A DNA stretch of 64,000 nt, from the NCBI RefSeq assembly GCF_029266855.1, contig NZ_JAQSWB010000005.1, forward strand, positions 124,001 through 188,000, given 5' to 3'. This DNA is from Fluviicola sp. GTDB lineage: Bacteria; Bacteroidota; Bacteroidia; Flavobacteriales_D; Crocinitomicaceae. Shown piece after piece: positions 1 to 64,000 of the stretch (within the stretch, counting starts at the first letter, position 1; the number at the start of each line of letters is the position of its first letter). The translations under genes were made by a program, and so were the position numbers. The notes under the pieces were generated by a model. The model did not search any database, was not told the DNA's origin, and saw only the letters and a program-made list of their open reading frames with translations.

Positions 1-148
1 AATTCATGGAAATGATATAACTTGCAATTAAGAGATAGATCAGCAGGAAAACCACATCCAAAAACGCAGCAACTGCCCGATATACCGGGCTTGCAAGCTC
101 GTAATCGATTGTGACAAATTGAGACGTTGTGAAGGAAATTGTTTTCAT
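1..148 (-). CDS. RDD family membrane protein, N-terminal part (runs off window)
   Basis: The reverse strand from 148 to the window edge is an open frame of 49 codons starting with ATG and containing no stop. The peptide begins MKTISFTTSQFVTIDYELAS, then a polar/Arg-containing turn (PVYRAVAAFLD) and a hydrophobic helix (VVFLLIYLLIASYII). A short beta-like N-terminus followed by a helix with a conserved Arg and Asp is the usual start of Bacteroidota RDD-family membrane proteins, whose function is mostly unknown (some are linked to ion exchange). The family call rests on this short stretch only; the rest lies outside the window. It is read in the same direction as the next two minus-strand genes but is separated from them by about 200 bases with hairpins, so it is probably a separate unit. 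Confidence 0.6.
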   Translation of the reverse strand, partial: MKTISFTTSQFVTIDYELASPVYRAVAAFLDVVFLLIYLLIASYIISMN

Positions 149-252
149 ACCCTAAGAGATGTGAAACCGAAAATACATATTTTATCTCATTTAATTTACA
201 GAAGGTATTCTGCACCTTCGGCACAGCTTTCCTTTTTACCGCAAAAACGCAA

Positions 253-269
253 GCCTACCGGTCTCACTA
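253..269 (-). repeat. dispersed intergenic repeat, copy A
   Basis: Read on the minus strand this is TAGTGAGACCGGTAGGC. It matches 54426-54442 on the plus strand (TAGCGAGACCGGTAGGC) at 16 of 17 positions. Both copies are intergenic. No function is evident. Confidence 0.5.
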
Positions 270-290
270 ATTTTCCAACCTTACTTTTAT

Positions 291-350
291 AAAAAGCAGA
301 GCTTTTTATGACTGCGCTAACGCTTGTCTTTTATCACCAGCCATGGCTGG
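291..350 (-). terminator. hairpins after the endonuclease/phosphatase gene
   Basis: Two inverted repeats lie just past the minus-strand stop codon at 354-356. CCAGCCATGGCTGG (337-350) is a perfect palindrome able to form a 5-bp stem with a CATG loop, and AAAAAGC-AGA-GCTTTTT (291-307) is a 7-bp stem. Neither has a textbook U-tract on the minus strand, so terminator activity is only suggested by position. Confidence 0.35.
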
Positions 351-353
351 CTC

Positions 354-1385
354 TTATTTTAAAATCAGCTGGATGGGTAAATGATCCGAATAACCGCCGT
401 AATAATTTGGTCCGCCGTAAGTTGTTGAAGGTTTTTTACTTCCGTCCTTTTGCGTGAAGAGCAATTTTTCTTCATACACAATTTTGCCATCGTTGGAAGA
501 GAGCTGAATCCCGTTAGTCCCATTGTAAAGTGCTTTCGACACAATAAAATGATCCAGGACACCCCACTCACCCTTGAAGTTATGTGTTCCTTTTCCCGCT
601 TTATGGTCATCTTCAAATAAATCAAGCAAATCAGCGCCGGAATCACTTACTGCTTTTGCTTTCAAAACATCCTGAATGGAAACATTATCCGGGTGATCAT
701 TAAAATCTCCCATTAAAACGATGTTCGCCTTGGGATCTGCCTTTAAGATCTCATCCACTTTTTTGCGTGCGACCTCAGCTGCCTGAATTCGTCTGATCTC
801 AGACCCCTCACCCCCTCTGCGCGACGGCCAGTGATTCACAAACAAATGTAGGATCTTTCCTCCCTGCAATTCACCTTTCACATAAAGAATATCACGTGTT
901 TTGAAGTCCGGGATCGAATCAATCGAAACAGTCAGACTTTCCATTTTCAGCAATTTGAAACAGCTTTTATCATAAAGCAAACCACAGTCAATTCCCCTTG
1001 CATCCGGAGAATCTTTGTGGGCAATTTCATAATTTGTCTTTCCCAGGCGGCCCGTTTTTTTCAAATCATTCAAAACTCCCCTATTCTCAATTTCAATCAA
1101 TCCGATCAGAACCGGGTTTTCCGGGAGGTTCATCGTAATCGCTTCCACCAAATGATCCAGTTTCACTTTATATCTTTCGGTATTCCACTTCAATTTACCT
1201 TCCGGCAGGAACTCTTCATCAATCACCCCCTTGTCATCAATCGTATCGAATAAATTTTCTACGTTGTAAGACACGATCGCTCTGCTATGAAACGATTGAA
1301 GCTTGGTCTTCTTCGATTCTTTTTGCGAAAATCCGTTTACCGTACAAACGGAAACCAGGATTGAGAACAGTATAATTTTTTTCAT
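354..1385 (-). CDS. secreted endonuclease/exonuclease/phosphatase family protein
   Basis: 343 residues with a cleavable signal peptide (MKKIILFSILVSVCTVNGFS, then Q). The mature part carries the EEP-fold signatures in order: SYNVENLFD near the N-terminus (Asn that helps bind metal), an LIEIENRGVL segment with the metal-binding Glu, NHWPSRRGG (catalytic His), MGDFNDHP (Asp/Asn pair) and a terminal YSDHLPIQL (Asp-His pair). All expected catalytic positions appear intact, so a metal-dependent phosphodiesterase or nuclease acting outside the cytoplasm is likely; the substrate cannot be read from sequence. It lies 19 bases downstream of the M42 peptidase gene on the same strand and is probably co-transcribed with it. 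Confidence 0.88.
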   Translation of the reverse strand: MKKIILFSILVSVCTVNGFSQKESKKTKLQSFHSRAIVSYNVENLFDTIDDKGVIDEEFLPEGKLKWNTERYKVKLDHLVEAITMNLPENPVLIGLIEIENRGVLNDLKKTGRLGKTNYEIAHKDSPDARGIDCGLLYDKSCFKLLKMESLTVSIDSIPDFKTRDILYVKGELQGGKILHLFVNHWPSRRGGEGSEIRRIQAAEVARKKVDEILKADPKANIVLMGDFNDHPDNVSIQDVLKAKAVSDSGADLLDLFEDDHKAGKGTHNFKGEWGVLDHFIVSKALYNGTNGIQLSSNDGKIVYEEKLLFTQKDGSKKPSTTYGGPNYYGGYSDHLPIQLILK

Positions 1386-1404
1386 GTTGAAATCTGTATT
1401 TCTT

Positions 1405-2448
1405 TTAATATTCCAGCTTAAATTGATTGAGCTCTAACAAACATGAAGCCAGTAAATCAATACTAGCCTGGATATCGTCTTTATGTGCCATTTCAATAAC
1501 CTGGTGTAAATGTCGGGTTGGAATCGAAACCGCTCCAGCAATAGATCCTCCCGGAGACATCCGTTGGATTCCTGCAGTATCAGTACCTCCGGCTGTCAGA
1601 ATTTCCGGCTGCCATTTGATCTTATTTCTTTCAGCAACTTCTTTCATATAACGAACCATACGCAGATCACAAATTGTTGAAGCATCCATGATCTTGATAG
1701 CAGTTCCCTCTCCTAATTTTGTAATTTGTTCATGCGCTGCTGCTCCGGGTAAATCAAAGGCAATAGTAGTATCCAAACCAAAACCAAATTTTGGTTTAAT
1801 GTTCAAACTCGCCACATTTGCTCCACGAATACCTACTTCTTCCTGAACAGTAAAAACCATGTACACATCATTCGGAAGCTCTTTTCCTTTCAATACTTTC
1901 AGTACTTCTATTGCAATGAAAACAGCCAAACGGTTATCCAGGGATTTACTGTTGAAACACTCTCCCATCTCGATGAACTCCCTTTCACGTGTAATTACAT
2001 CACCGATGGAAACAAGTTCTTTCACCTTTTCAGCCGGCAAGCCGGTATCCACGAAATAATCCGAAAGTTTGGCAACTTTATTTCGCTCATCCTGCGTCAT
2101 AACGTGGATCGGTTTTGAAGCCATTACTCCGATTATATCCTCCTTTCCATGAATAATTACTCTTTGTGCAGTTAAAGTTTTCGGATCAAAACCTCCTAAA
2201 GTTGTAAAACGAATAAACCCTTTATCATCAATGTAAGTGACCATAAAGCCAATTTCATCCATATGTGCTCCAATCATAACAGATTGATCCGATTTTCCTC
2301 TGCGGATGCCATATACATTCCCCATGTTATCGACCTCTACGGAATCACAAAGAGACTCGATTTCACGCAGGACTAATTTTCTTACACGGTCTTCATGTCC
2401 GGGAGCACCGGGAGTTTTACATATTTCAGCCAGGAGTTTTTTATTCAT
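1405..2448 (-). CDS. M42 family metallopeptidase (glutamyl/deblocking aminopeptidase type)
   Basis: 347 residues from the chosen ATG at 2448 (MNKKLLAEICKTPGAPGHED). An upstream in-frame ATG at 2505 exists, but its extra 19 residues look unlike the family, and a -7 promoter word (CAAAAATA, minus-strand TATTTTTG) at 2466-2473 falls inside that extension. Family signatures: APGHEDRV near the N-terminus, IGAHMDEIGFMV (first zinc His and catalytic Asp), VQEEVGIRGA (catalytic Glu pair), LDTTIAFD (zinc Asp) and AGGTDTAGIQ (substrate binding). These cytosolic dinuclear-zinc aminopeptidases form dodecameric tetrahedral shells and trim peptides. Length is normal for the family. Probably first gene of a two-gene unit with the downstream EEP-family gene. 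Confidence 0.93.
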   Translation of the reverse strand: MNKKLLAEICKTPGAPGHEDRVRKLVLREIESLCDSVEVDNMGNVYGIRRGKSDQSVMIGAHMDEIGFMVTYIDDKGFIRFTTLGGFDPKTLTAQRVIIHGKEDIIGVMASKPIHVMTQDERNKVAKLSDYFVDTGLPAEKVKELVSIGDVITREREFIEMGECFNSKSLDNRLAVFIAIEVLKVLKGKELPNDVYMVFTVQEEVGIRGANVASLNIKPKFGFGLDTTIAFDLPGAAAHEQITKLGEGTAIKIMDASTICDLRMVRYMKEVAERNKIKWQPEILTAGGTDTAGIQRMSPGGSIAGAVSIPTRHLHQVIEMAHKDDIQASIDLLASCLLELNQFKLEY

Positions 2449-2465
2449 GAGATGTAATTTTGCGT

Positions 2466-2473
2466 CAAAAATA
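2466..2473 (-). promoter_or_regulatory. -7 promoter element for the M42 gene
   Basis: Minus-strand TATTTTTG, an exact TAnnTTTG match 17 bases before the ATG at 2448. It supports that start over the one at 2505. Confidence 0.5.
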
Positions 2474-2763
2474 ACAGAATTCCAGGTGCATCCGTCAATT
2501 ATCAACTTTAATGAATTGTTAAGCTGGTTAGTGATCAGGTAATCATTATTAGAATAAGATTAAATCGCGCTTTGAAAAGTAACTTTACGCAGCTTTGCCC
2601 GGTAATTCAAACCCAACAGACAAATTGTCGAAGCATCGGTTTAAGAACTTAATTATCAATGAGATTCTTTCTTTTTCCGAGAGAAAAGGAACGAATCTTA
2701 AGTACTAACAATTTTCTGTTTATTCGATCTTGGGAAAACACAGAATCTATTAAATAAAACCAC

Positions 2764-2771
2764 TAAATTTG
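2764..2771 (+). promoter_or_regulatory. -7 promoter element for the PKD/T9SS gene
   Basis: TAAATTTG, an exact match to TAnnTTTG, 46 bases before the ATG at 2818. No well-spaced TTG box was seen upstream. Confidence 0.45.
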
Positions 2772-2817
2772 ATATACTAAACCAGATTCACTTATTGAAT
2801 CTTAAAATCAACAAACT

Positions 2818-4977
2818 ATGAGAAAAGTTTTACTCTGTTTATCATTACTTCCACTGACCCTTCAAGTATCTGCTCAAACACAAATCGGCAACAGCAACCT
2901 TGAGGCATGGGAAACATCAACCTCAGAGATTGCAGAGCCTGTTAACTGGAACAGCTTTAAAACAGCTTCAGGCAGTTGGGCCAGTTTCGGGGGACAGCAA
3001 ATGGATAGATCAACAAACGTCAGACCAGGTTCAACCGGGTCATATTCTGCTCGTATCTGGTCGAGAAGTGTTTTAGGTGTTATTGCTCAAGGAAACATGA
3101 CTTTGGGCCGAATTGAAATGGGTAGTACAACTGCAAGCAGCACTAGTAATTACAATTACTCAAGTACCGGAAGCGGAACTTATTCGGAAGCATTTACAGA
3201 CAGCCCGGATTCAGTTATTATTTGGGTAAAATATAAACCTACTAATACGGGTGCAGGTCACATGGCAAGAATCAGCACCGTTATTCACAACAACACAAAT
3301 AATTATCAGGATCCCTGGCATGTTGCCGGAGCCAATACAATTGCAACTGCCATGGTGAATTTTCCCTACTCCGGTGGCAACTGGCAACGGATTTCTATTC
3401 CTTTTACGTATGTAGGAACTCCTTCAAATGCCGCTTTTGTTATAACAACAATTACAACAAATAATATCCCGGGAGGTGGGTCGGCAGGTGACACATTGCA
3501 TATTGACGATATGCAGTTGGTTTATGTACCTAAAGCAAATTTCAGTTCATCTTCAACGAATATTTGTACCGGAGGGAGTGTGACTTTTACCAACACATCT
3601 ACTAATTACCCAACTTCTTATTCCTGGAACTTCGGTGACGGGTCACCAAACGAAACTACAGCAAATCCGGTTCATCAGTATTCAACCGCAGGAACTTACA
3701 CCGCAACTTTGACCGTAACAAACCAATGGGGGTCCACTACCTCTGTTCCTGTTACGATCAATGTAAGCAACCCGGATGATGCAACATTCAGCTATACCCA
3801 GACGACTTATTGTTCCAATGCAGGGAATCAAACACCAACAGTTGTTGATGCAGGCACATTTACTGCAACACCCGCAGGTTTGTCCATCAATGCAACGACA
3901 GGTGTAATTGACTTGGCAGCTAGTACAGCCGGGACATATACCGTAACAAATACAACTTCGGGTGCTTGTCCGGATACTAAAACAACATCCATTACAATCA
4001 ATGCTGCAGCTGATGCGTCGTTCAATTACCCGTCGAACACCATTTGTTTGTCCGGTGCAAATCAAACTCCGACAACAGCAGAAGCAGGAACCTTCTCTTC
4101 TTCTCCCGCGGGATTAGTATTCGTAAGCACTTCCACGGGTGAGATCAATGTTTCCGGAAGTACTGCTGGAACTTATACGATTACTTATGATGTGGCAGGT
4201 GCTTGTCCGAATTCAAGTCAAACCAACATTACTCTTACAACAACCCCTGATGCTACGTTTACCTATGCACAAGGAACTTATTGTACTGATGCAACAGACC
4301 CAAGTCCGGTATTTGGTGCAGGAGCAAGCGGAGGAGTTTTTTCTGCAGCTCCGGGTGGATTGGCCATCAATACCAACTCAGGAGTAATTGATCTCTCTGC
4401 AAGTACAGCCGGAACATATACTGTAACAAACAATATTGCCGCTGTGGGTTCTTGTCCTGCTGATGTTGAAACGTTTACGGTAGTAGTCAATGCGTTACCA
4501 AACGTAGCATTAGGAACTTTCCAGGATGTTTGTGTTTACAATCCGGCATTTGCTTTATCAGGAGGAACACCTGCTGGCGGTACCTATAGCGGAACAGGAG
4601 TTAGCGGCGGAAATTTTGATCCCGCAGCAGCAGGTCTTGGATCCGAAACGATTACTTACTCTTATACGGATGCAACAACTACCTGTTCAAACACAGCTAC
4701 AAACACTATTCTGGTTGAGGCTTGTTTAGGACTTGAGAATAATGAAATTGCAACTGTTTCTGTTTACCCGAATCCAACTGACGGTAAATTAACATTGTCT
4801 AATGTCATCGGGAATAACGGATTTAAAGTTCTTTCTGCCTCAGGGCAAGTCGTTTTGAACGGACTTGTTTCAAACACGGCGAACACCATTGATTTGTCGG
4901 CATTTGAAAACGGGATCTATGTTCTTCAATTAACTCAGGAACAAGGTGTTCAAACTATCCGCATCGTTAAGAAATAA
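2818..4977 (+). CDS. T9SS-secreted protein with PCMD-like, PKD and tandem Ig-like domains
   Basis: 719 residues. Signal peptide 1-20 (MRKVLLCLSLLPLTLQVSAQ). Residues about 21-235 resemble the PCMD (putative carbohydrate metabolism) beta-sandwich: an N-terminal NSNLEAWE, a WNSF motif and a closing DTLHIDDMQLVY strand. Residues 239-317 are a PKD domain (SWNFGDGSP, YSTAGTYTATLTV). Three tandem repeats of about 80 residues follow (about 319-397, 398-476, 477-560), each with an ATF.Y start, a Cys near position 10, a G.F...P.GL strand and a STAGTYT(V/I)T strand. The C-terminus (about 648-719) is a type-A T9SS sorting domain with VYPNPTDGK and terminal IRIVKK. Expected to be cell-surface or extracellular, perhaps glycan-binding; the substrate is unknown. 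Confidence 0.85.
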   Translation: MRKVLLCLSLLPLTLQVSAQTQIGNSNLEAWETSTSEIAEPVNWNSFKTASGSWASFGGQQMDRSTNVRPGSTGSYSARIWSRSVLGVIAQGNMTLGRIEMGSTTASSTSNYNYSSTGSGTYSEAFTDSPDSVIIWVKYKPTNTGAGHMARISTVIHNNTNNYQDPWHVAGANTIATAMVNFPYSGGNWQRISIPFTYVGTPSNAAFVITTITTNNIPGGGSAGDTLHIDDMQLVYVPKANFSSSSTNICTGGSVTFTNTSTNYPTSYSWNFGDGSPNETTANPVHQYSTAGTYTATLTVTNQWGSTTSVPVTINVSNPDDATFSYTQTTYCSNAGNQTPTVVDAGTFTATPAGLSINATTGVIDLAASTAGTYTVTNTTSGACPDTKTTSITINAAADASFNYPSNTICLSGANQTPTTAEAGTFSSSPAGLVFVSTSTGEINVSGSTAGTYTITYDVAGACPNSSQTNITLTTTPDATFTYAQGTYCTDATDPSPVFGAGASGGVFSAAPGGLAINTNSGVIDLSASTAGTYTVTNNIAAVGSCPADVETFTVVVNALPNVALGTFQDVCVYNPAFALSGGTPAGGTYSGTGVSGGNFDPAAAGLGSETITYSYTDATTTCSNTATNTILVEACLGLENNEIATVSVYPNPTDGKLTLSNVIGNNGFKVLSASGQVVLNGLVSNTANTIDLSAFENGIYVLQLTQEQGVQTIRIVKK

Positions 4978-4985
4978 ATATTTCA

Positions 4986-4993
4986 TACCTTTG
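4986..4993 (+). promoter_or_regulatory. -7 promoter element for the TonB receptor gene
   Basis: TACCTTTG, an exact TAnnTTTG match. Transcription from it would begin close to 5000, so the hairpin at 5001-5027 would form the very 5' end of the receptor mRNA. Confidence 0.4.
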
Positions 4994-5000
4994 TTGTGCA

Positions 5001-5036
5001 ACCACCATTCTTACCCGGGATGGTGGTTCGCTTTTT
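5001..5036 (+). terminator. intrinsic terminator / leader hairpin
   Basis: Perfect 8-bp stem ACCACCAT (5001-5008) and ATGGTGGT (5020-5027), followed by TCGCTTTTT. It sits 23 bases after the T9SS gene stop. Its position also argues against starting the TonB receptor at 4996. Confidence 0.75.
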
Positions 5037-5049
5037 AATACTGCCGTTT

Positions 5050-7458
5050 ATGAAGTACTTGCTTTCCATCTTAATACTTTCGACTTCTTCGTACATTTTT
5101 GCCCAAACGGGCCGGATTACCGGCAAGGTACGTGACCTTCAGGGCGAGGCAGTAGTTGGTGCATCGGTCTTTGTTAAAGCCAACCAGCTTTACGGAGCAA
5201 ATTCAGATGAGAACGGTCAGTTTGTACTGGAACTTCCTGTCGGAGTTTATAATTTGATTTGCCGGATGGAAGGAATGAATACCGATACAATTCAAATCAA
5301 TGTTACGGAAAACGGTATCATTGAACTGGACATTCCGATGGAAGAGATTTCAACCGTATTGGATGTTGTAGAAATAAAAGTTGGAAAGTTTGACAAGCCC
5401 CTGGAAGATCAAACTGTTTCAATAGAAATCTTAAAACCACGTTTGATTGAAAGTAAAAATACACGAAGTATAGAAACCGCATTAGATCAAACACCCGGAT
5501 TAAATATTTTAGATGGTGAGCCTCAAATCAGAGGTGGTAGCGGATTTACTTTTGGTGTAGGATCTAAAGTTGCCGTTTTAGTAGATGATATGCCCATGCT
5601 TTCCGGTGATGCCGGAAGACCGGAATGGGGGTTTATCCCGGTTGAAAATATTAGCCAGGTAGAAGTAATAAAAGGTGCAGCATCTGTTCTTTCCGGAAGT
5701 TCTGCCTTATCCGGCTCTATTAATATTCGTACGGCCTATCCGACTTCCAAACCCCTGACCAAAGTAATTTTATATTCCGGTTTATACAGCACTCCTTCCA
5801 TGGAAGGTTCAAAATGGTATGACGATACACCCCTAATTGCCGGAGTTAATTTTTTACATTCCCGCAAACACAAACAATGGGATATTGTCATTGGAGGAAA
5901 TTTCAATTATGATCATGGATATATCGGCCCGCCAAGTACCGATTCTCTTGTTTGGGCGGATACCATCACCAATTTCAACAACAAACAAATGATTAGCAAA
6001 CGCGCCCGCGTTAACTTTAATTTATCTCGACGTTCGATCAAAACCAAAGGGTTAGTTTATGGAATAAATGGAAACGCGATGGTCGCTCAAAGCAACATGG
6101 TATTTGCGTGGTTAAATGACACAAGTGGTATTTACAATGCATATCCCGGTGCAGTTTTCCTACAAAATCAGTTGATCTTTAATCTTGATCCTTATATTAT
6201 TTATTCGACAAAATCAGGAAGCAAACACAGTTTAAGAACAAGAATGCTTCGAACCGTAAACGAACTTACTGCTAATCAAGATAATCAGTCCACCGTTTTA
6301 TACGGCGATTATCAATACAAAACATCCATCAAACAAATCATTCCTGTTGATTTCATTGGTGGTATAACGGTCCAAAACACCTACTCACATTCCAATATCT
6401 ATCGTGGTTCGGGCAGTCCGAATAACCAACTTCTGAATTTATCTGCTTATGCTCAGGCAGAAAAGAAATTCTGGAAGAGATTAACACTTTCTGTTGGCGG
6501 AAGACTGGAATACTTTCAATTAAATGATAGCACCACTGCTCTAAAACCTATTTTCAGAGCCGGATCTAACTTCAAAGTTCACAAAGCAACATTCCTAAGA
6601 GCTTCTTATGGACAGGGTTACCGCTTCCCAACTATTACCGAGCGCTTTATTCAAACAGGAGTAGGTAATTTCGGAGTATTTCCAAACCCTGATCTGAAAC
6701 CGGAAACAAGTTGGAATGCTGAAATTGGAATTAAACAAGGATTCAAAATTGGTCCGGTAATGAGTTTCTTCGATATTGCAGGATTCTGGCAAGAATACCA
6801 AAACACCATCGAATACATGTTTGGTATCTGGAAACCATTAACAACACCTGAAGCGCTTGGCTCTTCAGCCGGATTTATGTTCTTAAACACAGGCAATTCG
6901 CGTGTGAAAGGAATCGATGCCTCACTTGCAGGAACCATTGCGATTGGTAAAAAAAGTGATTTAACTTTCCTGGCCGGTTATAATTATATCTTGCCTACAA
7001 CTTTATCACCTGACTATTTGTATGCGACCGATTCCCTTAATCGTAAGTTTACTTACAACACCACTTCTTTAGATTCGGCCTCTCGCGTATTGAAATACCG
7101 TTTTCTCCACAATGTCAAAATGGACTTTGAGTATGTTTACAAAAAGGTACTCTCAGTTGGGTTCAGCGCAAAATACTTTTCCAAGATTGTGAATATGGAT
7201 GCAATCATCAAAGACTTTGAACAGTTAACACAAGATGTGGATGTTTTGCAGGATATCCAATACATGGACTTTTTTGAATCACACAGGAAAGGTAACTGGA
7301 TCTTTGACGCACGAATTTCTTTTTTACTGAGAGAGAAACACCGCTTTGCAATTATTGGCAGCAATATTCTGAATAGTACATATTCTCTCCGCCCTCTAAA
7401 AATTGAAGCCCCAAGAACGGTAATGCTTCAATATACGCTGAAATTAGGAGGTGATTAA
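5050..7458 (+). CDS. TonB-dependent outer-membrane receptor
   Basis: 802 residues from the ATG at 5050, which gives a clean signal peptide (MKYLLSILILSTSSYIFAQ). A longer in-frame start at 4996 would be encoded by the preceding hairpin and is rejected. Order of domains: carboxypeptidase-regulatory-like beta-sandwich about 20-110 (GRITGKVRD, DENGQFVLELP), plug domain about 125-240 (ETALDQTPGLNI, IRGGSGFTFG, VEVIKGAASVLSGSSALSGS) and a 22-strand-type barrel to the C-terminus. No SusD partner follows, so this is not a SusCD glycan pair. It lies 44 bases upstream of a SCO1/SenC-like gene, which makes metal (copper) or metallophore uptake a reasonable but unproven guess. Outer membrane; energised by TonB-ExbBD encoded elsewhere. 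Confidence 0.9.
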   Translation: MKYLLSILILSTSSYIFAQTGRITGKVRDLQGEAVVGASVFVKANQLYGANSDENGQFVLELPVGVYNLICRMEGMNTDTIQINVTENGIIELDIPMEEISTVLDVVEIKVGKFDKPLEDQTVSIEILKPRLIESKNTRSIETALDQTPGLNILDGEPQIRGGSGFTFGVGSKVAVLVDDMPMLSGDAGRPEWGFIPVENISQVEVIKGAASVLSGSSALSGSINIRTAYPTSKPLTKVILYSGLYSTPSMEGSKWYDDTPLIAGVNFLHSRKHKQWDIVIGGNFNYDHGYIGPPSTDSLVWADTITNFNNKQMISKRARVNFNLSRRSIKTKGLVYGINGNAMVAQSNMVFAWLNDTSGIYNAYPGAVFLQNQLIFNLDPYIIYSTKSGSKHSLRTRMLRTVNELTANQDNQSTVLYGDYQYKTSIKQIIPVDFIGGITVQNTYSHSNIYRGSGSPNNQLLNLSAYAQAEKKFWKRLTLSVGGRLEYFQLNDSTTALKPIFRAGSNFKVHKATFLRASYGQGYRFPTITERFIQTGVGNFGVFPNPDLKPETSWNAEIGIKQGFKIGPVMSFFDIAGFWQEYQNTIEYMFGIWKPLTTPEALGSSAGFMFLNTGNSRVKGIDASLAGTIAIGKKSDLTFLAGYNYILPTTLSPDYLYATDSLNRKFTYNTTSLDSASRVLKYRFLHNVKMDFEYVYKKVLSVGFSAKYFSKIVNMDAIIKDFEQLTQDVDVLQDIQYMDFFESHRKGNWIFDARISFLLREKHRFAIIGSNILNSTYSLRPLKIEAPRTVMLQYTLKLGGD

Positions 7459-7464
7459 TGTTCG

Positions 7465-7490
7465 TTGAAAGACTTTAGGCCGTATTTTTG
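7465..7490 (+). promoter_or_regulatory. candidate promoter of the SCO1-like gene
   Basis: TTG at 7465-7467 and TATTTTTG (exact TAnnTTTG) at 7483-7490, 12 bases before the ATG at 7503. The 15-base spacer is shorter than the usual ~20. The SCO gene may therefore have its own promoter as well as read-through from the receptor. Confidence 0.4.
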
Positions 7491-7502
7491 TAAAAAAACA
7501 GC

Positions 7503-8162
7503 ATGCGTGTTCTGATAGTTGCTCTCATTTTTGTAGCCGGTGTTACAATAGCATATTTCCTGACTAAACCAGGTGAAGACGAAACTCTGAAAGTATACAA
7601 TCCCATTGACGTGGAATCCGAAATGGTGGATAAGGATTTAAGCCGCAAAGGTTTTGGTCATACCATCCAGCAATTTTCATTTACAGACCAAAGCGGTAAA
7701 TCTTACGGATCGAAGGATTTGAAAGGTAAAATTTACGTTGCAGAGTATTTCTTTACCACCTGCGGAACGATCTGTCCTGTAATGAACGCTGAAATGCAGC
7801 GCGTGCAACAAGCATTCAAAGGAAACGATTCATTCAAAATTTTGAGTTTTACAGTTGATCCCGAAACGGATTCCGTTGCACAAATGAAACTTTACGCAGA
7901 TGGTCACGGGGCTGATCCGAAACAATGGCATTTTCTTACCGGTGATAAAAAAGACTTATACCAGTTGGCCCGAAGAAGTTTTTTCGTATTAAAACCGGCT
8001 GAAGCAGCTAATCAGGGAGATGTGGGTTCCGACTTTATTCACACAAACTATTTTGTATTGGTTGACACGAAAAAGAGAATCCGCGGATATTATGACGGAA
8101 CGGATTCCAAAGAAGTGGATAAACTGATTGGAGATATCCGGAAGCTCCTGGAAGAGAAATAA
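7503..8162 (+). CDS. SCO1/SenC family protein (copper chaperone-like thioredoxin fold)
   Basis: 219 residues. An N-terminal hydrophobic anchor (RVLIVALIFVAGVTIAYFL) is followed by a periplasm-facing thioredoxin-fold domain. The family copper ligands are all visible: CGTICP with Cys87 and Cys91 (CxxxC) and His180 in DFIHTNYF. SCO/PrrC proteins deliver copper to the CuA site of cytochrome c oxidase or act as thiol reductants; cytochrome oxidase genes are not in this window. Length is typical. The neighbour upstream is a TonB receptor, and a simple copper-uptake and delivery pairing is possible. A weak 7-bp inverted repeat (8175-8201) follows the gene. Confidence 0.92.
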   Translation: MRVLIVALIFVAGVTIAYFLTKPGEDETLKVYNPIDVESEMVDKDLSRKGFGHTIQQFSFTDQSGKSYGSKDLKGKIYVAEYFFTTCGTICPVMNAEMQRVQQAFKGNDSFKILSFTVDPETDSVAQMKLYADGHGADPKQWHFLTGDKKDLYQLARRSFFVLKPAEAANQGDVGSDFIHTNYFVLVDTKKRIRGYYDGTDSKEVDKLIGDIRKLLEEK

Positions 8163-8260
8163 CAAAAATCCGCTCTCTTTATACCTCCAGAATTTAAAGA
8201 GGTCAGGCTCTCCGAAGGGGGAACTTGAAAAATTTCATGTATTCGTTTGGGAATTCTGCT

Positions 8261-8268
8261 TATTTTCG
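8261..8268 (+). promoter_or_regulatory. near-match -7 element of the FHS transporter gene
   Basis: TATTTTCG, one mismatch from TAnnTTTG, 23 bases upstream of the ATG at 8292; a TTTG lies at 8246-8249. Confidence 0.3.
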
Positions 8269-8291
8269 ACCGGTAATCCAATTCGCAATTC

Positions 8292-10061
8292 ATGCAAACT
8301 ACAAAAACAAACTACGGAGCACTTTCCACCTTAACGACCGTTTTCTTCTTTTGGGGATTCATCGCTGCAGGAAACAATATTTTTATTCCATTTTGTAAAC
8401 ATTACTTCGGTTTAGACCAGTTTCAAAGCCAATTGATCGATTTTGCATTCTATGGCGCCTATTATCTTGGTGCACTGGGTTTGTTTGTTTTTAGTACTGT
8501 CACCGGAAAAGATTTGGTTTCCACATGGGGCTACAAAAAAAGTATTGTTCAAGGATTACTTTTCTCCGCTTTAGGCGCAGCGATGATGATTGTCTCTGTG
8601 TACCTGAATGTCTTTGCAGCAATGTTATTTGGCTTATTCATTGTAGCGCTTGGGTTTTCACTCCAGCAAACTTCCGCCAATCCGTTCATGATCTCATTGG
8701 GAGACGAAAGAACGGGAAGCAACCGCATCAACTTAGGTGGGGCTATCAACAGCTTAGGTACTAACATCGGTCCGATCATCATCTCTCTTGCACTTTTTGG
8801 AACTACTGCTGCCATACCTGACGAAAAAATTGCGGCTTTGGGTCTGAGTAAAGTGGTGATTTTGTACGCATGTGTCGGTTGTTTATTTCTTGGAATCGCA
8901 GCATTATTCGCTTTCTCTAAAAAATTACCCAGCGGTAAGCTGGAACAAACCATTGATGAAACATCCGATAAAGCCAAAAAAGGCATGGTCACCATGTTGG
9001 TTATAACCGGATTATTAATCGCATGCTTCTCACCGGTTATGAGCAGCTATCGTTCCAATGAAGCAAAGCAACTGACAGAATTGAAAGGTGATTTGGAACA
9101 GTTAACAACCGGAGAAGACAATAAACCGATTAAACACCTAAGTGCAGCGCAGCAAGAGACCAAAGAATCGATAACACTTCAGATCAAAAAGATTCAGGAA
9201 CCTCTTGAGAAATACAGAATGATCTGGCTTTCAGCTGGATTATTATTCGTATTGGGCGGCATTTTATTTGCTAATCGCTCTGCTAAAAAGAATGAAGCAG
9301 GTTGGGGAGCTTTGAAATACCCGCAGCTAAGTTTGGGAATGCTGGCCATTTTCGTTTATGTGGGTGTGGAAGTTGCAGTTGGAAGTAATTTAAGTGAATT
9401 ATTAAAACAGCCTGCCTTTGGGGGGTATGAATCATCCGAAACAACACCTTTTATTGCAATGTATTGGGGAAGTTTAATGATCGGGCGCTGGTCAGGATCA
9501 ATTAATGCCTTTAATCTTTCCCTGCAAACAAAAGTGATATTAAAATTCATTGTTCCACTCATTGCCCTGGGAGTTAGTTTGGGCGTGTCGATCGTTTCAG
9601 GATACCAGGTAAAACCACTTTACTGGTATTTCATCTGTGTTCTGATTCAAATTGCTGCTTCTTACCTGACAAAAGACAAACCTGCACGTTCGCTTGCTAT
9701 TTTCGGCAGCTTAGGATTGTTATGTATCCTTATTGGTCTGAGCAGTACCGGGATCGTATCCATTTATGCTTTCCTTAGTGCCGGACTTTTCTGCTCTACC
9801 ATGTGGTCGTGTATTTTCTCACTGTCTTTGGCAGGCTTGGGCAAATACCAGGCTCAAGGTTCCGGGTTCTTAGTCATGATGATCCTGGGAGGAGGAATTA
9901 TCCCTCCAATTCAAGGCAAATTATCCGACATCATTGGAATCCAACCTTCATTTATTGTAGGGGCGGTTTGTTTTGCATATCTAACCTTCTTTGCGGTTTT
10001 CGTAAATAAGCTGCTGAAAAAACAAGGCATTTCACTCGATAGCGATGTGGCAAGTCATTAA
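8292..10061 (+). CDS. FHS-family sugar:proton symporter (MFS), enlarged central loop
   Basis: 589 residues, clearly longer than the roughly 410-440 of ordinary FHS (L-fucose/glucose/galactose) permeases. N-terminal family features are intact: FFFWGFIAAGNNIFIP, an FAFYGAYYLGA helix, GLQQTSANPF-like FSLQQTSANPF and NRINLGGAINSLGTNIGP. C-terminal features include IAMYWGSLMIGRW and GGGIIPPIQGKLSD. The extra length lies between the two six-helix halves (about residues 228-335): a hydrophobic segment (VTMLVITGLLIACFSPVM), about 65 polar residues predicted to be helical or coiled-coil, and a second hydrophobic segment (MIWLSAGLLFVLGGILFA). That suggests an additional helical hairpin, i.e. about 14 membrane spans. 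Inner membrane sugar import; the actual sugar is not readable. Confidence 0.9.
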   Translation: MQTTKTNYGALSTLTTVFFFWGFIAAGNNIFIPFCKHYFGLDQFQSQLIDFAFYGAYYLGALGLFVFSTVTGKDLVSTWGYKKSIVQGLLFSALGAAMMIVSVYLNVFAAMLFGLFIVALGFSLQQTSANPFMISLGDERTGSNRINLGGAINSLGTNIGPIIISLALFGTTAAIPDEKIAALGLSKVVILYACVGCLFLGIAALFAFSKKLPSGKLEQTIDETSDKAKKGMVTMLVITGLLIACFSPVMSSYRSNEAKQLTELKGDLEQLTTGEDNKPIKHLSAAQQETKESITLQIKKIQEPLEKYRMIWLSAGLLFVLGGILFANRSAKKNEAGWGALKYPQLSLGMLAIFVYVGVEVAVGSNLSELLKQPAFGGYESSETTPFIAMYWGSLMIGRWSGSINAFNLSLQTKVILKFIVPLIALGVSLGVSIVSGYQVKPLYWYFICVLIQIAASYLTKDKPARSLAIFGSLGLLCILIGLSSTGIVSIYAFLSAGLFCSTMWSCIFSLSLAGLGKYQAQGSGFLVMMILGGGIIPPIQGKLSDIIGIQPSFIVGAVCFAYLTFFAVFVNKLLKKQGISLDSDVASH

Positions 10062-10080
10062 ATCAGTGATTTAAATTTTC

Positions 10081-10108
10081 AAAAAGCGGCAAGATAGTCG
10101 CTTTTTTT
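10081..10108 (+). terminator. intrinsic terminator after the FHS transporter
   Basis: Stem AAAAAGCG (10081-10088) and CGCTTTTT (10099-10106) with a 10-base loop and a run of seven Ts. Confidence 0.75.
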
Positions 10109-10198
10109 GGCTCCATACCCTGCTAATTCTCACTTTTCTAAAATAATCTATATTGTTTCTAAATAAGGGCAAAGCTTCATTCGGGTTGTTCTAGCTAT

Positions 10199-10206
10199 TA
10201 AATTTG
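10199..10206 (+). promoter_or_regulatory. -7 promoter element of the sdhCAB operon
   Basis: TAAATTTG, an exact TAnnTTTG match, 29 bases before the sdhC ATG at 10236. A TTG lies at 10186-10188, closer than ideal. Confidence 0.45.
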
Positions 10207-10235
10207 TAGCGTTTGAAACACTTTTTAAAAACACT

Positions 10236-11156
10236 ATGAGTAAATCTGGAATATTTACGTCCTCACTAGCAAAGAAATACTGGATGGCTCTTACAGGGCT
10301 CTTCCTAATTACCTTTCTCGTCGGACACTTGTTGGGGAACCTTCAATTAATTACAAAAACAGGAGAAGAAGGCAGACGCGCGTTCAACGAATATGCGTAC
10401 TTCATGGGTCATAACATCTTTATCAAGATCTTGGCTTATCTGACCTACTTTTCAATCTTAGCTCATGCTATTATCGGGTTGTATTTAGCAGTGCAAAACA
10501 AAAAAGCCCGTCCCAAGAATTACGCTTACAACAAACCAAGTGCAAATTCAAGTACAGCTTCACGTAACATGGCGATTTTAGGTACTCTTATCCTGATCTT
10601 CATTTGTACGCACATGGCCAATTTCTGGTACAAGCAAAAAGTTGCAGAAACAGTTCCATTGCATATTTTGCATAAGGAGATTACCGAGCAGCAGCAAAAT
10701 CCTATGACGGGACAGTTAATGGAGCAAAAAATCGGGATCAATTATGTCCTTACCACCAAAGGAGATTATATGCCGAAATCATACACCGATCCTAACACAG
10801 GTAAGGATGTTGAATTAATGGATGTAAAAGAAGGCACTCATCTTTATGACAAAAAAGCCGAACTTCAGGTTGGTGAAGGGTACAGGGATTTACATACTGT
10901 TGTAATGAACTTCTTCGGTCAGTCTCAACAAGGACAACCCACAAACGATCTGGCACTTTGGGCTGTGATCTTATATGTCATTTCAATGTTCGTTCTGATG
11001 TTCCACTTATGGCACGGATTTGCTTCATCTTTCCAGTCACTGGGGTTGAACCACATCAGATACAACGGGTTTATCAATATTCTTGGTAAAATCTTTTCAA
11101 TCGTGGTTCCCTTGTTATTCGCGATTATTCCAGTTATGATTTATTTAAATAGATAA
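10236..11156 (+). CDS. sdhC: succinate dehydrogenase cytochrome b subunit (b558 type)
   Basis: 306 residues. This is the di-haem, five-helix membrane anchor of Bacteroidetes-type complex II; quinone is reduced here with electrons from SdhB. Haem-ligand histidines are visible in each expected helix: [26 protein letters not shown] and [16 protein letters not shown]. The protein is longer than the roughly 220-250 residues usual for this subunit because the loop between helices III and IV is expanded (about residues 135-230; [15 protein letters not shown] through [12 protein letters not shown]). First gene of sdhCAB, 17 bases before sdhA. Confidence 0.93.
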
Positions 11157-11173
11157 CATTCAAAAAAATACTT

Positions 11174-13186
11174 ATGTCTATTCTAGATTCAAAAATACCA
11201 GAAGGCCACATTTCACAAAAATGGACCGACTACAAAGACCACTTGCGCTTAGTTGCTCCAAATAACCGTCCGAAGATTGACATTATTGTTGTTGGAACAG
11301 GTTTGGCAGGAGCTTCAGCAGCGGCATCTCTGGGAGAAATGGGATACAATGTGAAAGCATTCTGTTTCCAGGACTCTCCACGCCGTGCACACTCTATTGC
11401 AGCCCAAGGAGGAATCAATGCAGCAAAAAATTACCAAAACGACGGTGACTCGGTTTACCGTTTATTCTACGATACAATCAAAGGTGGTGACTACCGTGCC
11501 CGCGAAGCAAACGTTCATCGTTTAGCTGAAGTATCGGGAAATATCATTGACCAATGTGTTGCACAGGGAGTTCCATTTGCACGTGAGTACGGAGGTTTAT
11601 TAGACAACCGTTCATTCGGTGGTACACAAGTGCAACGTACATTTTATGCTGCAGGGCAAACAGGTCAGCAATTGTTGTTAGGAGCATACTCGGCACTTTC
11701 CCGCCAGATCGGTTTGGGAAATGTACAGATGTACAACCGCCACGAAATGCTCGACCTGGTAAAAGTAGACGGGAAAGCACGTGGAATTATCGCACGTAAC
11801 TTAATTACAGGTGAAATTGAGCGTCATTCAGCACATGCCGTGATCATTGCATCAGGAGGATACGGAAACGTTTACTTCCTTTCTACGAATGCAATGGGAT
11901 CAAATGTAACAGCAGCGTGGAAAGCACACAAACGCGGTGCTTACTTTGCAAACCCTTGTTATGTTCAGATCCACCCGACTTGTATCCCGGTTCACGGAAC
12001 AAACCAATCGAAACTGACTTTGATGTCCGAATCATTGCGTAACTCAGGTCGTATTTGGGTACCAAAGAAAAAAGAAGATGCGGAAGCAATCAGAGCAGGA
12101 CAGTTGAAACCGACTCAAATTGCCGAAGAAGACAGAGATTACTATTTGGAGCGCCGTTACCCGGCATTCGGAAACCTGGTTCCACGTGACGTTGCTTCAC
12201 GTGCAGCTAAGGAACGTTGTGATGCAGGATTCGGGATCGAGGCAAATGAAACACAGGAAGGTGTTTACCTTGATTTCTCTTCGGAAATTATTTCCAAAGG
12301 AAAACAAGCGGCATATGCTGCAGGAAATCACAATCCAAGTGATGAAGAAGTCATTGCTTTGGGTAAAAAATGGGTAGAATCAAAATACGGAAACCTGTTT
12401 CAGATGTATGAAAAAATTACAGATGAGAACCCGTATGAAACCCCGATGAAAATTTATCCGGCGGTTCACTACACGATGGGTGGTGTTTGGGTTGATTACA
12501 ACTTACAGTCCACTATTCCGGGATGTTTTGTTGCCGGTGAAGCAAACTTCTCCGACCACGGAGCCAACCGTTTAGGGGCATCTGCATTAATGCAGGGTCT
12601 TGCTGACGGATACTTCGTATTGCCTTACACCGTTTCTGACTACCTGGCGGGAGATATCCGTACCGGTAAAATCTCTATCGACTCACCTGAATTCTTAGAG
12701 GCAGAAAACAATGTAAAAGAAATGATCTCGAAATTCATGAATAACAATGGTTCGAGAACAGTTGATCATTTCCACAAGCGTTTGGGACACATTATGTGGA
12801 ACAAGGTTGGAATGGCACGCAATGCACAAGGTTTGACAGAAGCAATTGCCGAGATCGCAGCGTTACGCGAAGAATTCTACAAAGATGTTTTCGTTCCCGG
12901 AGATGCAAATGAACTGAACCCGGAACTGGAAAAAGCACTTCGTGTTGCAGACTTTATGGAACTGGGCCAGTTGATGGCAAGAGATGCTTTACAGCGCAAC
13001 GAATCCTGCGGAGGTCATTTCCGTGAGGAGTACCAGGATGCAGAAGGTGAAACATTGCGCGATGATGAGAACTTTAAATTTGCCGGTGCGTGGGAATACG
13101 CCGGGATGGACATTAACCAGTCTATTCTGCATAAGGAAGAATTGAAGTACGAGTTTATTAAGATAGCAGCGAGAAATTATAAATAA
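11174..13186 (+). CDS. sdhA: succinate dehydrogenase/fumarate reductase flavoprotein subunit
   Basis: 670 residues, normal for the Bacteroidetes/epsilon-type flavoprotein. Dinucleotide-binding motif [10 protein letters not shown] near residue 40; [12 protein letters not shown] contains the His that carries covalent FAD; the substrate/capping region includes [20 protein letters not shown] with the catalytic Arg region; [13 protein letters not shown] and [19 protein letters not shown] are the conserved C-terminal FAD/substrate signatures. Oxidises succinate to fumarate on the cytoplasmic side of complex II. The start (ACTTATGTCT) lacks a Shine-Dalgarno. A hairpin repeat occupies the 49-base gap to sdhB. 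Confidence 0.97.
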
Positions 13187-13191
13187 TTATT

Positions 13192-13218
13192 GTAGGAACG
13201 CGATGCACGTGTTCCTAT
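13192..13218. repeat. GTAGG-ACGCGAT hairpin repeat, copy 1 (sdhA-sdhB gap)
   Basis: GTAGGAACGCGATGCACGTG then TTCCTAT: a stem of TAGGAAC against GTTCCTA with a GCGATGCAC-type loop. The same design recurs at 18024-18051. It lies inside the operon and lacks a U-tract, so it is more likely a dispersed repeat or mRNA processing/stability hairpin than a terminator. Confidence 0.6.
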
Positions 13219-13235
13219 GTTTAAAATATTGAGAG

Positions 13236-14000
13236 ATGGCATCAAAAACAATAAATATAAACCTGAAGATTTGGCGTCAAAAGAATGCGAATTCGAAAGG
13301 GAGTATGGAAACATACAAATTGGACAACGTTTCAACGGACAGTTCTTTCCTGGAAATGCTGGATCAATTGAATGAGCAGTTAGTAAACGAACGCCAGGAA
13401 CCGATCGCATTTGACCACGATTGCCGCGAAGGAATTTGCGGAATGTGCTCTTTGTACATCAATGGAGAAGCTCATGGTCCGGACCGCGCTATCACAACTT
13501 GTCAGCTGCACATGCGTAAATTCAAAGATGGCGAGACTATTTATGTTGAGCCGTGGAGAGCAAAAGCATTCCCTGTCATTAAGGATTTGGTCGTAGACCG
13601 TTCTGCATTTGACCGTATACAGCAAGCCGGTGGTTTCGTTTCGGTAAACACCTCCGGACGCACCATGGATGCAAATGCTATTCCGATCGGAAAGGCAGAA
13701 GCTGACAAAGCGTTTGAAGCTGCAACCTGCATCGGCTGTGGAGCTTGTGTTGCAAGTTGTGTAAACGCTTCTGCAATGCTATTCGTTTCGGCTAAAGTAT
13801 CTCAGCTGGCTTTGTTGCCACAGGGACAGGTTGAAGCACATCAGCGTGTTCTGAACATGGTAAAACAAATGGATGAAGAAGGATTCGGTAACTGTACCAA
13901 TACAGGTGCATGCGCTGTTGAATGTCCGAAAGAGATCTCATTGGAGAACATTGCCCGCATGAACCGCGAATATTTCAGAGCGATGGTTACTGCAGAGTAA
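13236..14000 (+). CDS. sdhB: succinate dehydrogenase iron-sulfur subunit
   Basis: 254 residues. The N-terminal plant-type ferredoxin domain binds a [2Fe-2S] cluster through CREGICGMC plus a downstream Cys (TTCQLHM). The C-terminal domain has [11 protein letters not shown] and [15 protein letters not shown] for the [4Fe-4S] and [3Fe-4S] clusters. It relays electrons from FAD in SdhA to the quinone in SdhC. Third gene of the operon, followed by a strong terminator. Length and motif spacing are normal. Confidence 0.97.
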
Positions 14001-14019
14001 TTTTTTCTCATATACTATC

Positions 14020-14050
14020 AAAAGGCTTCGCAAATGCGAAGCCTTTTCTG
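14020..14050 (+). terminator. intrinsic terminator of sdhCAB
   Basis: Perfect 13-bp stem: AAAAGGCTTCGCA (14020-14032) pairs with TGCGAAGCCTTTT (14035-14047), with a two-base gap and Ts at the 3' side. The A-run on the 5' side makes it potentially bidirectional. Confidence 0.9.
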
Positions 14051-14111
14051 TTTCATTCCGGTCCGGGACATTTAACGGCTCAAAATCAGCTGGGTAATAA
14101 ATAAGTTTATT

Positions 14112-14132
14112 CAAACAAAAATTTTTTGTTTG
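14112..14132. promoter_or_regulatory. 21-bp perfect palindrome in a promoter region
   Basis: CAAACAAAAA (14112-14121), one T, then TTTTTGTTTG (14123-14132). The 3' half supplies TTTG words that can serve as a -33 box for a near-match -7 (TACATTTA, 14145-14152). This could be a regulator-binding site or simply A/T-rich symmetry. Confidence 0.35.
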
Positions 14133-14176
14133 TTAATTTTTCGTTACATTTAGTCCATCTTTAATTTACTTATGTT

Positions 14177-15949
14177 ATGAAAAAACTTTTACTTTCCCTT
14201 GGGTTAGTGTTAGTTGGTTCGACTGCTATGTCACAAGTGATATTCTCAGTTGAAGCTCCTGCATCAATCGAAGGATTCTATGATTTTAAATCAAATGGAG
14301 ACGGATCAAGCTGGGGAACAGCTACTTTAGCAGGTTTACCCCCGGTTATTGACACAGTTGTAATCCCTAATGACGGAACTCTGGGCTTAAATGCACAGGG
14401 AAACCCGGCATCGGCTACAGGTTGTAATGCATTACCGGCAGGAAGTTTGGCCGGAAAAGTCGCTATGGTATTCCGTGGTGACGGAGGAAACCCGCCAATT
14501 GGTGCTTGTGGATTCGGTGTTAAAGCGCAAATGTGTGCAAATGCGGGTGCTGTCGCAGTAATTATTGTAAACCGTGATGCAACAACAATTGCAATGAACG
14601 GAGGTACTGAAGGTGCTGCGGTTACTATTCCGGTTATAATGGTTAACCTGGCTACAGGTGTTGCAATCAAAAATGCAATCACTAACGGTGACGATGTAGT
14701 TGTAATGATCGGTGACAAAACAGGTTACTACGATGATGATTTAACTGCATTTGAAACAAGTTCAGTAAGAGCAAACTTTGGTTCAAAACCATTGGCTTTG
14801 GCACAAAATGCTTCTGAATTTTCTTTAAGCCCGGGAACATGGGTTTACAACTACGGTAATAACAATCAAACAGGTGTTACTTTAACAACTGTTATCACAA
14901 GAGACGGAACACAAGTGTATACAAACACTTCGGCTGCGGCGAATATCCCTTCAGGAGATTCCATGTTTATGACTACTTCTACGTATTCGGCAGCTTCTTA
15001 TACTGCAGGTTTGTATGAAGTTACATACACCGTGAATACTCCTGTTACTGATGAGTTTATGGGAGATAATGTTTCCAAAAGTATTTTCAGCTTAGATCCT
15101 GAATTATGGTCTTTAGCTGGACTTGACCCTACAGGTGATACCATTAAAAAAGACGGCTTCTACCGTCCGGCTACTTTACCTACAACTCAATTTGAAACTT
15201 GTATCGTTTTAAAAGATCCGAATGCCGGAAGACTTAAAATGGATGGTGTTATTTTTGGTGGTATGACTGTTGGTGCTACAGATTCAACTGTATCTTTGGA
15301 TGGTGTTGAAGTAACTTGGACATTGTATACCTGGAATGATGCTGATCAAACAGTTACTGCCGGTACATTCACTCAATTGAGTGAGGTTGCGGGTGGTGCT
15401 TATATCTACCCGGATCCTGCTGATGCTGAGCATGAAAAAACAGTTTTCATGCCAATCACAAGCGCTCCTAATTACCAATTGGCAAATAACCAGACGTACT
15501 TATTGTGTATCAACAACTTTATTCCTGAAGTATACATGGGCTTCAGTACATCTGATCACTATGACTTGGCTATGAATTCGGATGATTTGGTTCGTTTCCC
15601 ATTACGTTCAGATGTTGGTACATGGACTCCTGCTGGTTTCAGCGGACTTCCTGTTCCTTCTATTGCTATGAGAACCGGTACGAACTTAAGCGTTGCTGAA
15701 AATACAGTTGACGCTGCTGCATTCCCAATTCCTGCTAAAGACGTAATTACTGTAAGAGTAAACGCTGCAGGTGATGCTTCATTGAAAATTGTAGATATGG
15801 CTGGTCGTCAGGTTTCTGCTCAACAAGTGAAAATTGAAAATGGTCAATTCGAAACTTCTGTTGCAGGAATGAACGCTGGTACTTACGTATTCACATTAGA
15901 CTATTCAAATGGTACTACAAGCCGCTTTAACGTGGTTGTATCTAAATAA
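14177..15949 (+). CDS. T9SS-secreted PA-domain protein
   Basis: 590 residues. Signal peptide about 1-19 (MKKLLLSLGLVLVGSTAMS). Residues about 60-185 form a protease-associated (PA) domain: LAGKVAMVFRGDGG, CGFGVKAQMCANAGAVAVII and VTIPVIMVNLATG. PA domains usually accompany a peptidase or sit on its surface, but no peptidase catalytic motif is visible here. The middle consists of beta-rich segments (an NQTGVTLTTVI-type spacer and AGLYEVTYTV). The C-terminus (about 515-590) is a T9SS type-A sorting domain (AFPIPAKDVITV ... FNVVVSK), slightly divergent from YPNP. An ATG five bases upstream (14172) opens a two-codon frame whose stop overlaps this start. Confidence 0.82.
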   Translation: MKKLLLSLGLVLVGSTAMSQVIFSVEAPASIEGFYDFKSNGDGSSWGTATLAGLPPVIDTVVIPNDGTLGLNAQGNPASATGCNALPAGSLAGKVAMVFRGDGGNPPIGACGFGVKAQMCANAGAVAVIIVNRDATTIAMNGGTEGAAVTIPVIMVNLATGVAIKNAITNGDDVVVMIGDKTGYYDDDLTAFETSSVRANFGSKPLALAQNASEFSLSPGTWVYNYGNNNQTGVTLTTVITRDGTQVYTNTSAAANIPSGDSMFMTTSTYSAASYTAGLYEVTYTVNTPVTDEFMGDNVSKSIFSLDPELWSLAGLDPTGDTIKKDGFYRPATLPTTQFETCIVLKDPNAGRLKMDGVIFGGMTVGATDSTVSLDGVEVTWTLYTWNDADQTVTAGTFTQLSEVAGGAYIYPDPADAEHEKTVFMPITSAPNYQLANNQTYLLCINNFIPEVYMGFSTSDHYDLAMNSDDLVRFPLRSDVGTWTPAGFSGLPVPSIAMRTGTNLSVAENTVDAAAFPIPAKDVITVRVNAAGDASLKIVDMAGRQVSAQQVKIENGQFETSVAGMNAGTYVFTLDYSNGTTSRFNVVVSK

Positions 15950-15967
15950 GAAGAATTCTTAAATGAG

Positions 15968-16005
15968 AAAACCAACCAGTCAGCTGACTGGTTGGTTTTT
16001 TTTTG
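15968..16005 (+). terminator. strong intrinsic terminator
   Basis: Perfect 16-bp inverted repeat AAAACCAACCAGTCAG / CTGACTGGTTGGTTTT with no loop bases between the halves, followed by further Ts. The in-frame extension of the next gene would be encoded by this hairpin, which supports its start at 16068. Confidence 0.92.
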
Positions 16006-16067
16006 CCTCATTTTTAGATTCTTCTGTTTGCGATTTGATTCCTATATTCGCAAAAAAATTTTTACTT

Positions 16068-17999
16068 ATGAAACATTCACTGATACTAACTTTGCTTCTG
16101 CTAAGCTTTTCAGGATTTTCACAAATTCCCGGCTGGACCCATAGTCAGCCCATTACAATTGTTGAACATTCCGGAAACCTTGTTACGAATTATCAATTGA
16201 AAGTCACTATTGATACTCAAACACCGATCTCAAACGGCGAGATGTCAGCAAACGGAGATGACATTCGATTCTCTACCAAATGTAACGGAGGAACCTTGTT
16301 AAATTATTGGATCGAATCAGATATCAATACCGCAACTACCCAAATCTGGGTCAAAATAGACAGCATTCCGGCAAACGGGGGGAAAACCATTTATCTGAAC
16401 TACGGAAATGCTTCTGCAACGGCAATTTCCGCTATTAACGGTACTTTCATCGGACCGCACTCATGCACGGACAGTGTAAGCGGTGGTGCCGCAGGTGGGG
16501 TTACAGACTCACAACGCGGTTTGAGATTTGCGGCTAATGAAGACCTGCTTGTAACGTCCTTCGGGAAAAACGAACCCAACGGATCGACTCGCTACATTAC
16601 ACTTTTCGATGTTGCTACACAGGCAATCCTGCGACAAATGCAAGTAAGCGGACCAGCAGCACAATACTCCTACCAGGATTTAGCTTCCCCGATCTGGTTG
16701 ACTCAGGGTACTCAATACCTCATTGAGATGCACCAAGGAGGATCCGACGGTTATTACTTTGGCCCTTCAAACTCCCAGATCGGTCAACATTTAACCTACC
16801 TGGATATGCGCTATTGCAATGGCTGTGATCAAAACACCTTTCCAACAAATTATCTGAATAATATTCATTACGGATATCCCGATTTTTGGTATTACTCCAA
16901 AACGAACGTAAGCCCCGCTCCTACTTATGAATTGGATTATTTCAAAACAAGTATGCCGGATGAAAACTTCATTTGTTTTAACGATTCCATTACAATTCCA
17001 CTAACCATCCTGGGAGGAGACTCCCCTTTTGATTTTCAGTGGACCGGAGCAGGAATCAACAATGACACGATCATACAGCCGATCGCATCCCCTTCGGATA
17101 CTTTGGAATATTATGTCAGCATTACCGATGCCTGCGGTTACAGCAGAACAGATTCCATCACATTGAATGTCGGAACTTTACCGGTAGCAAACCTGCAGGC
17201 TACTGCAACCATTGTTTGTAATGGTGAATGGTCCGAACTAACAGTCGACACGGCTTATAATGCTCTTTGGGATGACAACTCAACGGCTGATTCGTTGATC
17301 GTTTCTCCGCAGGCAACCACGACCTACCATGTTCAAACTACCGATGGTAACGGATGTCACAGTTATGATTCCATTCAGATTTTATTTCATACTCCTGTTT
17401 ATCTAACGCGTCCTATCTACAAATGTTTCGGAGAAAGTTACCAGATCGGAACACACACTTATACCACAGACGGGACATACATCGATACACTTGCGGGAGT
17501 TTCCAATTGTGACAGTATTATCACAAGCATATTGACTTTCCAGGGAGAGATTGATTCTCAAATTCAGCAAATTGGCTTAACCCTGGTTGCTGATTTAGGT
17601 GCAGACGGATACCAATGGGTAGATTGCCTGAATGGAAATACTCCGATTCCAGGAGCTACCGGTTCTTTCTATGAAGTTACCCAAAACGGAAGTTACGCCG
17701 CTATTTCGACAATCGGCTCGTGTTCCGAACTTTCCAATTGCATTGTCATAGCTACTGTTGGCATGGAAGAATGGAATGAAATTGACAATCTTTCCTTATT
17801 TCCCAACCCAACAAGCGGCAACCTGAATATTCAATCATCGAGTTCACAGGAGGTAAAGATCATTGATGTGGTCGGAAACGTGGTTCAAAAAGAAAACATT
17901 GTTGCCGGAGTGAATAAGCAAATTGATGTCACCACTTTAGGAGCAGGATCCTATTACCTGCAATCCAGGACAAAAGTGATCCGATTTGTGATCCAATAA
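16068..17999 (+). CDS. T9SS-secreted DUF2341 protein
   Basis: 643 residues from the ATG at 16068, which yields a signal peptide (MKHSLILTLLLLSFSGFSQ). Residues about 25-115 match the DUF2341 pattern (PITIVEHSGNLVTNYQLKVT, GDDIRFS, GGKTIYLNYGN), a beta-sandwich often found beside lectin-like domains. Residues about 130-290 resemble a DUF4082-like sandwich (GLRFAANEDLLVTSFG, TQYLIEMHQGG). Two Ig-like Cys-containing segments follow. The C-terminus is a T9SS type-A domain (LFPNPTSGNLNI ... RFVIQ). The frame extends upstream to 15963 but that part reads through the terminator. Likely a surface or extracellular binding protein; ligand unknown. Confidence 0.82.
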   Translation: MKHSLILTLLLLSFSGFSQIPGWTHSQPITIVEHSGNLVTNYQLKVTIDTQTPISNGEMSANGDDIRFSTKCNGGTLLNYWIESDINTATTQIWVKIDSIPANGGKTIYLNYGNASATAISAINGTFIGPHSCTDSVSGGAAGGVTDSQRGLRFAANEDLLVTSFGKNEPNGSTRYITLFDVATQAILRQMQVSGPAAQYSYQDLASPIWLTQGTQYLIEMHQGGSDGYYFGPSNSQIGQHLTYLDMRYCNGCDQNTFPTNYLNNIHYGYPDFWYYSKTNVSPAPTYELDYFKTSMPDENFICFNDSITIPLTILGGDSPFDFQWTGAGINNDTIIQPIASPSDTLEYYVSITDACGYSRTDSITLNVGTLPVANLQATATIVCNGEWSELTVDTAYNALWDDNSTADSLIVSPQATTTYHVQTTDGNGCHSYDSIQILFHTPVYLTRPIYKCFGESYQIGTHTYTTDGTYIDTLAGVSNCDSIITSILTFQGEIDSQIQQIGLTLVADLGADGYQWVDCLNGNTPIPGATGSFYEVTQNGSYAAISTIGSCSELSNCIVIATVGMEEWNEIDNLSLFPNPTSGNLNIQSSSSQEVKIIDVVGNVVQKENIVAGVNKQIDVTTLGAGSYYLQSRTKVIRFVIQ

Positions 18000-18023
18000 A
18001 ATTAATGACGGAATAATTTATAA

Positions 18024-18060
18024 GTAGGGACGCGATACATCACGTCCCTACTGTGTTTTT
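18024..18060. terminator. GTAGG-ACGCGAT hairpin repeat, copy 2, between convergent genes
   Basis: GTAGGGACG (18024-18032) pairs perfectly with CGTCCCTAC (18043-18051), followed by TGTGTTTTTT. It can terminate the plus-strand gene and is related in sequence to the 13192-13218 hairpin. Confidence 0.7.
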
Positions 18061-18079
18061 TATCGTCGTTATTTTTTTA

Positions 18080-21000
18080 TCACTCCATTAATCTTGGAAG
18101 CGAAACCAAAACGGTTGTACCTGATGGCGAAGTCTCTTCGATTACAATGGTTCCTGCATGCGTTTCCACGATCTGTTTTACCATGGCCAATCCTAGCCCC
18201 GTTCCGGTAGATTTCGTTGTAAAGTATGGTTCAAAAATCGTTTGCACCTGATCCTTGGGAATTCCTGTACCATTATCCTTTACCCGAACAAAAACAAGAT
18301 CATCGCCAGTCTCCAAGGAAATAACTATCTGTGCAACGCTATTCATAGAAACTGCCTGGATACCGTTTGATACCAGGTTGTTCAAAACCCGCAGCAACAT
18401 TTCTTTATCACCCGGAACAATTATTTGTGGCTCTGACACCTCCAATTCCAATTTGACATGCACATTCCCGTCCCCGTCAAATAATGCAACTACAGCCTTT
18501 AACAGGCTTACCAGATCAATTTCTGCAATAACCGGTTGAGGCAGCTTCGCGAAATTTGAGAATTCGTTTGCAATATGAGTCAAAGCGTCAATCTGCTCGA
18601 TCAAAGAATTTGTAACCCGCTCAATTCGCTCTGCCGATTTCGGATCATTGGGATCAAAAACACGTTGCAGGTGTTGTACACTCAATTTCATCGGTGTCAA
18701 CGGATTTTTAATCTCATGAGCTACTTGTTTAGCCATTTCCCTCCAGGCACTTTCACGCTCTGACTGAGCTAATTTAGCGGCGGCATCCGCAAGTTCATTC
18801 AACTTGTGATTGTATTCTGCAACCAAAGAACCAATTTCATCCTGTGCTTTATAATTTATCTGCAGACTATTCTTACCCAACTCAAACTGGGAAAAGCTCT
18901 TTCTCAATAACATGAGTGGTCCCGTTAGCCAGGAAGAAACCAAAAGTGCTACCAAAATGGATAAAACCAGCAAGAGCATAAATACATTCAGGATCGCAAC
19001 GAAAAACTGCCTCAACTGATCTTCGAACACATTTCGCTGGTCAAAATGAAGAATATTCAGGTAACCAAGCAACTCATTTTCGTGATTAAACACAGGGACG
19101 TATCCGGATAAATAAACCAAGGAACCGATATTCTCTTCATGAATGAACTCCGATCTCATTTTGAACTGCAATTCATACAAAGCCTTCGGATTCATCTGTT
19201 CGCTTAACAGGCCCATGTTGTAGATCTTTGTCCGGGAAGTTCCGGCCAGGATCCCATCGGACTGGTATAAGTTAATATCAGCAAGAAAGACTTTCGACCA
19301 TCGTCTCAACTGGTAATCCAATTCCTCTTGGTTTTTATCGCTGAATTTCTCCGAAATAAACCGTTGCCTGGAGTTGATTTCGTTAATAACCGATTTCACT
19401 TTTTCGCGAATCTGGTCCGTTGAATAACTCCGGTATTGTCCGCTAAGCATCGTTGTACTGGCAACACTAAACCCGGCAAGAGAGATCACGATCAATCCGA
19501 TCAGGACAAGCTGGATCTTAGTAATCATTGAAATTCCATTTGAAACCCTTACCTCGCTCAATCGTCTCAATAGTAAAACCAGTGCCAGCATGGCCCCAAA
19601 ACAAACCAACAAGATGGAAGTGGTAGTCAGATAGGACAACCAGGAAGGGATGGTTTTACTAAGAATAATTGCATCCGTTTTTGACTTCTTAAAAATCAGG
19701 TGCTCAAAACCGTCTTTTTCATACCACTGATGTCCGCCGTAATTCTGATCCGTAAAAATGTTCAGATCCGTAGGATAACTGTAGGCACCATAGTTCAGAA
19801 CCAATTGGTCATTAAAGTATTTGGCAATGGAATAGCGTTCCAGGGATTCAAAGACAGCAGTTTGTTTTGAGATCAGGAGTCTGGGAAAGCCAATTTTTTC
19901 GGGAATCCGTTTTGATTTCATGGTTCCGAAAAAGTCAACCTTTACTCCGTGTCTTTCAAGGGGCAGATAAAACACATAATTAAATTGACTGGTGTAATCC
20001 TTTACATAGTACAAACTGGTGTCAATTTCAGAGCGGATCCCATGTCTTTCAATCAGCTCAGTCAATTGTTTCTTGTAAATTCCATTCAATCGAAGCCCGG
20101 AACTATCTTCCAAATAGTAATAAAAATCAACATCATAACGATCCCAGTAACCTTTAAAGACCTGGTATTCCATTGCTTCCTTTAATTCGGAAAAGCTGGG
20201 TTTTGTATCATGCTGAAAAAGCCGCTTAAGAAAAGGTTCCGAGATCAGTTTTTCCTTTGCTTTTATAAAATCTACTTCTGCATTGAAATCACGGTCATCT
20301 GCCAATTGATTAGCAAAAAGAAGACGTTCTTCCCGTTCTTTCTTCTTCGCCTCCATCTCAAGATTCATGGTTATTCCAAACGAAACAAGAAATGTCGCCA
20401 ATAAATAAAACGTGAAACTCCAGGTTTGTTTAAAACGAAATACAACGATCAATGAAATGATCAGAAGTGAGAACATCCAGATTATCCAAAAACCATGTAA
20501 CCTGAAGATCCATTCATTAGCAATGATGACAGAAGCAAACACAAGCAGAAGAACTCCAATCACCTCCATCCTCTTTGGATTTGTAAGTTTCCATCTTCCT
20601 ATAACAGCCAGGTAAAAGCGGATAATAAACAAAGAGCTTAGCCCAAGAATAAAAATGAATACAATTGAAAAAATATTCAGTTTCAGGATTTCGCTTAAAT
20701 TGATCGGGATCGTAGAATTGACAATAATTAATTTGACGATTTGCGGGAAAACCATCATGAGAACAGGAATCAGCAGCAAGAGAAAATAGCCGACAAACTT
20801 ATTCTTCTGACTTAAAACCATTTTACCGAGAGAAGGAAAGATCATCAGTAAAGAAACCAGCCAAATAAGGACTTCTCCAAAATTCGGAAGCCAATTATTC
20901 AAGGCCATTAACCCGGGATCAAACAAAGATGTATTTTCCATCCACTCGAACCAATCAAAGCGCAGTGCAAGATACCGGACAACAAGAACGGTCAAAACAT

Positions 21001-21700
21001 ATATCAATCGCGCCGGATTTGTTTTCAGGGTTCCGTTTATCTTTAAAGAAATTAAGAGGAAAATAATTAAAATGTCAGCAAAAATGATGGTTAATAAGCT
21101 GTCGTTATCCGGACTTTGGTCTGTGCGGTGAATACCAAAGATTGCTTCACCATGTTTGTCATAAATGCTGTTGTCCTTATCCGCAACCAAAGAAATCATT
21201 CCGTGAATGGCCGGAAAAGGTTGAAAAAAGTAATCTTTTAACTGATCATTGGTAATCGGGAAGACACGTTTGATTCCAAAAGTCACCACAAAGATCTCGT
21301 CACCCTCCTTCTTAAATTGGGTATAATACCATCCGTTTTGCAACTGAACAATTCCCTTTGTAGGGAAATGCAAATCGGCAAACCGGTTTACCGGGCATTT
21401 ATTGGTGTTCCAAAAAACCAAAGAATCCCCATGGTATACATGAATAAACAGGGTGTTTTCGAGGTTGTTGTATTTTTTGGAGAAAGTACCTTTACTAAGC
21501 TTTTTCCAATCACTCGGAATCGCATCCAACTGATCTTTTGCTTTGTCGGTCTGGGATAAAAAAACGCTTTGAAATTTCTGAAGATCTTGTAAACCGGACC
21601 TTTTTAAGCTGAATATCAATCCTATCAACAGCAGAAAACACGCACTTAATATTAGTACATATCCTCTTCTGGCAAAAAATTGAATTATTCCTTTAAACAT
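18080..21700 (-). CDS. NtrY-like membrane sensor histidine kinase
   Basis: 1206 residues. One helix at the N-terminus, a roughly 170-residue extracytoplasmic region, then a block of about 7-8 further helices (residues about 200-430), a large second sensor region, a helix near 695-715 (TSILLVCFGAMLALVLLL), a further sensor region and a helix near 915-935. A HAMP segment follows (RKSFSQFELG ... DEIGSLVAEYN). The H-box is QVAHEIKNPLTPMKLSVQHL with the phospho-acceptor His at residue 995; the ATPase domain has NLVSNGIQA (N-box), DNGTGIP (G1) and TGTGLGLAM (G2). EIKNPLTP is typical of NtrY-type kinases. No response regulator is adjacent. The start overlaps the uridine kinase stop region by 16 bases, so translation is probably coupled. 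Confidence 0.9.
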   Translation of the reverse strand: MFKGIIQFFARRGYVLILSACFLLLIGLIFSLKRSGLQDLQKFQSVFLSQTDKAKDQLDAIPSDWKKLSKGTFSKKYNNLENTLFIHVYHGDSLVFWNTNKCPVNRFADLHFPTKGIVQLQNGWYYTQFKKEGDEIFVVTFGIKRVFPITNDQLKDYFFQPFPAIHGMISLVADKDNSIYDKHGEAIFGIHRTDQSPDNDSLLTIIFADILIIFLLISLKINGTLKTNPARLIYVLTVLVVRYLALRFDWFEWMENTSLFDPGLMALNNWLPNFGEVLIWLVSLLMIFPSLGKMVLSQKNKFVGYFLLLLIPVLMMVFPQIVKLIIVNSTIPINLSEILKLNIFSIVFIFILGLSSLFIIRFYLAVIGRWKLTNPKRMEVIGVLLLVFASVIIANEWIFRLHGFWIIWMFSLLIISLIVVFRFKQTWSFTFYLLATFLVSFGITMNLEMEAKKKEREERLLFANQLADDRDFNAEVDFIKAKEKLISEPFLKRLFQHDTKPSFSELKEAMEYQVFKGYWDRYDVDFYYYLEDSSGLRLNGIYKKQLTELIERHGIRSEIDTSLYYVKDYTSQFNYVFYLPLERHGVKVDFFGTMKSKRIPEKIGFPRLLISKQTAVFESLERYSIAKYFNDQLVLNYGAYSYPTDLNIFTDQNYGGHQWYEKDGFEHLIFKKSKTDAIILSKTIPSWLSYLTTTSILLVCFGAMLALVLLLRRLSEVRVSNGISMITKIQLVLIGLIVISLAGFSVASTTMLSGQYRSYSTDQIREKVKSVINEINSRQRFISEKFSDKNQEELDYQLRRWSKVFLADINLYQSDGILAGTSRTKIYNMGLLSEQMNPKALYELQFKMRSEFIHEENIGSLVYLSGYVPVFNHENELLGYLNILHFDQRNVFEDQLRQFFVAILNVFMLLLVLSILVALLVSSWLTGPLMLLRKSFSQFELGKNSLQINYKAQDEIGSLVAEYNHKLNELADAAAKLAQSERESAWREMAKQVAHEIKNPLTPMKLSVQHLQRVFDPNDPKSAERIERVTNSLIEQIDALTHIANEFSNFAKLPQPVIAEIDLVSLLKAVVALFDGDGNVHVKLELEVSEPQIIVPGDKEMLLRVLNNLVSNGIQAVSMNSVAQIVISLETGDDLVFVRVKDNGTGIPKDQVQTIFEPYFTTKSTGTGLGLAMVKQIVETHAGTIVIEETSPSGTTVLVSLPRLME

Positions 21701-22302
21701 AATAGTTTGGGCGTCAGCATTTGAATAAGTCTTTCAAATTCCAAGTCAGCCTGTTGGTCATTCTCAAAGACAAAATCAGCTAAATGAATATATGGGGCAA
21801 GGTATTGGTTGTAACAGGGAACCACGTGATTTTTCCATTGATACATAATTTCTTCCCGCGAGTATCCCCTGGTTTCCAAATCTCTGTACAATCTTCTGTC
21901 CAATTGAACATCCGGATCAACATCCATAAAAATTGAAAAGTCCAATAACTCGTTCACTTCCGTATATTGAAACAAAAACAGTCCTTCAACAATGATAATC
22001 GGGGACGGATCCAAAGTGATCAATACATTTTTATTCGGGGGAGCATTAAAATGATACTCCTTCACTTCAATGGATTTTCCTTCTTTCAGATCACGCAAAT
22101 CGTTTATCAAACGGCTTTTATCCAAAGCAGTTGGCAGATCGAAATTTATATGTCCATTTGCATCCGACAGCTGCTGATCGATGGGCAAATAATAATTATC
22201 CATGGAAAAAACGGTTGGATGAAGTTCACCATAAAATGCCGCCAAGCGCTTTAAAAGAGTCGTTTTTCCAGACCCGCTGCCACCACAAATTCCAATTATC
22301 AT
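21685..22302 (-). CDS. udk: uridine kinase
   Basis: 205 residues, normal length. P-loop GGSGSGKTTLL directly after the start; SMDNYYLP carries the catalytic Asp region; FDLPTALD, VKEYHFN and IIIVEGLFLF are family signatures; RRLYRDLETRGYS is the lid with the conserved arginines. It phosphorylates uridine/cytidine to UMP/CMP in the cytoplasm (pyrimidine salvage). Its start overlaps the stop of the upstream secreted-protein gene by four bases (ATGA type), and its 3' end overlaps the kinase gene, so three minus-strand genes form a tightly packed unit. Confidence 0.95.
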   Translation of the reverse strand: MIIGICGGSGSGKTTLLKRLAAFYGELHPTVFSMDNYYLPIDQQLSDANGHINFDLPTALDKSRLINDLRDLKEGKSIEVKEYHFNAPPNKNVLITLDPSPIIIVEGLFLFQYTEVNELLDFSIFMDVDPDVQLDRRLYRDLETRGYSREEIMYQWKNHVVPCYNQYLAPYIHLADFVFENDQQADLEFERLIQMLTPKLLCLKE

Positions 22303-23513
22303 TTCTGTTTATATTCGAAGATTAAACTGCTTTTTGTTGGAAATTGCTTGGTATCAAAAACCAACCATTTCGTATCCAATTCAACTACAAATTTACTTGG
22401 AAATTCCGCAGTAAGCAAACGGCTTGGATTAGAAGTTGCCTGATCAATGCTTCCGGATACGATTCCTGTACCTGATGTAAAGCTGTGAAAATGCCCTTCT
22501 GACCTGGCAGAATTCACATACCAGCCAATTCCTTCTTCCATCCTGAAACAACCAACTTCCAACTCTTTTTTCGCGTTGTAAACAGCACAAACGGATTCAC
22601 AAACCTTATTCCATTTTTTACCGTCAATCTTGTAGCTGATCAGGTTCGCGGTGGTTCCGTTCATTTCAATACCACCTACATAATACGCACCGTTAGCATA
22701 TACCAAAGTGCCCTTTTCATTCGGTTCACTTCGCTTTAACAATGCGCTGCCTCTTCTTCCGAAACCAACCCGGGTATGTGCGATAAAGTTTGTCCCTGTC
22801 TGTTCCAGCACTTGTTCCGAAACCAATATTCCTTTCGGATTGAATTCTTTCACTTTCCAACCGGCTTCTTTTCCCGCATGCAGACGCGCAGCAAACAGAC
22901 AATTCTCCCCCTTTTCCCCTGCAACATACCAGGAGATCTGATCTTCAATTTTAGAAGAGCTGACGATATTCTCCGACACCACAAAAGCATACATATTGAA
23001 ATTATGATGTGTCATGGAGACAGCAATGGTGGTTAATTTTTCTTTATCCTTGTGCCTAAACATCCAAAGAAGAGCTTTTTCGGTTGTAATGATATCCGTC
23101 AGATACAAATCCGATGGACTGAAACTCCCCAGGCGCTTCAAGGGAGTAAGGAAATTTAAGTTCATGACCTTAATATTCCCTGCGGCACTTAATTGATGAA
23201 CAAATACCTTATTGTCTTTCAATTCTAGGTTTTCAAGAAAGTAAGCATATTTGCCACCGTCTTCCGAGATAAAGAAAGTCTCCTTCGCAATAGGATTATA
23301 TACTTGCTGCCAGGAACTCTCGCCTGCTCCTGAAACCATTGTTAAATCAACTTGCTTCTGGGTTAAGGTAGGATCGCGGCTCAATGTCAAAGCACCGATT
23401 CCCTTCCACTCAAGTATATCATAATAAGGCTGTTTCAACCCCGGAATTTCAAAATTCTGGGCATAAATAGAAATACTAAACAGCACAAAAAGAATGATTA
23501 AAGATTTTTTCAT
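22299..23513 (-). CDS. secreted protein of unknown function
   Basis: 404 residues with a signal peptide (MKKSLIILFVLFSISIYAQ). I recognise no domain. Repeated strand-turn patterns (KYAYFLENLELKDNKVFVHQ, EKGTLVYANGAYYVGGIE, WLVFDTKQFP) suggest a beta-propeller-like or beta-sandwich fold. It contains few cysteines and no obvious catalytic motif. It is first in the unit with udk and the histidine kinase; this location could mean it is the kinase's extracytoplasmic partner, but that is inference. The upstream gap of 52 bases is shared with the divergent thioredoxin-fold gene. Confidence 0.75.
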   Translation of the reverse strand: MKKSLIILFVLFSISIYAQNFEIPGLKQPYYDILEWKGIGALTLSRDPTLTQKQVDLTMVSGAGESSWQQVYNPIAKETFFISEDGGKYAYFLENLELKDNKVFVHQLSAAGNIKVMNLNFLTPLKRLGSFSPSDLYLTDIITTEKALLWMFRHKDKEKLTTIAVSMTHHNFNMYAFVVSENIVSSSKIEDQISWYVAGEKGENCLFAARLHAGKEAGWKVKEFNPKGILVSEQVLEQTGTNFIAHTRVGFGRRGSALLKRSEPNEKGTLVYANGAYYVGGIEMNGTTANLISYKIDGKKWNKVCESVCAVYNAKKELEVGCFRMEEGIGWYVNSARSEGHFHSFTSGTGIVSGSIDQATSNPSRLLTAEFPSKFVVELDTKWLVFDTKQFPTKSSLIFEYKQK

Positions 23514-23565
23514 ATTAGGAATAAAACGTAAATTGGCAGATAAATGTAAAATATTTCAACTGATT

Positions 23566-24213
23566 ATGTTATTCTCAAATGCAATTAAAAATGGGATAGC
23601 CGGAATTTCTCTTTTGATCTCCTCTGTTTCATTTGCTCAAACTGAAGATGCAAAAACCCTTCCAATTGGTCAACGTGTCCCAATGACTCAATACAAAATG
23701 GAAAATTTGGATGGTAAAATGGTGCATTTGGAATCACTATCCGGAAAAAATGGCTTATTAGTCGTTTTCTCATGCAATACCTGCCCTTTCGTTGTTGGAA
23801 GTGACAATTTTGAAGGATGGGAAAAACAATACAATGATTTGAACACGTTTGCTGCTGACCACGGGTTAAAAATGGTCCTGATCAATTCCAACGAAGCAAA
23901 AAGAGGGGATGACGATTCTCAGGATGCTATGAAGAAAAGAGCAAAAGAGAAAGGATATACCATGCCTTATGTAATTGACAAGAACTCTGAATTAGCTGAT
24001 GCTTTTTTAGCCAAAACTACTCCTCATGTTTTTCTCCTAAATCAAAAAATGGAACTTATTTACACCGGTGCAATTGATAATAAAGTCGATGGAAAACGCA
24101 GTTCCGATGAGAATTACCTGAAAAACGCAATTGAAGCTGCTGCATCAGGAAAAGAAATTGAAACCACCTCAACTCCACCAAGAGGCTGCAGTATAAAACG
24201 TATGAAAAAGTAA
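23566..24213 (+). CDS. secreted thioredoxin-fold (redoxin) protein
   Basis: 215 residues from the ATG at 23566, which gives a plausible export signal (AIKNGIAGISLLISSVSFAQ); the frame runs further upstream to 23494 but that part lacks a signal-like N-terminus and overlaps the divergent gene. The fold is AhpC/TSA-thioredoxin-like: DLDGK-type segment MENLDGKMVHLESL, then FSCNTCPFVVG with Cys70 and Cys73 as a CxxC pair, and TTPHVFLLNQ with the cis-Pro. A third Cys is near the C-terminus (PPRGCSIKR). Probably an envelope thiol-disulfide or peroxide-handling protein. The next gene, a disulfide-rich secreted protease, starts 21 bases later, so co-transcription and help with its disulfides are possible. 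Confidence 0.85.
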   Translation: MLFSNAIKNGIAGISLLISSVSFAQTEDAKTLPIGQRVPMTQYKMENLDGKMVHLESLSGKNGLLVVFSCNTCPFVVGSDNFEGWEKQYNDLNTFAADHGLKMVLINSNEAKRGDDDSQDAMKKRAKEKGYTMPYVIDKNSELADAFLAKTTPHVFLLNQKMELIYTGAIDNKVDGKRSSDENYLKNAIEAAASGKEIETTSTPPRGCSIKRMKK

Positions 24214-24234
24214 ACTCTCCAAAACAAAACAAAT

Positions 24235-26508
24235 ATGAACAAAAAACTACTAGCATGTGCTTTACTAACGCTCTCCTTTTCGTTAGTTGCACAACAGGGC
24301 GATGGTGGTCTTCCCAAAAGCGGAAAAGCTGCCCACACCATTAAACTAATTGACAAAAAACTCTTTTCCGAACCTGATATTGCTGCTCTGAAAGCAGAAG
24401 ATGAAGTAACAGATAAAGCAGGAAATGCTCCATGGAGATTTGGTTATAACAATCACACCTCTTTGAACATGACTAATTCGGGCACCTGGAATACACTTTC
24501 CAATGGGGATAGAATCTGGCAATTGGCAATTACGTGTCAGAATGCGCTCACTGTAAATCTAACATTAGACCAGGTAACAATCCCTGAAGGGAATGAACTG
24601 TATGTTTACAATCCTGACAAATCTTTCATCCTTGGAAAATTCTCGTCGTATCACCTTTATGAAGGAGTGTTGGGAACAGAATTAATTCCCGGAAATACTG
24701 CAATCGTGGAGTACTATATTCCGGCAAGAAACATGGGGCAGATTGCTTCATTGAATATAAATACCGTAACTCACGGCTACCGCACCGCAGACGAATTCCA
24801 GGAAAAAGCATTCGGTACTTCAGGTAATTGTAATATGAACGTCAACTGTACGGATGGTGCACCATGGGTAAACCAGCGCAACGGAGCTGTTATGCTCGTT
24901 TCGGGAAGCAACGGTTTTTGTTCCGGTTCACTGATCAACAATACGATGAATGACGGTAAACCTTACGTTTTAACTGCAAATCACTGTTACAGTACTCCGA
25001 CAAGCTGGATTTTCCGCTTCAACTGGCAGGCTGCCGGGTGTACTAACCCGGGAAGTTCCCCGACTTTTGTTTCCTTGTCGGGAGCCGTTTTAAGAGCCAG
25101 AAGAACACCTTCAGACATGTGTTTGGTTGAAATTACCGGTGGTTTGATTAACAATACTGTGCCTCTTTCCTATGACCCTTATTTTTCAGGCTGGGACAAT
25201 ACAGGTGCAATTCCAACTTCGGCAGTTTCCATCCATCACCCGGACGGCGATATTAAAAAGATCTCTTTTGATGATGATCCATTACTTATTTCCCAGGGAA
25301 TGGGTTCCTCGGAGGCAAACTCAACCTGGACTGTAGAGTGGGATAGAAATACGACAACAGAAGGTGGTTCTTCAGGATCTCCTTTGTTCGATCAAAATCA
25401 TCGCATTATAGGCCAGTTGTGGGGCGGCGGAGCTTCCTGTTCAAATTTGAGTTCCCCTGATTACTACGGCCGCCTGGCAAATTCATGGAACCCTGCAGGA
25501 AGTAACAGTACAAACCATTTGAAAACATGGCTGGATCCGAATAACGCCGGAGCAACAGTAGTGGACGGTTTCGATCCAGCCGGACCAACTGCTGCACTGG
25601 ACGCTGCAATGTCAAATCCACAAGGCGTTTCGGGAACTCTTTGCACCGGAACAGTAACTCCGCAAGTAACTATCGTCAATTCCGGAACTTCTGTATTGAC
25701 TTCTGCGATCATCCATTACGGATATGATGGTTCAACAGGTTCAACATACAACTGGTCCGGTTCTTTGAATCAATACCAATCAAGTGTTGTTTCCCTTCCG
25801 ACTGCAACTTTAACAGCCGGTAACCATTCATTTAAGGCAATTGTTTCCAATCCCAATGCAGGGGCAGATGAAAATGATTTGAATGACACGATTGTTTCTT
25901 CGTTCACGACTGTAACCAATGGTCATCAAATCAATCTGGATTTATCAATGGATTGTTACGGTGATGAGATTTCATGGATACTTGAAGATAATACCGGTAC
26001 AACCGTACTTTACGAAGGCGGACCATATACTCAAACAACAGGAGGATCTACTGTGAACGCTTTGTTTTGCCTAAGCAATGGCTGTTACAAATTTACGATC
26101 ACGGATGATTTCGGTGACGGAATGACTTCCAGCGGTTGTCCGAACGGTTTTTACACCATCGAAGATCAGAACAATGTGGTGTTGGCTGAACTTACGGCAG
26201 CGAATGCAAACTTCGGAACCACACATACCGATGACTTCTGTGTCAGCGGATCATCAGCCGGTTTGAAAGAATATAACAGCTCGTGGAAACTATATCCGAA
26301 TCCGACAAGTGAGAACCTAACGATTGAAATAAGCTCCAGCGGATTAAAAACGATCGATATTACAAATGCAACCGGACAGATTATTCAAACAATCCAATCC
26401 GATTTAAATGCGATTACAATTCCTGCAAACACCCTTGCAAAAGGAATGTACTTCATTCGATTAACAAGTAACGACGGGACTTCCCAAAAGAGCTTTGTAG
26501 TTAAATAA
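24235..26508 (+). CDS. T9SS-secreted trypsin-like serine endopeptidase (lysyl endopeptidase-like)
   Basis: 757 residues. Signal peptide 1-20; N-terminal propeptide to about residue 195; then an S1-type catalytic domain with the triad visible: His250 in TANHC, Asp294 in PSDMCLVEI and Ser380 in GGSSGSP. Paired cysteines (GNCNMNVNC, GFCSGSL, NHCYS, AAGCTN) match the layout of Achromobacter protease I/lysyl endopeptidase relatives. About residues 450-560 form a CARDB/Ig-like domain; about 560-665 is a Cys-containing domain (DDFGDGMTSSGCPNGFY) often seen in flavobacterial secreted proteins. The C-terminus is a T9SS type-A domain (LYPNPTSENL ... KSFVVK). Extracellular proteolysis is the likely role; Lys specificity is suggested by family only. 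Confidence 0.9.
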   Translation: MNKKLLACALLTLSFSLVAQQGDGGLPKSGKAAHTIKLIDKKLFSEPDIAALKAEDEVTDKAGNAPWRFGYNNHTSLNMTNSGTWNTLSNGDRIWQLAITCQNALTVNLTLDQVTIPEGNELYVYNPDKSFILGKFSSYHLYEGVLGTELIPGNTAIVEYYIPARNMGQIASLNINTVTHGYRTADEFQEKAFGTSGNCNMNVNCTDGAPWVNQRNGAVMLVSGSNGFCSGSLINNTMNDGKPYVLTANHCYSTPTSWIFRFNWQAAGCTNPGSSPTFVSLSGAVLRARRTPSDMCLVEITGGLINNTVPLSYDPYFSGWDNTGAIPTSAVSIHHPDGDIKKISFDDDPLLISQGMGSSEANSTWTVEWDRNTTTEGGSSGSPLFDQNHRIIGQLWGGGASCSNLSSPDYYGRLANSWNPAGSNSTNHLKTWLDPNNAGATVVDGFDPAGPTAALDAAMSNPQGVSGTLCTGTVTPQVTIVNSGTSVLTSAIIHYGYDGSTGSTYNWSGSLNQYQSSVVSLPTATLTAGNHSFKAIVSNPNAGADENDLNDTIVSSFTTVTNGHQINLDLSMDCYGDEISWILEDNTGTTVLYEGGPYTQTTGGSTVNALFCLSNGCYKFTITDDFGDGMTSSGCPNGFYTIEDQNNVVLAELTAANANFGTTHTDDFCVSGSSAGLKEYNSSWKLYPNPTSENLTIEISSSGLKTIDITNATGQIIQTIQSDLNAITIPANTLAKGMYFIRLTSNDGTSQKSFVVK

Positions 26509-26527
26509 ATTAATAAAACGAATTAAG

Positions 26528-26557
26528 AAACCCCGGCATTAATCGTCGGGGTTTTTT
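26528..26557 (+). terminator. intrinsic terminator after the peptidase gene
   Basis: AAACCCCG (26528-26535) pairs with CGGGGTTT (26547-26554), followed by TTT and a G; loop of 11 bases. Confidence 0.85.
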
Positions 26558-26649
26558 GTTTCCCTAAACTATATGGTTTTTATTAACCATAGTAGACACG
26601 TAGGAAAAGACCTTAAGTAACATTTTTGTTCTTTTGGAAACATTAAAAA

Positions 26650-26722
26650 ACTATGTGCTCTATGCGCGCCTTCGCTGAAGCTTCTGCGTAAGCGTTGTTT
26701 CTATGTGGTTTATTCTTTAACC
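26650..26722. repeat. degenerate intergenic repeat region
   Basis: Two CTATGTG words (about 26651 and 26701) flank a block with CTTCGCTGAAG and CTGCGTAAGCG. It has the look of a dispersed intergenic element, but only one clear copy is in the window. The rest of the 26509-26781 gap holds the terminator and the radA promoter region. Confidence 0.3.
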
Positions 26723-26781
26723 GCGAATAGTTACATCAAAAACATAGAATTTTCTTTTTACCTTCGAATCAAAATTCACTA

Positions 26782-28143
26782 ATGGCTAAGGTTAAATCGG
26801 CATTTTTCTGTCAAAATTGTGGTTATGAAACTCCGAAATGGTTGGGTAAATGTCCCTCATGTGGTGAATGGAACACCTTTGTAGAAGAACTTGTTGAAAA
26901 ACAATTGCCGCAGGTTATTGCCTTTTCCACCTCATCGGGAAGGACAGCTAAAGCACAGGTACTCCAGGAAATTGTTTCCAATGGACAGCGAAGAATTATC
27001 TTACCCGATAGTGAAATCAACCGCGTCCTCGGAGATGGTCTAGTTCCGGGATCTCTCATTCTTTTTGGCGGTGAGCCTGGAATCGGAAAATCTACCCTGC
27101 TTCTTCAATTAGCCGTCCAAACCACCTTGCGTGTACTTTATGTTTCGGGTGAAGAAAGTGAACAACAAATAAAAATGCGAGCGGAACGCATTGGTCAAAA
27201 AAACGATTCCTGTTTTATTCTTACGGAAACAAATATTCAAAACATCTTCAAACAAGCAGAAGAAACAAGTCCCGAATTACTCATAGTAGATTCTATCCAA
27301 ACACTTTTCAGTTCACAAATTGAGAGTGCCCCGGGAAGCATTTCCCAGATCAGGGAGTGTACCGCACAACTTTTACGATACGCAAAAATGACCGAAGTTC
27401 CGGTTTTCCTGATCGGTCATATTACCAAAGAAGGATCACTTGCAGGACCAAAAGTCCTGGAACACATGGTAGATGCAGTATTGCAGTTCGAGGGAGATCA
27501 GCACCATGTTTACCGTTTGTTGCGGGGAATAAAAAACCGCTTCGGGAGCACCAATGAACTGGGAATCTATGAAATGAACAGTTCGGGTTTAAGAACTGTT
27601 GAGAATCCTTCCGAGATTTTAATTTCTTCTGGTGACAGCGGTTTAAGTGGCGTGGCCATTGCAGCAACACTGGAAGGATTACGGCCTTTGCTCATCGAAG
27701 TTCAGGCCCTTGTAAGCACAGCTGCGTATGGAACACCCCAGCGTTCTTCCACCGGTTTCGATCTCCGAAGACTGAACATGCTTCTTGCAGTAATGGAAAA
27801 ACGCTGCGGCTTTAAATTGGGAGCAAAAGATGTATTCCTGAATATTGCAGGGGGAATACGTGTGGATGATCCCGCAATTGACCTGGCAGTCGTAGCAGCA
27901 GTTCTGTCCAGTAATGCGGATATATCAATCGACCGGTCAATTTGCTGCTCGGCAGAAGTTGGTTTGTCGGGAGAAATCAGGCCTGTTAACCGCATTGATC
28001 AGCGAATCCGGGAAGCAGAAAAACTCGGATTTGAAAAAATTATTATTTCAAAACACAATAAGGGAATCGAACAATCCAATTTCAAGATCGAATTGATTCC
28101 TTGCGGGCGAATTGACGAAGTTTTAAAGGCACTATTTGCATAA
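26782..28143 (+). CDS. radA: DNA repair protein RadA (Sms)
   Basis: 453 residues, normal length. N-terminal C4 zinc finger (CQNCGYETPKWLGKCPSCGEW); RecA-like ATPase with Walker A GEPGIGKSTLL, Walker B LLIVDSIQTL and the RadA-specific KNRFGSTNELG motif; C-terminal Lon-protease-like domain (GFDLRRLNMLLAVMEKRCG ... DPAIDLAVVAAVLSS, SGEIRPV). A branch-migration helicase acting in recombination. A near-consensus -7 word (TACCTTCG, 26759-26766) sits 15 bases before the ATG, suggesting its own promoter. Confidence 0.97.
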   Translation: MAKVKSAFFCQNCGYETPKWLGKCPSCGEWNTFVEELVEKQLPQVIAFSTSSGRTAKAQVLQEIVSNGQRRIILPDSEINRVLGDGLVPGSLILFGGEPGIGKSTLLLQLAVQTTLRVLYVSGEESEQQIKMRAERIGQKNDSCFILTETNIQNIFKQAEETSPELLIVDSIQTLFSSQIESAPGSISQIRECTAQLLRYAKMTEVPVFLIGHITKEGSLAGPKVLEHMVDAVLQFEGDQHHVYRLLRGIKNRFGSTNELGIYEMNSSGLRTVENPSEILISSGDSGLSGVAIAATLEGLRPLLIEVQALVSTAAYGTPQRSSTGFDLRRLNMLLAVMEKRCGFKLGAKDVFLNIAGGIRVDDPAIDLAVVAAVLSSNADISIDRSICCSAEVGLSGEIRPVNRIDQRIREAEKLGFEKIIISKHNKGIEQSNFKIELIPCGRIDEVLKALFA

Positions 28144-28221
28144 GACAATCCAGATTTTGTAAGCTACACACTCTAACTTGGAAAATACTTATTACAATAA
28201 CTTCTATTGCAATAGTTTAGT

Positions 28222-28229
28222 TAATTTTG
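28222..28229 (+). promoter_or_regulatory. -7 promoter element of SprB-repeat gene 1
   Basis: TAATTTTG, exact TAnnTTTG, 24 bases before the chosen ATG at 28254. A TTG lies at 28207-28209. Confidence 0.45.
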
Positions 28230-28253
28230 GCTTTCTTAATTAAAATGCTACTT

Positions 28254-30629
28254 ATGAGAGTATTATCTATCGCTACCATGATTTTACTGTGTTTCAGTTC
28301 ATTCGGAAGCGCTCCGGTACTAAACTTATCCCAAACAGTTCTCAACCCGGTCCTTTGTTCTGCTAATAGTGAGGTGGCTATTTTTCAACCCTTTGAGATC
28401 ACAGATGCGGATAACGATTTTATACAAATTATCGGGATAACTTCCTCGAACCAATCTGTTATCCAGGATGCTTCGCTGTATGCGGATAATATCGGTTCCA
28501 CCGGAACCCTGAATTCGTATCTCTTTGCAAACTCGGGCTTTAGCGGTGCAGGTACCTGTATCATAACCCTGGAGGTAACTGACGGAACGGATACCGTCTT
28601 CATTACTCTTCCTACAGTTACTGTCGGAGAAACTCCGGTCATTACGCTTGTAGCTAATCCCCAAATTTGTACAAGTGAAGGAACTGTGGATTTGAATCAG
28701 TTTGTTAACCCTGCCGGCGGAATATTTGATTATGATGGTGACGTATACGAAAACTCTGAGTTTAATGCAATTGAAGAGGGATATACTACAGATGGATCTG
28801 TGGGTATCAATTACACTTATTCAGACGGGGTTTGTGCGGCTTATGAATATTTATCGATCAATATTTTTGTTTCACCAAGCGTTACGATCAATACTACGGC
28901 TACTGCTTGTGGCGCAGCTACAGGAACTGCCAATGCCGTGGCTGCCGGAGGAGCACCTGTGCTGACTCAAAGCTGGTCTACCGGAGTTACAGGCACTTCC
29001 GGCATTTCAGGTTTGGCTGCCGGTCAATACATGTATTACCTGGTAGACACGAATAATTGCTCTACCACAGCCGCGTTTTCAATAGATCCGGCAGGAGTTT
29101 CGATTAATGAAACAGTAACTGACGTGGTTTGTTTCAGCCAGGCCAACGGTGCAATCACGATTTCACAAACAGGTTTGACAACGCCGGTTAACTATGTATG
29201 GTCTTCAGGGCATACGGGAACAGCTGTTTCGGGTTTAAGCGCCGGAACGTACACCGTTTACGCAACAGATGCAAACAATTGTATGATCTCAAAGACAATT
29301 ACAGTTACACAACCCGAAAAAGTCACTTTTGAAGCAGGTGTAAACTCATCACCTACATGTGGTGCAGCTGACGGAGAAGTTGAAGTTTGGGGTCTATCCG
29401 GAGGTATTCCTCCTTATACTACAACCTGGTCAAACGGCACAAGCGGTGAAATTAATTCCAACCTTGCCTTTGGTATCTACTCGGCAACTGTTAAAGATGC
29501 TAACAACTGTATGGCCGTTAAACCGGTCTATTTGAGTGAAGCGAACTCTGCTGATATAAGCGGTTCCGTAATCCCTGCAAACTGCGGTGGGACTGACGGA
29601 AAAATTTTGGTGGATATTTACTCCTGGACATTGGATCCGATCCAATCGATCAGCTGGTCGAACGGAGCAACTACGGAAGACCTGCTAAATGTTCCTCCTG
29701 CTAATTACGTTTGTACGGCTACTGTAGCCAATTCCGGCTGTAAAGCGATCAAAGGATGGAACATTCCGGTAGTGAAGCCATTGAGACAGGATATTTGCGT
29801 AATTACCGTAGATAGTGTTACAACAACAAACCTTGTGGTTTGGGAAAAGGTCCAAACAATTGGAATTGACTATTACAACATCTACCGCGAAACATCCACT
29901 CAGGGAGAATATATTCAGATAGATACGGTATGGGCCAATAACATTTCTCTTTTCAATGACGTAATTGCATCTCCGTCGGAGCGCTCATGGAGTTATAAGA
30001 TCGGCGCTGTGAATGTCTGCGGGGAGGAAAGTCCCTTAAGTATTGCTCACCGGACTATTCACCTGGATCTGCTTGATTTGGGAAGCAATTCCGTACAGGT
30101 TAACTGGAACGCATACGAAGGAACAACATTTACAGAATATATTGTTTGGAGATTTACAAGTGCAAACGGTTGGGAGGAAGCAGGTACTGTTTCAAACACT
30201 ACCTTGAGCTTTACGGATACGGTGGATTATGCAACTCCGGGATTGGATTATATGGTTGAATTTGAATTAACAATTCCTTGTTCGGCAGAAAAAGCTCAGG
30301 ATTTTAATACTGTTAGATCCAATCGCGAAAGAGGTCAGTTTGCAACCGGAGAAGGTGTTGACGGAGTCTCTTCCAATAGCGTGGACGAAAATTATTTGAA
30401 TAGTATTCAAATGTATCCGAACCCGACATCAGATAAATTGATCTGTGTTCAGGAAGGTACGGAAAATGTTACTTACACTGTTTTTTCCTTATCCGGTCAA
30501 CAGATGCAGACAAATCAAAGCAACCAGGCAAACACGGTTCTTGATCTGAGCGATTTAAATGCCGGGGTTTACCTGGTAGAACTGAAAATGAAAGACATTA
30601 AAATCACAAAACGGATAGTTAAATTTTAA
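28254..30629 (+). CDS. T9SS-secreted SprB-repeat protein, paralogue 1
   Basis: 791 residues from the ATG at 28254; upstream in-frame starts (a TTG at 28227, an ATG at 28245) are disfavoured because 28227 lies in the promoter word and 28254 has the ACTTATG context shared with other starts here. Signal peptide about 1-20. Residues about 20-215 are an unrecognised beta-rich region. Four SprB-type repeats follow (Cys-G..G.I...G ... W..G ... L.AG.Y...V.D.N.C). A roughly 190-residue fibronectin-like module begins ICVITVDSVTTTNLVVWEK; then a linker AQDFNTVRSNRERGQFATGE and a T9SS type-A domain (MYPNPTSDKL ... TKRIVKF). SprB is the mobile gliding adhesin of Flavobacterium johnsoniae; this protein is far smaller, so adhesion is plausible but unproven. 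Confidence 0.82.
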   Translation: MRVLSIATMILLCFSSFGSAPVLNLSQTVLNPVLCSANSEVAIFQPFEITDADNDFIQIIGITSSNQSVIQDASLYADNIGSTGTLNSYLFANSGFSGAGTCIITLEVTDGTDTVFITLPTVTVGETPVITLVANPQICTSEGTVDLNQFVNPAGGIFDYDGDVYENSEFNAIEEGYTTDGSVGINYTYSDGVCAAYEYLSINIFVSPSVTINTTATACGAATGTANAVAAGGAPVLTQSWSTGVTGTSGISGLAAGQYMYYLVDTNNCSTTAAFSIDPAGVSINETVTDVVCFSQANGAITISQTGLTTPVNYVWSSGHTGTAVSGLSAGTYTVYATDANNCMISKTITVTQPEKVTFEAGVNSSPTCGAADGEVEVWGLSGGIPPYTTTWSNGTSGEINSNLAFGIYSATVKDANNCMAVKPVYLSEANSADISGSVIPANCGGTDGKILVDIYSWTLDPIQSISWSNGATTEDLLNVPPANYVCTATVANSGCKAIKGWNIPVVKPLRQDICVITVDSVTTTNLVVWEKVQTIGIDYYNIYRETSTQGEYIQIDTVWANNISLFNDVIASPSERSWSYKIGAVNVCGEESPLSIAHRTIHLDLLDLGSNSVQVNWNAYEGTTFTEYIVWRFTSANGWEEAGTVSNTTLSFTDTVDYATPGLDYMVEFELTIPCSAEKAQDFNTVRSNRERGQFATGEGVDGVSSNSVDENYLNSIQMYPNPTSDKLICVQEGTENVTYTVFSLSGQQMQTNQSNQANTVLDLSDLNAGVYLVELKMKDIKITKRIVKF

Positions 30630-30652
30630 GCTGTTCTAAATAATCGAAGTAT

Positions 30653-30690
30653 AAAGATCATTGTTCCGCCATGGTACAATGATCTTTTCT
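30653..30690 (+). terminator. intrinsic terminator between SprB paralogues 1 and 2
   Basis: 12-bp perfect stem AAAGATCATTGT (30653-30664) / ACAATGATCTTT (30676-30687), then TTCT. It lies only 23 bases before the next ATG. Confidence 0.75.
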
Positions 30691-30712
30691 ATCACTATTT
30701 AATTCTGAAACC

Positions 30713-33700
30713 ATGAAAAAAATACTGTTTTTATTTGCCCTTCTTATAGGCGTTTCAAACGCACAAGGGCAAACATATGATTGGTCATCTGATATGCCTG
30801 CCGATCCATATATATCAGGCGGACAAGTCAAGTCGATCATGTATCAGGGGAAATTGTATCACTTTAATGACTCTCTGGGGACTTATCTCCGTGTTACCAT
30901 GTATAATCCTGAAGTCGGGAGCTGGAAAAGGGTAGTTACAGAAAACATTAACATTTCCAATATTGGCAGAATTGAAGGTGAGGTTGTTAACGACGCAGCT
31001 TACCTGGTAACCGGCGGCGGCGGCGGTTTGTTCATGCATAAATTCGATTTTCTTACCAATACCATTGTTCCTTACAATTCACTGATCGCAAGCGGTGGAT
31101 TGGGAAATTGGGAGTTCAAAGCGGATCCTGTATCGGGAAAACTGATCGTGATGTTTGTTGAAAACACCAACACCAACATCTGTACCTTTAACACAAGCAC
31201 CAATACCTGGAATAGCGAATTAGGTGTAAACGCACTTCTTGATCCGGGGTTCAATGGAAACGCAAGCCGCTTTTTAATTTACTTTTCATCAACTTCCGTA
31301 TTCTACGGTATTTCTGGCGCAGCAAATAATCGCCTGGCTGTAGCACCTTTGAGTAATCCATATGGCTTGGCTTATTACAATTCAGCAGGATCAAATGACG
31401 GTCGATTGAAGAATGATCTGGGAAACAACTTCGTATCAGGAAACTTTTTCATGGTGGGGAACGGGCAAAATGAACCTACTATTTATATGCGGAATTATGG
31501 AGACCAGAAAACGTACGAAAAAGCTTTCACAGGAACAAATATTCAGTTAAACACTGTTACAGATCCGACCTTGTATTTCAATATCGATACAGTTCGCTTC
31601 GCCACTACCCAAAATGCCAGCTACTCTTTTATACTTTCTAATTTTACCGCAGCAGGAGATGGCTCCATCGGAAATTCCTTTGTTTTCAGAAAGGATTGGG
31701 GAACCGGTATTTGGGATACTTTAGGAATCCAAATCCCACTCACAGCAGGGTTGAACAACTTGTTTATGCTTTCCTTGGATTCAAACGGTGAGCATTTGGC
31801 AATTAACTATCAAAACGACGGGTATTACTATTATAAAGTTTACAATACCAAACCGGAACTTAATCCATCTTCCGTATCACCAACAACCGGAACCTGTGCT
31901 AATCATCAAAACCTGATTTATCACGCATTGGAGTTTTACGATGACAACAAAGACGGGCCGCTCAAAATTTTAAATCTTGTTGATCAAAGCGGAATTATAA
32001 CAGGCATGACAGCCGAGTTAATTTATTTTGACAATAATGTGTCACCAGCCCTTACAAAATATGCCATTTACGGTTTTGTTGGAACGGGTGGCGGTGGCTC
32101 AACTGTCAGTTTCCAACTTTTTGACGGGTATAGCATAACCTCGGTTCTGCTGCCTACCATAACTGTCGGAGTAACACCGGCACCGGTTGTCAGCTTCTCT
32201 TCCAACCCCTTGAACTTGTGTAAGAATGACAACCTCATCGATCTGACGAATTTCGTTAACTATTACGATCACGGAACTTTCCAGATCAACGGAAATCTTG
32301 TTGACGGAACAACTATCGACGGGACCGTTCTTTCACAGACGTTTACCGGCGGAACAATCATCCTGAATGATGAAATCGACGGTTGTATGATCATCGCATC
32401 TGCAACAATGACATTTCCTGCACTGGGTAGTGCTTCGGTAGTTTCTACGCCAAGTGCCTGCGGATCAAATACCGGAACGGCAACAGTAACCTTTACTGCA
32501 GGTTCTTCTGCAAACTATTCACTGGAATGGTCAACAGGTGAAACGAGCAATACCATCTCCGATTTAGCTCCCGGACCGTATTTTTATAACGTAACGGATG
32601 ATTACAATTGCCACATAACGGGAGTTACTTCCGTAGAAGCAAGTGGTGTAACCATCACTCCAACCATTACGAATGTTTCATGCAACGGACTAAACGATGG
32701 TTCTATCAGTATCACTATCGTTAATCCCAATTCATATCAATTCCTTTGGTCTAACGGATATGGAACACAAACCATCTCCAATTTGGCGCCCGGAAATTAT
32801 TCGGTAAATGTTTGGGATAACAATGGTTGCCAGGTTTCAGGTTCTTATACGATCACCCAGCCGGCGCCTATCACGGCAAACTTATTCGGGAATGAACCCA
32901 CTTGCGGAGCCACAGACGGAAATATTTTTGCATCGGTATCTGCAACATCTCCGACTTACGATTGGATCGGTACCGGACAAACTACACAAAACCTTTCGGG
33001 TGTCGGATATGGTCTGTACACTTTGGAAGTGACTGATGGAAACGGATGTATCAAACAGTTCACGCACCAGCTGGATAACTATGGCGCAGTTGATATTAAC
33101 ACAACAGTTATCGATGCAACCTGCAACCAAAACAACGGTGGAATTGCTGTTAATTTCGTTCAGGATCCGAATGGCGGAACACTGGCAAATACCTGGTCCT
33201 GGTCAAATGGAGTAACAACACAAAGCAATTTTAGTTTGGGAGCCGGGACTTATACGATTACGGCAACAAGCGGTCCGGGGAATCAACCGTGTTATTCTGA
33301 AAAAACGGTAGTCGTTGGAACAAAAGCTCCACTTGCTCAACCTATATGTTTAGTAACGGTTGACACTTCCACTACTACTAACCTGGTTGTTTGGGAACGA
33401 ACCGAAACTTCAGACATTGATCATTATAACATTTACAGGGAATCGGACCTGGCAGGAAACTATCAGTTGATCGATACGGTAATGGCTGGCAGTTTGTCGT
33501 TTTTCAACGATGTGGTTGCTTCACCAATGGACCGTTCATGGCGCTATAAAATGTCGGCAGTAAATGCTTGTGGCGAGGAAAGTCCTATTTCCACGGAACA
33601 TAAGACCCTGCATTTGAATACCATTCTGAATACCGGGAACGGATCATTCGATATTCTATGGGATGATTACCAAGGCTCAGGAAACGTCAACGGATATGTC

Positions 33701-34189
33701 GTATGGAGAAAAACTGACCAGGTCGATTGGGATTCGATAAGTCCGCTCATTGCACTTGGAACTTCTTTCTACAATGACGTTCCCCCTGCAGGATCAACAG
33801 GCGTGGATTATTATATTGAAATGGTCCTGAACTCACCGTGTACTGCTGAAAAAGCACAAGACTTTAATACTACACGTTCCAATCGCGAACGAGGACAGTT
33901 TGCTGCCGGAGAAGGAGTTGACGGAGCATCGTCGAATGGAATTTCCGAAAACTATTTGAATGAAATTACCATGTACCCGAACCCTACGCAAGGCGCAGTA
34001 ACTTTTGTTCAAAACGGCAATGAAGTGATCACTTACCGTGTGACTTCACTTTCCGGGAAAGTTGTCAGTACAGTAACAAGCTCGGAAACGAAAACTGAGA
34101 TCCAATTGGATGAATTCCAAGCAGGTATCTACCTGGTAGAGATCAGTTCTTCCAATTCGAAGATCACCAAAAGAATCAGTAAATATTAA
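30713..34189 (+). CDS. T9SS-secreted SprB-repeat protein, paralogue 2
   Basis: 1158 residues. Signal peptide 1-19 (MKKILFLFALLIGVSNAQG). An N-terminal region of about 370 residues reads like a beta-propeller/kelch-type array (SLGTYLRVTMYNPEVGSWKR, NICTFNTSTNTWNSELG). A roughly 170-residue Ig-like region follows, then four SprB-type repeats (starting near ACGSNTGTATV, SCNGLNDGSIS, TCGATDGNIF and TCNQNNGGIAV). The same fibronectin-like module as paralogue 1 (ICLVTVDTSTTTNLVVWER), linker AQDFNTTRSNRERGQFAAGE and T9SS type-A domain (MYPNPTQGAV ... TKRISKY) close it. The C-terminal third is nearly superimposable on paralogue 1, which implies duplication with N-terminal domain exchange. Confidence 0.83.
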   Translation: MKKILFLFALLIGVSNAQGQTYDWSSDMPADPYISGGQVKSIMYQGKLYHFNDSLGTYLRVTMYNPEVGSWKRVVTENINISNIGRIEGEVVNDAAYLVTGGGGGLFMHKFDFLTNTIVPYNSLIASGGLGNWEFKADPVSGKLIVMFVENTNTNICTFNTSTNTWNSELGVNALLDPGFNGNASRFLIYFSSTSVFYGISGAANNRLAVAPLSNPYGLAYYNSAGSNDGRLKNDLGNNFVSGNFFMVGNGQNEPTIYMRNYGDQKTYEKAFTGTNIQLNTVTDPTLYFNIDTVRFATTQNASYSFILSNFTAAGDGSIGNSFVFRKDWGTGIWDTLGIQIPLTAGLNNLFMLSLDSNGEHLAINYQNDGYYYYKVYNTKPELNPSSVSPTTGTCANHQNLIYHALEFYDDNKDGPLKILNLVDQSGIITGMTAELIYFDNNVSPALTKYAIYGFVGTGGGGSTVSFQLFDGYSITSVLLPTITVGVTPAPVVSFSSNPLNLCKNDNLIDLTNFVNYYDHGTFQINGNLVDGTTIDGTVLSQTFTGGTIILNDEIDGCMIIASATMTFPALGSASVVSTPSACGSNTGTATVTFTAGSSANYSLEWSTGETSNTISDLAPGPYFYNVTDDYNCHITGVTSVEASGVTITPTITNVSCNGLNDGSISITIVNPNSYQFLWSNGYGTQTISNLAPGNYSVNVWDNNGCQVSGSYTITQPAPITANLFGNEPTCGATDGNIFASVSATSPTYDWIGTGQTTQNLSGVGYGLYTLEVTDGNGCIKQFTHQLDNYGAVDINTTVIDATCNQNNGGIAVNFVQDPNGGTLANTWSWSNGVTTQSNFSLGAGTYTITATSGPGNQPCYSEKTVVVGTKAPLAQPICLVTVDTSTTTNLVVWERTETSDIDHYNIYRESDLAGNYQLIDTVMAGSLSFFNDVVASPMDRSWRYKMSAVNACGEESPISTEHKTLHLNTILNTGNGSFDILWDDYQGSGNVNGYVVWRKTDQVDWDSISPLIALGTSFYNDVPPAGSTGVDYYIEMVLNSPCTAEKAQDFNTTRSNRERGQFAAGEGVDGASSNGISENYLNEITMYPNPTQGAVTFVQNGNEVITYRVTSLSGKVVSTVTSSETKTEIQLDEFQAGIYLVEISSSNSKITKRISKY

Positions 34190-34213
34190 ACTATATTGAT
34201 TTAGTAAATCAGG

Positions 34214-34241
34214 AGAGTCCGCTATGGCGGACTCTTTTTTT
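34214..34241 (+). terminator. intrinsic terminator after SprB paralogue 2
   Basis: AGAGTCCGC (34214-34222) / GCGGACTCT (34227-34235), TATG loop, followed by TTTTTT. Confidence 0.92.
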
Positions 34242-34314
34242 ACCAACCATTTATAGAAAGACCAAAAGCACTCAAAGAGAACTACAAGATACGAGTCTCT
34301 TCATCCCTCAAAAC

Positions 34315-34332
34315 TATATTTGTATACCTTTG
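34315..34332 (+). promoter_or_regulatory. two overlapping -7 elements of SprB gene 3
   Basis: TATATTTG (34315-34322) and TACCTTTG (34325-34332) are both exact TAnnTTTG matches, 31-41 bases before the ATG at 34364. Either or both could set transcription starts. Confidence 0.45.
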
Positions 34333-34363
34333 CTACCTGTTAATTGCTAAGACAAAATTACTT

Positions 34364-37300
34364 ATGAAAAAACTACTCACGCTAATAGTTGTTTTCGTTT
34401 CAACCTTTTCTTTCTCCCAAGGTTGGAATTATATTGGAAGCTCGACCGGAATTGCTAATGCTACCGAGGTTGATATTGAAATTACCCCAAACGGAATTCT
34501 GTATGCTGCATATATCGATGCATCGAACTCCAACAAAATCACAGTACGTAAATGGAACGCCGCATCCAGCTCTTGGCAATTAGTCGGTGCGGCTGGAATC
34601 GGAGATGCTAACGTATTCGATTTACAATTGATTGTTCTTGGAGAAACTACACCGGTCGTTGCTGCAAAAACCTTTTATCAAACAACTTACGAATTTTTAG
34701 AGATTTACAAATTCAATGGTACAACGTGGACATATCAGCCAATCGGACCAGGTGGTTACAATCACATTGAACATAATTATAATTATTCACTTCGCGGGAA
34801 TGCATCGAATGACTTATTCTTAACGTTTTACAATATCGATGATCAATCCACCGGTTACTCCCCTGAAAATGCACTGATCACAGTTAACATGACGGATCAG
34901 GTTCTTTATGGAGGGGCCAGCCCTAACCTTGAACAAACCAGTTTTTCAGGTGAGTTAAGCTCTTATATCGATGGTTCCAATGCTTATGTAATTCATGGCG
35001 AAGCAGATATGTCCGACTATATTCCATTGGACATTTCCAATAATGGCGCTGCATATAACGGTTATACACTGGACAACTCGGATGGGGCTTCTAAAATGCT
35101 CATCGAGAAAAACAATGGAGCAACTGCTTATAGCTCTGTATGGTCAGTTCCTTATTCCACATTCCCTTTAAAGTTCCGCTCTTTCAACGGAACAACGTTT
35201 GGAACCCAGGCGAATATCAGTACCGGGTCCAATGTCGTTGACTTTGACTTCGATACGTATTACAATGACGCATATGTATTCTATAAAACAAGCTCTTGCT
35301 TCTTTAAAAAAGTAACCAATGTTGCTACACCTGTAATCAGCACCATTTCTTCCGGAACTACATTGGCGCCATCTTCTGCCACATCTTTGGAAACAGAAGT
35401 GTACGGCAGTGTTTATGTCATCGCTTACATTGACGGCGGGAAGTTCTATGTAAAAGAATACAATCAATTGGCAAATATTGAGGATTATGACCTTTTTGCA
35501 ATGTGTGAATCTTCTGTTTTCAACAACACTGCAAGTAACTCCGTTTACTGCCTGGATCCAAACTTCAGCCAGCAGGGATTAACAATGACCTGTGTTTCTC
35601 AAAACGTTGGGGTCATTCCTAACTCTGCTATCAGCTTATCAGGAGCAGGAACACTTAATTTCTCTTTAAACATCAGCAATACAAACGATGTAAGTTCACC
35701 AACTATTGTTGATCTGCAATTCGAACTATTCGATAATGGAATTTCATGTGGAACACAATTAATCCCGATTACGGTTAATCCGAAACCGGTGATCACATTT
35801 ACAAATCCTGTAAATGCTGTTTGTGAAAATGCCAATCCGATCAACTTAAATAACTGGGCAACACCAACTGGAGGAACTTGGACCGGATCTGGGATCCAGA
35901 ACAACACTTTCTACCCTTCCTATCCTCCGGGAGCAACAGTGCTGATGATTTATACCAAAACAAACCAATACGGTTGTACAAGTGCTGCTTCTTTACCATT
36001 CGAGATCAACCAAACACCGGATTTGAGTGTAACTACCGACACTTCTGACTGTAACCAAAATACAGGAGGTGCTTCTGTTACAATTACAAACGGGCAATCC
36101 CCGTATTCTATTTACTGGAGTACCGGTTCTACCCAATCAAGTGTAGATGATCTTGCTCCGGGACAGTACCTGGTTTCTGTAACAGATGCGAATGGCTGTC
36201 TTTCTACTTCAACTGCTATGGTTGGATCTAGCGGACTTTCACAAACAGGAGTTCCTACCGGAACAACTTGCTACGGCGCAACCGATGGTGGAATCAACGT
36301 AACTGTAAGCGGCGGTGCTGCTCCTCTGGTTTATTCCTGGTCAAACGGTGCTTCAACTCAAGATATCACAGGATTGATCGGCGGACCATACGAATTAACG
36401 ATCACAGATGCGATCGGATGCATTTCTACCGCAACTTATGTAGTACAGGAACCACCACAAATTATGCTAAACTCGGTATCTTTATCGCAACCGGCTTGTA
36501 ATACAACGAACGGGCAGGTAACTATATCTTTGAATGGGGGAACCCAACCTTACACTTATACCTGGTTCGATGCTCAGGGAGACACTATTGGCACCGACAA
36601 TCCAACCCTTAACAATATTGGAGCAGGAGCGTATATCTGTAATGTTACAGATGCAAACGGTTGCACATTCAGTTATGCCGGATTGGTATCAAATAATTTC
36701 GGACCGACTTTGGCAATCGACACCATCATTCCTTCTTCTTGTTCGAATGACGGACAAATTCAATTGACGGTAATCTCGGGAAATCCAACCGATTACTTGT
36801 GGACCAATGGTGAAACAACACAAAACATCAGCAACCTGGCTCCCGGAAATTACGCTGTTTCCGTAACAGGAGCTTCAGGCTGTATAACCGTTTTAGGCGG
36901 AATTGTCGGATCAACATTACCCGATCCAATTGATATTTGTTTGGTAACTGTTGATTCAACTACGAACACCAACTTGGTAGTTTGGGAAAAACCAATCACA
37001 GCAGGTATCGATCACTTCAACATCTACCGTGAAACATCTCAGGCTGGTTTATACCAGTTAGTAGGTGCTGTAAATTATTCTGATGAATCTGTTTACAACG
37101 ACCTCGTAGCTTCACCGAATGTTCGCTCATGGAGATATAAGGTTTCATCCGTAGACGCTTGCGGAAGCGAATCCGAATTAAGTTCAAATCATAAAACAAT
37201 TCACCTCGTGATCAGTCACGGTTTAGGAAGTGATATCAATTTGTTCTGGGACAGTTATGAAGGATTCACCTACTCTAATTTTGTACTGAAAAGACATACG

Positions 37301-37756
37301 GATGCAGATGGCTGGACAACCCTTACAACCATGCCGAACAACTTGTTTACTTATACAGATCAGCCCACAACAACAGATGGTTTATACTACGTGGTAACTG
37401 TAAATGCGCCCGACACTTGTTCAACAACTACTAAAATGGCGCAGGACTTTAACACAACCAGGTCAAACCGAGATAACCGTCTGTCTACAGGACAACCGAA
37501 TTCAGTTTCGGAAATGCTGAACCAGGTTGTAAATATCTATCCGAATCCGGCAAACAGTACTCTGAATGTAGAGAATAGTTCCAGCCAGATGATCGAAGCA
37601 AGAATCCTGGATCAAACCGGCAGACTGATTTTGACTTCAACGCTGGTACCCGGTCAAACTAAAATTGACTGTGGAAAACTTGCCATGGGAGTTTATAATA
37701 TTGAATTGCATTCTCACGGGGCTAAAACACTGAAGCGCTTTGTGATAGAAAGATAA
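34364..37756 (+). CDS. T9SS-secreted SprB-repeat protein, paralogue 3
   Basis: 1130 residues. Signal peptide 1-18 (MKKLLTLIVVFVSTFSFS). The N-terminal ~380 residues resemble a beta-propeller (WNYIGSSTGIANATEVDIEI, VRKWNAASSSWQLVG, YVIAYIDGGKFYVKEYN). Two Ig-like segments with Cys follow, then four SprB-type repeats (from DCNQNTGGASV, TCYGATDGGIN, ACNTTNGQVT and SCSNDGQIQL). The shared fibronectin-like module (ICLVTVDSTTNTNLVVWEK), a shorter linker (AQDFNTTRSNRDNRLS) and a T9SS type-A domain (IYPNPANSTL ... KRFVIER) complete it. It is the most divergent of the trio but has the same domain order. Surface or extracellular location is expected. Confidence 0.83.
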   Translation: MKKLLTLIVVFVSTFSFSQGWNYIGSSTGIANATEVDIEITPNGILYAAYIDASNSNKITVRKWNAASSSWQLVGAAGIGDANVFDLQLIVLGETTPVVAAKTFYQTTYEFLEIYKFNGTTWTYQPIGPGGYNHIEHNYNYSLRGNASNDLFLTFYNIDDQSTGYSPENALITVNMTDQVLYGGASPNLEQTSFSGELSSYIDGSNAYVIHGEADMSDYIPLDISNNGAAYNGYTLDNSDGASKMLIEKNNGATAYSSVWSVPYSTFPLKFRSFNGTTFGTQANISTGSNVVDFDFDTYYNDAYVFYKTSSCFFKKVTNVATPVISTISSGTTLAPSSATSLETEVYGSVYVIAYIDGGKFYVKEYNQLANIEDYDLFAMCESSVFNNTASNSVYCLDPNFSQQGLTMTCVSQNVGVIPNSAISLSGAGTLNFSLNISNTNDVSSPTIVDLQFELFDNGISCGTQLIPITVNPKPVITFTNPVNAVCENANPINLNNWATPTGGTWTGSGIQNNTFYPSYPPGATVLMIYTKTNQYGCTSAASLPFEINQTPDLSVTTDTSDCNQNTGGASVTITNGQSPYSIYWSTGSTQSSVDDLAPGQYLVSVTDANGCLSTSTAMVGSSGLSQTGVPTGTTCYGATDGGINVTVSGGAAPLVYSWSNGASTQDITGLIGGPYELTITDAIGCISTATYVVQEPPQIMLNSVSLSQPACNTTNGQVTISLNGGTQPYTYTWFDAQGDTIGTDNPTLNNIGAGAYICNVTDANGCTFSYAGLVSNNFGPTLAIDTIIPSSCSNDGQIQLTVISGNPTDYLWTNGETTQNISNLAPGNYAVSVTGASGCITVLGGIVGSTLPDPIDICLVTVDSTTNTNLVVWEKPITAGIDHFNIYRETSQAGLYQLVGAVNYSDESVYNDLVASPNVRSWRYKVSSVDACGSESELSSNHKTIHLVISHGLGSDINLFWDSYEGFTYSNFVLKRHTDADGWTTLTTMPNNLFTYTDQPTTTDGLYYVVTVNAPDTCSTTTKMAQDFNTTRSNRDNRLSTGQPNSVSEMLNQVVNIYPNPANSTLNVENSSSQMIEARILDQTGRLILTSTLVPGQTKIDCGKLAMGVYNIELHSHGAKTLKRFVIER

Positions 37757-37766
37757 AGAGAACATT

Positions 37767-37793
37767 AAAAGGGAGTTAAAAGCTCCCTTTTTT
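37767..37793 (+). terminator. intrinsic terminator after SprB paralogue 3
   Basis: AAAAGGGAG (37767-37775) / CTCCCTTTT (37783-37791) with a 7-base loop and a terminal T-run. Confidence 0.9.
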
Positions 37794-37877
37794 AATCACA
37801 AATCTTTGTCAATAAGTTTGATTCTTCCGCCGTGTAACAGATTTGAGAAAGAAGTACTTTAATAGAAATACTTCAGC

Positions 37878-39203
37878 ATGGCTAAAAAGAATAAACTATT
37901 CGTATTAGATACTTCTGTACTATTACATGACCACGACGCTATCATGCACTTCGAAAGACATGACGTTGCAATTCCAATTACAGTTTTGGAAGAATTAGAC
38001 AAATTCAAGATCGGAAATGATACCAAAAATTTCTCAGCCCGTGAAGTAATTCGTTTTATTGATAGAATATCAGCAAACGGAGGTTTACAGCAATGGATCA
38101 CCCTCGGACCAAACCTGGGTGCATTTAAAGTACTCCTCGATTCACAGCCTAAAGGTGTAGATGCGGAAACAGTTTACGGTGTTGGGAAAAATGATCACAA
38201 GATCATCAATGCAACATTAGCTGTAAAAGAGCAGGAACCCAAGAAGGAAGTAATCCTTGTTACAAAAGACATCAACTTAAGAATCAAAGCCAAAGCGCTG
38301 GGAATTCTTGCGGAAGATTACGAAACAGGAAAAGTACACTCCAACGAACTGGAACAGACCTCGAGCTCAACTATTGAAGGTGTTGAATCCGAAACTATCA
38401 AGCAGTTGTTCCTAAAAGGAACCATTGATGAAGAAGGCATCCTCGGAAACCAGAAAGTTGCAAACGGATACTACATCCTGAAAAACGGAAAAAGTTCAGG
38501 CCTGGCTTACTTTGATCCGCATACGGATACATTGCAGCGCGTGGAAAAAGAATATACTTCCGGGATCAAACCGAAAAATGCAGAACAGGCTTTTGCGATC
38601 AATGCGCTAATGAACAACAACATTAAGCTGGTTGCCCTACAAGGTGTTGCCGGAACCGGAAAAACCTTACTTGCGTTGGCTGCGGCATTGGAACAGCACA
38701 AGCTTTTCCAGCAAATCATTTTGGCCCGGCCACTTGTTCCCCTGTCGAATAAAGAAATCGGGTTTCTTCCCGGTGACGCAAAAGATAAGATCGGGCCCTA
38801 CATGGAACCGCTTTGGGATAATTTAAAGTTTATTAAATCGCAATTCGGAGAAAATGAAAAACGCCACAAACACATTGTGGAGATGGAAGAAAGCGGGCGA
38901 ATCCTGATCACTCCTCTTGCCTTTATACGCGGCAGAAGTTTATCGAATATTCTCTTTATTGTGGATGAAGCGCAAAACCTGACTCCGCACGAAGTAAAAA
39001 CGATCATTACCCGCGCAGGTGAAGGAACCAAGATCGTCTTTACCGGTGATGTTCACCAGATTGATACTCCTTACCTGGACGAAAACAGTAATGGGCTGGC
39101 ATACCTAATTGATCGCTTAAAGGGTCAGAACCTGTTTGCACATGTCCGTTTGGAAAAAGGAGAGCGCTCTGAACTGGCAAATCTGGCGAACGAGCTTTTA
39201 TAA
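37878..39203 (+). CDS. PIN-domain PhoH-like ATPase (PhoH2 type)
   Basis: 441 residues, the usual size of PIN-PhoH fusions. The N-terminal PIN domain (about 1-150) starts FVLDTSVLLHD with the first acidic residue, has VLEELDKFK and LVTKDINLRIKA; the C-terminal PhoH ATPase has Walker A GVAGTGKTLLAL, the conserved ARPLVPLSNKEIGFLPG segment and Walker B FIVDEAQNLTPHE. Family members combine RNase and RNA helicase-like activity; the physiological RNA target is unknown. It lies between terminators on the left and a secreted-protein gene 37 bases downstream. Cytoplasmic. Confidence 0.95.
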   Translation: MAKKNKLFVLDTSVLLHDHDAIMHFERHDVAIPITVLEELDKFKIGNDTKNFSAREVIRFIDRISANGGLQQWITLGPNLGAFKVLLDSQPKGVDAETVYGVGKNDHKIINATLAVKEQEPKKEVILVTKDINLRIKAKALGILAEDYETGKVHSNELEQTSSSTIEGVESETIKQLFLKGTIDEEGILGNQKVANGYYILKNGKSSGLAYFDPHTDTLQRVEKEYTSGIKPKNAEQAFAINALMNNNIKLVALQGVAGTGKTLLALAAALEQHKLFQQIILARPLVPLSNKEIGFLPGDAKDKIGPYMEPLWDNLKFIKSQFGENEKRHKHIVEMEESGRILITPLAFIRGRSLSNILFIVDEAQNLTPHEVKTIITRAGEGTKIVFTGDVHQIDTPYLDENSNGLAYLIDRLKGQNLFAHVRLEKGERSELANLANELL

Positions 39204-39240
39204 AACAGGAAAAAAATGTAATTTAAGACCCAAAAAACAC

Positions 39241-39846
39241 ATGAAAAAGTTCAAATTAAGCCTACTCTTTCTTCTTGGAGCCACTTTAAGCTCCAATGCT
39301 CAGAAAATTCGCACTGAATCCGGTGATCTTTCTTTTTTGAAAGGACAAACGGAACTCAATATCAAATACGACTTTTCTGATTTTCAGGTGGGAGGATTCT
39401 CCAGTGAATCCGAATACAAAAATAAGAAGATCAAAGAGTACAACGAAAAAGAAGCTGGAAGGGGTGATACCTGGGAGAACTCTTGGGAACGCGATAAAAA
39501 AGATCGCTTTCCGAATAAATTCGAAGAATTGTTCGATAAAGGACTAACCGGGAAAATTCATGCTGCTCAAAACAATGAGAAAGCAACATATACACTCATT
39601 GTAAAAACAACCTTTATTGAACCCGGATTTAATATAGGAGTTATGCGTCGAAGCGCTGCTGTTGCCTTTGAATATATTTTCGTTGAATCAGGGGATGAAT
39701 CAAAAGTCATGGCTAAATTAAAGCAGCCGGATGTACCTGGTTCGCAATTTGGCGGATATGACTACGATACCGGTGCCCGCATCTCTGAATCATATGCCAA
39801 AGGAGCAAAAATGCTCGCTGCATACATGCTGAAGAACATGAAATAA
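39241..39846 (+). CDS. secreted protein of unknown function
   Basis: 201 residues from the ATG at 39241, which opens a signal peptide (MKKFKLSLLFLLGATLSSNA, then Q). The frame extends upstream into the PhoH gene but that part is not signal-like. The mature part is rich in charged residues (EYKNKKIKEYNEKEAGRGD, SWERDKKDRFPNKFEELFD) followed by a beta-rich core (ATYTLIVKTTFIEPGFNIG, AVAFEYIFVES) and a glycine-rich turn (GSQFGGYDYDTGARISESY). I do not recognise a named domain; it looks like a conserved small envelope protein of Bacteroidota. Three tandem 22-bp repeats and a terminator follow. Confidence 0.75.
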   Translation: MKKFKLSLLFLLGATLSSNAQKIRTESGDLSFLKGQTELNIKYDFSDFQVGGFSSESEYKNKKIKEYNEKEAGRGDTWENSWERDKKDRFPNKFEELFDKGLTGKIHAAQNNEKATYTLIVKTTFIEPGFNIGVMRRSAAVAFEYIFVESGDESKVMAKLKQPDVPGSQFGGYDYDTGARISESYAKGAKMLAAYMLKNMK

Positions 39847-39850
39847 GAGA

Positions 39851-39916
39851 AAGCACCGCTTTCGATGAAACAAAGCACCGCCTTCGATAGAATTAAGCAA
39901 AGCTTTCCGATAAAAC
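39851..39916. repeat. three tandem 22-bp imperfect repeats
   Basis: Units at 39851-39872, 39873-39894 and 39895-39916 abut exactly. Each begins AAGCA and has a GC(C)TTTCGAT-type core (AAGCACCGCTTTCGATGAAA, AAGCACCGCCTTCGATAGAA, AAGCAAAGCTTTCCGATAAA). They fill the space between a stop codon and a terminator. Confidence 0.75.
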
Positions 39917-39950
39917 AAAATGCCTCTTTCCAAAAGATTGGGGCATTTTT
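39917..39950 (+). terminator. intrinsic terminator
   Basis: AAAATGCC (39917-39924) / GGCATTTT (39942-39949) plus a following T; the loop can form extra G-C pairs. Confidence 0.8.
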
Positions 39951-39996
39951 CATTTAATCAATTTGCGTAAATTCACCATACCAATTTCATTCAATT

Positions 39997-40698
39997 ATGA
40001 GCACGTTTCGCAGCGATTTATCCAATACTGATTTCCCCCTTTCCGATCGCATTTCAGCAAGAACAATTCGGGGCTCCGTTTTGGAATTTATTCAAAAGGA
40101 AAACCCAGGGTTTAATGAAAACTGTCATTTATCTATCGGGGAACTGAACAATTACCGGGAAAAATACTTGTCGGGAATGATGCAGGAGCAACTAGGCGAA
40201 TTATCAAACCTGGATAAAACAGTCCTGGAGTCTTTGAACGAAAAAAAACTGCTTTCCGATCAATTGGAAGACCAGGCTTCAGCAGACACATTCGGCCAGA
40301 GAATAGCAGATAAGGTTGCAACCTTTGGCGGAAGCTGGACGTTCATCATCTCTTTCATGACCTTTTTGCTGATCTGGATCGCATTCAACGCATTTGTTTT
40401 ACTCAACAAAGGATTTGATCCCTATCCCTTCATCCTTTTAAACCTCATTTTGTCGTGTTTGGCAGCACTTCAGGCCCCCGTTATTATGATGAGCCAGAAC
40501 AGGCAGGAAGAGAAGGACAGGGAGCGTGCAAAGAAGGATTACATGATCAACCTGAAATCAGAGGTTGAAATCCGCTTGCTTCACGATAAAATAGATCACC
40601 TCATCATCCATCAGCAGCAGGAATTGCTGGAAATGCAAAAAATCCAGCTGGATACCATGAAGGATCTACTCCTGAAACATAAAGATTCAAAAGAATGA
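39997..40698 (+). CDS. DUF1003 domain membrane protein
   Basis: 233 residues. The DUF1003 core occupies about residues 95-205: FGQRIADKVATFGGSWTFII, a first helix (ISFMTFLLIWIAFNAFVLL), YPFILLNLILSCLAALQAPV and IMMSQNRQEEKDRERAKKDY, then an EIRLLHDKIDHLI helix. Two membrane spans with both ends predicted cytoplasmic. The N-terminal ~90 residues are a polar domain (HLSIGELNNYREKYLSG). Function is unknown; the family is often induced or associated with envelope functions in annotation only. The stop overlaps the next gene by four bases (ATGA), so the two are translationally coupled. Confidence 0.92.
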   Translation: MSTFRSDLSNTDFPLSDRISARTIRGSVLEFIQKENPGFNENCHLSIGELNNYREKYLSGMMQEQLGELSNLDKTVLESLNEKKLLSDQLEDQASADTFGQRIADKVATFGGSWTFIISFMTFLLIWIAFNAFVLLNKGFDPYPFILLNLILSCLAALQAPVIMMSQNRQEEKDRERAKKDYMINLKSEVEIRLLHDKIDHLIIHQQQELLEMQKIQLDTMKDLLLKHKDSKE

Positions 40699-41888
40699 TT
40701 CCTTCCCGCTTCTATTATCCTTCCCCCGGTTTTTCTATTTACTGGAAATCCGGAAACGGGAAGAAACTGGCCAAAAAACTGACGGGAAGTTTTCCTGGAA
40801 AAGGAGAAATCGAACAATTTATTCCGCGGCTCTTTGAAACCGATCACTTCGCGGACCAGGTAATCCGCGAAGTTTACCAGGCGCATGGCTTTAAACAAGC
40901 AGATGCATGGATTGAAGCATTGCTGACGGGTGAAACACCGGTAGCTTGTCCCGAAAGCCTGCTTACCCTGGTCAATCAGGTCAAAACAGTTCCAGCCTGG
41001 CTAAATCCTAAATTAGCGGAGGCTGGGGCACGGCTGTGCAGACGTTCTGGTCCACTGGGATTGATGGTCCTGCGAAATTATTGTTTAATGGGCGGTTACG
41101 AATCTTCTGCCATCAATAAACCTTTGATCTTCACCGGAGCACTAAAAAAGGGAGCCGCCAAACGACTGACGGAAACTACCGAATTCTGGATAAAAATCAT
41201 TGGTAAAAACGCAATTACACAAGCGGAAAATGGTCTGAAGGAATGTTTAAAAGTAAGGCTCATGCATGCCTACGCTCGTGTAAGCATCAAGGATGCGGGA
41301 GAATGGAAATCCGGGGAGTGGGGAGAACCTTTGAACCAGTGGGATATGGTGGCAACCAACTTGGGTTTTTCCATCATTTATCTGGATGGCCTGCGCAAAC
41401 TGGGCTTAAAGATCCGCGAAGAAGAAATTCAGGGACTCTTTCATTTTTGGAAATATGTCGGTTACTTACTCGGAATTCCGGCTGATTATTTACCTGACAA
41501 TGAACCGGATGCCATTCGTGCAATTTATGCCTGGACCATTACGCAATCACCTGCTGATTCCGATACCATTTCTCTGGCGAAAGCCTTATTGGAAGAGCCG
41601 CTATATGCAGATTTTCCTAAGAAACGCTGGCAGAAAAAACTGGTGCTGAAACTGCATCTTTCCTACAATCATTACTTTTTGGGGAAGGCTTCCTGTAAAA
41701 CAATGCAGCTACCAAATACTGTTTTTAAAGTCTATCCCTTCCTGGTTACCTTCTTCGTCCGGATCGGTCAGTTGTGGGTTCACCGCTCAGAAGCAACCTA
41801 TCAGAGATCCCTTCGTAAAAACAGACAAGTCCAGGAGAAGATCGTAAACATGTTCCTTAGCAGTTATGGAAGAGATACGATTAAGTAA
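40695..41888 (+). CDS. MpaB/Lcp-like (DUF2236) oxygenase family protein
   Basis: 397 residues. It fits the DUF2236 family, which includes fungal MpaB and the rubber oxygenase Lcp, haem b-dependent enzymes cleaving isoprenoid chains. Family-like features: PAWLNPKLAEAGARLCRR, a YCLMGGYESSAINKPLIFTG segment, TEFWIKIIG, CLKVRLMHAYARV (His region proposed to bind haem), PLNQWDMVATNLGFS and HFWKYVGYLLGIPADYLP. No signal peptide is seen, so it is probably cytoplasmic or peripheral. Coupled to the upstream DUF1003 gene. Substrate unknown; haem binding is family-based inference. Confidence 0.85.
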   Translation: MIPSRFYYPSPGFSIYWKSGNGKKLAKKLTGSFPGKGEIEQFIPRLFETDHFADQVIREVYQAHGFKQADAWIEALLTGETPVACPESLLTLVNQVKTVPAWLNPKLAEAGARLCRRSGPLGLMVLRNYCLMGGYESSAINKPLIFTGALKKGAAKRLTETTEFWIKIIGKNAITQAENGLKECLKVRLMHAYARVSIKDAGEWKSGEWGEPLNQWDMVATNLGFSIIYLDGLRKLGLKIREEEIQGLFHFWKYVGYLLGIPADYLPDNEPDAIRAIYAWTITQSPADSDTISLAKALLEEPLYADFPKKRWQKKLVLKLHLSYNHYFLGKASCKTMQLPNTVFKVYPFLVTFFVRIGQLWVHRSEATYQRSLRKNRQVQEKIVNMFLSSYGRDTIK

Positions 41889-41924
41889 ATTGCTTTCCTG
41901 ACTATTTCGTATTTCATTCTTTCT

Positions 41925-41932
41925 TAACTTTG
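41925..41932 (+). promoter_or_regulatory. -7 promoter element of the membrane protein gene
   Basis: TAACTTTG, exact TAnnTTTG, 25 bases before the GTG at 41958; it supports the GTG start. Confidence 0.4.
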
Positions 41933-41957
41933 AACTTTATACCTCATATTTCCACTC

Positions 41958-42761
41958 GTGCAGAAACCTAAGGCGCTTTCCAAACCTAACAAAAAAGCTA
42001 AACGCATTAAAAAACTTAAGTCAAAACCTCCGTTTAAAGTTAATCCTTACATATTGAGAGTGTTTTACATTCTGATCGGTCCGGTAATTACTTATCCGAT
42101 CCTGGACGAAGAGGGACCTTTACGCTTTATAGGATTGAGTTTGTTGTTTTCAGGATATCACCTGTTCATGCTTTTGTTTATTGATCTGCTTCCGCTGTAT
42201 ATCGGGTATTTACAATCCGAAAGTCCTGAAAAAGAAATGAGCTCCAGGGACCTGAAAGTTACCCGCTTTTTCTCGCTCTCATTCTTTGTAATTCTCGGAT
42301 GCTTTCTCGGATCAATCAAAATTCTCGATCATACCGTTCACGGAATGCCGGTATTTTGGGGCTGTATCGGAAGTGGAATGATTATCGGAACCGCTTTGGT
42401 CATCCGGTCAATCAAAAAGCCTTTTTCGTTTATTTCTACAGATAATGTGAATGGTTTCGGAATCGGATTTCCTTTGGGAACAGCCATGTTATTTTGCTCA
42501 CTGGTCTTTATTCCCAACCGGTATATTCCTGTCAAATCGATTGAAAACAAAGTGGTAAGTGTTTCTGAGAAAAGTATCGGAAGCAGTAGCAGAGCGGGTC
42601 GCTCAGATCCTCATTTCCTTTTTTTAAAAACTGATGATGGAACCACCGAACGCTTCACTATTCCGGAGGCTGTTTATGACCAAATCCAGGATTCCGCTGT
42701 TTGTAACATGCATCAGGGAATTTTCGGGCTTTATTACATTGATAAAATCCATGGTCTCTGA
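41958..42761 (+). CDS. membrane protein of unknown function, GTG start
   Basis: 267 residues from GTG at 41958. The N-terminus is strongly basic (QKPKALSKPNKKAKRIKKLK). Four to five hydrophobic helices follow (YILRVFYILIGPVITYPIL, FIGLSLLFSGYHLFMLLFI, FFSLSFFVILGCFLGSI, FWGCIGSGMIIGTALVI, FPLGTAMLFCSLVFIP) and then a soluble C-terminal tail of about 70 residues. I recognise no domain. No ATG gives a sensible N-terminus. It is convergent with the ClC gene, with 33 bases between stop codons. Confidence 0.75.
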   Translation: MQKPKALSKPNKKAKRIKKLKSKPPFKVNPYILRVFYILIGPVITYPILDEEGPLRFIGLSLLFSGYHLFMLLFIDLLPLYIGYLQSESPEKEMSSRDLKVTRFFSLSFFVILGCFLGSIKILDHTVHGMPVFWGCIGSGMIIGTALVIRSIKKPFSFISTDNVNGFGIGFPLGTAMLFCSLVFIPNRYIPVKSIENKVVSVSEKSIGSSSRAGRSDPHFLFLKTDDGTTERFTIPEAVYDQIQDSAVCNMHQGIFGLYYIDKIHGL

Positions 42762-42794
42762 AACAGTCGGGGCTGATCCCGGAAAAGTTCCATG

Positions 42795-44069
42795 TTATTT
42801 CGCCGCGGAACTATTCATTCCGAAAGTATATACATTATAAGGAAGAATAAATCGTGCTATCCGCTGTCCCAAAAAACTGCTAACCAAAACAGGAAGAAAA
42901 AGTACGTAACCGTTCGGAACCAGGTTACACACCAAAACCAAGGCGGTAAAAGGGGCAGAAATAGCTGAAGAAAGCGTTGCGGCAATCCCTGCCAACGCAA
43001 AATTCAGCGGAATGAGTTCGATATGAAATACCTGGTTGCAGATCAAGGCAAAGAATAAGCCAAGTACTGCACCAACAACAATGCTCGGAGCGAATACTCC
43101 CCCATCCCCTCCAGCTCCTAAAGTTAGCGCGGCAACCAACGGTTTGATCACGATCAATAAGCCAAGAATTAAAAGGGAAACGGGTTCTTTATCCAATACC
43201 TGTTGAATCAGCTCGATCAATCCGTGGTAACTGTCCCCATAAAGAAAGCGTAAAAACAAAATAGCAGTTCCAACCAGCAACGCACCCAGGTTCACACGCA
43301 GAAAATTATTCGGGATCCTGGCAAAAAAGTCTTTGATCCGGATCACCAACACAGTGAAATACACTGAAAGCAGTGCTCCGAATAAACTTAGGATCATAAA
43401 AAACGGCAAAGCTTTCCAGGTCCAATCCTGAACTTCAAACGGCAATAAAGGCTTGCTGTCTACCACCAGTATTAAGATCCAGCTTACTAAAGCAGCTGCA
43501 ATACAAGCGATCAAAAGGGACTTGTTTATTTTACGTGCAATTACTTCCAAAGCAAAAAACAAACCCACAAGCGGACTCCCGAATAAAACTCCCACACCGG
43601 CAACAACTCCAGCACTCACCAATTCGCGTTTGTACATCTTGGCTGAAAAATCGCGCTTGTACGCTTCATTACCAACCGTAGCCGTCGCAACAACAGTAGA
43701 AACTTCAATTCCTGTCGAACCGCCGCTCACAACCGTTAAAAACCCGTTGAGCAAATGAGAGGGAACCTTGAATAAGGGCAAATGATCTTTTCGCTGGTCC
43801 AGGGTTTTATAAATCTCTGTAATTCCTTTGTTTTTCCGATTCTGAAAAAGGTATTTGCGTAAAAAATAGATGGTGGTAATTCCACAACTGGGTAAAATAA
43901 GGAACCACATCACATTCTGACTACCTGCCTGTTTAAATAATTGGTGCTGAACCAACTCTGTCAGAAGTTTCAAAACGTAAGCCAAAATACAACAAACCAA
44001 AGCAGTTAACATCGAGACTACCACCAGTTTGATATCGTTATACCAAATTATCTTTTTCCGTTCCGTCAT
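42795..44069 (-). CDS. ClC-family chloride channel/antiporter
   Basis: 424 residues from the ATG at 44069. A longer in-frame start at 44147 would put the intergenic CGCAGA repeat inside the protein, so it is rejected. About 10-11 hydrophobic helices. Recognisable ClC landmarks: SHLLNGFLTVVSGGSTGIEV, corresponding to the GREGP region with the gating Glu kept (TGIEVST), and GAGGDGGVFAPSIVVGAVLG, a strong match to the GGxFxP motif. The GSGIP-like position is divergent (NKGITEIYK). Inner membrane. The retained Glu allows H+/Cl- exchange, but transport mode cannot be decided from sequence. Confidence 0.9.
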   Translation of the reverse strand: MTERKKIIWYNDIKLVVVSMLTALVCCILAYVLKLLTELVQHQLFKQAGSQNVMWFLILPSCGITTIYFLRKYLFQNRKNKGITEIYKTLDQRKDHLPLFKVPSHLLNGFLTVVSGGSTGIEVSTVVATATVGNEAYKRDFSAKMYKRELVSAGVVAGVGVLFGSPLVGLFFALEVIARKINKSLLIACIAAALVSWILILVVDSKPLLPFEVQDWTWKALPFFMILSLFGALLSVYFTVLVIRIKDFFARIPNNFLRVNLGALLVGTAILFLRFLYGDSYHGLIELIQQVLDKEPVSLLILGLLIVIKPLVAALTLGAGGDGGVFAPSIVVGAVLGLFFALICNQVFHIELIPLNFALAGIAATLSSAISAPFTALVLVCNLVPNGYVLFLPVLVSSFLGQRIARFILPYNVYTFGMNSSAAK

Positions 44070-44090
44070 GCCCGTAAACTTAATTGAAAA

Positions 44091-44123
44091 CTCCCGCAGA
44101 TTTCGCAGAAGACGCAGATTTTT
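44091..44123. repeat. left inverted-repeat arm of the GxxExxY unit
   Basis: CTCCCGCAGATTTCGCAGAA then GACGCAGATTTTT. It pairs with the reverse complement of 44631-44663 at 29 of 33 positions. Internally it holds three spaced CGCAGA words (at about 44096, 44105 and 44113), so the arm is itself a short repeat array. Confidence 0.85.
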
Positions 44124-44218
44124 ATTTTCAAAAACGAGCAACACCAAGTCTTCTTACAATATAAGATAAGTAAAAAACACTTAATAATCAACATATTAGT
44201 TAGTTGCATTTTGAAAAT
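44124..44218. repeat. internal inverted repeat in the leader of the GxxExxY gene
   Basis: ATTTTCAAAAACGAGCAAC (44124-44142) and GTTGCATTTTGAAAAT (44203-44218) are inverted relative to each other (outer 10 bp exact, then GCAAC/GTTGC). The sequence between is A/T-rich. It could form a long-range stem upstream of the start codon. Confidence 0.5.
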
Positions 44219-44238
44219 CTTCATTCTAAATTTAGATT

Positions 44239-44616
44239 ATGACTGAAAATGAAATAAGCTACGAAATTCGAAAAGCAATCTATGAGGTTTATAATGAAAC
44301 CGGACCCGGATTATTAGAATCTATGTACGAATATGCGCTAAAGTATGAACTTGAATCTGCCGGATTGAATGTAAAATCGCAAGTTGCTCTACCGGCAAAA
44401 TATAAAGGCCGCACTCTCCCCGCAAATTATCGAATTGATTTGCTTGTAGAAGACAAGGTCCTTATTGAGTTGAAATCCGTCGATGAACTGAATTCAACTC
44501 ACCATAAACAAGTGATCACATACCTGAAGCTTTCGAATTTAAAATTGGGAATTCTGGTTAATTTCAATACCGACTACTTAAACAGTAATATTATTAGAAA
44601 AGTCAATAAGCTATAG
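44239..44616 (+). CDS. GxxExxY family protein (predicted PD-(D/E)XK fold)
   Basis: 125 residues. The name-giving motif is GLLESMY (G-x-x-E-x-x-Y) within NETGPGLLESMYEYAL. Downstream lie a conserved YRIDLLVEDKVLIELKSV strand-turn-strand with the Asp...Glu-x-Lys arrangement of PD-(D/E)XK enzymes (D73/E81xK83 by eye), HHKQVITYLKLS and a closing LGILVNFN. Length is normal. The fold is nuclease-like and acidic/Lys residues are kept, but biochemical activity is not established for the family as far as I know. The gene sits alone inside 33-bp inverted repeats, between a leftward ClC gene and a leftward ankyrin gene. Confidence 0.92.
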   Translation: MTENEISYEIRKAIYEVYNETGPGLLESMYEYALKYELESAGLNVKSQVALPAKYKGRTLPANYRIDLLVEDKVLIELKSVDELNSTHHKQVITYLKLSNLKLGILVNFNTDYLNSNIIRKVNKL

Positions 44617-44630
44617 CATTGCAAGTCTCC

Positions 44631-44663
44631 AAAGATCTGCGCCTTCTGCGTAATCCGCGGGAG
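44631..44663. repeat. right inverted-repeat arm of the GxxExxY unit
   Basis: AAAGATCTGCGCCTTCTGCG then TAATCCGCGGGAG, starting 15 bases after the stop codon. It is the inverted partner of 44091-44123. Together with the gene it defines a 573-bp unit. Confidence 0.85.
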
Positions 44664-44754
44664 ATAATATCCAAGATCATCACGTCTCCCAGCTAAACAC
44701 CAACAAACCATGGATCAATAGTAAAGCTTGAGTCTACGCTCCTCCGAAGGAAAT

Positions 44755-45510
44755 TCACTTTAACACTTCCACCATCTTAGCGTCCTTATTCTTTTTAGCA
44801 ATATTCAAAGGACTTAAACCAAACGTAATATCATCTCCACAATCAAATGTTTCAGGTGTATTCTTATCAGCTCCTCTTTTCAAAAGATATTGTGCGAGTT
44901 GAACATCTCTTTGCTTTACTGCCAGGATCAATGCATTTTCACCTTCACAATTCATAGCATCGATTTCCTCGGGGCTCAAAACCAACAGATCCAGAACTTC
45001 ATAATCTGCCCTTGAAACTGCTTCATGAAGCACCCATAGCTTTCCGCTCAAATCTCCTATTTCCTGATTTGCCCCCTGTTCCAAAAGAAAACGAGCGCAC
45101 GCATAGTGCTGATAAAATCCGGCTGATCTGAAAGATCCGATCTCACGAAAGGATGCTTCATGTTCAACCAAATAAGCCAGAATCTCACAGGCTCCATATT
45201 CTACAGCGACCAAAACACTTGAATAAGATGAACTGTTGATATTTGCTCCATGCTCGATTAACGCAATAGCTATGTTGAAATTATTTTGCCAGATTGCTGC
45301 TTGTAAAGGCGCTATTTTCCCGGCAGGTTCACTATTTCCGGGAAACTCCTTGGATTCCAGCATCTCAATTACCAAGGTTTCATTATCTGAAAAAATGGCT
45401 TCGTAGAACTTAGAAACAGTTTCTTCGGATTGCGCCCAGGAATAAAGACACGGCAAGCAAACCAATAAGGTCAATACTCCCAAACGAATTCCTTTGATTT
45501 GACTATTCAT
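44755..45510 (-). CDS. exported ankyrin-repeat protein
   Basis: 251 residues with an N-terminal signal peptide or anchor (GVLTLLVCLPCLYSWAQ). The rest is about five to six ankyrin repeats: KIAPLQAAIWQNNFNIAIAL, IEHGANINSSSYSSVLVAVE, YHACARFLLEQGANQEIGD-like units, GENALILAVKQRDVQLAQYL and FGLSPLNIAKKNKDAKMVEV. Ankyrin arrays mediate protein binding; an exported one in a Gram-negative cell would act in the periplasm. No partner is evident. It lies 92 bases downstream of the delta-60-repeat gene on the same strand. Confidence 0.85.
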   Translation of the reverse strand: MNSQIKGIRLGVLTLLVCLPCLYSWAQSEETVSKFYEAIFSDNETLVIEMLESKEFPGNSEPAGKIAPLQAAIWQNNFNIAIALIEHGANINSSSYSSVLVAVEYGACEILAYLVEHEASFREIGSFRSAGFYQHYACARFLLEQGANQEIGDLSGKLWVLHEAVSRADYEVLDLLVLSPEEIDAMNCEGENALILAVKQRDVQLAQYLLKRGADKNTPETFDCGDDITFGLSPLNIAKKNKDAKMVEVLK

Positions 45511-45602
45511 AAATGCTTGAAATAATTAGCAACTAGCTATCGAATCTCCATATGCTTCAAATCCTTTCCAGGAAGTCCTGTATGCTTCTTCTTCAAAGAG
45601 AT

Positions 45603-47708
45603 TTAAAGCTTAACGACACGTTTTGTCATCTCATTCGCAGCTGTTCTGAACTTAAAGAAATACAAACCACTTTCAAAAGAACTCAACGAAACGGTTTGAC
45701 CCGTAACCAGCGTATGTATTTCAATGACATGGCCCTGTAAATCGAGTATTTGCAATTCTAAATGAGGCTCGGAAAACGACACGCTTAAATTGTCCTTGGT
45801 CGGATTGGGAAACAAAAGCACCTCAAAAAGGTCACTTTTTTCATCAATACTTGCTGTTTCAACCTGATCCACATACACCACATGTGTTCCCGTAAAATAC
45901 AGTGGGCTGTTTTTATTTGGGCAATACAGGGACAGTTGGAACAATACAAGACTCGAAGGTTGCAAATAATAATTAAAAGCGATTGTATCGTAATGCGTTC
46001 CATTTACATCGTGAATATTCCAAACCACAACGCAGGTATCCGCATTAGTAATCCAAACACTTTCAACATACATCGTATCAATGGAATTATAGTCAATCGA
46101 ACAATCCTCAACGACAGCACCTAAGGTATCTGTTACTTGTGAGCCTCCGTACTGATTCGTAACAATTGAATTGGAAACCGAAGGAATTACAGCATAGGTT
46201 GAAAGTGTATCACCGCAAACTCCAGCAATCCTAAGTTCGTATAATCCGCTGCACAAACTATCCATATTTCCATAGGCATTGATATTGGTAAGATTCGATA
46301 AAGCTTCCCAGGAATTCGTATCCAATTGTGCGTGAAAAGGTGAATTTCCTTTGACCATGTAATTCAAGGTTCCGGTGCATAACCCATTAATATCCGTACC
46401 TGCGAAAATATTCGTTAATACTGTTGGACGGTATTGATCGAAACCAATATAAATCTGAACTACAGAGTCGCATCCTGCTGAATTAGTTAAATACTGATTG
46501 TGAACACCTGGAGAATAATAATTTACGCCGTTGTATTCGCAAAAGGTATCACAGGTATAAGCTTCATCAAAAGAAAATGTAGAACAAGCCGATAATCGAA
46601 GCATATAGTCAATAAAGGGATCCGGCCAATACAGATTGCCACCGCCAAAAACGATCTTCCCATCGGATTGAAAGTCCAGATCAAACGGAAATGCCAGGCG
46701 CATCTTTGGAAAAAAAGACTGATCTACTGTTCCGTTCGTATTCAATCGAACAATCCCTTGCCGATAGGCACCCTGATAATTGATAAAACTACCGGTAACG
46801 ATCAGTTTTCCATCCGGTTGATCAGCCATTAAGTTAAAACCTGTGTTACTCACTTCCCCTGTAAAATTTAGATCAACCGTACCATCTAAATTCAATTGAA
46901 GCAAGCGATATGGTCCTGGAAATGGAACGTCCTCTCCATAAATGTCAATTTTTTGTGAGAATTCGTTATAGGTAATTCTCTGCACTGCGAAAGCAACATT
47001 TGCCTGAAACGTTTGATCCAACGACCCATCTGAATTCAAGCGTAAAATACCGCTTGCCTCAGCCCCATTGATAACAAATTGACCTCCTATTAAGATTTTT
47101 CCATCGGGTTGAAGCTCCATGCACCCAATATCTGCATTAACCAATGCTGTGTCGAGAACAAAACTTGAATCCAGCGTTCCATTCTCATTTAACCGAATAG
47201 CTCTGACCGTTTGCCCATTGACCAAATAAAAACCGGAACAAATTAATTTATCATCCGCTTGAACTTTAATAACATATGTGTTCTCACAATTCGCTGAATC
47301 CAGAGAAAAAGTGGTGTCTAACGACCCATTGGAATGCAATCGAATGATTCTATTACATGGAACTCCGTTAAATGAGCTAAATGTCCCTCTGACTATTAAT
47401 TTACCATTCGATTGAAGTGCAACATCGCTTACATATACCGTATCAAAACCTGAACCTATATTGAAAGTTGTATCTTGAGTACCATCACCGTTCAAACGAA
47501 TCAACCGATTTGCTGTGCTTCCGTTGAAACTCGTAAAAAAGCCTCCGGCAACAATTTTATCATCCGGTTGAACCGCAATGCTCACAACATATTCATTGAA
47601 TCCGGACCCCAAATTAAACGAATTATCAATGGTACCTCCCTGAGCGAAAACTTTTAACCCGTTGAGAAGAAAAACACTTAAGAAGAAGGCAGAAAGAAAT
47701 ACTTTCAT
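45603..47708 (-). CDS. T9SS-secreted delta-60-repeat (DUF5122) protein
   Basis: 701 residues. Signal peptide about 1-22 (MKVFLSAFFLSVFLLNGLKV). Residues about 25-370 are seven to eight delta-60 repeats of about 50 residues, each with a D..F..GSGF, ...QPDGKI(L/V)...G, ...(I)RLN.DG..D..F signature; these fold as a beta-propeller. About 370-620 is a Cys-containing spacer. The C-terminus (about 625-701) is a T9SS type-A domain (LFPNPTKDNL ... TKRVVKL). Extracellular. A 13-bp inverted repeat lies just upstream (47725-47763). Confidence 0.87.
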   Translation of the reverse strand: MKVFLSAFFLSVFLLNGLKVFAQGGTIDNSFNLGSGFNEYVVSIAVQPDDKIVAGGFFTSFNGSTANRLIRLNGDGTQDTTFNIGSGFDTVYVSDVALQSNGKLIVRGTFSSFNGVPCNRIIRLHSNGSLDTTFSLDSANCENTYVIKVQADDKLICSGFYLVNGQTVRAIRLNENGTLDSSFVLDTALVNADIGCMELQPDGKILIGGQFVINGAEASGILRLNSDGSLDQTFQANVAFAVQRITYNEFSQKIDIYGEDVPFPGPYRLLQLNLDGTVDLNFTGEVSNTGFNLMADQPDGKLIVTGSFINYQGAYRQGIVRLNTNGTVDQSFFPKMRLAFPFDLDFQSDGKIVFGGGNLYWPDPFIDYMLRLSACSTFSFDEAYTCDTFCEYNGVNYYSPGVHNQYLTNSAGCDSVVQIYIGFDQYRPTVLTNIFAGTDINGLCTGTLNYMVKGNSPFHAQLDTNSWEALSNLTNINAYGNMDSLCSGLYELRIAGVCGDTLSTYAVIPSVSNSIVTNQYGGSQVTDTLGAVVEDCSIDYNSIDTMYVESVWITNADTCVVVWNIHDVNGTHYDTIAFNYYLQPSSLVLFQLSLYCPNKNSPLYFTGTHVVYVDQVETASIDEKSDLFEVLLFPNPTKDNLSVSFSEPHLELQILDLQGHVIEIHTLVTGQTVSLSSFESGLYFFKFRTAANEMTKRVVKL

Positions 47709-47724
47709 GGAAGCAGATGATTTA

Positions 47725-47763
47725 GTTGGAAATTTTCAACCAAATTAGCGGAAAATTTCCAAC
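47725..47763. repeat. 13-bp perfect inverted repeat upstream of the delta-60 gene
   Basis: GTTGGAAATTTTC (47725-47737) and GAAAATTTCCAAC (47751-47763), separated by 13 bases. It sits between the metG stop and the next minus-strand start with no U-tract, so a protein-binding site or leader structure is as likely as termination. Confidence 0.65.
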
Positions 47764-47795
47764 TGGCAAAAATGTGTTTCTGACAGATTTAAAGT

Positions 47796-49859
47796 TTACC
47801 GGATCTCCCCACCCGCTTCAAATCCTTTTTCCGGGATCATAAAGCTCAGTTTTCCTTCTTCATTCTCAGCCATCAGGATCATACCCTTGGATTCTACTCC
47901 GCGAATTTTTCTCGGCGCCAGGTTCATCAATACAGCAACCGTTTTACCGATCACTTCCTCTGGACTATAATGTTCTGCAATCCCCGAAACAATGGTACGT
48001 GTATCAATTCCTGTGTTTACCGTTAATTGAAGTAATTTATCGGCCTTCGGAACCCGGATCGCATCTACAATCGTTCCCAAACGAATATCCATCTTCGTGA
48101 AATCATCAAAAGAAGTTTCTTCTTTTTGAGACGGGAAATTTGTTTCCGCTGCGGCTGTTGGCTGCGAAGCGTGTAAGTATGCTACCTCTTTTGCTACAAA
48201 TTCATCGTCGATCTTTTGGAACAAGATACTTGGAGGATTCGTCTGATCCCCGGCCTGCAATAAAATACTTCCTGATGCGTCCCATGCTTTGGCTTCTGTT
48301 CCCACAAATGCACGAATCTTAGCAGCCGTTTCCGGCAAGAACGGATCCAACACCAAACCTAAGTTTGCTGTGATCTGAAGCGCAATATTCATGATCGTTT
48401 CAACTCGTTTCGGATCGGTTTTCACCAATTTCCACGGTTCGTTATCTGCCAGATATTTATTCCCGATTCGAGCCAGCATCATTGCTTCTGCCTGTGCATC
48501 GCGCAGTTTGTATTGGTAAACCAGTTCCCCGATCCGCTGTGGAATGGCTTTCATATCGTCAAGTACCTGTTGGTCTTCAGCACTTAGTTCACCGCATGCC
48601 GGAACTTTCCCCTCGTAATATTTTTGTGTCAGTACCAGTGCACGATTTACAAAGTTTCCAAGGATATCCGCCAACTCGTTATTTACACGAGCCTGGTATT
48701 CTTTCCAGGTAAATTCTGCGTCTTTCGTTTCCGGGGCGATGCATGTCAGTGTATACTTTAACTCATCGATCTTCTCCGGGTATCGTTCCAGGTACTCGTG
48801 CAGCCAAACGGCCCAATTGCGGGAAGTAGAGAATTTATCTCCTTCCAGGTTAAGGAACTCGTAAGCCGGTACGTTGTCCGGTAAAATGAACCCGCCGTGG
48901 TCTTTCAGTAAGATCGGGAAAATGATTGCATGAAATACGATATTGTCCTTCCCGATAAAATGAACCAGCTTGCGTTCTTCGTTACACCAGTAATCTTTCC
49001 AGTCTTTTCCGTTATCCAAAGCCCATTGCTTGGTCGCAGAAATATACCCGATCGGAGCATCAAGCCATACGTACAATACTTTTCCGTCAGCTCCCGGAAG
49101 CGGAACTGGAACTCCCCAATCCAGGTCTCGGGTCATTGCACGCGGGTGCAGACCACCATCGATCCAGGACATACACTGCCCGATTACCTGGTTTCTCCAA
49201 GCCTTCGGATCGTGCTGTTGTTTGCCGTCCAAAATTCCTTCTTTGATCCACGGACGTAACCACTCTTCGTGACGATCCATTGGCAGGAACCAGTGCGAAG
49301 TGCTTTTCAATACTGGTTTCAATCCGCTCAAAGTGGAAACCGGATTCTTCAGGTCCGTAGGACTCAAAGCTGAACCGCATTTCTCACACTGATCACCATA
49401 AGCACCCGGATTTCCGCAGTTCGGGCACTCCCCTGTTATGTATCTGTCAGCAAGGAATTGCTGGTATTCTTCGTCGTAATATTGTTCGGTCGTCTCCTCG
49501 ATAAACTTTCCGTTCTTCTCCAGGACTTTGAAGAATTCCTGCGCAGTTTCAATGTGGATCTGCTCCGAAGTACGGTGGAAAATATCGAACGAGATATTGA
49601 ATTGTTTGAATGAATCACCGATCATTTTGTTGTACTTATCCACGATCTCGCGGGGAGTGATCCCTTCTTTCTTAGCGCGCAGCGTAATAGCGGCACCGTG
49701 TTCATCCGACCCGCAGATGAAAGCCACATCGTGACCGTTCGAACGCAGGAAACGCACAAAAATGTCAGCAGGCAGGTAAACACCGGCAACGTGTCCTAAA
49801 TGAAGGGGTCCGTTCGCATATGGGAGCGCAGCTGTTACAGTAAATTTCGATTTATTCAT
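47796..49859 (-). CDS. metG: methionyl-tRNA synthetase
   Basis: 687 residues, the long bacterial form. HIGH-type motif HLGH in YANGPLHLGHVAG; connective-peptide zinc knuckle with CPNCGNPGAYGDQCEKCG; KMSKS-type loop KFSTSRNWAVW; anticodon-binding helical domain; and a C-terminal OB-fold tRNA-binding domain (FTKMDIRLGTIVDAIRVPKA ... GVESKGMILMA). It charges tRNA-Met in the cytoplasm and the C-terminal domain dimerises. Upstream on the minus strand is a G/C-rich hairpin and a CGCAGA repeat element. Confidence 0.97.
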   Translation of the reverse strand: MNKSKFTVTAALPYANGPLHLGHVAGVYLPADIFVRFLRSNGHDVAFICGSDEHGAAITLRAKKEGITPREIVDKYNKMIGDSFKQFNISFDIFHRTSEQIHIETAQEFFKVLEKNGKFIEETTEQYYDEEYQQFLADRYITGECPNCGNPGAYGDQCEKCGSALSPTDLKNPVSTLSGLKPVLKSTSHWFLPMDRHEEWLRPWIKEGILDGKQQHDPKAWRNQVIGQCMSWIDGGLHPRAMTRDLDWGVPVPLPGADGKVLYVWLDAPIGYISATKQWALDNGKDWKDYWCNEERKLVHFIGKDNIVFHAIIFPILLKDHGGFILPDNVPAYEFLNLEGDKFSTSRNWAVWLHEYLERYPEKIDELKYTLTCIAPETKDAEFTWKEYQARVNNELADILGNFVNRALVLTQKYYEGKVPACGELSAEDQQVLDDMKAIPQRIGELVYQYKLRDAQAEAMMLARIGNKYLADNEPWKLVKTDPKRVETIMNIALQITANLGLVLDPFLPETAAKIRAFVGTEAKAWDASGSILLQAGDQTNPPSILFQKIDDEFVAKEVAYLHASQPTAAAETNFPSQKEETSFDDFTKMDIRLGTIVDAIRVPKADKLLQLTVNTGIDTRTIVSGIAEHYSPEEVIGKTVAVLMNLAPRKIRGVESKGMILMAENEEGKLSFMIPEKGFEAGGEIR

Positions 49860-49885
49860 AATGTAAAATTAGGAAAATTTTTAGC

Positions 49886-49917
49886 TCCCCCCCTTCGGAG
49901 GGGGAACAAGGGGGAGG
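49886..49917 (-). repeat. G/C-rich hairpin in the metG leader
   Basis: On the minus strand: CTCCCCCTTGTTCCCCCTCC followed by GAAGGGGGGG and AG. The G-run can pair with either of two C-runs. Such (C)n-TTC-(G)n blocks recur in intergenic regions of related genomes in my recollection; only one is in this window. Confidence 0.5.
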
Positions 49918-49931
49918 AAATCCATATTTTT

Positions 49932-50033
49932 CTCCCGCAGATAGCGCTGATTTCGCAGATTAATGAGACCATGTAATCACATAGTGCTTAACACTTCAAA
50001 AAACCTGAAAGACTTCCGTGTTCATCTGTGGGA
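49932..50033. repeat. gene-less relative of the GxxExxY inverted-repeat unit
   Basis: The left end CTCCCGCAGATAGCGCTGAT, then TTCGCAGATTA, matches the 44091 arm at its first 11 bases and again in the TTCGCAGA word. The right end TTCCGTGTTCATCTGTGGGA (50014-50033) is the inverted counterpart of CTCCCGCAGAT with one G/A change. The ~50 bases between contain no frame. Confidence 0.6.
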
Positions 50034-50072
50034 AAATAATAAATCGTATTTTTACTACTAAACTTCGCTGCC

Positions 50073-50795
50073 ATGAAACTTCTTTCTTTCGCATTGCTGT
50101 TCGTTCTATACTCCTGCGGACCCTCCTCCTCCCAGAATGAGCGACTGAAAAACATTAAACCCGTAAACATCCAGTTCTTCGAGACCTACACCCTGAACGA
50201 GATTTCTGCTCAGTGGCTTGCAGCTTGTAAATTATCTGCAGCCGATACGCTTGCTGAACAGGGAGAAGTACCCCTTGATCAAATCGGTTTCAAGGGCTTG
50301 AGAGCATTGCTTCGTTATACAGAAAACAATGGTCCGTTGGGATTTGCATTGAAGGAAGACATGTTCAAAGTCGATTCGATCCTGGCAATCCCTGAAATTG
50401 CAAAACTCTTTCCAAAAGATTTGGAGTTCATGTGGGCGCTAAACCCGGAAAAAATGGGAGATGACCAGAGTTTCTATAACCTGTATGCCGTAAAAGTTCC
50501 TGCAGGTAAAAAAGCACGGGTGGATGGAAGACATATTGTGGAAGCCGTTCCGAAAACAGACAAGGTAAATGGAGGCATAATCATTAGTATTTCTATGACT
50601 AAAGACGGAACAGATGCATGGAAATTAATGACGGAGCAAAATCTCAATCGCTGCATTGCAATTACGATGGATAAAAAAGTGATTTCCTGTCCGCTAGTTA
50701 TGACGGTCATAAGTGGTGGAGATACACAGATCTCCGGAAACTTTTCCATGGAAGAAGCGGGAAATTTATCGGATCAGATCAATGCAGGGAAATGA
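50073..50795 (+). CDS. lipoprotein with a SecD P1-head-like domain
   Basis: 240 residues. The N-terminus MKLLSFALLFVLYSCGPSSS ends in a lipobox-like YSC, so it is probably lipidated. The C-terminal ~100 residues match the SecD/SecDF periplasmic P1 pattern: GGIIISISMTKDGTDAWKLM, TEQNLNRCIAITMDKKVIS, CPLVMTVISGGDTQISGNFS and MEEAGNLSDQI, paralleling SecD's V..(a)..F...T....iAI.lD..V...P.(i)....G...I.G.F...EA..La. SecD is normally a large polytopic protein; here the domain stands alone. Function unknown. It has no operon partner, being followed by a small membrane protein 72 bases later. Confidence 0.75.
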   Translation: MKLLSFALLFVLYSCGPSSSQNERLKNIKPVNIQFFETYTLNEISAQWLAACKLSAADTLAEQGEVPLDQIGFKGLRALLRYTENNGPLGFALKEDMFKVDSILAIPEIAKLFPKDLEFMWALNPEKMGDDQSFYNLYAVKVPAGKKARVDGRHIVEAVPKTDKVNGGIIISISMTKDGTDAWKLMTEQNLNRCIAITMDKKVISCPLVMTVISGGDTQISGNFSMEEAGNLSDQINAGK

Positions 50796-50867
50796 TTCAG
50801 GTAAGCAATTATTCACACGTGTTTTCGTCCTAATCGCTAAATTCAATCTAATACAACGAAATATCCA

Positions 50868-51266
50868 ATGAACACCAAATTAAAATTCAGCATCTTACTC
50901 ATTTTCCTGTTATCTGCGGTTTTTCCGGCTCGTGCAGATTTCACTGGTCCTCCCATGGAAGCTGTTGTTGCTGTTTGGATTTTGGGATTGGTTGGCGGAT
51001 TCTTTGCTTGTGCTTTAGCTGCGTGGATCGTTAAACGGATCGTTGAGCAATTTACCAAACGAAAACGCCGGCATATCTGGTTCCAAACAACTTTCATGTA
51101 TTTGTTCCTGGCACTTTTTCTTTACCTGGAAGACTCCAAACACATCCTGGATAATTTCACTGATGAAACCCGGATGAACTTCTACTGGACTCTCTTCTTT
51201 CTGAGCCTCACACTTGGCTGCGTAATCGGCTACCTCATCACACCGAAGAAAAAGGAAATAAAATAA
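50868..51266 (+). CDS. small membrane protein of unknown function
   Basis: 132 residues. An N-terminal signal or helix (LKFSILLIFLLSAVFPARA) is followed by three helices (AVVAVWILGLVGGFFACALA, TTFMYLFLALFLYLE, YWTLFFLSLTLGCVIGYLI) with a basic loop (KRIVEQFTKRKRRHIWF) and a Lys-rich tail. No domain is recognised. It is followed 12 bases later by a lipoprotein gene, so these two may be co-transcribed. Confidence 0.7.
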   Translation: MNTKLKFSILLIFLLSAVFPARADFTGPPMEAVVAVWILGLVGGFFACALAAWIVKRIVEQFTKRKRRHIWFQTTFMYLFLALFLYLEDSKHILDNFTDETRMNFYWTLFFLSLTLGCVIGYLITPKKKEIK

Positions 51267-51278
51267 TTGCTGATTCAA

Positions 51279-51740
51279 ATGAAACACCAGAACATAAAGA
51301 CTCCTTTTTACATCCTGATCTTATTCCTGATTTCTGCTTGCTTGGAAAAGAAAACTGAACTAAGTCAAAGCGAAAAAAATTACCTGGAAACCCAAGACAG
51401 TTTGATAAAATACAAATCCGATATCTTTCAGTTTTTAGATGAAGATTCGTTACAATCGAGTGTTTCTGATTACATCAAACTGGATTATCAACATTATAAA
51501 ACCAAATACAGGCTTTCAGAAAAAGAAATGGATGCAACAAGAAAAGCATTCATTACAACGTATGAAATAGCTAAAACATTTAAAGAAATAGGAGAAAATA
51601 CGTCGCGTTCCGATTCAAATTATTCCAGGGGTTCTATCAAAGGAACTTATTCCTTCGATCAGAAACTAAAACCGGCTAATGTCAGTAAGGATGAAGATAC
51701 AGAAGTCAAAGTGCTCATGGAAGATTTTAAATCAAAATAA
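51279..51740 (+). CDS. small lipoprotein of unknown function
   Basis: 153 residues from the ATG at 51279; a TTG four codons upstream is less likely. MKHQNIKTPFYILILFLISA then Cys gives a clear lipobox (LISAC). The mature part is charged and helical (KNYLETQDSLIKYKSDIF, YRLSEKEMDATRKAFITTYE). No domain is recognised. Likely anchored to the inner or outer membrane, facing the periplasm or surface. Confidence 0.75.
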   Translation: MKHQNIKTPFYILILFLISACLEKKTELSQSEKNYLETQDSLIKYKSDIFQFLDEDSLQSSVSDYIKLDYQHYKTKYRLSEKEMDATRKAFITTYEIAKTFKEIGENTSRSDSNYSRGSIKGTYSFDQKLKPANVSKDEDTEVKVLMEDFKSK

Positions 51741-51794
51741 CCAATTGATCTTGTTTTACGCAGGCGAGAATCGCTTAAATCCTCCTTGGAGAGT

Positions 51795-51827
51795 TGAACC
51801 TCTTTCCTAATCTTTTCCTATTTTTGA
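51795..51827 (+). promoter_or_regulatory. candidate promoter
   Basis: TTG (51795-51797), a 22-base spacer and TATTTTTG (51820-51827), an exact TAnnTTTG, 25 bases before the ATG at 51853. Confidence 0.45.
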
Positions 51828-51852
51828 AAATCCGGTCCCTAATTCATTACAT

Positions 51853-52869
51853 ATGTACACCTTCCACAACTGTTTTTTGTTTTTCTCACTTCTATTCAGC
51901 ACCTCTCTGTCAGCACAGCCTTTCCGGAATGAGTTGGATTCTGTCGTTAAAAAGAAAATGTCTCCACTGGGTTTACATCAGCTAACGATCAGCTGGAGTG
52001 AATATGAAAGCACTCCTTTGACTGATATTCAGCGCTTTGATAAAGACGGGAACCGAGTTGAACACCTTTCCTTTAACGGAAACCACTGGACACGTCACAA
52101 AGAAGAATTTGACGATAAGAACCGCCGAACAGCTTTTAGCTTTTTCGATGAAAAAGACACGTCTCTTTTAGTAACCAAGCATGTCTATACCTATATCGAT
52201 TCCCTGAATTACAAAAGAGAAAGCTTCAATTTTGGAAGGGAGCTTAGCAAAACAACCCTTCATGAAACCAAGGTAGCCAAAGACACTTTTTGGGTAACCG
52301 AAACTGAAACCAATGCAAATGGCATTCAAATTAGTAAGTCGCTCTCGCGGTATACGCTAAAAGGAGATTCCTTGACGGTCTCAGAATTCGTGGACTTTGA
52401 CAGAAGCGGAAAGATGAGTGATATAAAGGCATATTATCAACTCCGCAAAAAAGATAAAAACGGTAATACTGTTAGTACAAGTGGGATATATGAGGTAGTG
52501 GTAGATGAATCCCTTCAAAACAACCAGACTCTTTACATGGATGTAATGAAATACCCGGAGAAATACATTCAATACCAGCTAGACGGGAAATTTCCTTACA
52601 CTTACGGAGAAGAAGTTAATTCCACTCATAGTTACAATTCGAAAGGGAAACTCATCAGCAGCTATGATTACGGTGACAAAAAAAAGTACTCCTATAATTC
52701 CCAAGGACAATTAATAAAAATAGAATTCGCTTCAAAACTCCCAGGTTTTAAAGAGGAAAAAGTATGTGATCAGACCTTTCAATATGACACACACGGTTTA
52801 CCAATCAAAGTATTAGAGAGTAGGGTTCAATCCGGAAAGACAATAACTTATATTTTCGAATACAAGTAA
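51853..52869 (+). CDS. secreted protein with YD/RHS-like strand repeats, unknown function
   Basis: 338 residues. Signal peptide about 1-22 (FLFFSLLFSTSLSAQ). The mature part contains short beta-hairpin repeats like those in YD/RHS-type or toxin-immunity-like proteins: FDKDGNRVEHLSFNGNHW, EFDDKNRRTAFSFFDEKD, YNSKGKLISSYDYGDKKKY and YNSQGQLIKIEFASK. The overall length is far below that of RHS toxins and no toxin domain is seen. Function unknown. Preceded by its own promoter-like sequence. Confidence 0.72.
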   Translation: MYTFHNCFLFFSLLFSTSLSAQPFRNELDSVVKKKMSPLGLHQLTISWSEYESTPLTDIQRFDKDGNRVEHLSFNGNHWTRHKEEFDDKNRRTAFSFFDEKDTSLLVTKHVYTYIDSLNYKRESFNFGRELSKTTLHETKVAKDTFWVTETETNANGIQISKSLSRYTLKGDSLTVSEFVDFDRSGKMSDIKAYYQLRKKDKNGNTVSTSGIYEVVVDESLQNNQTLYMDVMKYPEKYIQYQLDGKFPYTYGEEVNSTHSYNSKGKLISSYDYGDKKKYSYNSQGQLIKIEFASKLPGFKEEKVCDQTFQYDTHGLPIKVLESRVQSGKTITYIFEYK

Positions 52870-52947
52870 GGGAATTCAATCCATAAATTGATAATCTAAT
52901 TTGGATGTTTCATTGACCATCCCATCCTTTTTCCATACTTTTAAGTC

Positions 52948-54378
52948 ATGGAAACCCCACAGCATTTTACCCTTAAACAGGTCGCAGAATCGATTCGCAA
53001 AACCATTGCGGAACGTTATTCGCGCACCTATTGGGTAACAGCTGAAATGCATAAGTTGAATCAAACCAGGAAGGGACATTGTTATCCGGAATTGGTTCAA
53101 AAAGAAGACGAATCGATCGTAGTGGAAATGCGTGGAACCATCTGGAAACAAAACTTCGACCGCATTCAGCAAAAATTCTTCGAGATTGTCAAAGAACCGC
53201 TCCACGACGGAATGGAGCTTTTATTCCACGTAAAGATTACTTATCATCCGCTTTACAATATCGGGCTGGAAATCATTGATATCGATCCCAACTACACCCT
53301 GGGTGCCTTACAGCGTGAACGCCAGGAAACCCTGGAGCGGCTGAATAAAGAAGGGATTTTGAATGCGAACCAGAACCTGGAAATGGCCTTGGTTCCCAAA
53401 CGATTGGCTATCATATCACAGGCCGACAGCAAAGGTTACTCCGATTTTGTGACCCTGTTGAATGGCCATCCGAAGCGTTACCATTTCAATACTTTTTTAT
53501 TTGAAGCTACCCTCCAGGGAGACGCGGCAATCACTTCGATTCAAAATCAGTTAAAACGCATTCAAAAAGTAAAACATCATTTCGATGCTGTCATAATCAT
53601 TCGCGGCGGTGGCGGTGAAATCGGGATGCACTGTTACAACAATTATGAATTGGCAAAAGCGATCGCAACTTTTCCTCTCCCTGTCCTTACCGGAATCGGT
53701 CACTCTACCAATCTCACGGTGTGTGAAATGATCGCTTTCCGGAATGGGATCACTCCATCCGATATGGCCTATTTCCTCCTCAGTATTTTTGAGGAATTGG
53801 ATGCTCCTTTGGATGAGATCTTAATAAGACTTCCCAAACAAATCCAGCACCTGTTCCAGGGAAATAAGAATCGCTTTGATCAGTTAACAAGAAATTTTCA
53901 GCAAACTGTGCGGGCCGTGCTGTCTGATGAAAAGCAATCTTTCATTAGAGCGGTAAAAGATTTTGAGTACGAAGTTAAACACCGTTTGTCCTTTTCAAAT
54001 CAAACATTATTAGAAGTTCGTAATAAAATACGTTCTTCATCTGTTTACTTCCTCGAAAACCAAAAAGGCAAGCAACTGCATTTGATCAATATGATGGAAG
54101 TACATTCGAAATCGCTTGTAAACAGGAAATCACAGGGATTAATAAATCAAACGGAGCGGCTTATTCGCATTTCACCTGTGAAGATCAGGGAGGAACTTTT
54201 AAAACTCGACCAAACGGAAATGCAATTAAAACTGGTCGACCCTTTAAATGTACTAAGACGCGGTTATGCAATTGTTACAAATGAGAACGGGGTTCTTTCC
54301 GCCAAAAATCTCGCTGAGACAGGACAAGAATTGAAAATCACAACAGAGGCCCAGGAGTTAAAAGCAAAAGTGAATTGA
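52948..54378 (+). CDS. xseA: exodeoxyribonuclease VII large subunit
   Basis: 476 residues. N-terminal OB-fold (about 1-110; TYWVTAEMHKLNQTRKGHCY), then the catalytic XseA domain: KRLAIISQADSKGYSDF, AVIIIRGGGGEIGMHCYNNY and LPVLTGIGHSTNLTVCEM, then a long coiled-coil (about 290-420) and a C-terminal segment (DPLNVLRRGYAIVTN) typical of the family. With XseB it degrades single-stranded DNA from both ends in repair. The GHxxD motif reads GHSTN here, i.e. the usual Asp is Asn. xseB starts 156 bases downstream, an unusually wide gap filled by repeat-like sequence. Confidence 0.93.
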   Translation: METPQHFTLKQVAESIRKTIAERYSRTYWVTAEMHKLNQTRKGHCYPELVQKEDESIVVEMRGTIWKQNFDRIQQKFFEIVKEPLHDGMELLFHVKITYHPLYNIGLEIIDIDPNYTLGALQRERQETLERLNKEGILNANQNLEMALVPKRLAIISQADSKGYSDFVTLLNGHPKRYHFNTFLFEATLQGDAAITSIQNQLKRIQKVKHHFDAVIIIRGGGGEIGMHCYNNYELAKAIATFPLPVLTGIGHSTNLTVCEMIAFRNGITPSDMAYFLLSIFEELDAPLDEILIRLPKQIQHLFQGNKNRFDQLTRNFQQTVRAVLSDEKQSFIRAVKDFEYEVKHRLSFSNQTLLEVRNKIRSSSVYFLENQKGKQLHLINMMEVHSKSLVNRKSQGLINQTERLIRISPVKIREELLKLDQTEMQLKLVDPLNVLRRGYAIVTNENGVLSAKNLAETGQELKITTEAQELKAKVN

Positions 54379-54425
54379 CCTTTTCCTCCTCTACAGTGGA
54401 TTCGCCTCCCAACACGGCGTTTCAA

Positions 54426-54476
54426 TAGCGAGACCGGTAGGCGAGCAATTAATCTGCGCATTTGTGGGAAATAATA
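54426..54476. repeat. repeat-rich xseA-xseB spacer (copy B of GAGACCGGTAGGC plus half of the CGCAGA element)
   Basis: 54426-54442 (TAGCGAGACCGGTAGGC) matches copy A at 253-269 inverted at 16 of 17 positions. It runs directly into AATCTGCGCATTTGTGGGAA (54451-54470), which resembles the right arm at 50014-50033 and its flank. The two repeat types are fused here. Confidence 0.5.
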
Positions 54477-54534
54477 GTTTGAGGGTTATCATGTTAATCT
54501 TCAAGTGAAGAATAATTTTCCGTAAATTCGTATA

Positions 54535-54741
54535 GTGAAAGAAGAAGAGGTAACATACGAAAAGGCATACGAAGAGTTGCAGCAAATCATCGCAGACATT
54601 GAATCCGGGGAAATTTCCGTGGACCTGTTGTCTGAAAAAGTAAAACGTGCTGCAGCATTGATCCAGGTTTGCAAGAATAAATTGACATCTACTGAAAACG
54701 ATGTGCAGCAAATTCTGAATGACTTGAAATCGGATCAGTAA
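54535..54741 (+). CDS. xseB: exodeoxyribonuclease VII small subunit
   Basis: 68 residues from GTG at 54535. The whole protein is a helical hairpin: VTYEKAYEELQQIIADIESG, EISVDLLSEKVKRAAALIQ, CKNKLTSTENDVQQIL. YEEAyeELe.Iv..LE.Ge..L..s...Y..G..L...C...L is the family pattern, closely matched. Regulates/activates XseA. A near-consensus -7 word (TAAATTCG, 54523-54530) lies just upstream, so it may have its own promoter despite following xseA. Confidence 0.93.
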   Translation: MKEEEVTYEKAYEELQQIIADIESGEISVDLLSEKVKRAAALIQVCKNKLTSTENDVQQILNDLKSDQ

Positions 54742-54762
54742 CTATTTACCGTAAATCGGGTA

Positions 54763-54793
54763 TTGGGACAATCCCTTACTTCCACTAATTTTG
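54763..54793 (+). promoter_or_regulatory. promoter of the feo operon
   Basis: TTG (54763-54765), 20-base spacer, TAATTTTG (54786-54793, exact TAnnTTTG); 33 bases before the feoA ATG. The best-formed promoter in the window. No obvious Fur box was recognised. Confidence 0.55.
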
Positions 54794-54826
54794 TAGCTCA
54801 AAACCTTCAGCAAAGATTCGGTTCCC

Positions 54827-55045
54827 ATGAAAACACTTGCACAAATTCCATTGCATGAAAAGACCAAAGTGCTTGGCATTGTAGAAAGTGAGCTTAAACC
54901 TAAGCTGCTGGAAATGGGACTCTATCCCGGTAAAGAAGTTGAAGTATTGTTTAAAGCTCCTTTCGGAGACCCCATCGCTGTGGACATTTCAGGTTATACC
55001 CTGTCTATGCGTCTTTCTGAAGCAAACCTTGTTGAAGTCGAATAG
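54827..55045 (+). CDS. feoA: ferrous iron transport protein A
   Basis: 72 residues, the single SH3-like FeoA domain (KTKVLGIVESELKPKLLEMG, LYPGKEVEVLFKAPFGDPIA, VDISGYTLSMRLSEANLVEV). It is a small cytosolic partner of FeoB. The feoB ATG follows its TAG stop without any spacer, so the two are co-translated. Confidence 0.95.
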   Translation: MKTLAQIPLHEKTKVLGIVESELKPKLLEMGLYPGKEVEVLFKAPFGDPIAVDISGYTLSMRLSEANLVEVE

Positions 55046-56989
55046 ATGAAAAAAATAGCTCTTTTTGGAAACCCAAATACGGGAAAAAGCTCCTTATTCA
55101 ATCGTCTCACAGGCCTTCGACAACACGTAGGGAACTTTCCGGGGGTGACTGTTGACAAACATTCCGGATTCTTAAATATCGGGGGTAAAGAGCTGGAATT
55201 GATTGATTTTCCAGGAACCTACAGCATTTATCCCAGAAGCAGGGATGAAGAGGTTGTCTACAATGTCATCTCAGACCCTGGAAATGTAAATTTCCCGGAA
55301 AAGGCCATCGTTGTTTTGGATAGTACTAATCTAGAACGTAATCTTTTACTGTTTACCCAGATCTACGATTTAGGATTAGATACCGCTTTGGTGCTTAACA
55401 TGATGGATGTTGCTGCGCGCAATGGTTTCAATATTCATATTCCGGCTTTGGAAGAAGCCTTTCCCAATGCCAAAATAATTCGCACCAATGCACGCATCGG
55501 AACCGGTTTGCCGGAACTGAAAGCATGGATGGCCGAAGATTCTGTTCCGCAGGAAATAAAACTGGAAACTTTAAAACCAAAAGAGGATACACAAGCTCAA
55601 ATTGCTGATACAAACAAGCGCTTTGAACGGATCAAAAGCATCGTGAGTAAAGCTGTAAGCAGAAAAGCAAGCGAAGCTAATTTCTCCAATAAATTAGATA
55701 AATGGCTGATCCATCCGGTGTTTGGCTACCTCATCTTTTTGGTTATACTGATGCTCATCTTTCAAACCGTTTTCACTCTTGCTGCTTATCCGATGGATTG
55801 GATTGACATGGGAACCTCCTCGCTGGCAAAATGGCTGGGATCAGTCATGCCGGAAGGAATTTTCACCTCCCTGGTAGTCGATGGAATTATTCCCGGGATC
55901 GGAGGTGTTTTGATCTTTATTCCACAAATTGCGCTGCTCTTCTTCATGCTTTCCATTTTGGAAGAAACCGGTTATATGGCCCGGGTTGTGTTCATTACCG
56001 ACAAACTTATGCGGCCTTTTGGTTTAAACGGGAAAAGTGTTGTACCGCTTCTTTCCAGTGCAGCTTGTGCTATTCCCGGAATTATGGCCACCCGAACGAT
56101 CAGTTCCTGGCAAGAGCGTTTAACGACTATTCTCGTTGCTCCTTTGATCAGTTGTTCGGCTCGTTTACCGGTCTACACCTTACTCATAGCCCTCGTGATC
56201 CCATCAAAAATCGTAATGGGCTTCCTGAACCTGCAAGGATTGGTGCTATTTGCCCTGTATTTGCTCGGAGTTATTTCCGCATTGCTTGTAGCATGGGTAA
56301 TCAAACAGTTTTTCAGGAATAAGGAACTCAGTGTTTTCCTTTTGGAAATGCCTGCCTACAAAAGTCCGCGCTGGGGAAATGTAGGAATTGAAGTGTTTGA
56401 AAAAGTGAAGATCTTCGTTTTCGATGCCGGTAAAATAATCCTCGCCATTTCAATTATTTTATGGGCCCTAGCCAGCTTTGGTCCGGGAGATGAAATGGAA
56501 CGTTATTCGAAACTGGTACAAACCCCTGAAATTCAAACGGAAGAAGCTCTTGCTGATTATGAAAGCCAGGTAGCATCCGTAAAACTGGAACATTCGTACA
56601 TGGGCCACATGGGAAAATTCATCGAACCTGTAATCAAACCCTTGGGTTATGACTGGAAAATGGGAATCTCGCTGCTAACTTCATTTGCGGCCCGCGAAGT
56701 TTTCGTAGGATCCCTCGCAACCATTTATTCCGTCCATGATGTCGATGATAATCCGAAACAACTGATCGACAAATTGAAATCCCAAAAGCGCGACGACGGA
56801 ACACCAACTTACACTTTGGCAAGTGGTCTTTCCCTACTCGTTTTTTATGTTTTTGCCATGCAGTGTATGGCAACTTTAGCCGTTGTAAAACGTGAAACAA
56901 AATCGTGGAAATGGCCGATAATCCAACTAGGATATATGGGTGTTTTAGCGTATCTTGGAGCATACATAACGTTTAATATTTTCAAGTAG
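55046..56989 (+). CDS. feoB: ferrous iron transporter FeoB
   Basis: 647 residues, at the short end for FeoB. N-terminal G-domain: G1 GNPNTGKSSLFNRLTG, G2 region GNFPGVTVDK, G3 DFPGTYS, G4 LNMMDVA (NxxD). Membrane domain: a first helix LIFLVILMLIFQTVF, the gate signatures GGVLIFIPQIALLFFMLSIL and EETGYMARVVF, SSAACAIPGIMATRTI, SCSARLPVYTLLI (conserved Cys) and FAAREVFVGSLATIYSV. Imports Fe2+ across the inner membrane. Ends in FKtag; the next small gene starts on the last base of its stop codon. Confidence 0.97.
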   Translation: MKKIALFGNPNTGKSSLFNRLTGLRQHVGNFPGVTVDKHSGFLNIGGKELELIDFPGTYSIYPRSRDEEVVYNVISDPGNVNFPEKAIVVLDSTNLERNLLLFTQIYDLGLDTALVLNMMDVAARNGFNIHIPALEEAFPNAKIIRTNARIGTGLPELKAWMAEDSVPQEIKLETLKPKEDTQAQIADTNKRFERIKSIVSKAVSRKASEANFSNKLDKWLIHPVFGYLIFLVILMLIFQTVFTLAAYPMDWIDMGTSSLAKWLGSVMPEGIFTSLVVDGIIPGIGGVLIFIPQIALLFFMLSILEETGYMARVVFITDKLMRPFGLNGKSVVPLLSSAACAIPGIMATRTISSWQERLTTILVAPLISCSARLPVYTLLIALVIPSKIVMGFLNLQGLVLFALYLLGVISALLVAWVIKQFFRNKELSVFLLEMPAYKSPRWGNVGIEVFEKVKIFVFDAGKIILAISIILWALASFGPGDEMERYSKLVQTPEIQTEEALADYESQVASVKLEHSYMGHMGKFIEPVIKPLGYDWKMGISLLTSFAAREVFVGSLATIYSVHDVDDNPKQLIDKLKSQKRDDGTPTYTLASGLSLLVFYVFAMQCMATLAVVKRETKSWKWPIIQLGYMGVLAYLGAYITFNIFK

Positions 56990-57111
56990 TGCAGACAGCT
57001 TTAGTCATCATAGCCATTTTAGCAGCAGCTTTCTATTTGGTTCGCAGGTTTTACCTGAGTTCCAAACGCAAGAAACAAGCGGGCTGCGAGAAATGCGGCT
57101 TAAGGGAATGA
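56989..57111 (+). CDS. FeoB-associated Cys-rich membrane protein
   Basis: 40 residues from GTG at 56989, which shares one base with the feoB TAG stop. One membrane helix (TALVIIAILAAAFYLVRRFY) is followed by a basic linker and CEKCGL, then GLRE at the end with a CxxC pair (Cys33/Cys36). This is the typical small protein following feoB (FeoB_associated family, FeoC-like in position). The CxxC may bind iron or handle redox, unproven. It is easy to miss because of its size and GTG start. Confidence 0.85.
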   Translation: MQTALVIIAILAAAFYLVRRFYLSSKRKKQAGCEKCGLRE

Positions 57112-57155
57112 GCACTTAATTCAAATACAATGACTACTTTTCAGCAAAAAAATTC

Positions 57156-57668
57156 ATGTTGTATCTCGGAATAGGCATTGCTTGTATTCTCATTGTTTGC
57201 ATCATCTTTCTTCGAAACCGGATGATTGGTGCACGTAACCTGGTTGAAGCTTCTTTTGCAGATATTGATGCCCAGCTTTTAAAACGCTACGAATTGATTC
57301 CGAAACTGATCCGGATTGCCCAGGGATATGCCATTCACGAAGCAAAATTATTGGAAGAAATTGCTGAGAAACGAAATTCAATTTGGTCAGATGATGATCA
57401 ATTTCCGCAAATATTAAACAAAATCAACGTTATTAAGGAGGCTCATCCTGACCTGAAGGCAGATCAGAGTTTTGAAAAACTGATGACACAAATCCGTGAA
57501 ACGGAAGATCATTTATTGTACTCACGCCAATTCTATAACGGAACGGTAGAAGCCTATAACCGGATGATCTCACAGATTCCCTACAGTTTTTTCCGTGGTG
57601 TTTTCGGACACTCCGCCAAACAATACGTTCACGCAACGAACGAACAACAAGCAACACCCGTTTTATGA
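57156..57668 (+). CDS. LemA family protein
   Basis: 170 residues. One N-terminal membrane helix (LYLGIGIACILIVCIIFL) then a helical domain with the family signatures RNRMIGARNLVEASFADIDA, LLKRYELIPKLIRIAQGYA and RQFYNGTVEAYNRMISQIP. LemA proteins are membrane-anchored four-helix bundles of unclear function, commonly paired with TPM/DUF2207-type proteins. Here the stop overlaps the next gene by four bases (ATGA), matching that pairing. Confidence 0.92.
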   Translation: MLYLGIGIACILIVCIIFLRNRMIGARNLVEASFADIDAQLLKRYELIPKLIRIAQGYAIHEAKLLEEIAEKRNSIWSDDDQFPQILNKINVIKEAHPDLKADQSFEKLMTQIRETEDHLLYSRQFYNGTVEAYNRMISQIPYSFFRGVFGHSAKQYVHATNEQQATPVL

Positions 57669-59359
57669 TTAAATATCTTTTAGCCGCCCTTTCCATCCTG
57701 GTTTCCTGTGGAACATTTTCCCAGGATGTAGCACATATCATCCGTTTCGATGGAACCTATAAAATCAATAAAGATTGCTCGATGCTGATCACAGAGCGCA
57801 TAACTGTTTATGCCGACGGGAACACGATCAATCATGGAATCTACCGCGAAATTCCTTTAAACTACGATTACGAAGGCGGTCAAACAACTGTTGACTTTTC
57901 CCTCGTTTCCCTTACCCGCGACGGAGAGAAAGAAGATTATCACACCGAAACAATGGACAATGGAATCCGCATCTATTTCGGAAACAAGAACATTAGCCTC
58001 ACACCCGGCGATTACACCTACGATCTGACTTACAAGGTAAACCATGTATTACGTTTTTTGAAGAATACAGATGAATTGTATTGGAACACGAACGGAAACG
58101 GCTGGAACTTTACAATTGACACTTTGACAGCAAGGGTTCTGCTTCCACCCGGAATTCCATTCAAACAATTCATTGCATACACTGGCTCACAGGGAAGTGC
58201 AGGCAAAAATTACACCGTGGAACAAGTGAATCCGAATGAATTGCTGTTCAAGACTACAGAATCACTTTTTTACAAGGAAGGACTGACCTTTTCCGCTTCC
58301 TGGAATAAACATCAATTGATCTATCCTTCTGCTTCCGAGAATTTCATTTATTGGATAAAATCACATGCCCTGTGGGTCTTGCTCATCTTAATGGTAATCT
58401 TTTTGCTTACAAGAAACACCTTGCTTTGGTGGAAATATGGTCGCGACCCCAAACCCGGAACCATTATGCCGCAATACGATGCCCCGGAAGGATTTTCACC
58501 GGCAGAAGCTTATGCCATTATGAACCGGGGGAAGATGGCTCCCACTGCTTTCACCGGACAGTTGATTTCCATTGCCAGCAAAGGATGGATGAAGATTGCA
58601 AAGAAAAACAGTACCTACACTTTTACACGTGAAGGAACTGAAAAAACACCTTTGAGTAACCTGGAAAAACGTTTGTACAATGGACTTTTTTATAACCGGG
58701 ATACAGTTCTTTTCGTAGAAAACAGCTACAATGCCTTATTGCGGAAAACAATGGAACAACTTGAAGAAGATGTTCAAAACACGCAGGGAGAAAATTATGT
58801 AAAGAGAAACAATCACTTAAATCTTCAGCAATATCTGATCCTGTTTGCGTTTGTCGGGCTGGGCTTCTTGCTTCGACACTTTTATGGAGGAAGTATTGTC
58901 CTGGTTATTTCAATGATTGCAATTGGTTTGGCAATTAATTTCCTGTTCGGGTATTTGTTTGAACAGCCCACTCCTGAAGGCCGGAAACTAATGGATCATT
59001 TCCTGGGACTAAAGCTTTTCATTGAATATGCCGATAACAAACGAATCGCTTTTAACAATCCTCCCGACCTGAATTTTGAAACCTTTGAACGCTTGCTTCC
59101 CTATGCAATTGTTCTGGGATTAGCTGATACATGGAAGAACAAGTTTGATCCGAAAGTATTGGAGGTTGGATACTCTTCCAATCATTTCTGGTATTACGGT
59201 TTAGGAATGTATGGTTTCGGACATTTCAATTTCGAAAGTCTGAGTTCCAGCATTAGTGCAGCATCCGTACCGCCAAGTTCTTCTTCGGGCGGATCTTTTT
59301 CAGGTGGTGGCGGATTCTCCGGTGGCGGAGGTGGTGGCGGTGGTGGCGGTGGCTGGTAA
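57665..59359 (+). CDS. DUF2207 membrane protein with Gly-rich tail
   Basis: 564 residues. Signal peptide 1-20 or so; extracytoplasmic DUF2207 domain about 21-225 (IIRFDGTYKINKDCSMLITE, HGIYREIPLNYDYEGG, YDLTYKVNHVLRFLKNTDEL, LYWNTNGNGWNFTIDTLTAR); helix LWVLLILMVIFLLT near 240; cytosolic part with EYAPPEGFSPAEAYAIMNRG-type PEGFSPAEAYAIMNRG; two helices about 390-430; then a soluble region. The tail is almost pure Gly/Ser (SGGGG repeats) ending in W, a feature common to this family. Coupled to LemA. Function unknown; the LemA-DUF2207 pair is widely conserved. Confidence 0.92.
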   Translation: MIKYLLAALSILVSCGTFSQDVAHIIRFDGTYKINKDCSMLITERITVYADGNTINHGIYREIPLNYDYEGGQTTVDFSLVSLTRDGEKEDYHTETMDNGIRIYFGNKNISLTPGDYTYDLTYKVNHVLRFLKNTDELYWNTNGNGWNFTIDTLTARVLLPPGIPFKQFIAYTGSQGSAGKNYTVEQVNPNELLFKTTESLFYKEGLTFSASWNKHQLIYPSASENFIYWIKSHALWVLLILMVIFLLTRNTLLWWKYGRDPKPGTIMPQYDAPEGFSPAEAYAIMNRGKMAPTAFTGQLISIASKGWMKIAKKNSTYTFTREGTEKTPLSNLEKRLYNGLFYNRDTVLFVENSYNALLRKTMEQLEEDVQNTQGENYVKRNNHLNLQQYLILFAFVGLGFLLRHFYGGSIVLVISMIAIGLAINFLFGYLFEQPTPEGRKLMDHFLGLKLFIEYADNKRIAFNNPPDLNFETFERLLPYAIVLGLADTWKNKFDPKVLEVGYSSNHFWYYGLGMYGFGHFNFESLSSSISAASVPPSSSSGGSFSGGGGFSGGGGGGGGGGGW

Positions 59360-59506
59360 AATCACCTTTTGTTTCAGAACCAAAAGCACCGAATTCGGGA
59401 TTAAAAACATTCCGCTGTTTACCCATTGCTTTTTTGTTTTATCCTTCGAAGTGTAACGAATTCGAAATCCGGAGTTTGAATAGTACAAACCCAATTGTTA
59501 AAACTT

Positions 59507-61765
59507 ATGAAACCATTTCGCCTTCTATTGGCAGTGTTTTGCTGCATACCCATTGCCAATGCTCAAATCAATTACCACTTACAGGTAGTAAACAACCAGG
59601 ATCAGCCCGCAGGGAATCTCTCTGTCCGATTCGTTGAATCAACAACCTTCGAACGTATCGAAAAGCATACCAATGCTTCAGGTGTTCTGGATATGGTATT
59701 CGATCATGGAGAACTCTGGATCGGATCAGTTGGCGAGATGACCAATTGCTTATGGATTGAAGGCGGGGGCAGAGGAAATGCAAGCAATCATTTAACTTAT
59801 GACCTCGAAGAATGGGAGCGGGAAAATCGGATTTTGCCGGACAGATCTACTATTGTTTTCAAGAAAACACCTCAAAAAATTCCATCCATGACACCTCCTG
59901 ATGCCTCTCACTGCTTGTTGAAAGTAGTACTGAAGGATCGGGAAGGAAAACCACAGGCAAACACTCCGGTCAACATGACCTGTTTTAAACTGGCAGAACA
60001 ATTTACAGGAACCACCAACGCGCTCGGAGAATGCATTTTCATGGTTCCGAACAAAAACGATTACGAAATTGATGTTGCTGACATTCCATCCATGGACTGG
60101 GCCGATTTTGGAAGCGAGTCTGTTGCCAGAACATCATTTATTACATACGAAAAAAAGGCCTTTACCGAAACAAAAACCGGGAAATATACTGTTCAAACTA
60201 TTCCTGCCGGCATCAAACCGAGCAGTTCACACGCACATGTCAGTTTAACCATTCGTAAAAACGGCGTGCCGATTGCCAATGAACCGGTCTATTTAAAAAC
60301 AGTTGGCGGTCCGATTAAATACAAAGGAAAGACAGACCAGCAGGGAAAAGTTGTTTTTATGCTTCCCCTAAAGACAAAATACGTGGTCGATTTTACCTTT
60401 CAAAAAGATGCGGAAGCGCTAGATCTGAGCAGAATGAAAGGTTTTGCAACTATGGGCCGGACCATTCAATACACTCCGGATCCGCGACTTGAAAACATCG
60501 AATCTTTCATTCCCCGTGTGAAAGACCTGGTGGCTTTGAATGTAAATGATTTTGTAACAGCACAATATCCCTCAAGCGAGAATGAGGTTGACCTGTTTTT
60601 AAAATGGGGAAATAAGTTCAATGCTTCATCAAAAGAAGCGGTTTTAGAAGTTGGTTTTAAAGTAAATTCAAGAAACAAAAAAGCTTACGTTCCTAAAAAC
60701 CTCTTGTTCGTGATCGACGTATCCGGTTCCATGTCGAATGACAACAGGCTGGAATTATTGAAAAAGACACTGATCGAATTGATCGGCCGACTGACTCCGC
60801 AAGACCGGATCGGAATTGTAGCATTCGATGACAATTTGTACAAAGTATTAGCATCTCAGCCAGTAACCAATAAAACTGCAATCTGTGATATTATCAGTGC
60901 ATTGCAACCTCGCGGAGGGACAAATATTTCCATTGGTTTCGAAGAAGGACTCAAACAACTGGAAGCCAATAAGAAACCCAATATGGTAAACCGCCTCGTG
61001 TTATTATCAGACGGATATGGTGGCGACGAACCGGAGCTTTCGGTCAATCTGGCAAAAACCTATGCCGCAAAAGGATTGCAAATTTCAGCGATCGGAGTTG
61101 GTTACGACTACAATGCTGCTTTGCTCGAACAACTGGCAACTATTGGCGGAGGAACTATGCAAATGGCAGGCGATCCTTCTCACTACAGTCAGGCATTTCT
61201 CAAAACCTTCGAGGGTGCTATTGATCCGATTGGGACAGACGTGAAACTGGAAATCATATTCAATGACCAGATCGTTTACCGCCAGTTATTGGGCTATGAA
61301 AATGCGAAGGTCAACCCGGGCAACGTCACTGTGGACATTGATCATTTGTTCCCGGGATTACAGAAAATGGCCCTGGTGAAAATGGATGTTATTCATTCAA
61401 CCCCGGCAATCGAACAACAAAAAGTTGTTGCGCGAATGACTTATACGGATCCGGTGAGTAAAAAGCAAAAAATCGTAGAAAAAGAACTGCACCCGGAATG
61501 GAGTACAGCGACCGGTTTGCTCGATATGACGCTGGATATGAACCATAAGCGCATGATGACAGTCGCCATTGTCAATCAAAGCATGAAATTAATGGCTGAA
61601 AGGTTTGCTGCAGGAGATAAAGCAGGGGCTGAAAAAGCAGCCAACAATGGGGTTGCACAAATTACCAAATTGTTTCCGCAAGCTATTCCGGCAGATTTGA
61701 AAGGCTTATTTGAAAAATTACAGGAATACGTTAGCGTATTTGAACAATTGCGTGCTGAGCCTTAA
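59507..61765 (+). CDS. exported VWA-domain protein with Ig-like N-terminus
   Basis: 752 residues from the ATG at 59507 (a TTG at 59495 is less likely). Signal peptide 1-18 (PFRLLLAVFCCIPIANA). Three carboxypeptidase-regulatory/Ig-like repeats of about 90 residues (HLQVVNNQDQPAGNLSVRFV, LLKVVLKDREGKPQANTPVN, HVSLTIRKNGVPIANEPVYL) precede a von Willebrand A domain (about 398-580) with a full MIDAS start DVSGSMS (Asp404), RGGTNISIGFEEG and LLSDGYGGDE. A C-terminal segment of about 150 residues is helical. The arrangement resembles Ca-activated/VWA chaperone-type proteins; the partner is unknown. Surface or periplasmic. Confidence 0.88.
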   Translation: MKPFRLLLAVFCCIPIANAQINYHLQVVNNQDQPAGNLSVRFVESTTFERIEKHTNASGVLDMVFDHGELWIGSVGEMTNCLWIEGGGRGNASNHLTYDLEEWERENRILPDRSTIVFKKTPQKIPSMTPPDASHCLLKVVLKDREGKPQANTPVNMTCFKLAEQFTGTTNALGECIFMVPNKNDYEIDVADIPSMDWADFGSESVARTSFITYEKKAFTETKTGKYTVQTIPAGIKPSSSHAHVSLTIRKNGVPIANEPVYLKTVGGPIKYKGKTDQQGKVVFMLPLKTKYVVDFTFQKDAEALDLSRMKGFATMGRTIQYTPDPRLENIESFIPRVKDLVALNVNDFVTAQYPSSENEVDLFLKWGNKFNASSKEAVLEVGFKVNSRNKKAYVPKNLLFVIDVSGSMSNDNRLELLKKTLIELIGRLTPQDRIGIVAFDDNLYKVLASQPVTNKTAICDIISALQPRGGTNISIGFEEGLKQLEANKKPNMVNRLVLLSDGYGGDEPELSVNLAKTYAAKGLQISAIGVGYDYNAALLEQLATIGGGTMQMAGDPSHYSQAFLKTFEGAIDPIGTDVKLEIIFNDQIVYRQLLGYENAKVNPGNVTVDIDHLFPGLQKMALVKMDVIHSTPAIEQQKVVARMTYTDPVSKKQKIVEKELHPEWSTATGLLDMTLDMNHKRMMTVAIVNQSMKLMAERFAAGDKAGAEKAANNGVAQITKLFPQAIPADLKGLFEKLQEYVSVFEQLRAEP

Positions 61766-61783
61766 AAATCCACACAAGATTTG

Positions 61784-61818
61784 CTTTCATCCGGGGGAAA
61801 CTTCGGATGAAAGTTTAT
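61784..61818. terminator. bidirectional intrinsic terminator between convergent genes
   Basis: CTTTCATCCG (61784-61793) / CGGATGAAAG (61804-61813), 10-base loop, with TTTATAAAA on the plus side. Confidence 0.8.
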
Positions 61819-61828
61819 AAAATCACTT

Positions 61829-63523
61829 TTATATTTTGCTGATTATTACGTGATTCAGCACCAAAACATCCAATGCCGATTCCTTAAACAAAGCAAGAGC
61901 TTGTTCAGGAGTTTCCACAATGGGCATTCCTTTCTTGTTAAAACTGGTATTAAGCAAAACCCCCATTCCTGTTTCCTTCTGAAAAGCCTGAATCAATTTG
62001 AAAAACAACTCATTCCACGTTTTGTCTACCGTTTGAACGCGAGCTGTTCCATTTACGTGAGTTACGTTTTGTAATTGTTCCACGTATTCAGCTTTGGTAT
62101 CATCCACCAAAATCATATACGGGCTTTTTCTTCCGGACTTAAAATAAGTAGCAGCAAACTCAGGTAAAACTGCCGGGGCAAAGGGTCGAAAATCTTCCCT
62201 AAACTTAATATTCGCATTGATGTGATCTCCCAAACCCTTAATGCCGGGATGAGCCAGGATGCTTCTGTGTCCTAATGCGCGGGGTCCGAATTCGGAATGA
62301 TCCTGGAACCAGCCGATGGTTTTCCCCTCAGCTAATTTCTTCGAAGTAAATGCAAGCAGCTCGGATGTTTCCAATCGCAGGATCTTCCAACTTTCAGACG
62401 CACTTGCCAAAGCAGATTCAATCTCCGAATCAGAATAGCTTCTGCCAAAACAGGTGTTTTCATCGGACTTAACTTTCGACCTGTTCAAAACTTCAAGCCA
62501 ACCGTAATAGGCACATCCCAATGCGAGACCATTATCTCCTGCCGCAGGTTCGATGTAAAAATCAGAAACGACTCCTTCATTTAGTAAAAAAGCGTTCGCT
62601 ACGGCATTTAAAGCCACGCCGCCGCTATAACACACCTTTTTACCCGGAAAACGCTCCAAACGGTTCTCAAAACACCAACGGACAGCTTTTTCAACTTGTT
62701 TCTGGGCCCAAAAAGCCACATCCGCATAATATTGAAAATGATCCTTGAAAAAGACATAACCCGTAAATGGTCTTGTGAAAACTTCCTGCCAATCGTCGCG
62801 GACCAGCAAGGATCCGTTTTCAAACTTGAAAGCTTCCTTTTCTATTCTTCCCGCTTTTCCATAAGGAGCCAAACCCATCAACTTCCCCACATCATCCATA
62901 TTTCCAAAGACATATCGGCTGACTGCAGCATAAAATCCACCAATAGAATGTTTCGTTGCAGGTAATTTCAGATCATTTCCCGGATTCAGTTCAACCTCAC
63001 TAAAATCCTTGAAAAGAGCATTCATTTTTTGTCCGTCAAAATGATAAAAACTATCCTTTTCACAATACATTCTCTCTCCCAACTCCAGGATTCTCTTACC
63101 CGGAATAATTGTGTTGTCGCTTATATCAGAGCACTGTTCATATGGGCTTCCACAGCCATCGATCACCATTACGAGACAATCGTCAAAATCACAGGTTCCC
63201 ACCGCACTGTAAGCATGAGCCAAATGATGGGAAATACTGATCAATGGAGGTGCTTCTGTTCCGGAAAACAGTCGTTTCCCGTGAAACCTGTTTCGATCCG
63301 GAATCTCAAAATTAGCTGTTTGCACAACCAATTCAACATCTTCGAGTGTAATTCCCTCTGCATCCAGGCAATACTGAATGGCGTCCGTATCATTTCCTCC
63401 GTCGTGTTTGATCCTGGTAATGCGTTCTTTTTCAATTCCGACGCAAACATGCCCGTCTTTCAATAAGACTGCAGATCCGTTGTGAGAAAGTCCTGTTCCC
63501 AGAACATAAAGTGGTTTTGACAT
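61829..63523 (-). CDS. carbamoyltransferase (NodU/CmcH/TobZ-type)
   Basis: 564 residues, typical length. N-terminal ASKHA-like domain: LGTGLSHNGSAVLLKDGHV, the metal-binding ISHHLAHAYSA (two His) and VIDGCGSP; the C-terminal YrdC-like carbamoyl-transfer domain has CYSGGVALNAVANA, GDNGLALGCA, GPRALGHRSILAHP and VLLNTSFNKKG. The enzyme family moves a carbamoyl group from carbamoyl phosphate via carbamoyl-AMP to a hydroxyl of a sugar or antibiotic. The acceptor here is unknown and no biosynthetic cluster is nearby. It follows the S4 protein gene by 26 bases on the same strand. Confidence 0.93.
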   Translation of the reverse strand: MSKPLYVLGTGLSHNGSAVLLKDGHVCVGIEKERITRIKHDGGNDTDAIQYCLDAEGITLEDVELVVQTANFEIPDRNRFHGKRLFSGTEAPPLISISHHLAHAYSAVGTCDFDDCLVMVIDGCGSPYEQCSDISDNTIIPGKRILELGERMYCEKDSFYHFDGQKMNALFKDFSEVELNPGNDLKLPATKHSIGGFYAAVSRYVFGNMDDVGKLMGLAPYGKAGRIEKEAFKFENGSLLVRDDWQEVFTRPFTGYVFFKDHFQYYADVAFWAQKQVEKAVRWCFENRLERFPGKKVCYSGGVALNAVANAFLLNEGVVSDFYIEPAAGDNGLALGCAYYGWLEVLNRSKVKSDENTCFGRSYSDSEIESALASASESWKILRLETSELLAFTSKKLAEGKTIGWFQDHSEFGPRALGHRSILAHPGIKGLGDHINANIKFREDFRPFAPAVLPEFAATYFKSGRKSPYMILVDDTKAEYVEQLQNVTHVNGTARVQTVDKTWNELFFKLIQAFQKETGMGVLLNTSFNKKGMPIVETPEQALALFKESALDVLVLNHVIISKI

Positions 63524-63549
63524 GAATAGTAGCTTAGTTCCAGTTTTTG

Positions 63550-63948
63550 TTAATCGTCTCCTTCATCCTCATCTTCAAGCCATTCAAAAAAGGAATCTAA
63601 ATTATCACGATCCTTCCGGGAAGGGCGACCCGTTCCATATTCCCGGTACACACTTTGTGCTTCACGGTAAGTCTTGAATTTCTCCAATTCCAGAGGATCC
63701 GTAATATCGATCAGGTAATCTGCAACCAGTTTTGCACCTACTCTCCTGTCCAATAAATCCTTGATCTTATAACTGAATGTCGCGTTGTTCTTAATGATCG
63801 AGATCGTATCTCCTATTTTTACTTCTTTCGAAGGTTTAACCGGATTTTGGTTCAATTTTATTTTGTTCTTCTGAACCATCTCTGTTGCCAGAGTTCTTGT
63901 TTTAGCCAAGCGAACAAACCAAACATATTTATCAATTCTTAAGCTCAT
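63550..63948 (-). CDS. S4-domain RNA-binding protein (Hsp15-like)
   Basis: 132 residues. The N-terminal S4 domain (about 1-60) reads RIDKYVWFVRLAKTRTLATE with the alpha-L RNA-binding pattern, then MVQKNKIKLNQNPVKPSKEV and KIGDTISI. A helical stretch (LELEKFKTYREAQSVYREYG) follows, then a basic-acidic tail (GRPSRKDRDNLDSFFEW, EDEDEGDD). Hsp15 binds free 50S subunits carrying a nascent chain after heat stress; whether this homologue does so is inferred. Probable unit with the carbamoyltransferase gene. Confidence 0.9.
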   Translation of the reverse strand: MSLRIDKYVWFVRLAKTRTLATEMVQKNKIKLNQNPVKPSKEVKIGDTISIIKNNATFSYKIKDLLDRRVGAKLVADYLIDITDPLELEKFKTYREAQSVYREYGTGRPSRKDRDNLDSFFEWLEDEDEGDD

Positions 63949-64000
63949 CTCTCAATTTTTTAGGCAAAGACGAAACAACCAGATCGTAAGAATGTACGAT
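63932..64000 (-). CDS. possible C-terminus of an upstream gene (partial)
   Basis: The minus strand from 64000 carries an open frame that ends in TGA at 63934-63932, overlapping the S4 gene start by 17 bases. Its last residues read IVHSYDLVVSSLPKKLRDEL then KN. The other two minus-strand frames hit stops before 63948. Overlapping minus-strand genes are common nearby, so a real gene end is plausible, but the stretch is too short for a family call. Confidence 0.35.
   Translation of the reverse strand: MVHSYDLVVSSLPKKLRDELKN

Follow-up and report, generated by a model that had tools for sequence, protein, structure and literature searches.

GxxExxY nuclease-fold genes between word-phased inverted repeats: a candidate REP/RAYT-like mobile unit in Fluviicola

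The described systems closest in organisation to the locus studied here are REP/RAYT and the REPINs. In the accessible portions of two papers on them, a small gene lies between two inverted repeats that recur elsewhere without the gene, repeat and protein co-vary, the abundance of the repeat goes with the presence of the gene, gene-less inverted doublets occur, and a single chromosomal site can be retained for long (PMC2817692; PMC3116915). GxxExxY genes resemble these systems in those respects, with one exception in the co-variation (the second letter of the repeat word, within the genus). In the same portions RAYT (TnpA-REP) is a tyrosine transposase related to IS200/IS605 and the REP is a GT(A/G)G-headed imperfect palindrome (PMC2817692; PMC3116915), whereas the GxxExxY protein is predicted to be a PD-(D/E)XK nuclease and its repeats, hereafter called arms, are arrays of 8-10-nt words. 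Unlike REP/RAYT, GxxExxY copy numbers look lower, arms in the genome studied here are mostly solo, and the genes are spread over several phyla and archaea. By analogy, the GxxExxY unit is REP/RAYT-like in its apparent organisation and not a member of that family, because enzyme and repeat type differ.

Three further systems invite comparison. Insertion sequences and MITEs also have terminal inverted repeats around one gene and gene-less derivatives, but the GxxExxY unit has no known transposase family and no consistent target duplication was found for 90 units. The Cas4/RecB/lambda-exonuclease branch shares the fold and the D, ExK, QxxxY pattern, and Cas4 profiles match weakly; in contrast to that branch, GxxExxY is a stand-alone protein of 125 residues, the single gene in its unit and flanked at both ends by inverted repeats of its own. 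The 23S rRNA intervening sequence is likewise a small ORF-bearing unit that has been called selfish, but in the available part of its description it has a four-helix-bundle protein, a location in 23S rRNA and excision by RNase III (PMC4990558). If anything, it is kin to the TIGR02436 class described below and not to the GxxExxY unit.

No description of GxxExxY mobile units or of the arm words was found in the literature searched, most subscription journals being outside its coverage. Two papers mention GxxExxY, and the passages concerned do not mention repeats, the rest of these papers not being available to us (PMC8934634, PMC12085832). In the literature searched, this enzyme type had thus not been tied to inverted-repeat units with a cognate gene. 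GxxExxY matches were found in 122 of 247 sampled genomes of the phylum Bacteroidota, to which the genome studied here belongs. It is a large family for which we found no described role, and an element-encoded nuclease with cognate ends would give it a testable one.

The unit at 44091-44663 and its predicted nuclease

The window analysed is a stretch of 64,000 nucleotides from a Fluviicola sp. contig (NZ_JAQSWB010000005.1, positions 124,001 to 188,000). An earlier note had proposed, from its letters alone, a candidate mobile unit in which one complete GxxExxY gene of predicted PD-(D/E)XK fold is enclosed by arms made of CGCAGA-type words and agreeing at 29 of 33 positions. An inverted-repeat search recovered these arms, with the same 29/33 agreement, as the longest inverted repeat in 43500-45500 (44091-44123 and 44631-44663; 33 nt long with 88% complementarity, separated by 507 nt). 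The words proved to be phased: both arms start with CTCC, followed by CGCNGA words at 9 nt intervals. The left arm (44091-44123, + strand) reads CTCC and then three phased CGCAGA words (CGCAGATTT CGCAGAAGA CGCAGA) and recurs in the genome, and the right arm (44631-44663) is its inverted copy (CTCCCGCGGATTACGCAGAAGGCGCAGAT on the - strand). Between them are a leader from the left arm to the start codon (44124-44238, + strand), the complete GxxExxY gene (44239-44616, + strand; 125 aa), with no second gene in the unit, and a spacer from the stop codon to the right arm (44617-44630). A further inverted repeat that had been reported within the leader (44124-44142/44203-44218) does pair when the leader is folded in silico, yet its stability does not exceed chance expectation (z -1.34), being equalled by 23 of 200 shuffles. 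Folded as single-stranded DNA, the whole unit has a z of -4.1, and none of 100 shuffles was equally stable. The sole match in an Rfam search of 43900-44900, up to E 1, was a snoRNA at E 0.8, far under its gathering score; a known RNA in the unit was rejected for want of any match near the gathering score.

The unit is flanked by a ClC-channel gene (start codon 22 nt from the left arm) and an ankyrin-like gene. Since the left arm starts 22 nt before the clc start codon on the upstream side (window 44069-44123), the unit sits where the clc promoter should lie. In-frame translation through the left arm adds an N-terminal extension to clc that is probably spurious (ORF 42795-44147). The protein of the unit matched the defence gene RTasPDDEXK weakly (E 1.9e-4), and the neighbours, which read as a ClC channel (clc), an ankyrin-like protein and metG, do not look like defence genes.

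In profile searches the protein scored above cut-off for two families only, GxxExxY (TIGR04256; 141.7 bits, cut-off 35) and PDDEXK_3 (PF13366; 141.3 bits, cut-off 22). A structure model from the single sequence was poor (pLDDT 51.8), and a model based on an alignment of 58 sequences (pLDDT 96.2) was used instead; with the PDDEXK_3 profile, it bears out the fold that had been predicted. On fold and residues the protein belongs to the PD-(D/E)XK superfamily, D67, E77 and K79 being invariant in alignments of 11 and of 58 sequences. E27 and Q91 are invariant in both as well, and Y95 is invariant or nearly so. The invariance of GPGLLES, which includes E27, is partly built into the 58-sequence alignment by the pattern used to collect relatives. 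D, ExK and QxxxY form the pattern of the RecB/Cas4/lambda-exonuclease branch.

Foldseek found no chain of the PDB at E 0.001 or below, and its best chains were 4ic1 (SSO0001, which we take to be a Cas4; E 1.5e-3) and lambda exonuclease. VIA gave a Z of 9.7 to 4ic1 (99 residues, 3.6 A) and of 8.4 to 3ijm, with only three chains at Z >= 8; the remaining listed entries (Z <= 7.3), Holliday-junction resolvases at 5.5-6.9 among them, were non-discriminating. The top structural chains were nucleases or restriction-like folds. A sequence search of solved structures with the 58-row profile gave no match, Pfam Cas_Cas4 reached 12.8 bits, under its cut-off of 22.7, and the PADLOC Cas4 match had an E of 0.02. 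In the accessible part of one report, a gene that one pipeline called GxxExxY seemed to be identified as cas4 by another (PMC8934634). The protein is thus confidently modelled as a PD-(D/E)XK fold nearest to Cas4 and lambda exonuclease, and its nuclease activity is inferred. The gene is under purifying selection, with dN/dS of 0.03-0.12 in 9 of 10 computable pairs; the tenth pair, with very few differences, gave 1.0, and for 2 of 12 pairs the ratio could not be computed.

Two other occurrences of the protein were noted. In an algal virus a GxxExxY protein is listed among replication and repair genes, in a passage that does not mention repeats, the only part of that paper available to us (PMC12085832). 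On the Bacteroides finegoldii plasmid NZ_OY725952.1 (L285), a GxxExxY gene stands in a row of genes between radA and the gene of an FAD-dependent protein, and is perhaps a domesticated form.

Inverted repeats and their words at GxxExxY and TIGR02436 genes

To score the arms of each gene, we took the 300 nt on either side of it and looked for the best ungapped inverted repeat shared by these two flanks, with a threshold of 16. Of the 14 genomes of the genus, 13 had TIGR04256 matches; in the window genome 8 copies are intact and 3 are broken or partial. Two of 63 genus loci were lost (L154 and L159, no tblastn hit), and 59 of the remaining 61 had both flanks of at least 200 nt and were used. Inverted repeats at or above the threshold flanked 39 of these 59 GxxExxY genes, compared with 2 of 151 other ORFs of the same loci (Fisher 4e-25). 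The same was found in other genomes, where 50 of 77 GxxExxY genes, drawn from the best 80 of 557 relatives and having flanks of at least 150 nt, carried such repeats, compared with 2 of 134 control ORFs (Fisher 4e-26). The taxa named for these best 80 include Bacteroidota, Cyanobacteria, Planctomycetota, Chloroflexota, Methanosarcinales and more, with many metagenome bins. They are not a random sample, having been chosen for the strength of their match to the window's own branch, and the flanks of the control ORFs are likely richer in coding DNA than those of GxxExxY genes. Arms could not be detected on about a third of the genes, 20 of 59 in the genus and 27 of 77 in the other genomes (again of the best 80 of 557). 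The proposal of a mobile unit would have been undermined had GxxExxY genes elsewhere mostly lacked flanking repeats, and in these two samples they do not. Two cyanobacterial units (L198 and L222; L239 is less alike) have right-flank sequence in common (agtataagttaccgaaa) and may therefore lie at one conserved site.

The arms are tandem CRCNRA words. Of 206 spacings between words, 77, 65 and 42 were 8, 9 and 10 nt (184 together), and shuffled arms had almost none. The word types vary among units (CGCAGAT, CACAGAG, CGCAAAG, CACGAAT and others), while the left and right arms within one unit agree, up to 51 of 51 positions in L168. Several such dialects coexist in one genome of the genus. For the dialect tests, 80 of 90 arm pairs, those with at least 2 words, were used, 78 of them in a protein tree and 65 in a Mantel test. 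On the 78-protein tree, letter 7 of the word (G or T, rarely A) required 6 changes, compared with a minimum of 22 in 500 shuffles; letter 5 required 11 against a shuffle minimum of 17, and letter 2 required 16 against 19. Within the genus, letter 7 changed 3 times (shuffle minimum 5) and letter 5 changed 4 times (minimum 5). Letter 2 within the genus was not beyond chance, with 7 changes and shuffles going down to 6. The similarity of arms increased with protein identity (Mantel r 0.40, p 0.0005, 65 units). On the comparisons made, the arm dialect is shown to follow the clade of the GxxExxY protein, apparently with the sole exception of letter 2 within the genus. Common descent of whole units would also yield such a link, but unconstrained non-coding arms should have lost it at these distances.

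Concerted evolution of the two arms was considered as well. Similarity within units exceeded that between orthologs in 12 of 16 pairs, but nothing is concluded from this, as the anchor points of several arms did not correspond (L078, L119). Five units of one GxxExxY branch (L082, L140, L146, L149 and L156) have an extra hairpin-like motif just inside the arms (GGCGCCTACCGGTCGCC type).

A second family has comparable arms. Genes for TIGR02436 four-helix-bundle proteins occur in several copies per genome in the genus, and 22 of 30 loci (L255-L284) had inverted repeats at or above 16. These 30 are the loci returned, not all matches, and the ORF was short or wrong in L262, L276 and L282, of which L262 and L282 are among the 22. 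The 22 arms examined consist mostly of AT-rich words with a period of 7 (and 8), such as AATTACG and AAGACTTA, and contain no CRCNRA word. We assume that S23p and TIGR02436 are one family. The Coxiella 23S rRNA intervening sequence has an S23p-type ORF, which in the portion available of the work on it is preceded by tandem 7-nt words (GACAGAT) (PMC4990558); these resemble the 7-8-nt words at the TIGR02436 genes. The comparison favours word-phased arms as a general design, with CRCNRA words going with GxxExxY. That four-helix-bundle genes have parallel arms points to a general class of word-phased inverted-repeat units that has been overlooked, and this may bear on the origin of the 23S rRNA intervening sequence.

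Unit ends, turnover at fixed sites and dispersed arms

Pairs of genus units were compared after setting aside 32 as lying at the same site, because their homology continued for more than 150 nt beyond an arm or because a separate hit of 80 nt or longer lay outside. In the 182 pairs at different sites, the single best hit of 200 nt or longer was measured for each pair. Homology reached at most 21 nt past the left and at most 1 nt past the right outer arm end of the first-named unit, and in most pairs it stopped inside the unit. Eight pairs were homologous over their full length, with ends within 7 nt of both arm ends; examples are L082-L137 (547 nt, 82%, +1/0) and L125-L149, both in one genome (556 nt, 75%, +5/-3). 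Because pairs with longer homology were set aside beforehand, this test speaks for the stretch up to 150 nt past the arms.

At fixed sites, compared with one genome per species, the units differ among relatives. At the L127 site, where 8 of 14 genomes were compared and element types were assigned by eye, G012 has a full unit, G006 an internally deleted unit that keeps the last codons, and G011 a gene-less arm pair with the dialect of the G012 unit. G005, whose flanks match those of G012 at 95% identity, carries a gene-less arm pair of another dialect. G001 shows an arm-like remnant, and G000, G002 and G013 have no unit and share other intergenic sequence. The clc-metG site, where the window unit lies, was compared in 6 genomes: the units of G013 and G012 are in the opposite orientation to the window unit, G002 has an internally deleted and G001 a gene-less unit, and G005 is empty. 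Orthologous loci therefore do not always contain the unit, 3 of 8 genomes at the L127 site and G005 at clc-metG being without it, which, with the association of repeats and the ending of homology at the arms, supports the candidate mobile unit of the earlier note.

That note had also proposed a search for empty sites and target duplications. Sites without a unit exist but are not base-exact, since genomes lacking the unit have different intergenic sequence at the L127 site, and the ends of 90 units showed no consistent direct repeat. Repeats of 4 or 5 nt were as frequent as in permutations; 6-nt repeats numbered 5 (2.2 expected) and 7-nt repeats 4 (0.5 expected), with no single offset prominent and with unit ends that are located only approximately.

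Among same-site comparisons resting on both flanks, 9 of 31 (4 sites) were in opposite and 22 in the same orientation, and those with one flank only were divided equally (8 and 8 of 16). At clc-metG, inversion as one event was rejected: the arms of the window unit and of L070/L073 differ in dialect, so a separate insertion is as likely. In L140/L146 the interior is reversed while the arms remain with the flanks. This unit is 87% identical compared with 91-94% for the adjoining flanks, and its gene has a dS of 0.6 compared with 0.09 and 0.014 at two other sites common to these two species. Replacement by a related unit is thus as likely as a flip, because the unit is more diverged than its flanks and than the genes of other shared sites. 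At the same site G011 has a broken unit of another clade. A phage or plasmid vehicle was rejected, tblastn at 1e-5 matching 0 of 50,697 phage records and 7 of 72,556 plasmid records.

Arms also occur away from the genes. In the window genome (4.3 Mb), the three-word pattern CGCAGAnnnCGCAGAnnnCGCAGA has 30 matches, some overlapping, with up to 3 mismatches, and the reversed pattern has none. One of these copies lies in the window at 49932-49961 (+ strand; two-word pattern, 0 mismatches) with no GxxExxY gene beside it. A possible inverted partner at 50014-50035 (CCCACAGATGAACACGGAA on the - strand) was seen by eye and is weak, its automatic score (locus L032) of 9 equalling the null maximum. The arms of this genome are mostly solo. 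An inverted partner within 300 nt was found for 5 of 26 places, compared with 62 of 780 random places (8%), where 26 of 30 were used as L039, L043 and L046 overlap others and L042 was also omitted. Under stricter scoring (partner of at least 14) only 1 of 30 arms had a partner, and on these two tests many gene-less paired copies in the window genome are not claimed.

Across the phylum, the exact three-word pattern occurred 460 times in the 122 genomes with GxxExxY (reversed control 42) and 126 times in the 125 genomes without it (reversed control 31). At least 5 copies were present in 20 of 122 genomes with GxxExxY and in 2 of 125 without (p 2.7e-5, uncorrected for kinship), compared with 2 and 1 for the reversed control. 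"With GxxExxY" here means a match with E up to 0.001, and 120 of the 122 are above the curated cut-off. Pattern and protein counts are taken to rest on the same 247 genomes, going by the handles listed, which in the protein count leave out 105 genomes that lack a match. Two arm-rich genomes, G171 (34 exact patterns) and G196 (11), have no TIGR04256 match.

Readings of the units

As shown by comparison, arms and gene form one sharp-ended unit at many unrelated sites, which at fixed sites is present, absent, inverted, internally deleted or gene-less. Mobility of GxxExxY units is well supported by these comparisons, which are of sequence alone, as no movement was observed directly. Our preferred reading, to which we give a probability of roughly 0.6, is that the stretch 44091-44663 represents a single copy of a REP/RAYT-like mobile unit that is dispersed in the chromosome and whose nuclease acts on its own arms. 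The nuclease's part in movement, including any binding or cutting of the arms, is inferred in the absence of data on contact between nuclease and arm. The GxxExxY protein, as a minimal Cas4/RecB/lambda-exonuclease-like nuclease, would recognise its own arms, possibly as single-stranded hairpins at a fork, and then cut or resect them; host replication and annealing would then copy, invert or delete the unit. Such a route would leave no target duplication and would make neighbouring intergenic DNA replaceable. We count against the mobile-unit reading that no consistent target duplication was found, that empty sites are not base-exact and that most arms of the window genome are solo. The same holds for the third of genes without detectable arms, the off-tree behaviour of letter 2 within the genus, the arm-rich G171 and G196 without GxxExxY, the 22 of 31 comparisons with same site and same orientation, and the lack of a PDB chain at a Foldseek E of 0.001.

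The units could instead be passive cassettes bounded by repeats, a possibility that survives but that we consider unlikely. The arms would then be ordinary substrates of recombination, with hairpins, template switching and homologous exchange between dispersed copies flipping, deleting or swapping the contents, and the nuclease would have an unrelated host role, for example in repair or defence. The missing target duplication fits this, as do the reversed interior of L140/L146 with its arms staying in place and the purifying selection at long-held sites, and inverted repeats alone can give inversion and internal deletion. However, passive cassettes leave unexplained why one protein family goes with one arm grammar across phyla and archaea, why dialect goes with protein clade inside a single genus too, and why homology runs up to the arm ends between units with unrelated flanks.

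We think it improbable that the unit is not mobile and that the arms are binding sites through which a nuclease-fold DNA-binding regulator controls its own gene, with solo arms as its regulatory targets. A regulator would account for a dialect that follows the protein, its multimeric binding would fit phased words, and the mostly solo dispersed arms of the window genome and the left arm 22 nt upstream of the clc start codon are in its favour. It is at odds with arms that are inverted on both sides and mark the ends of homology, with the turnover of units at fixed sites and with the invariance of the nuclease active-site residues. That a common dispersed repeat landed on both sides of the gene by chance or convergence is hardly credible, since the same words are indeed present elsewhere in the genome but flanking repeats were found at 39/59 vs 2/151 and at 50/77 (best 80 of 557 relatives) vs 2/134 ORFs, and CRCNRA words were absent from the 22 four-helix-bundle arms examined in the same genus.

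Beyond the preferred mobile-unit reading of this locus, we advance only tentatively, as something short of an even bet, that GxxExxY units are an unrecognised selfish DNA superfamily crossing phyla, in which units are copied, inverted and reduced not by a transposase but by a Cas4/lambda-exonuclease-like nuclease acting on the arms. It would be one of at least two classes, the other being the TIGR02436 units, which encode four-helix-bundle proteins between arms of 7-8-nt words and would include the 23S rRNA intervening sequence as a special case. An element-encoded nuclease with cognate ends would explain dispersed repeats of the CGCAGA, CACAGAG and CGCAAAG types, and the REP/RAYT way of life would then have arisen with an unrelated enzyme.

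Arms were also seen in larger arrangements. In G171 many pattern matches lie about 131 nt apart. Positions 900-1560 of L006 (G000 C1, about 547100-547750) hold tandem modules about 110 nt apart, of two alternating types with CGCAGA arms, several of which are followed by AACCACAAAGAACACGAAG words; this array resembles the composite arrays known for REPs. Positions 4100-5120 of L079 form a nested composite in which several arms of two dialects surround one GxxExxY gene, and about 20 nt of outside sequence (ATGGATGCCCTTTGTGTTTTT) is duplicated next to two of the arms.
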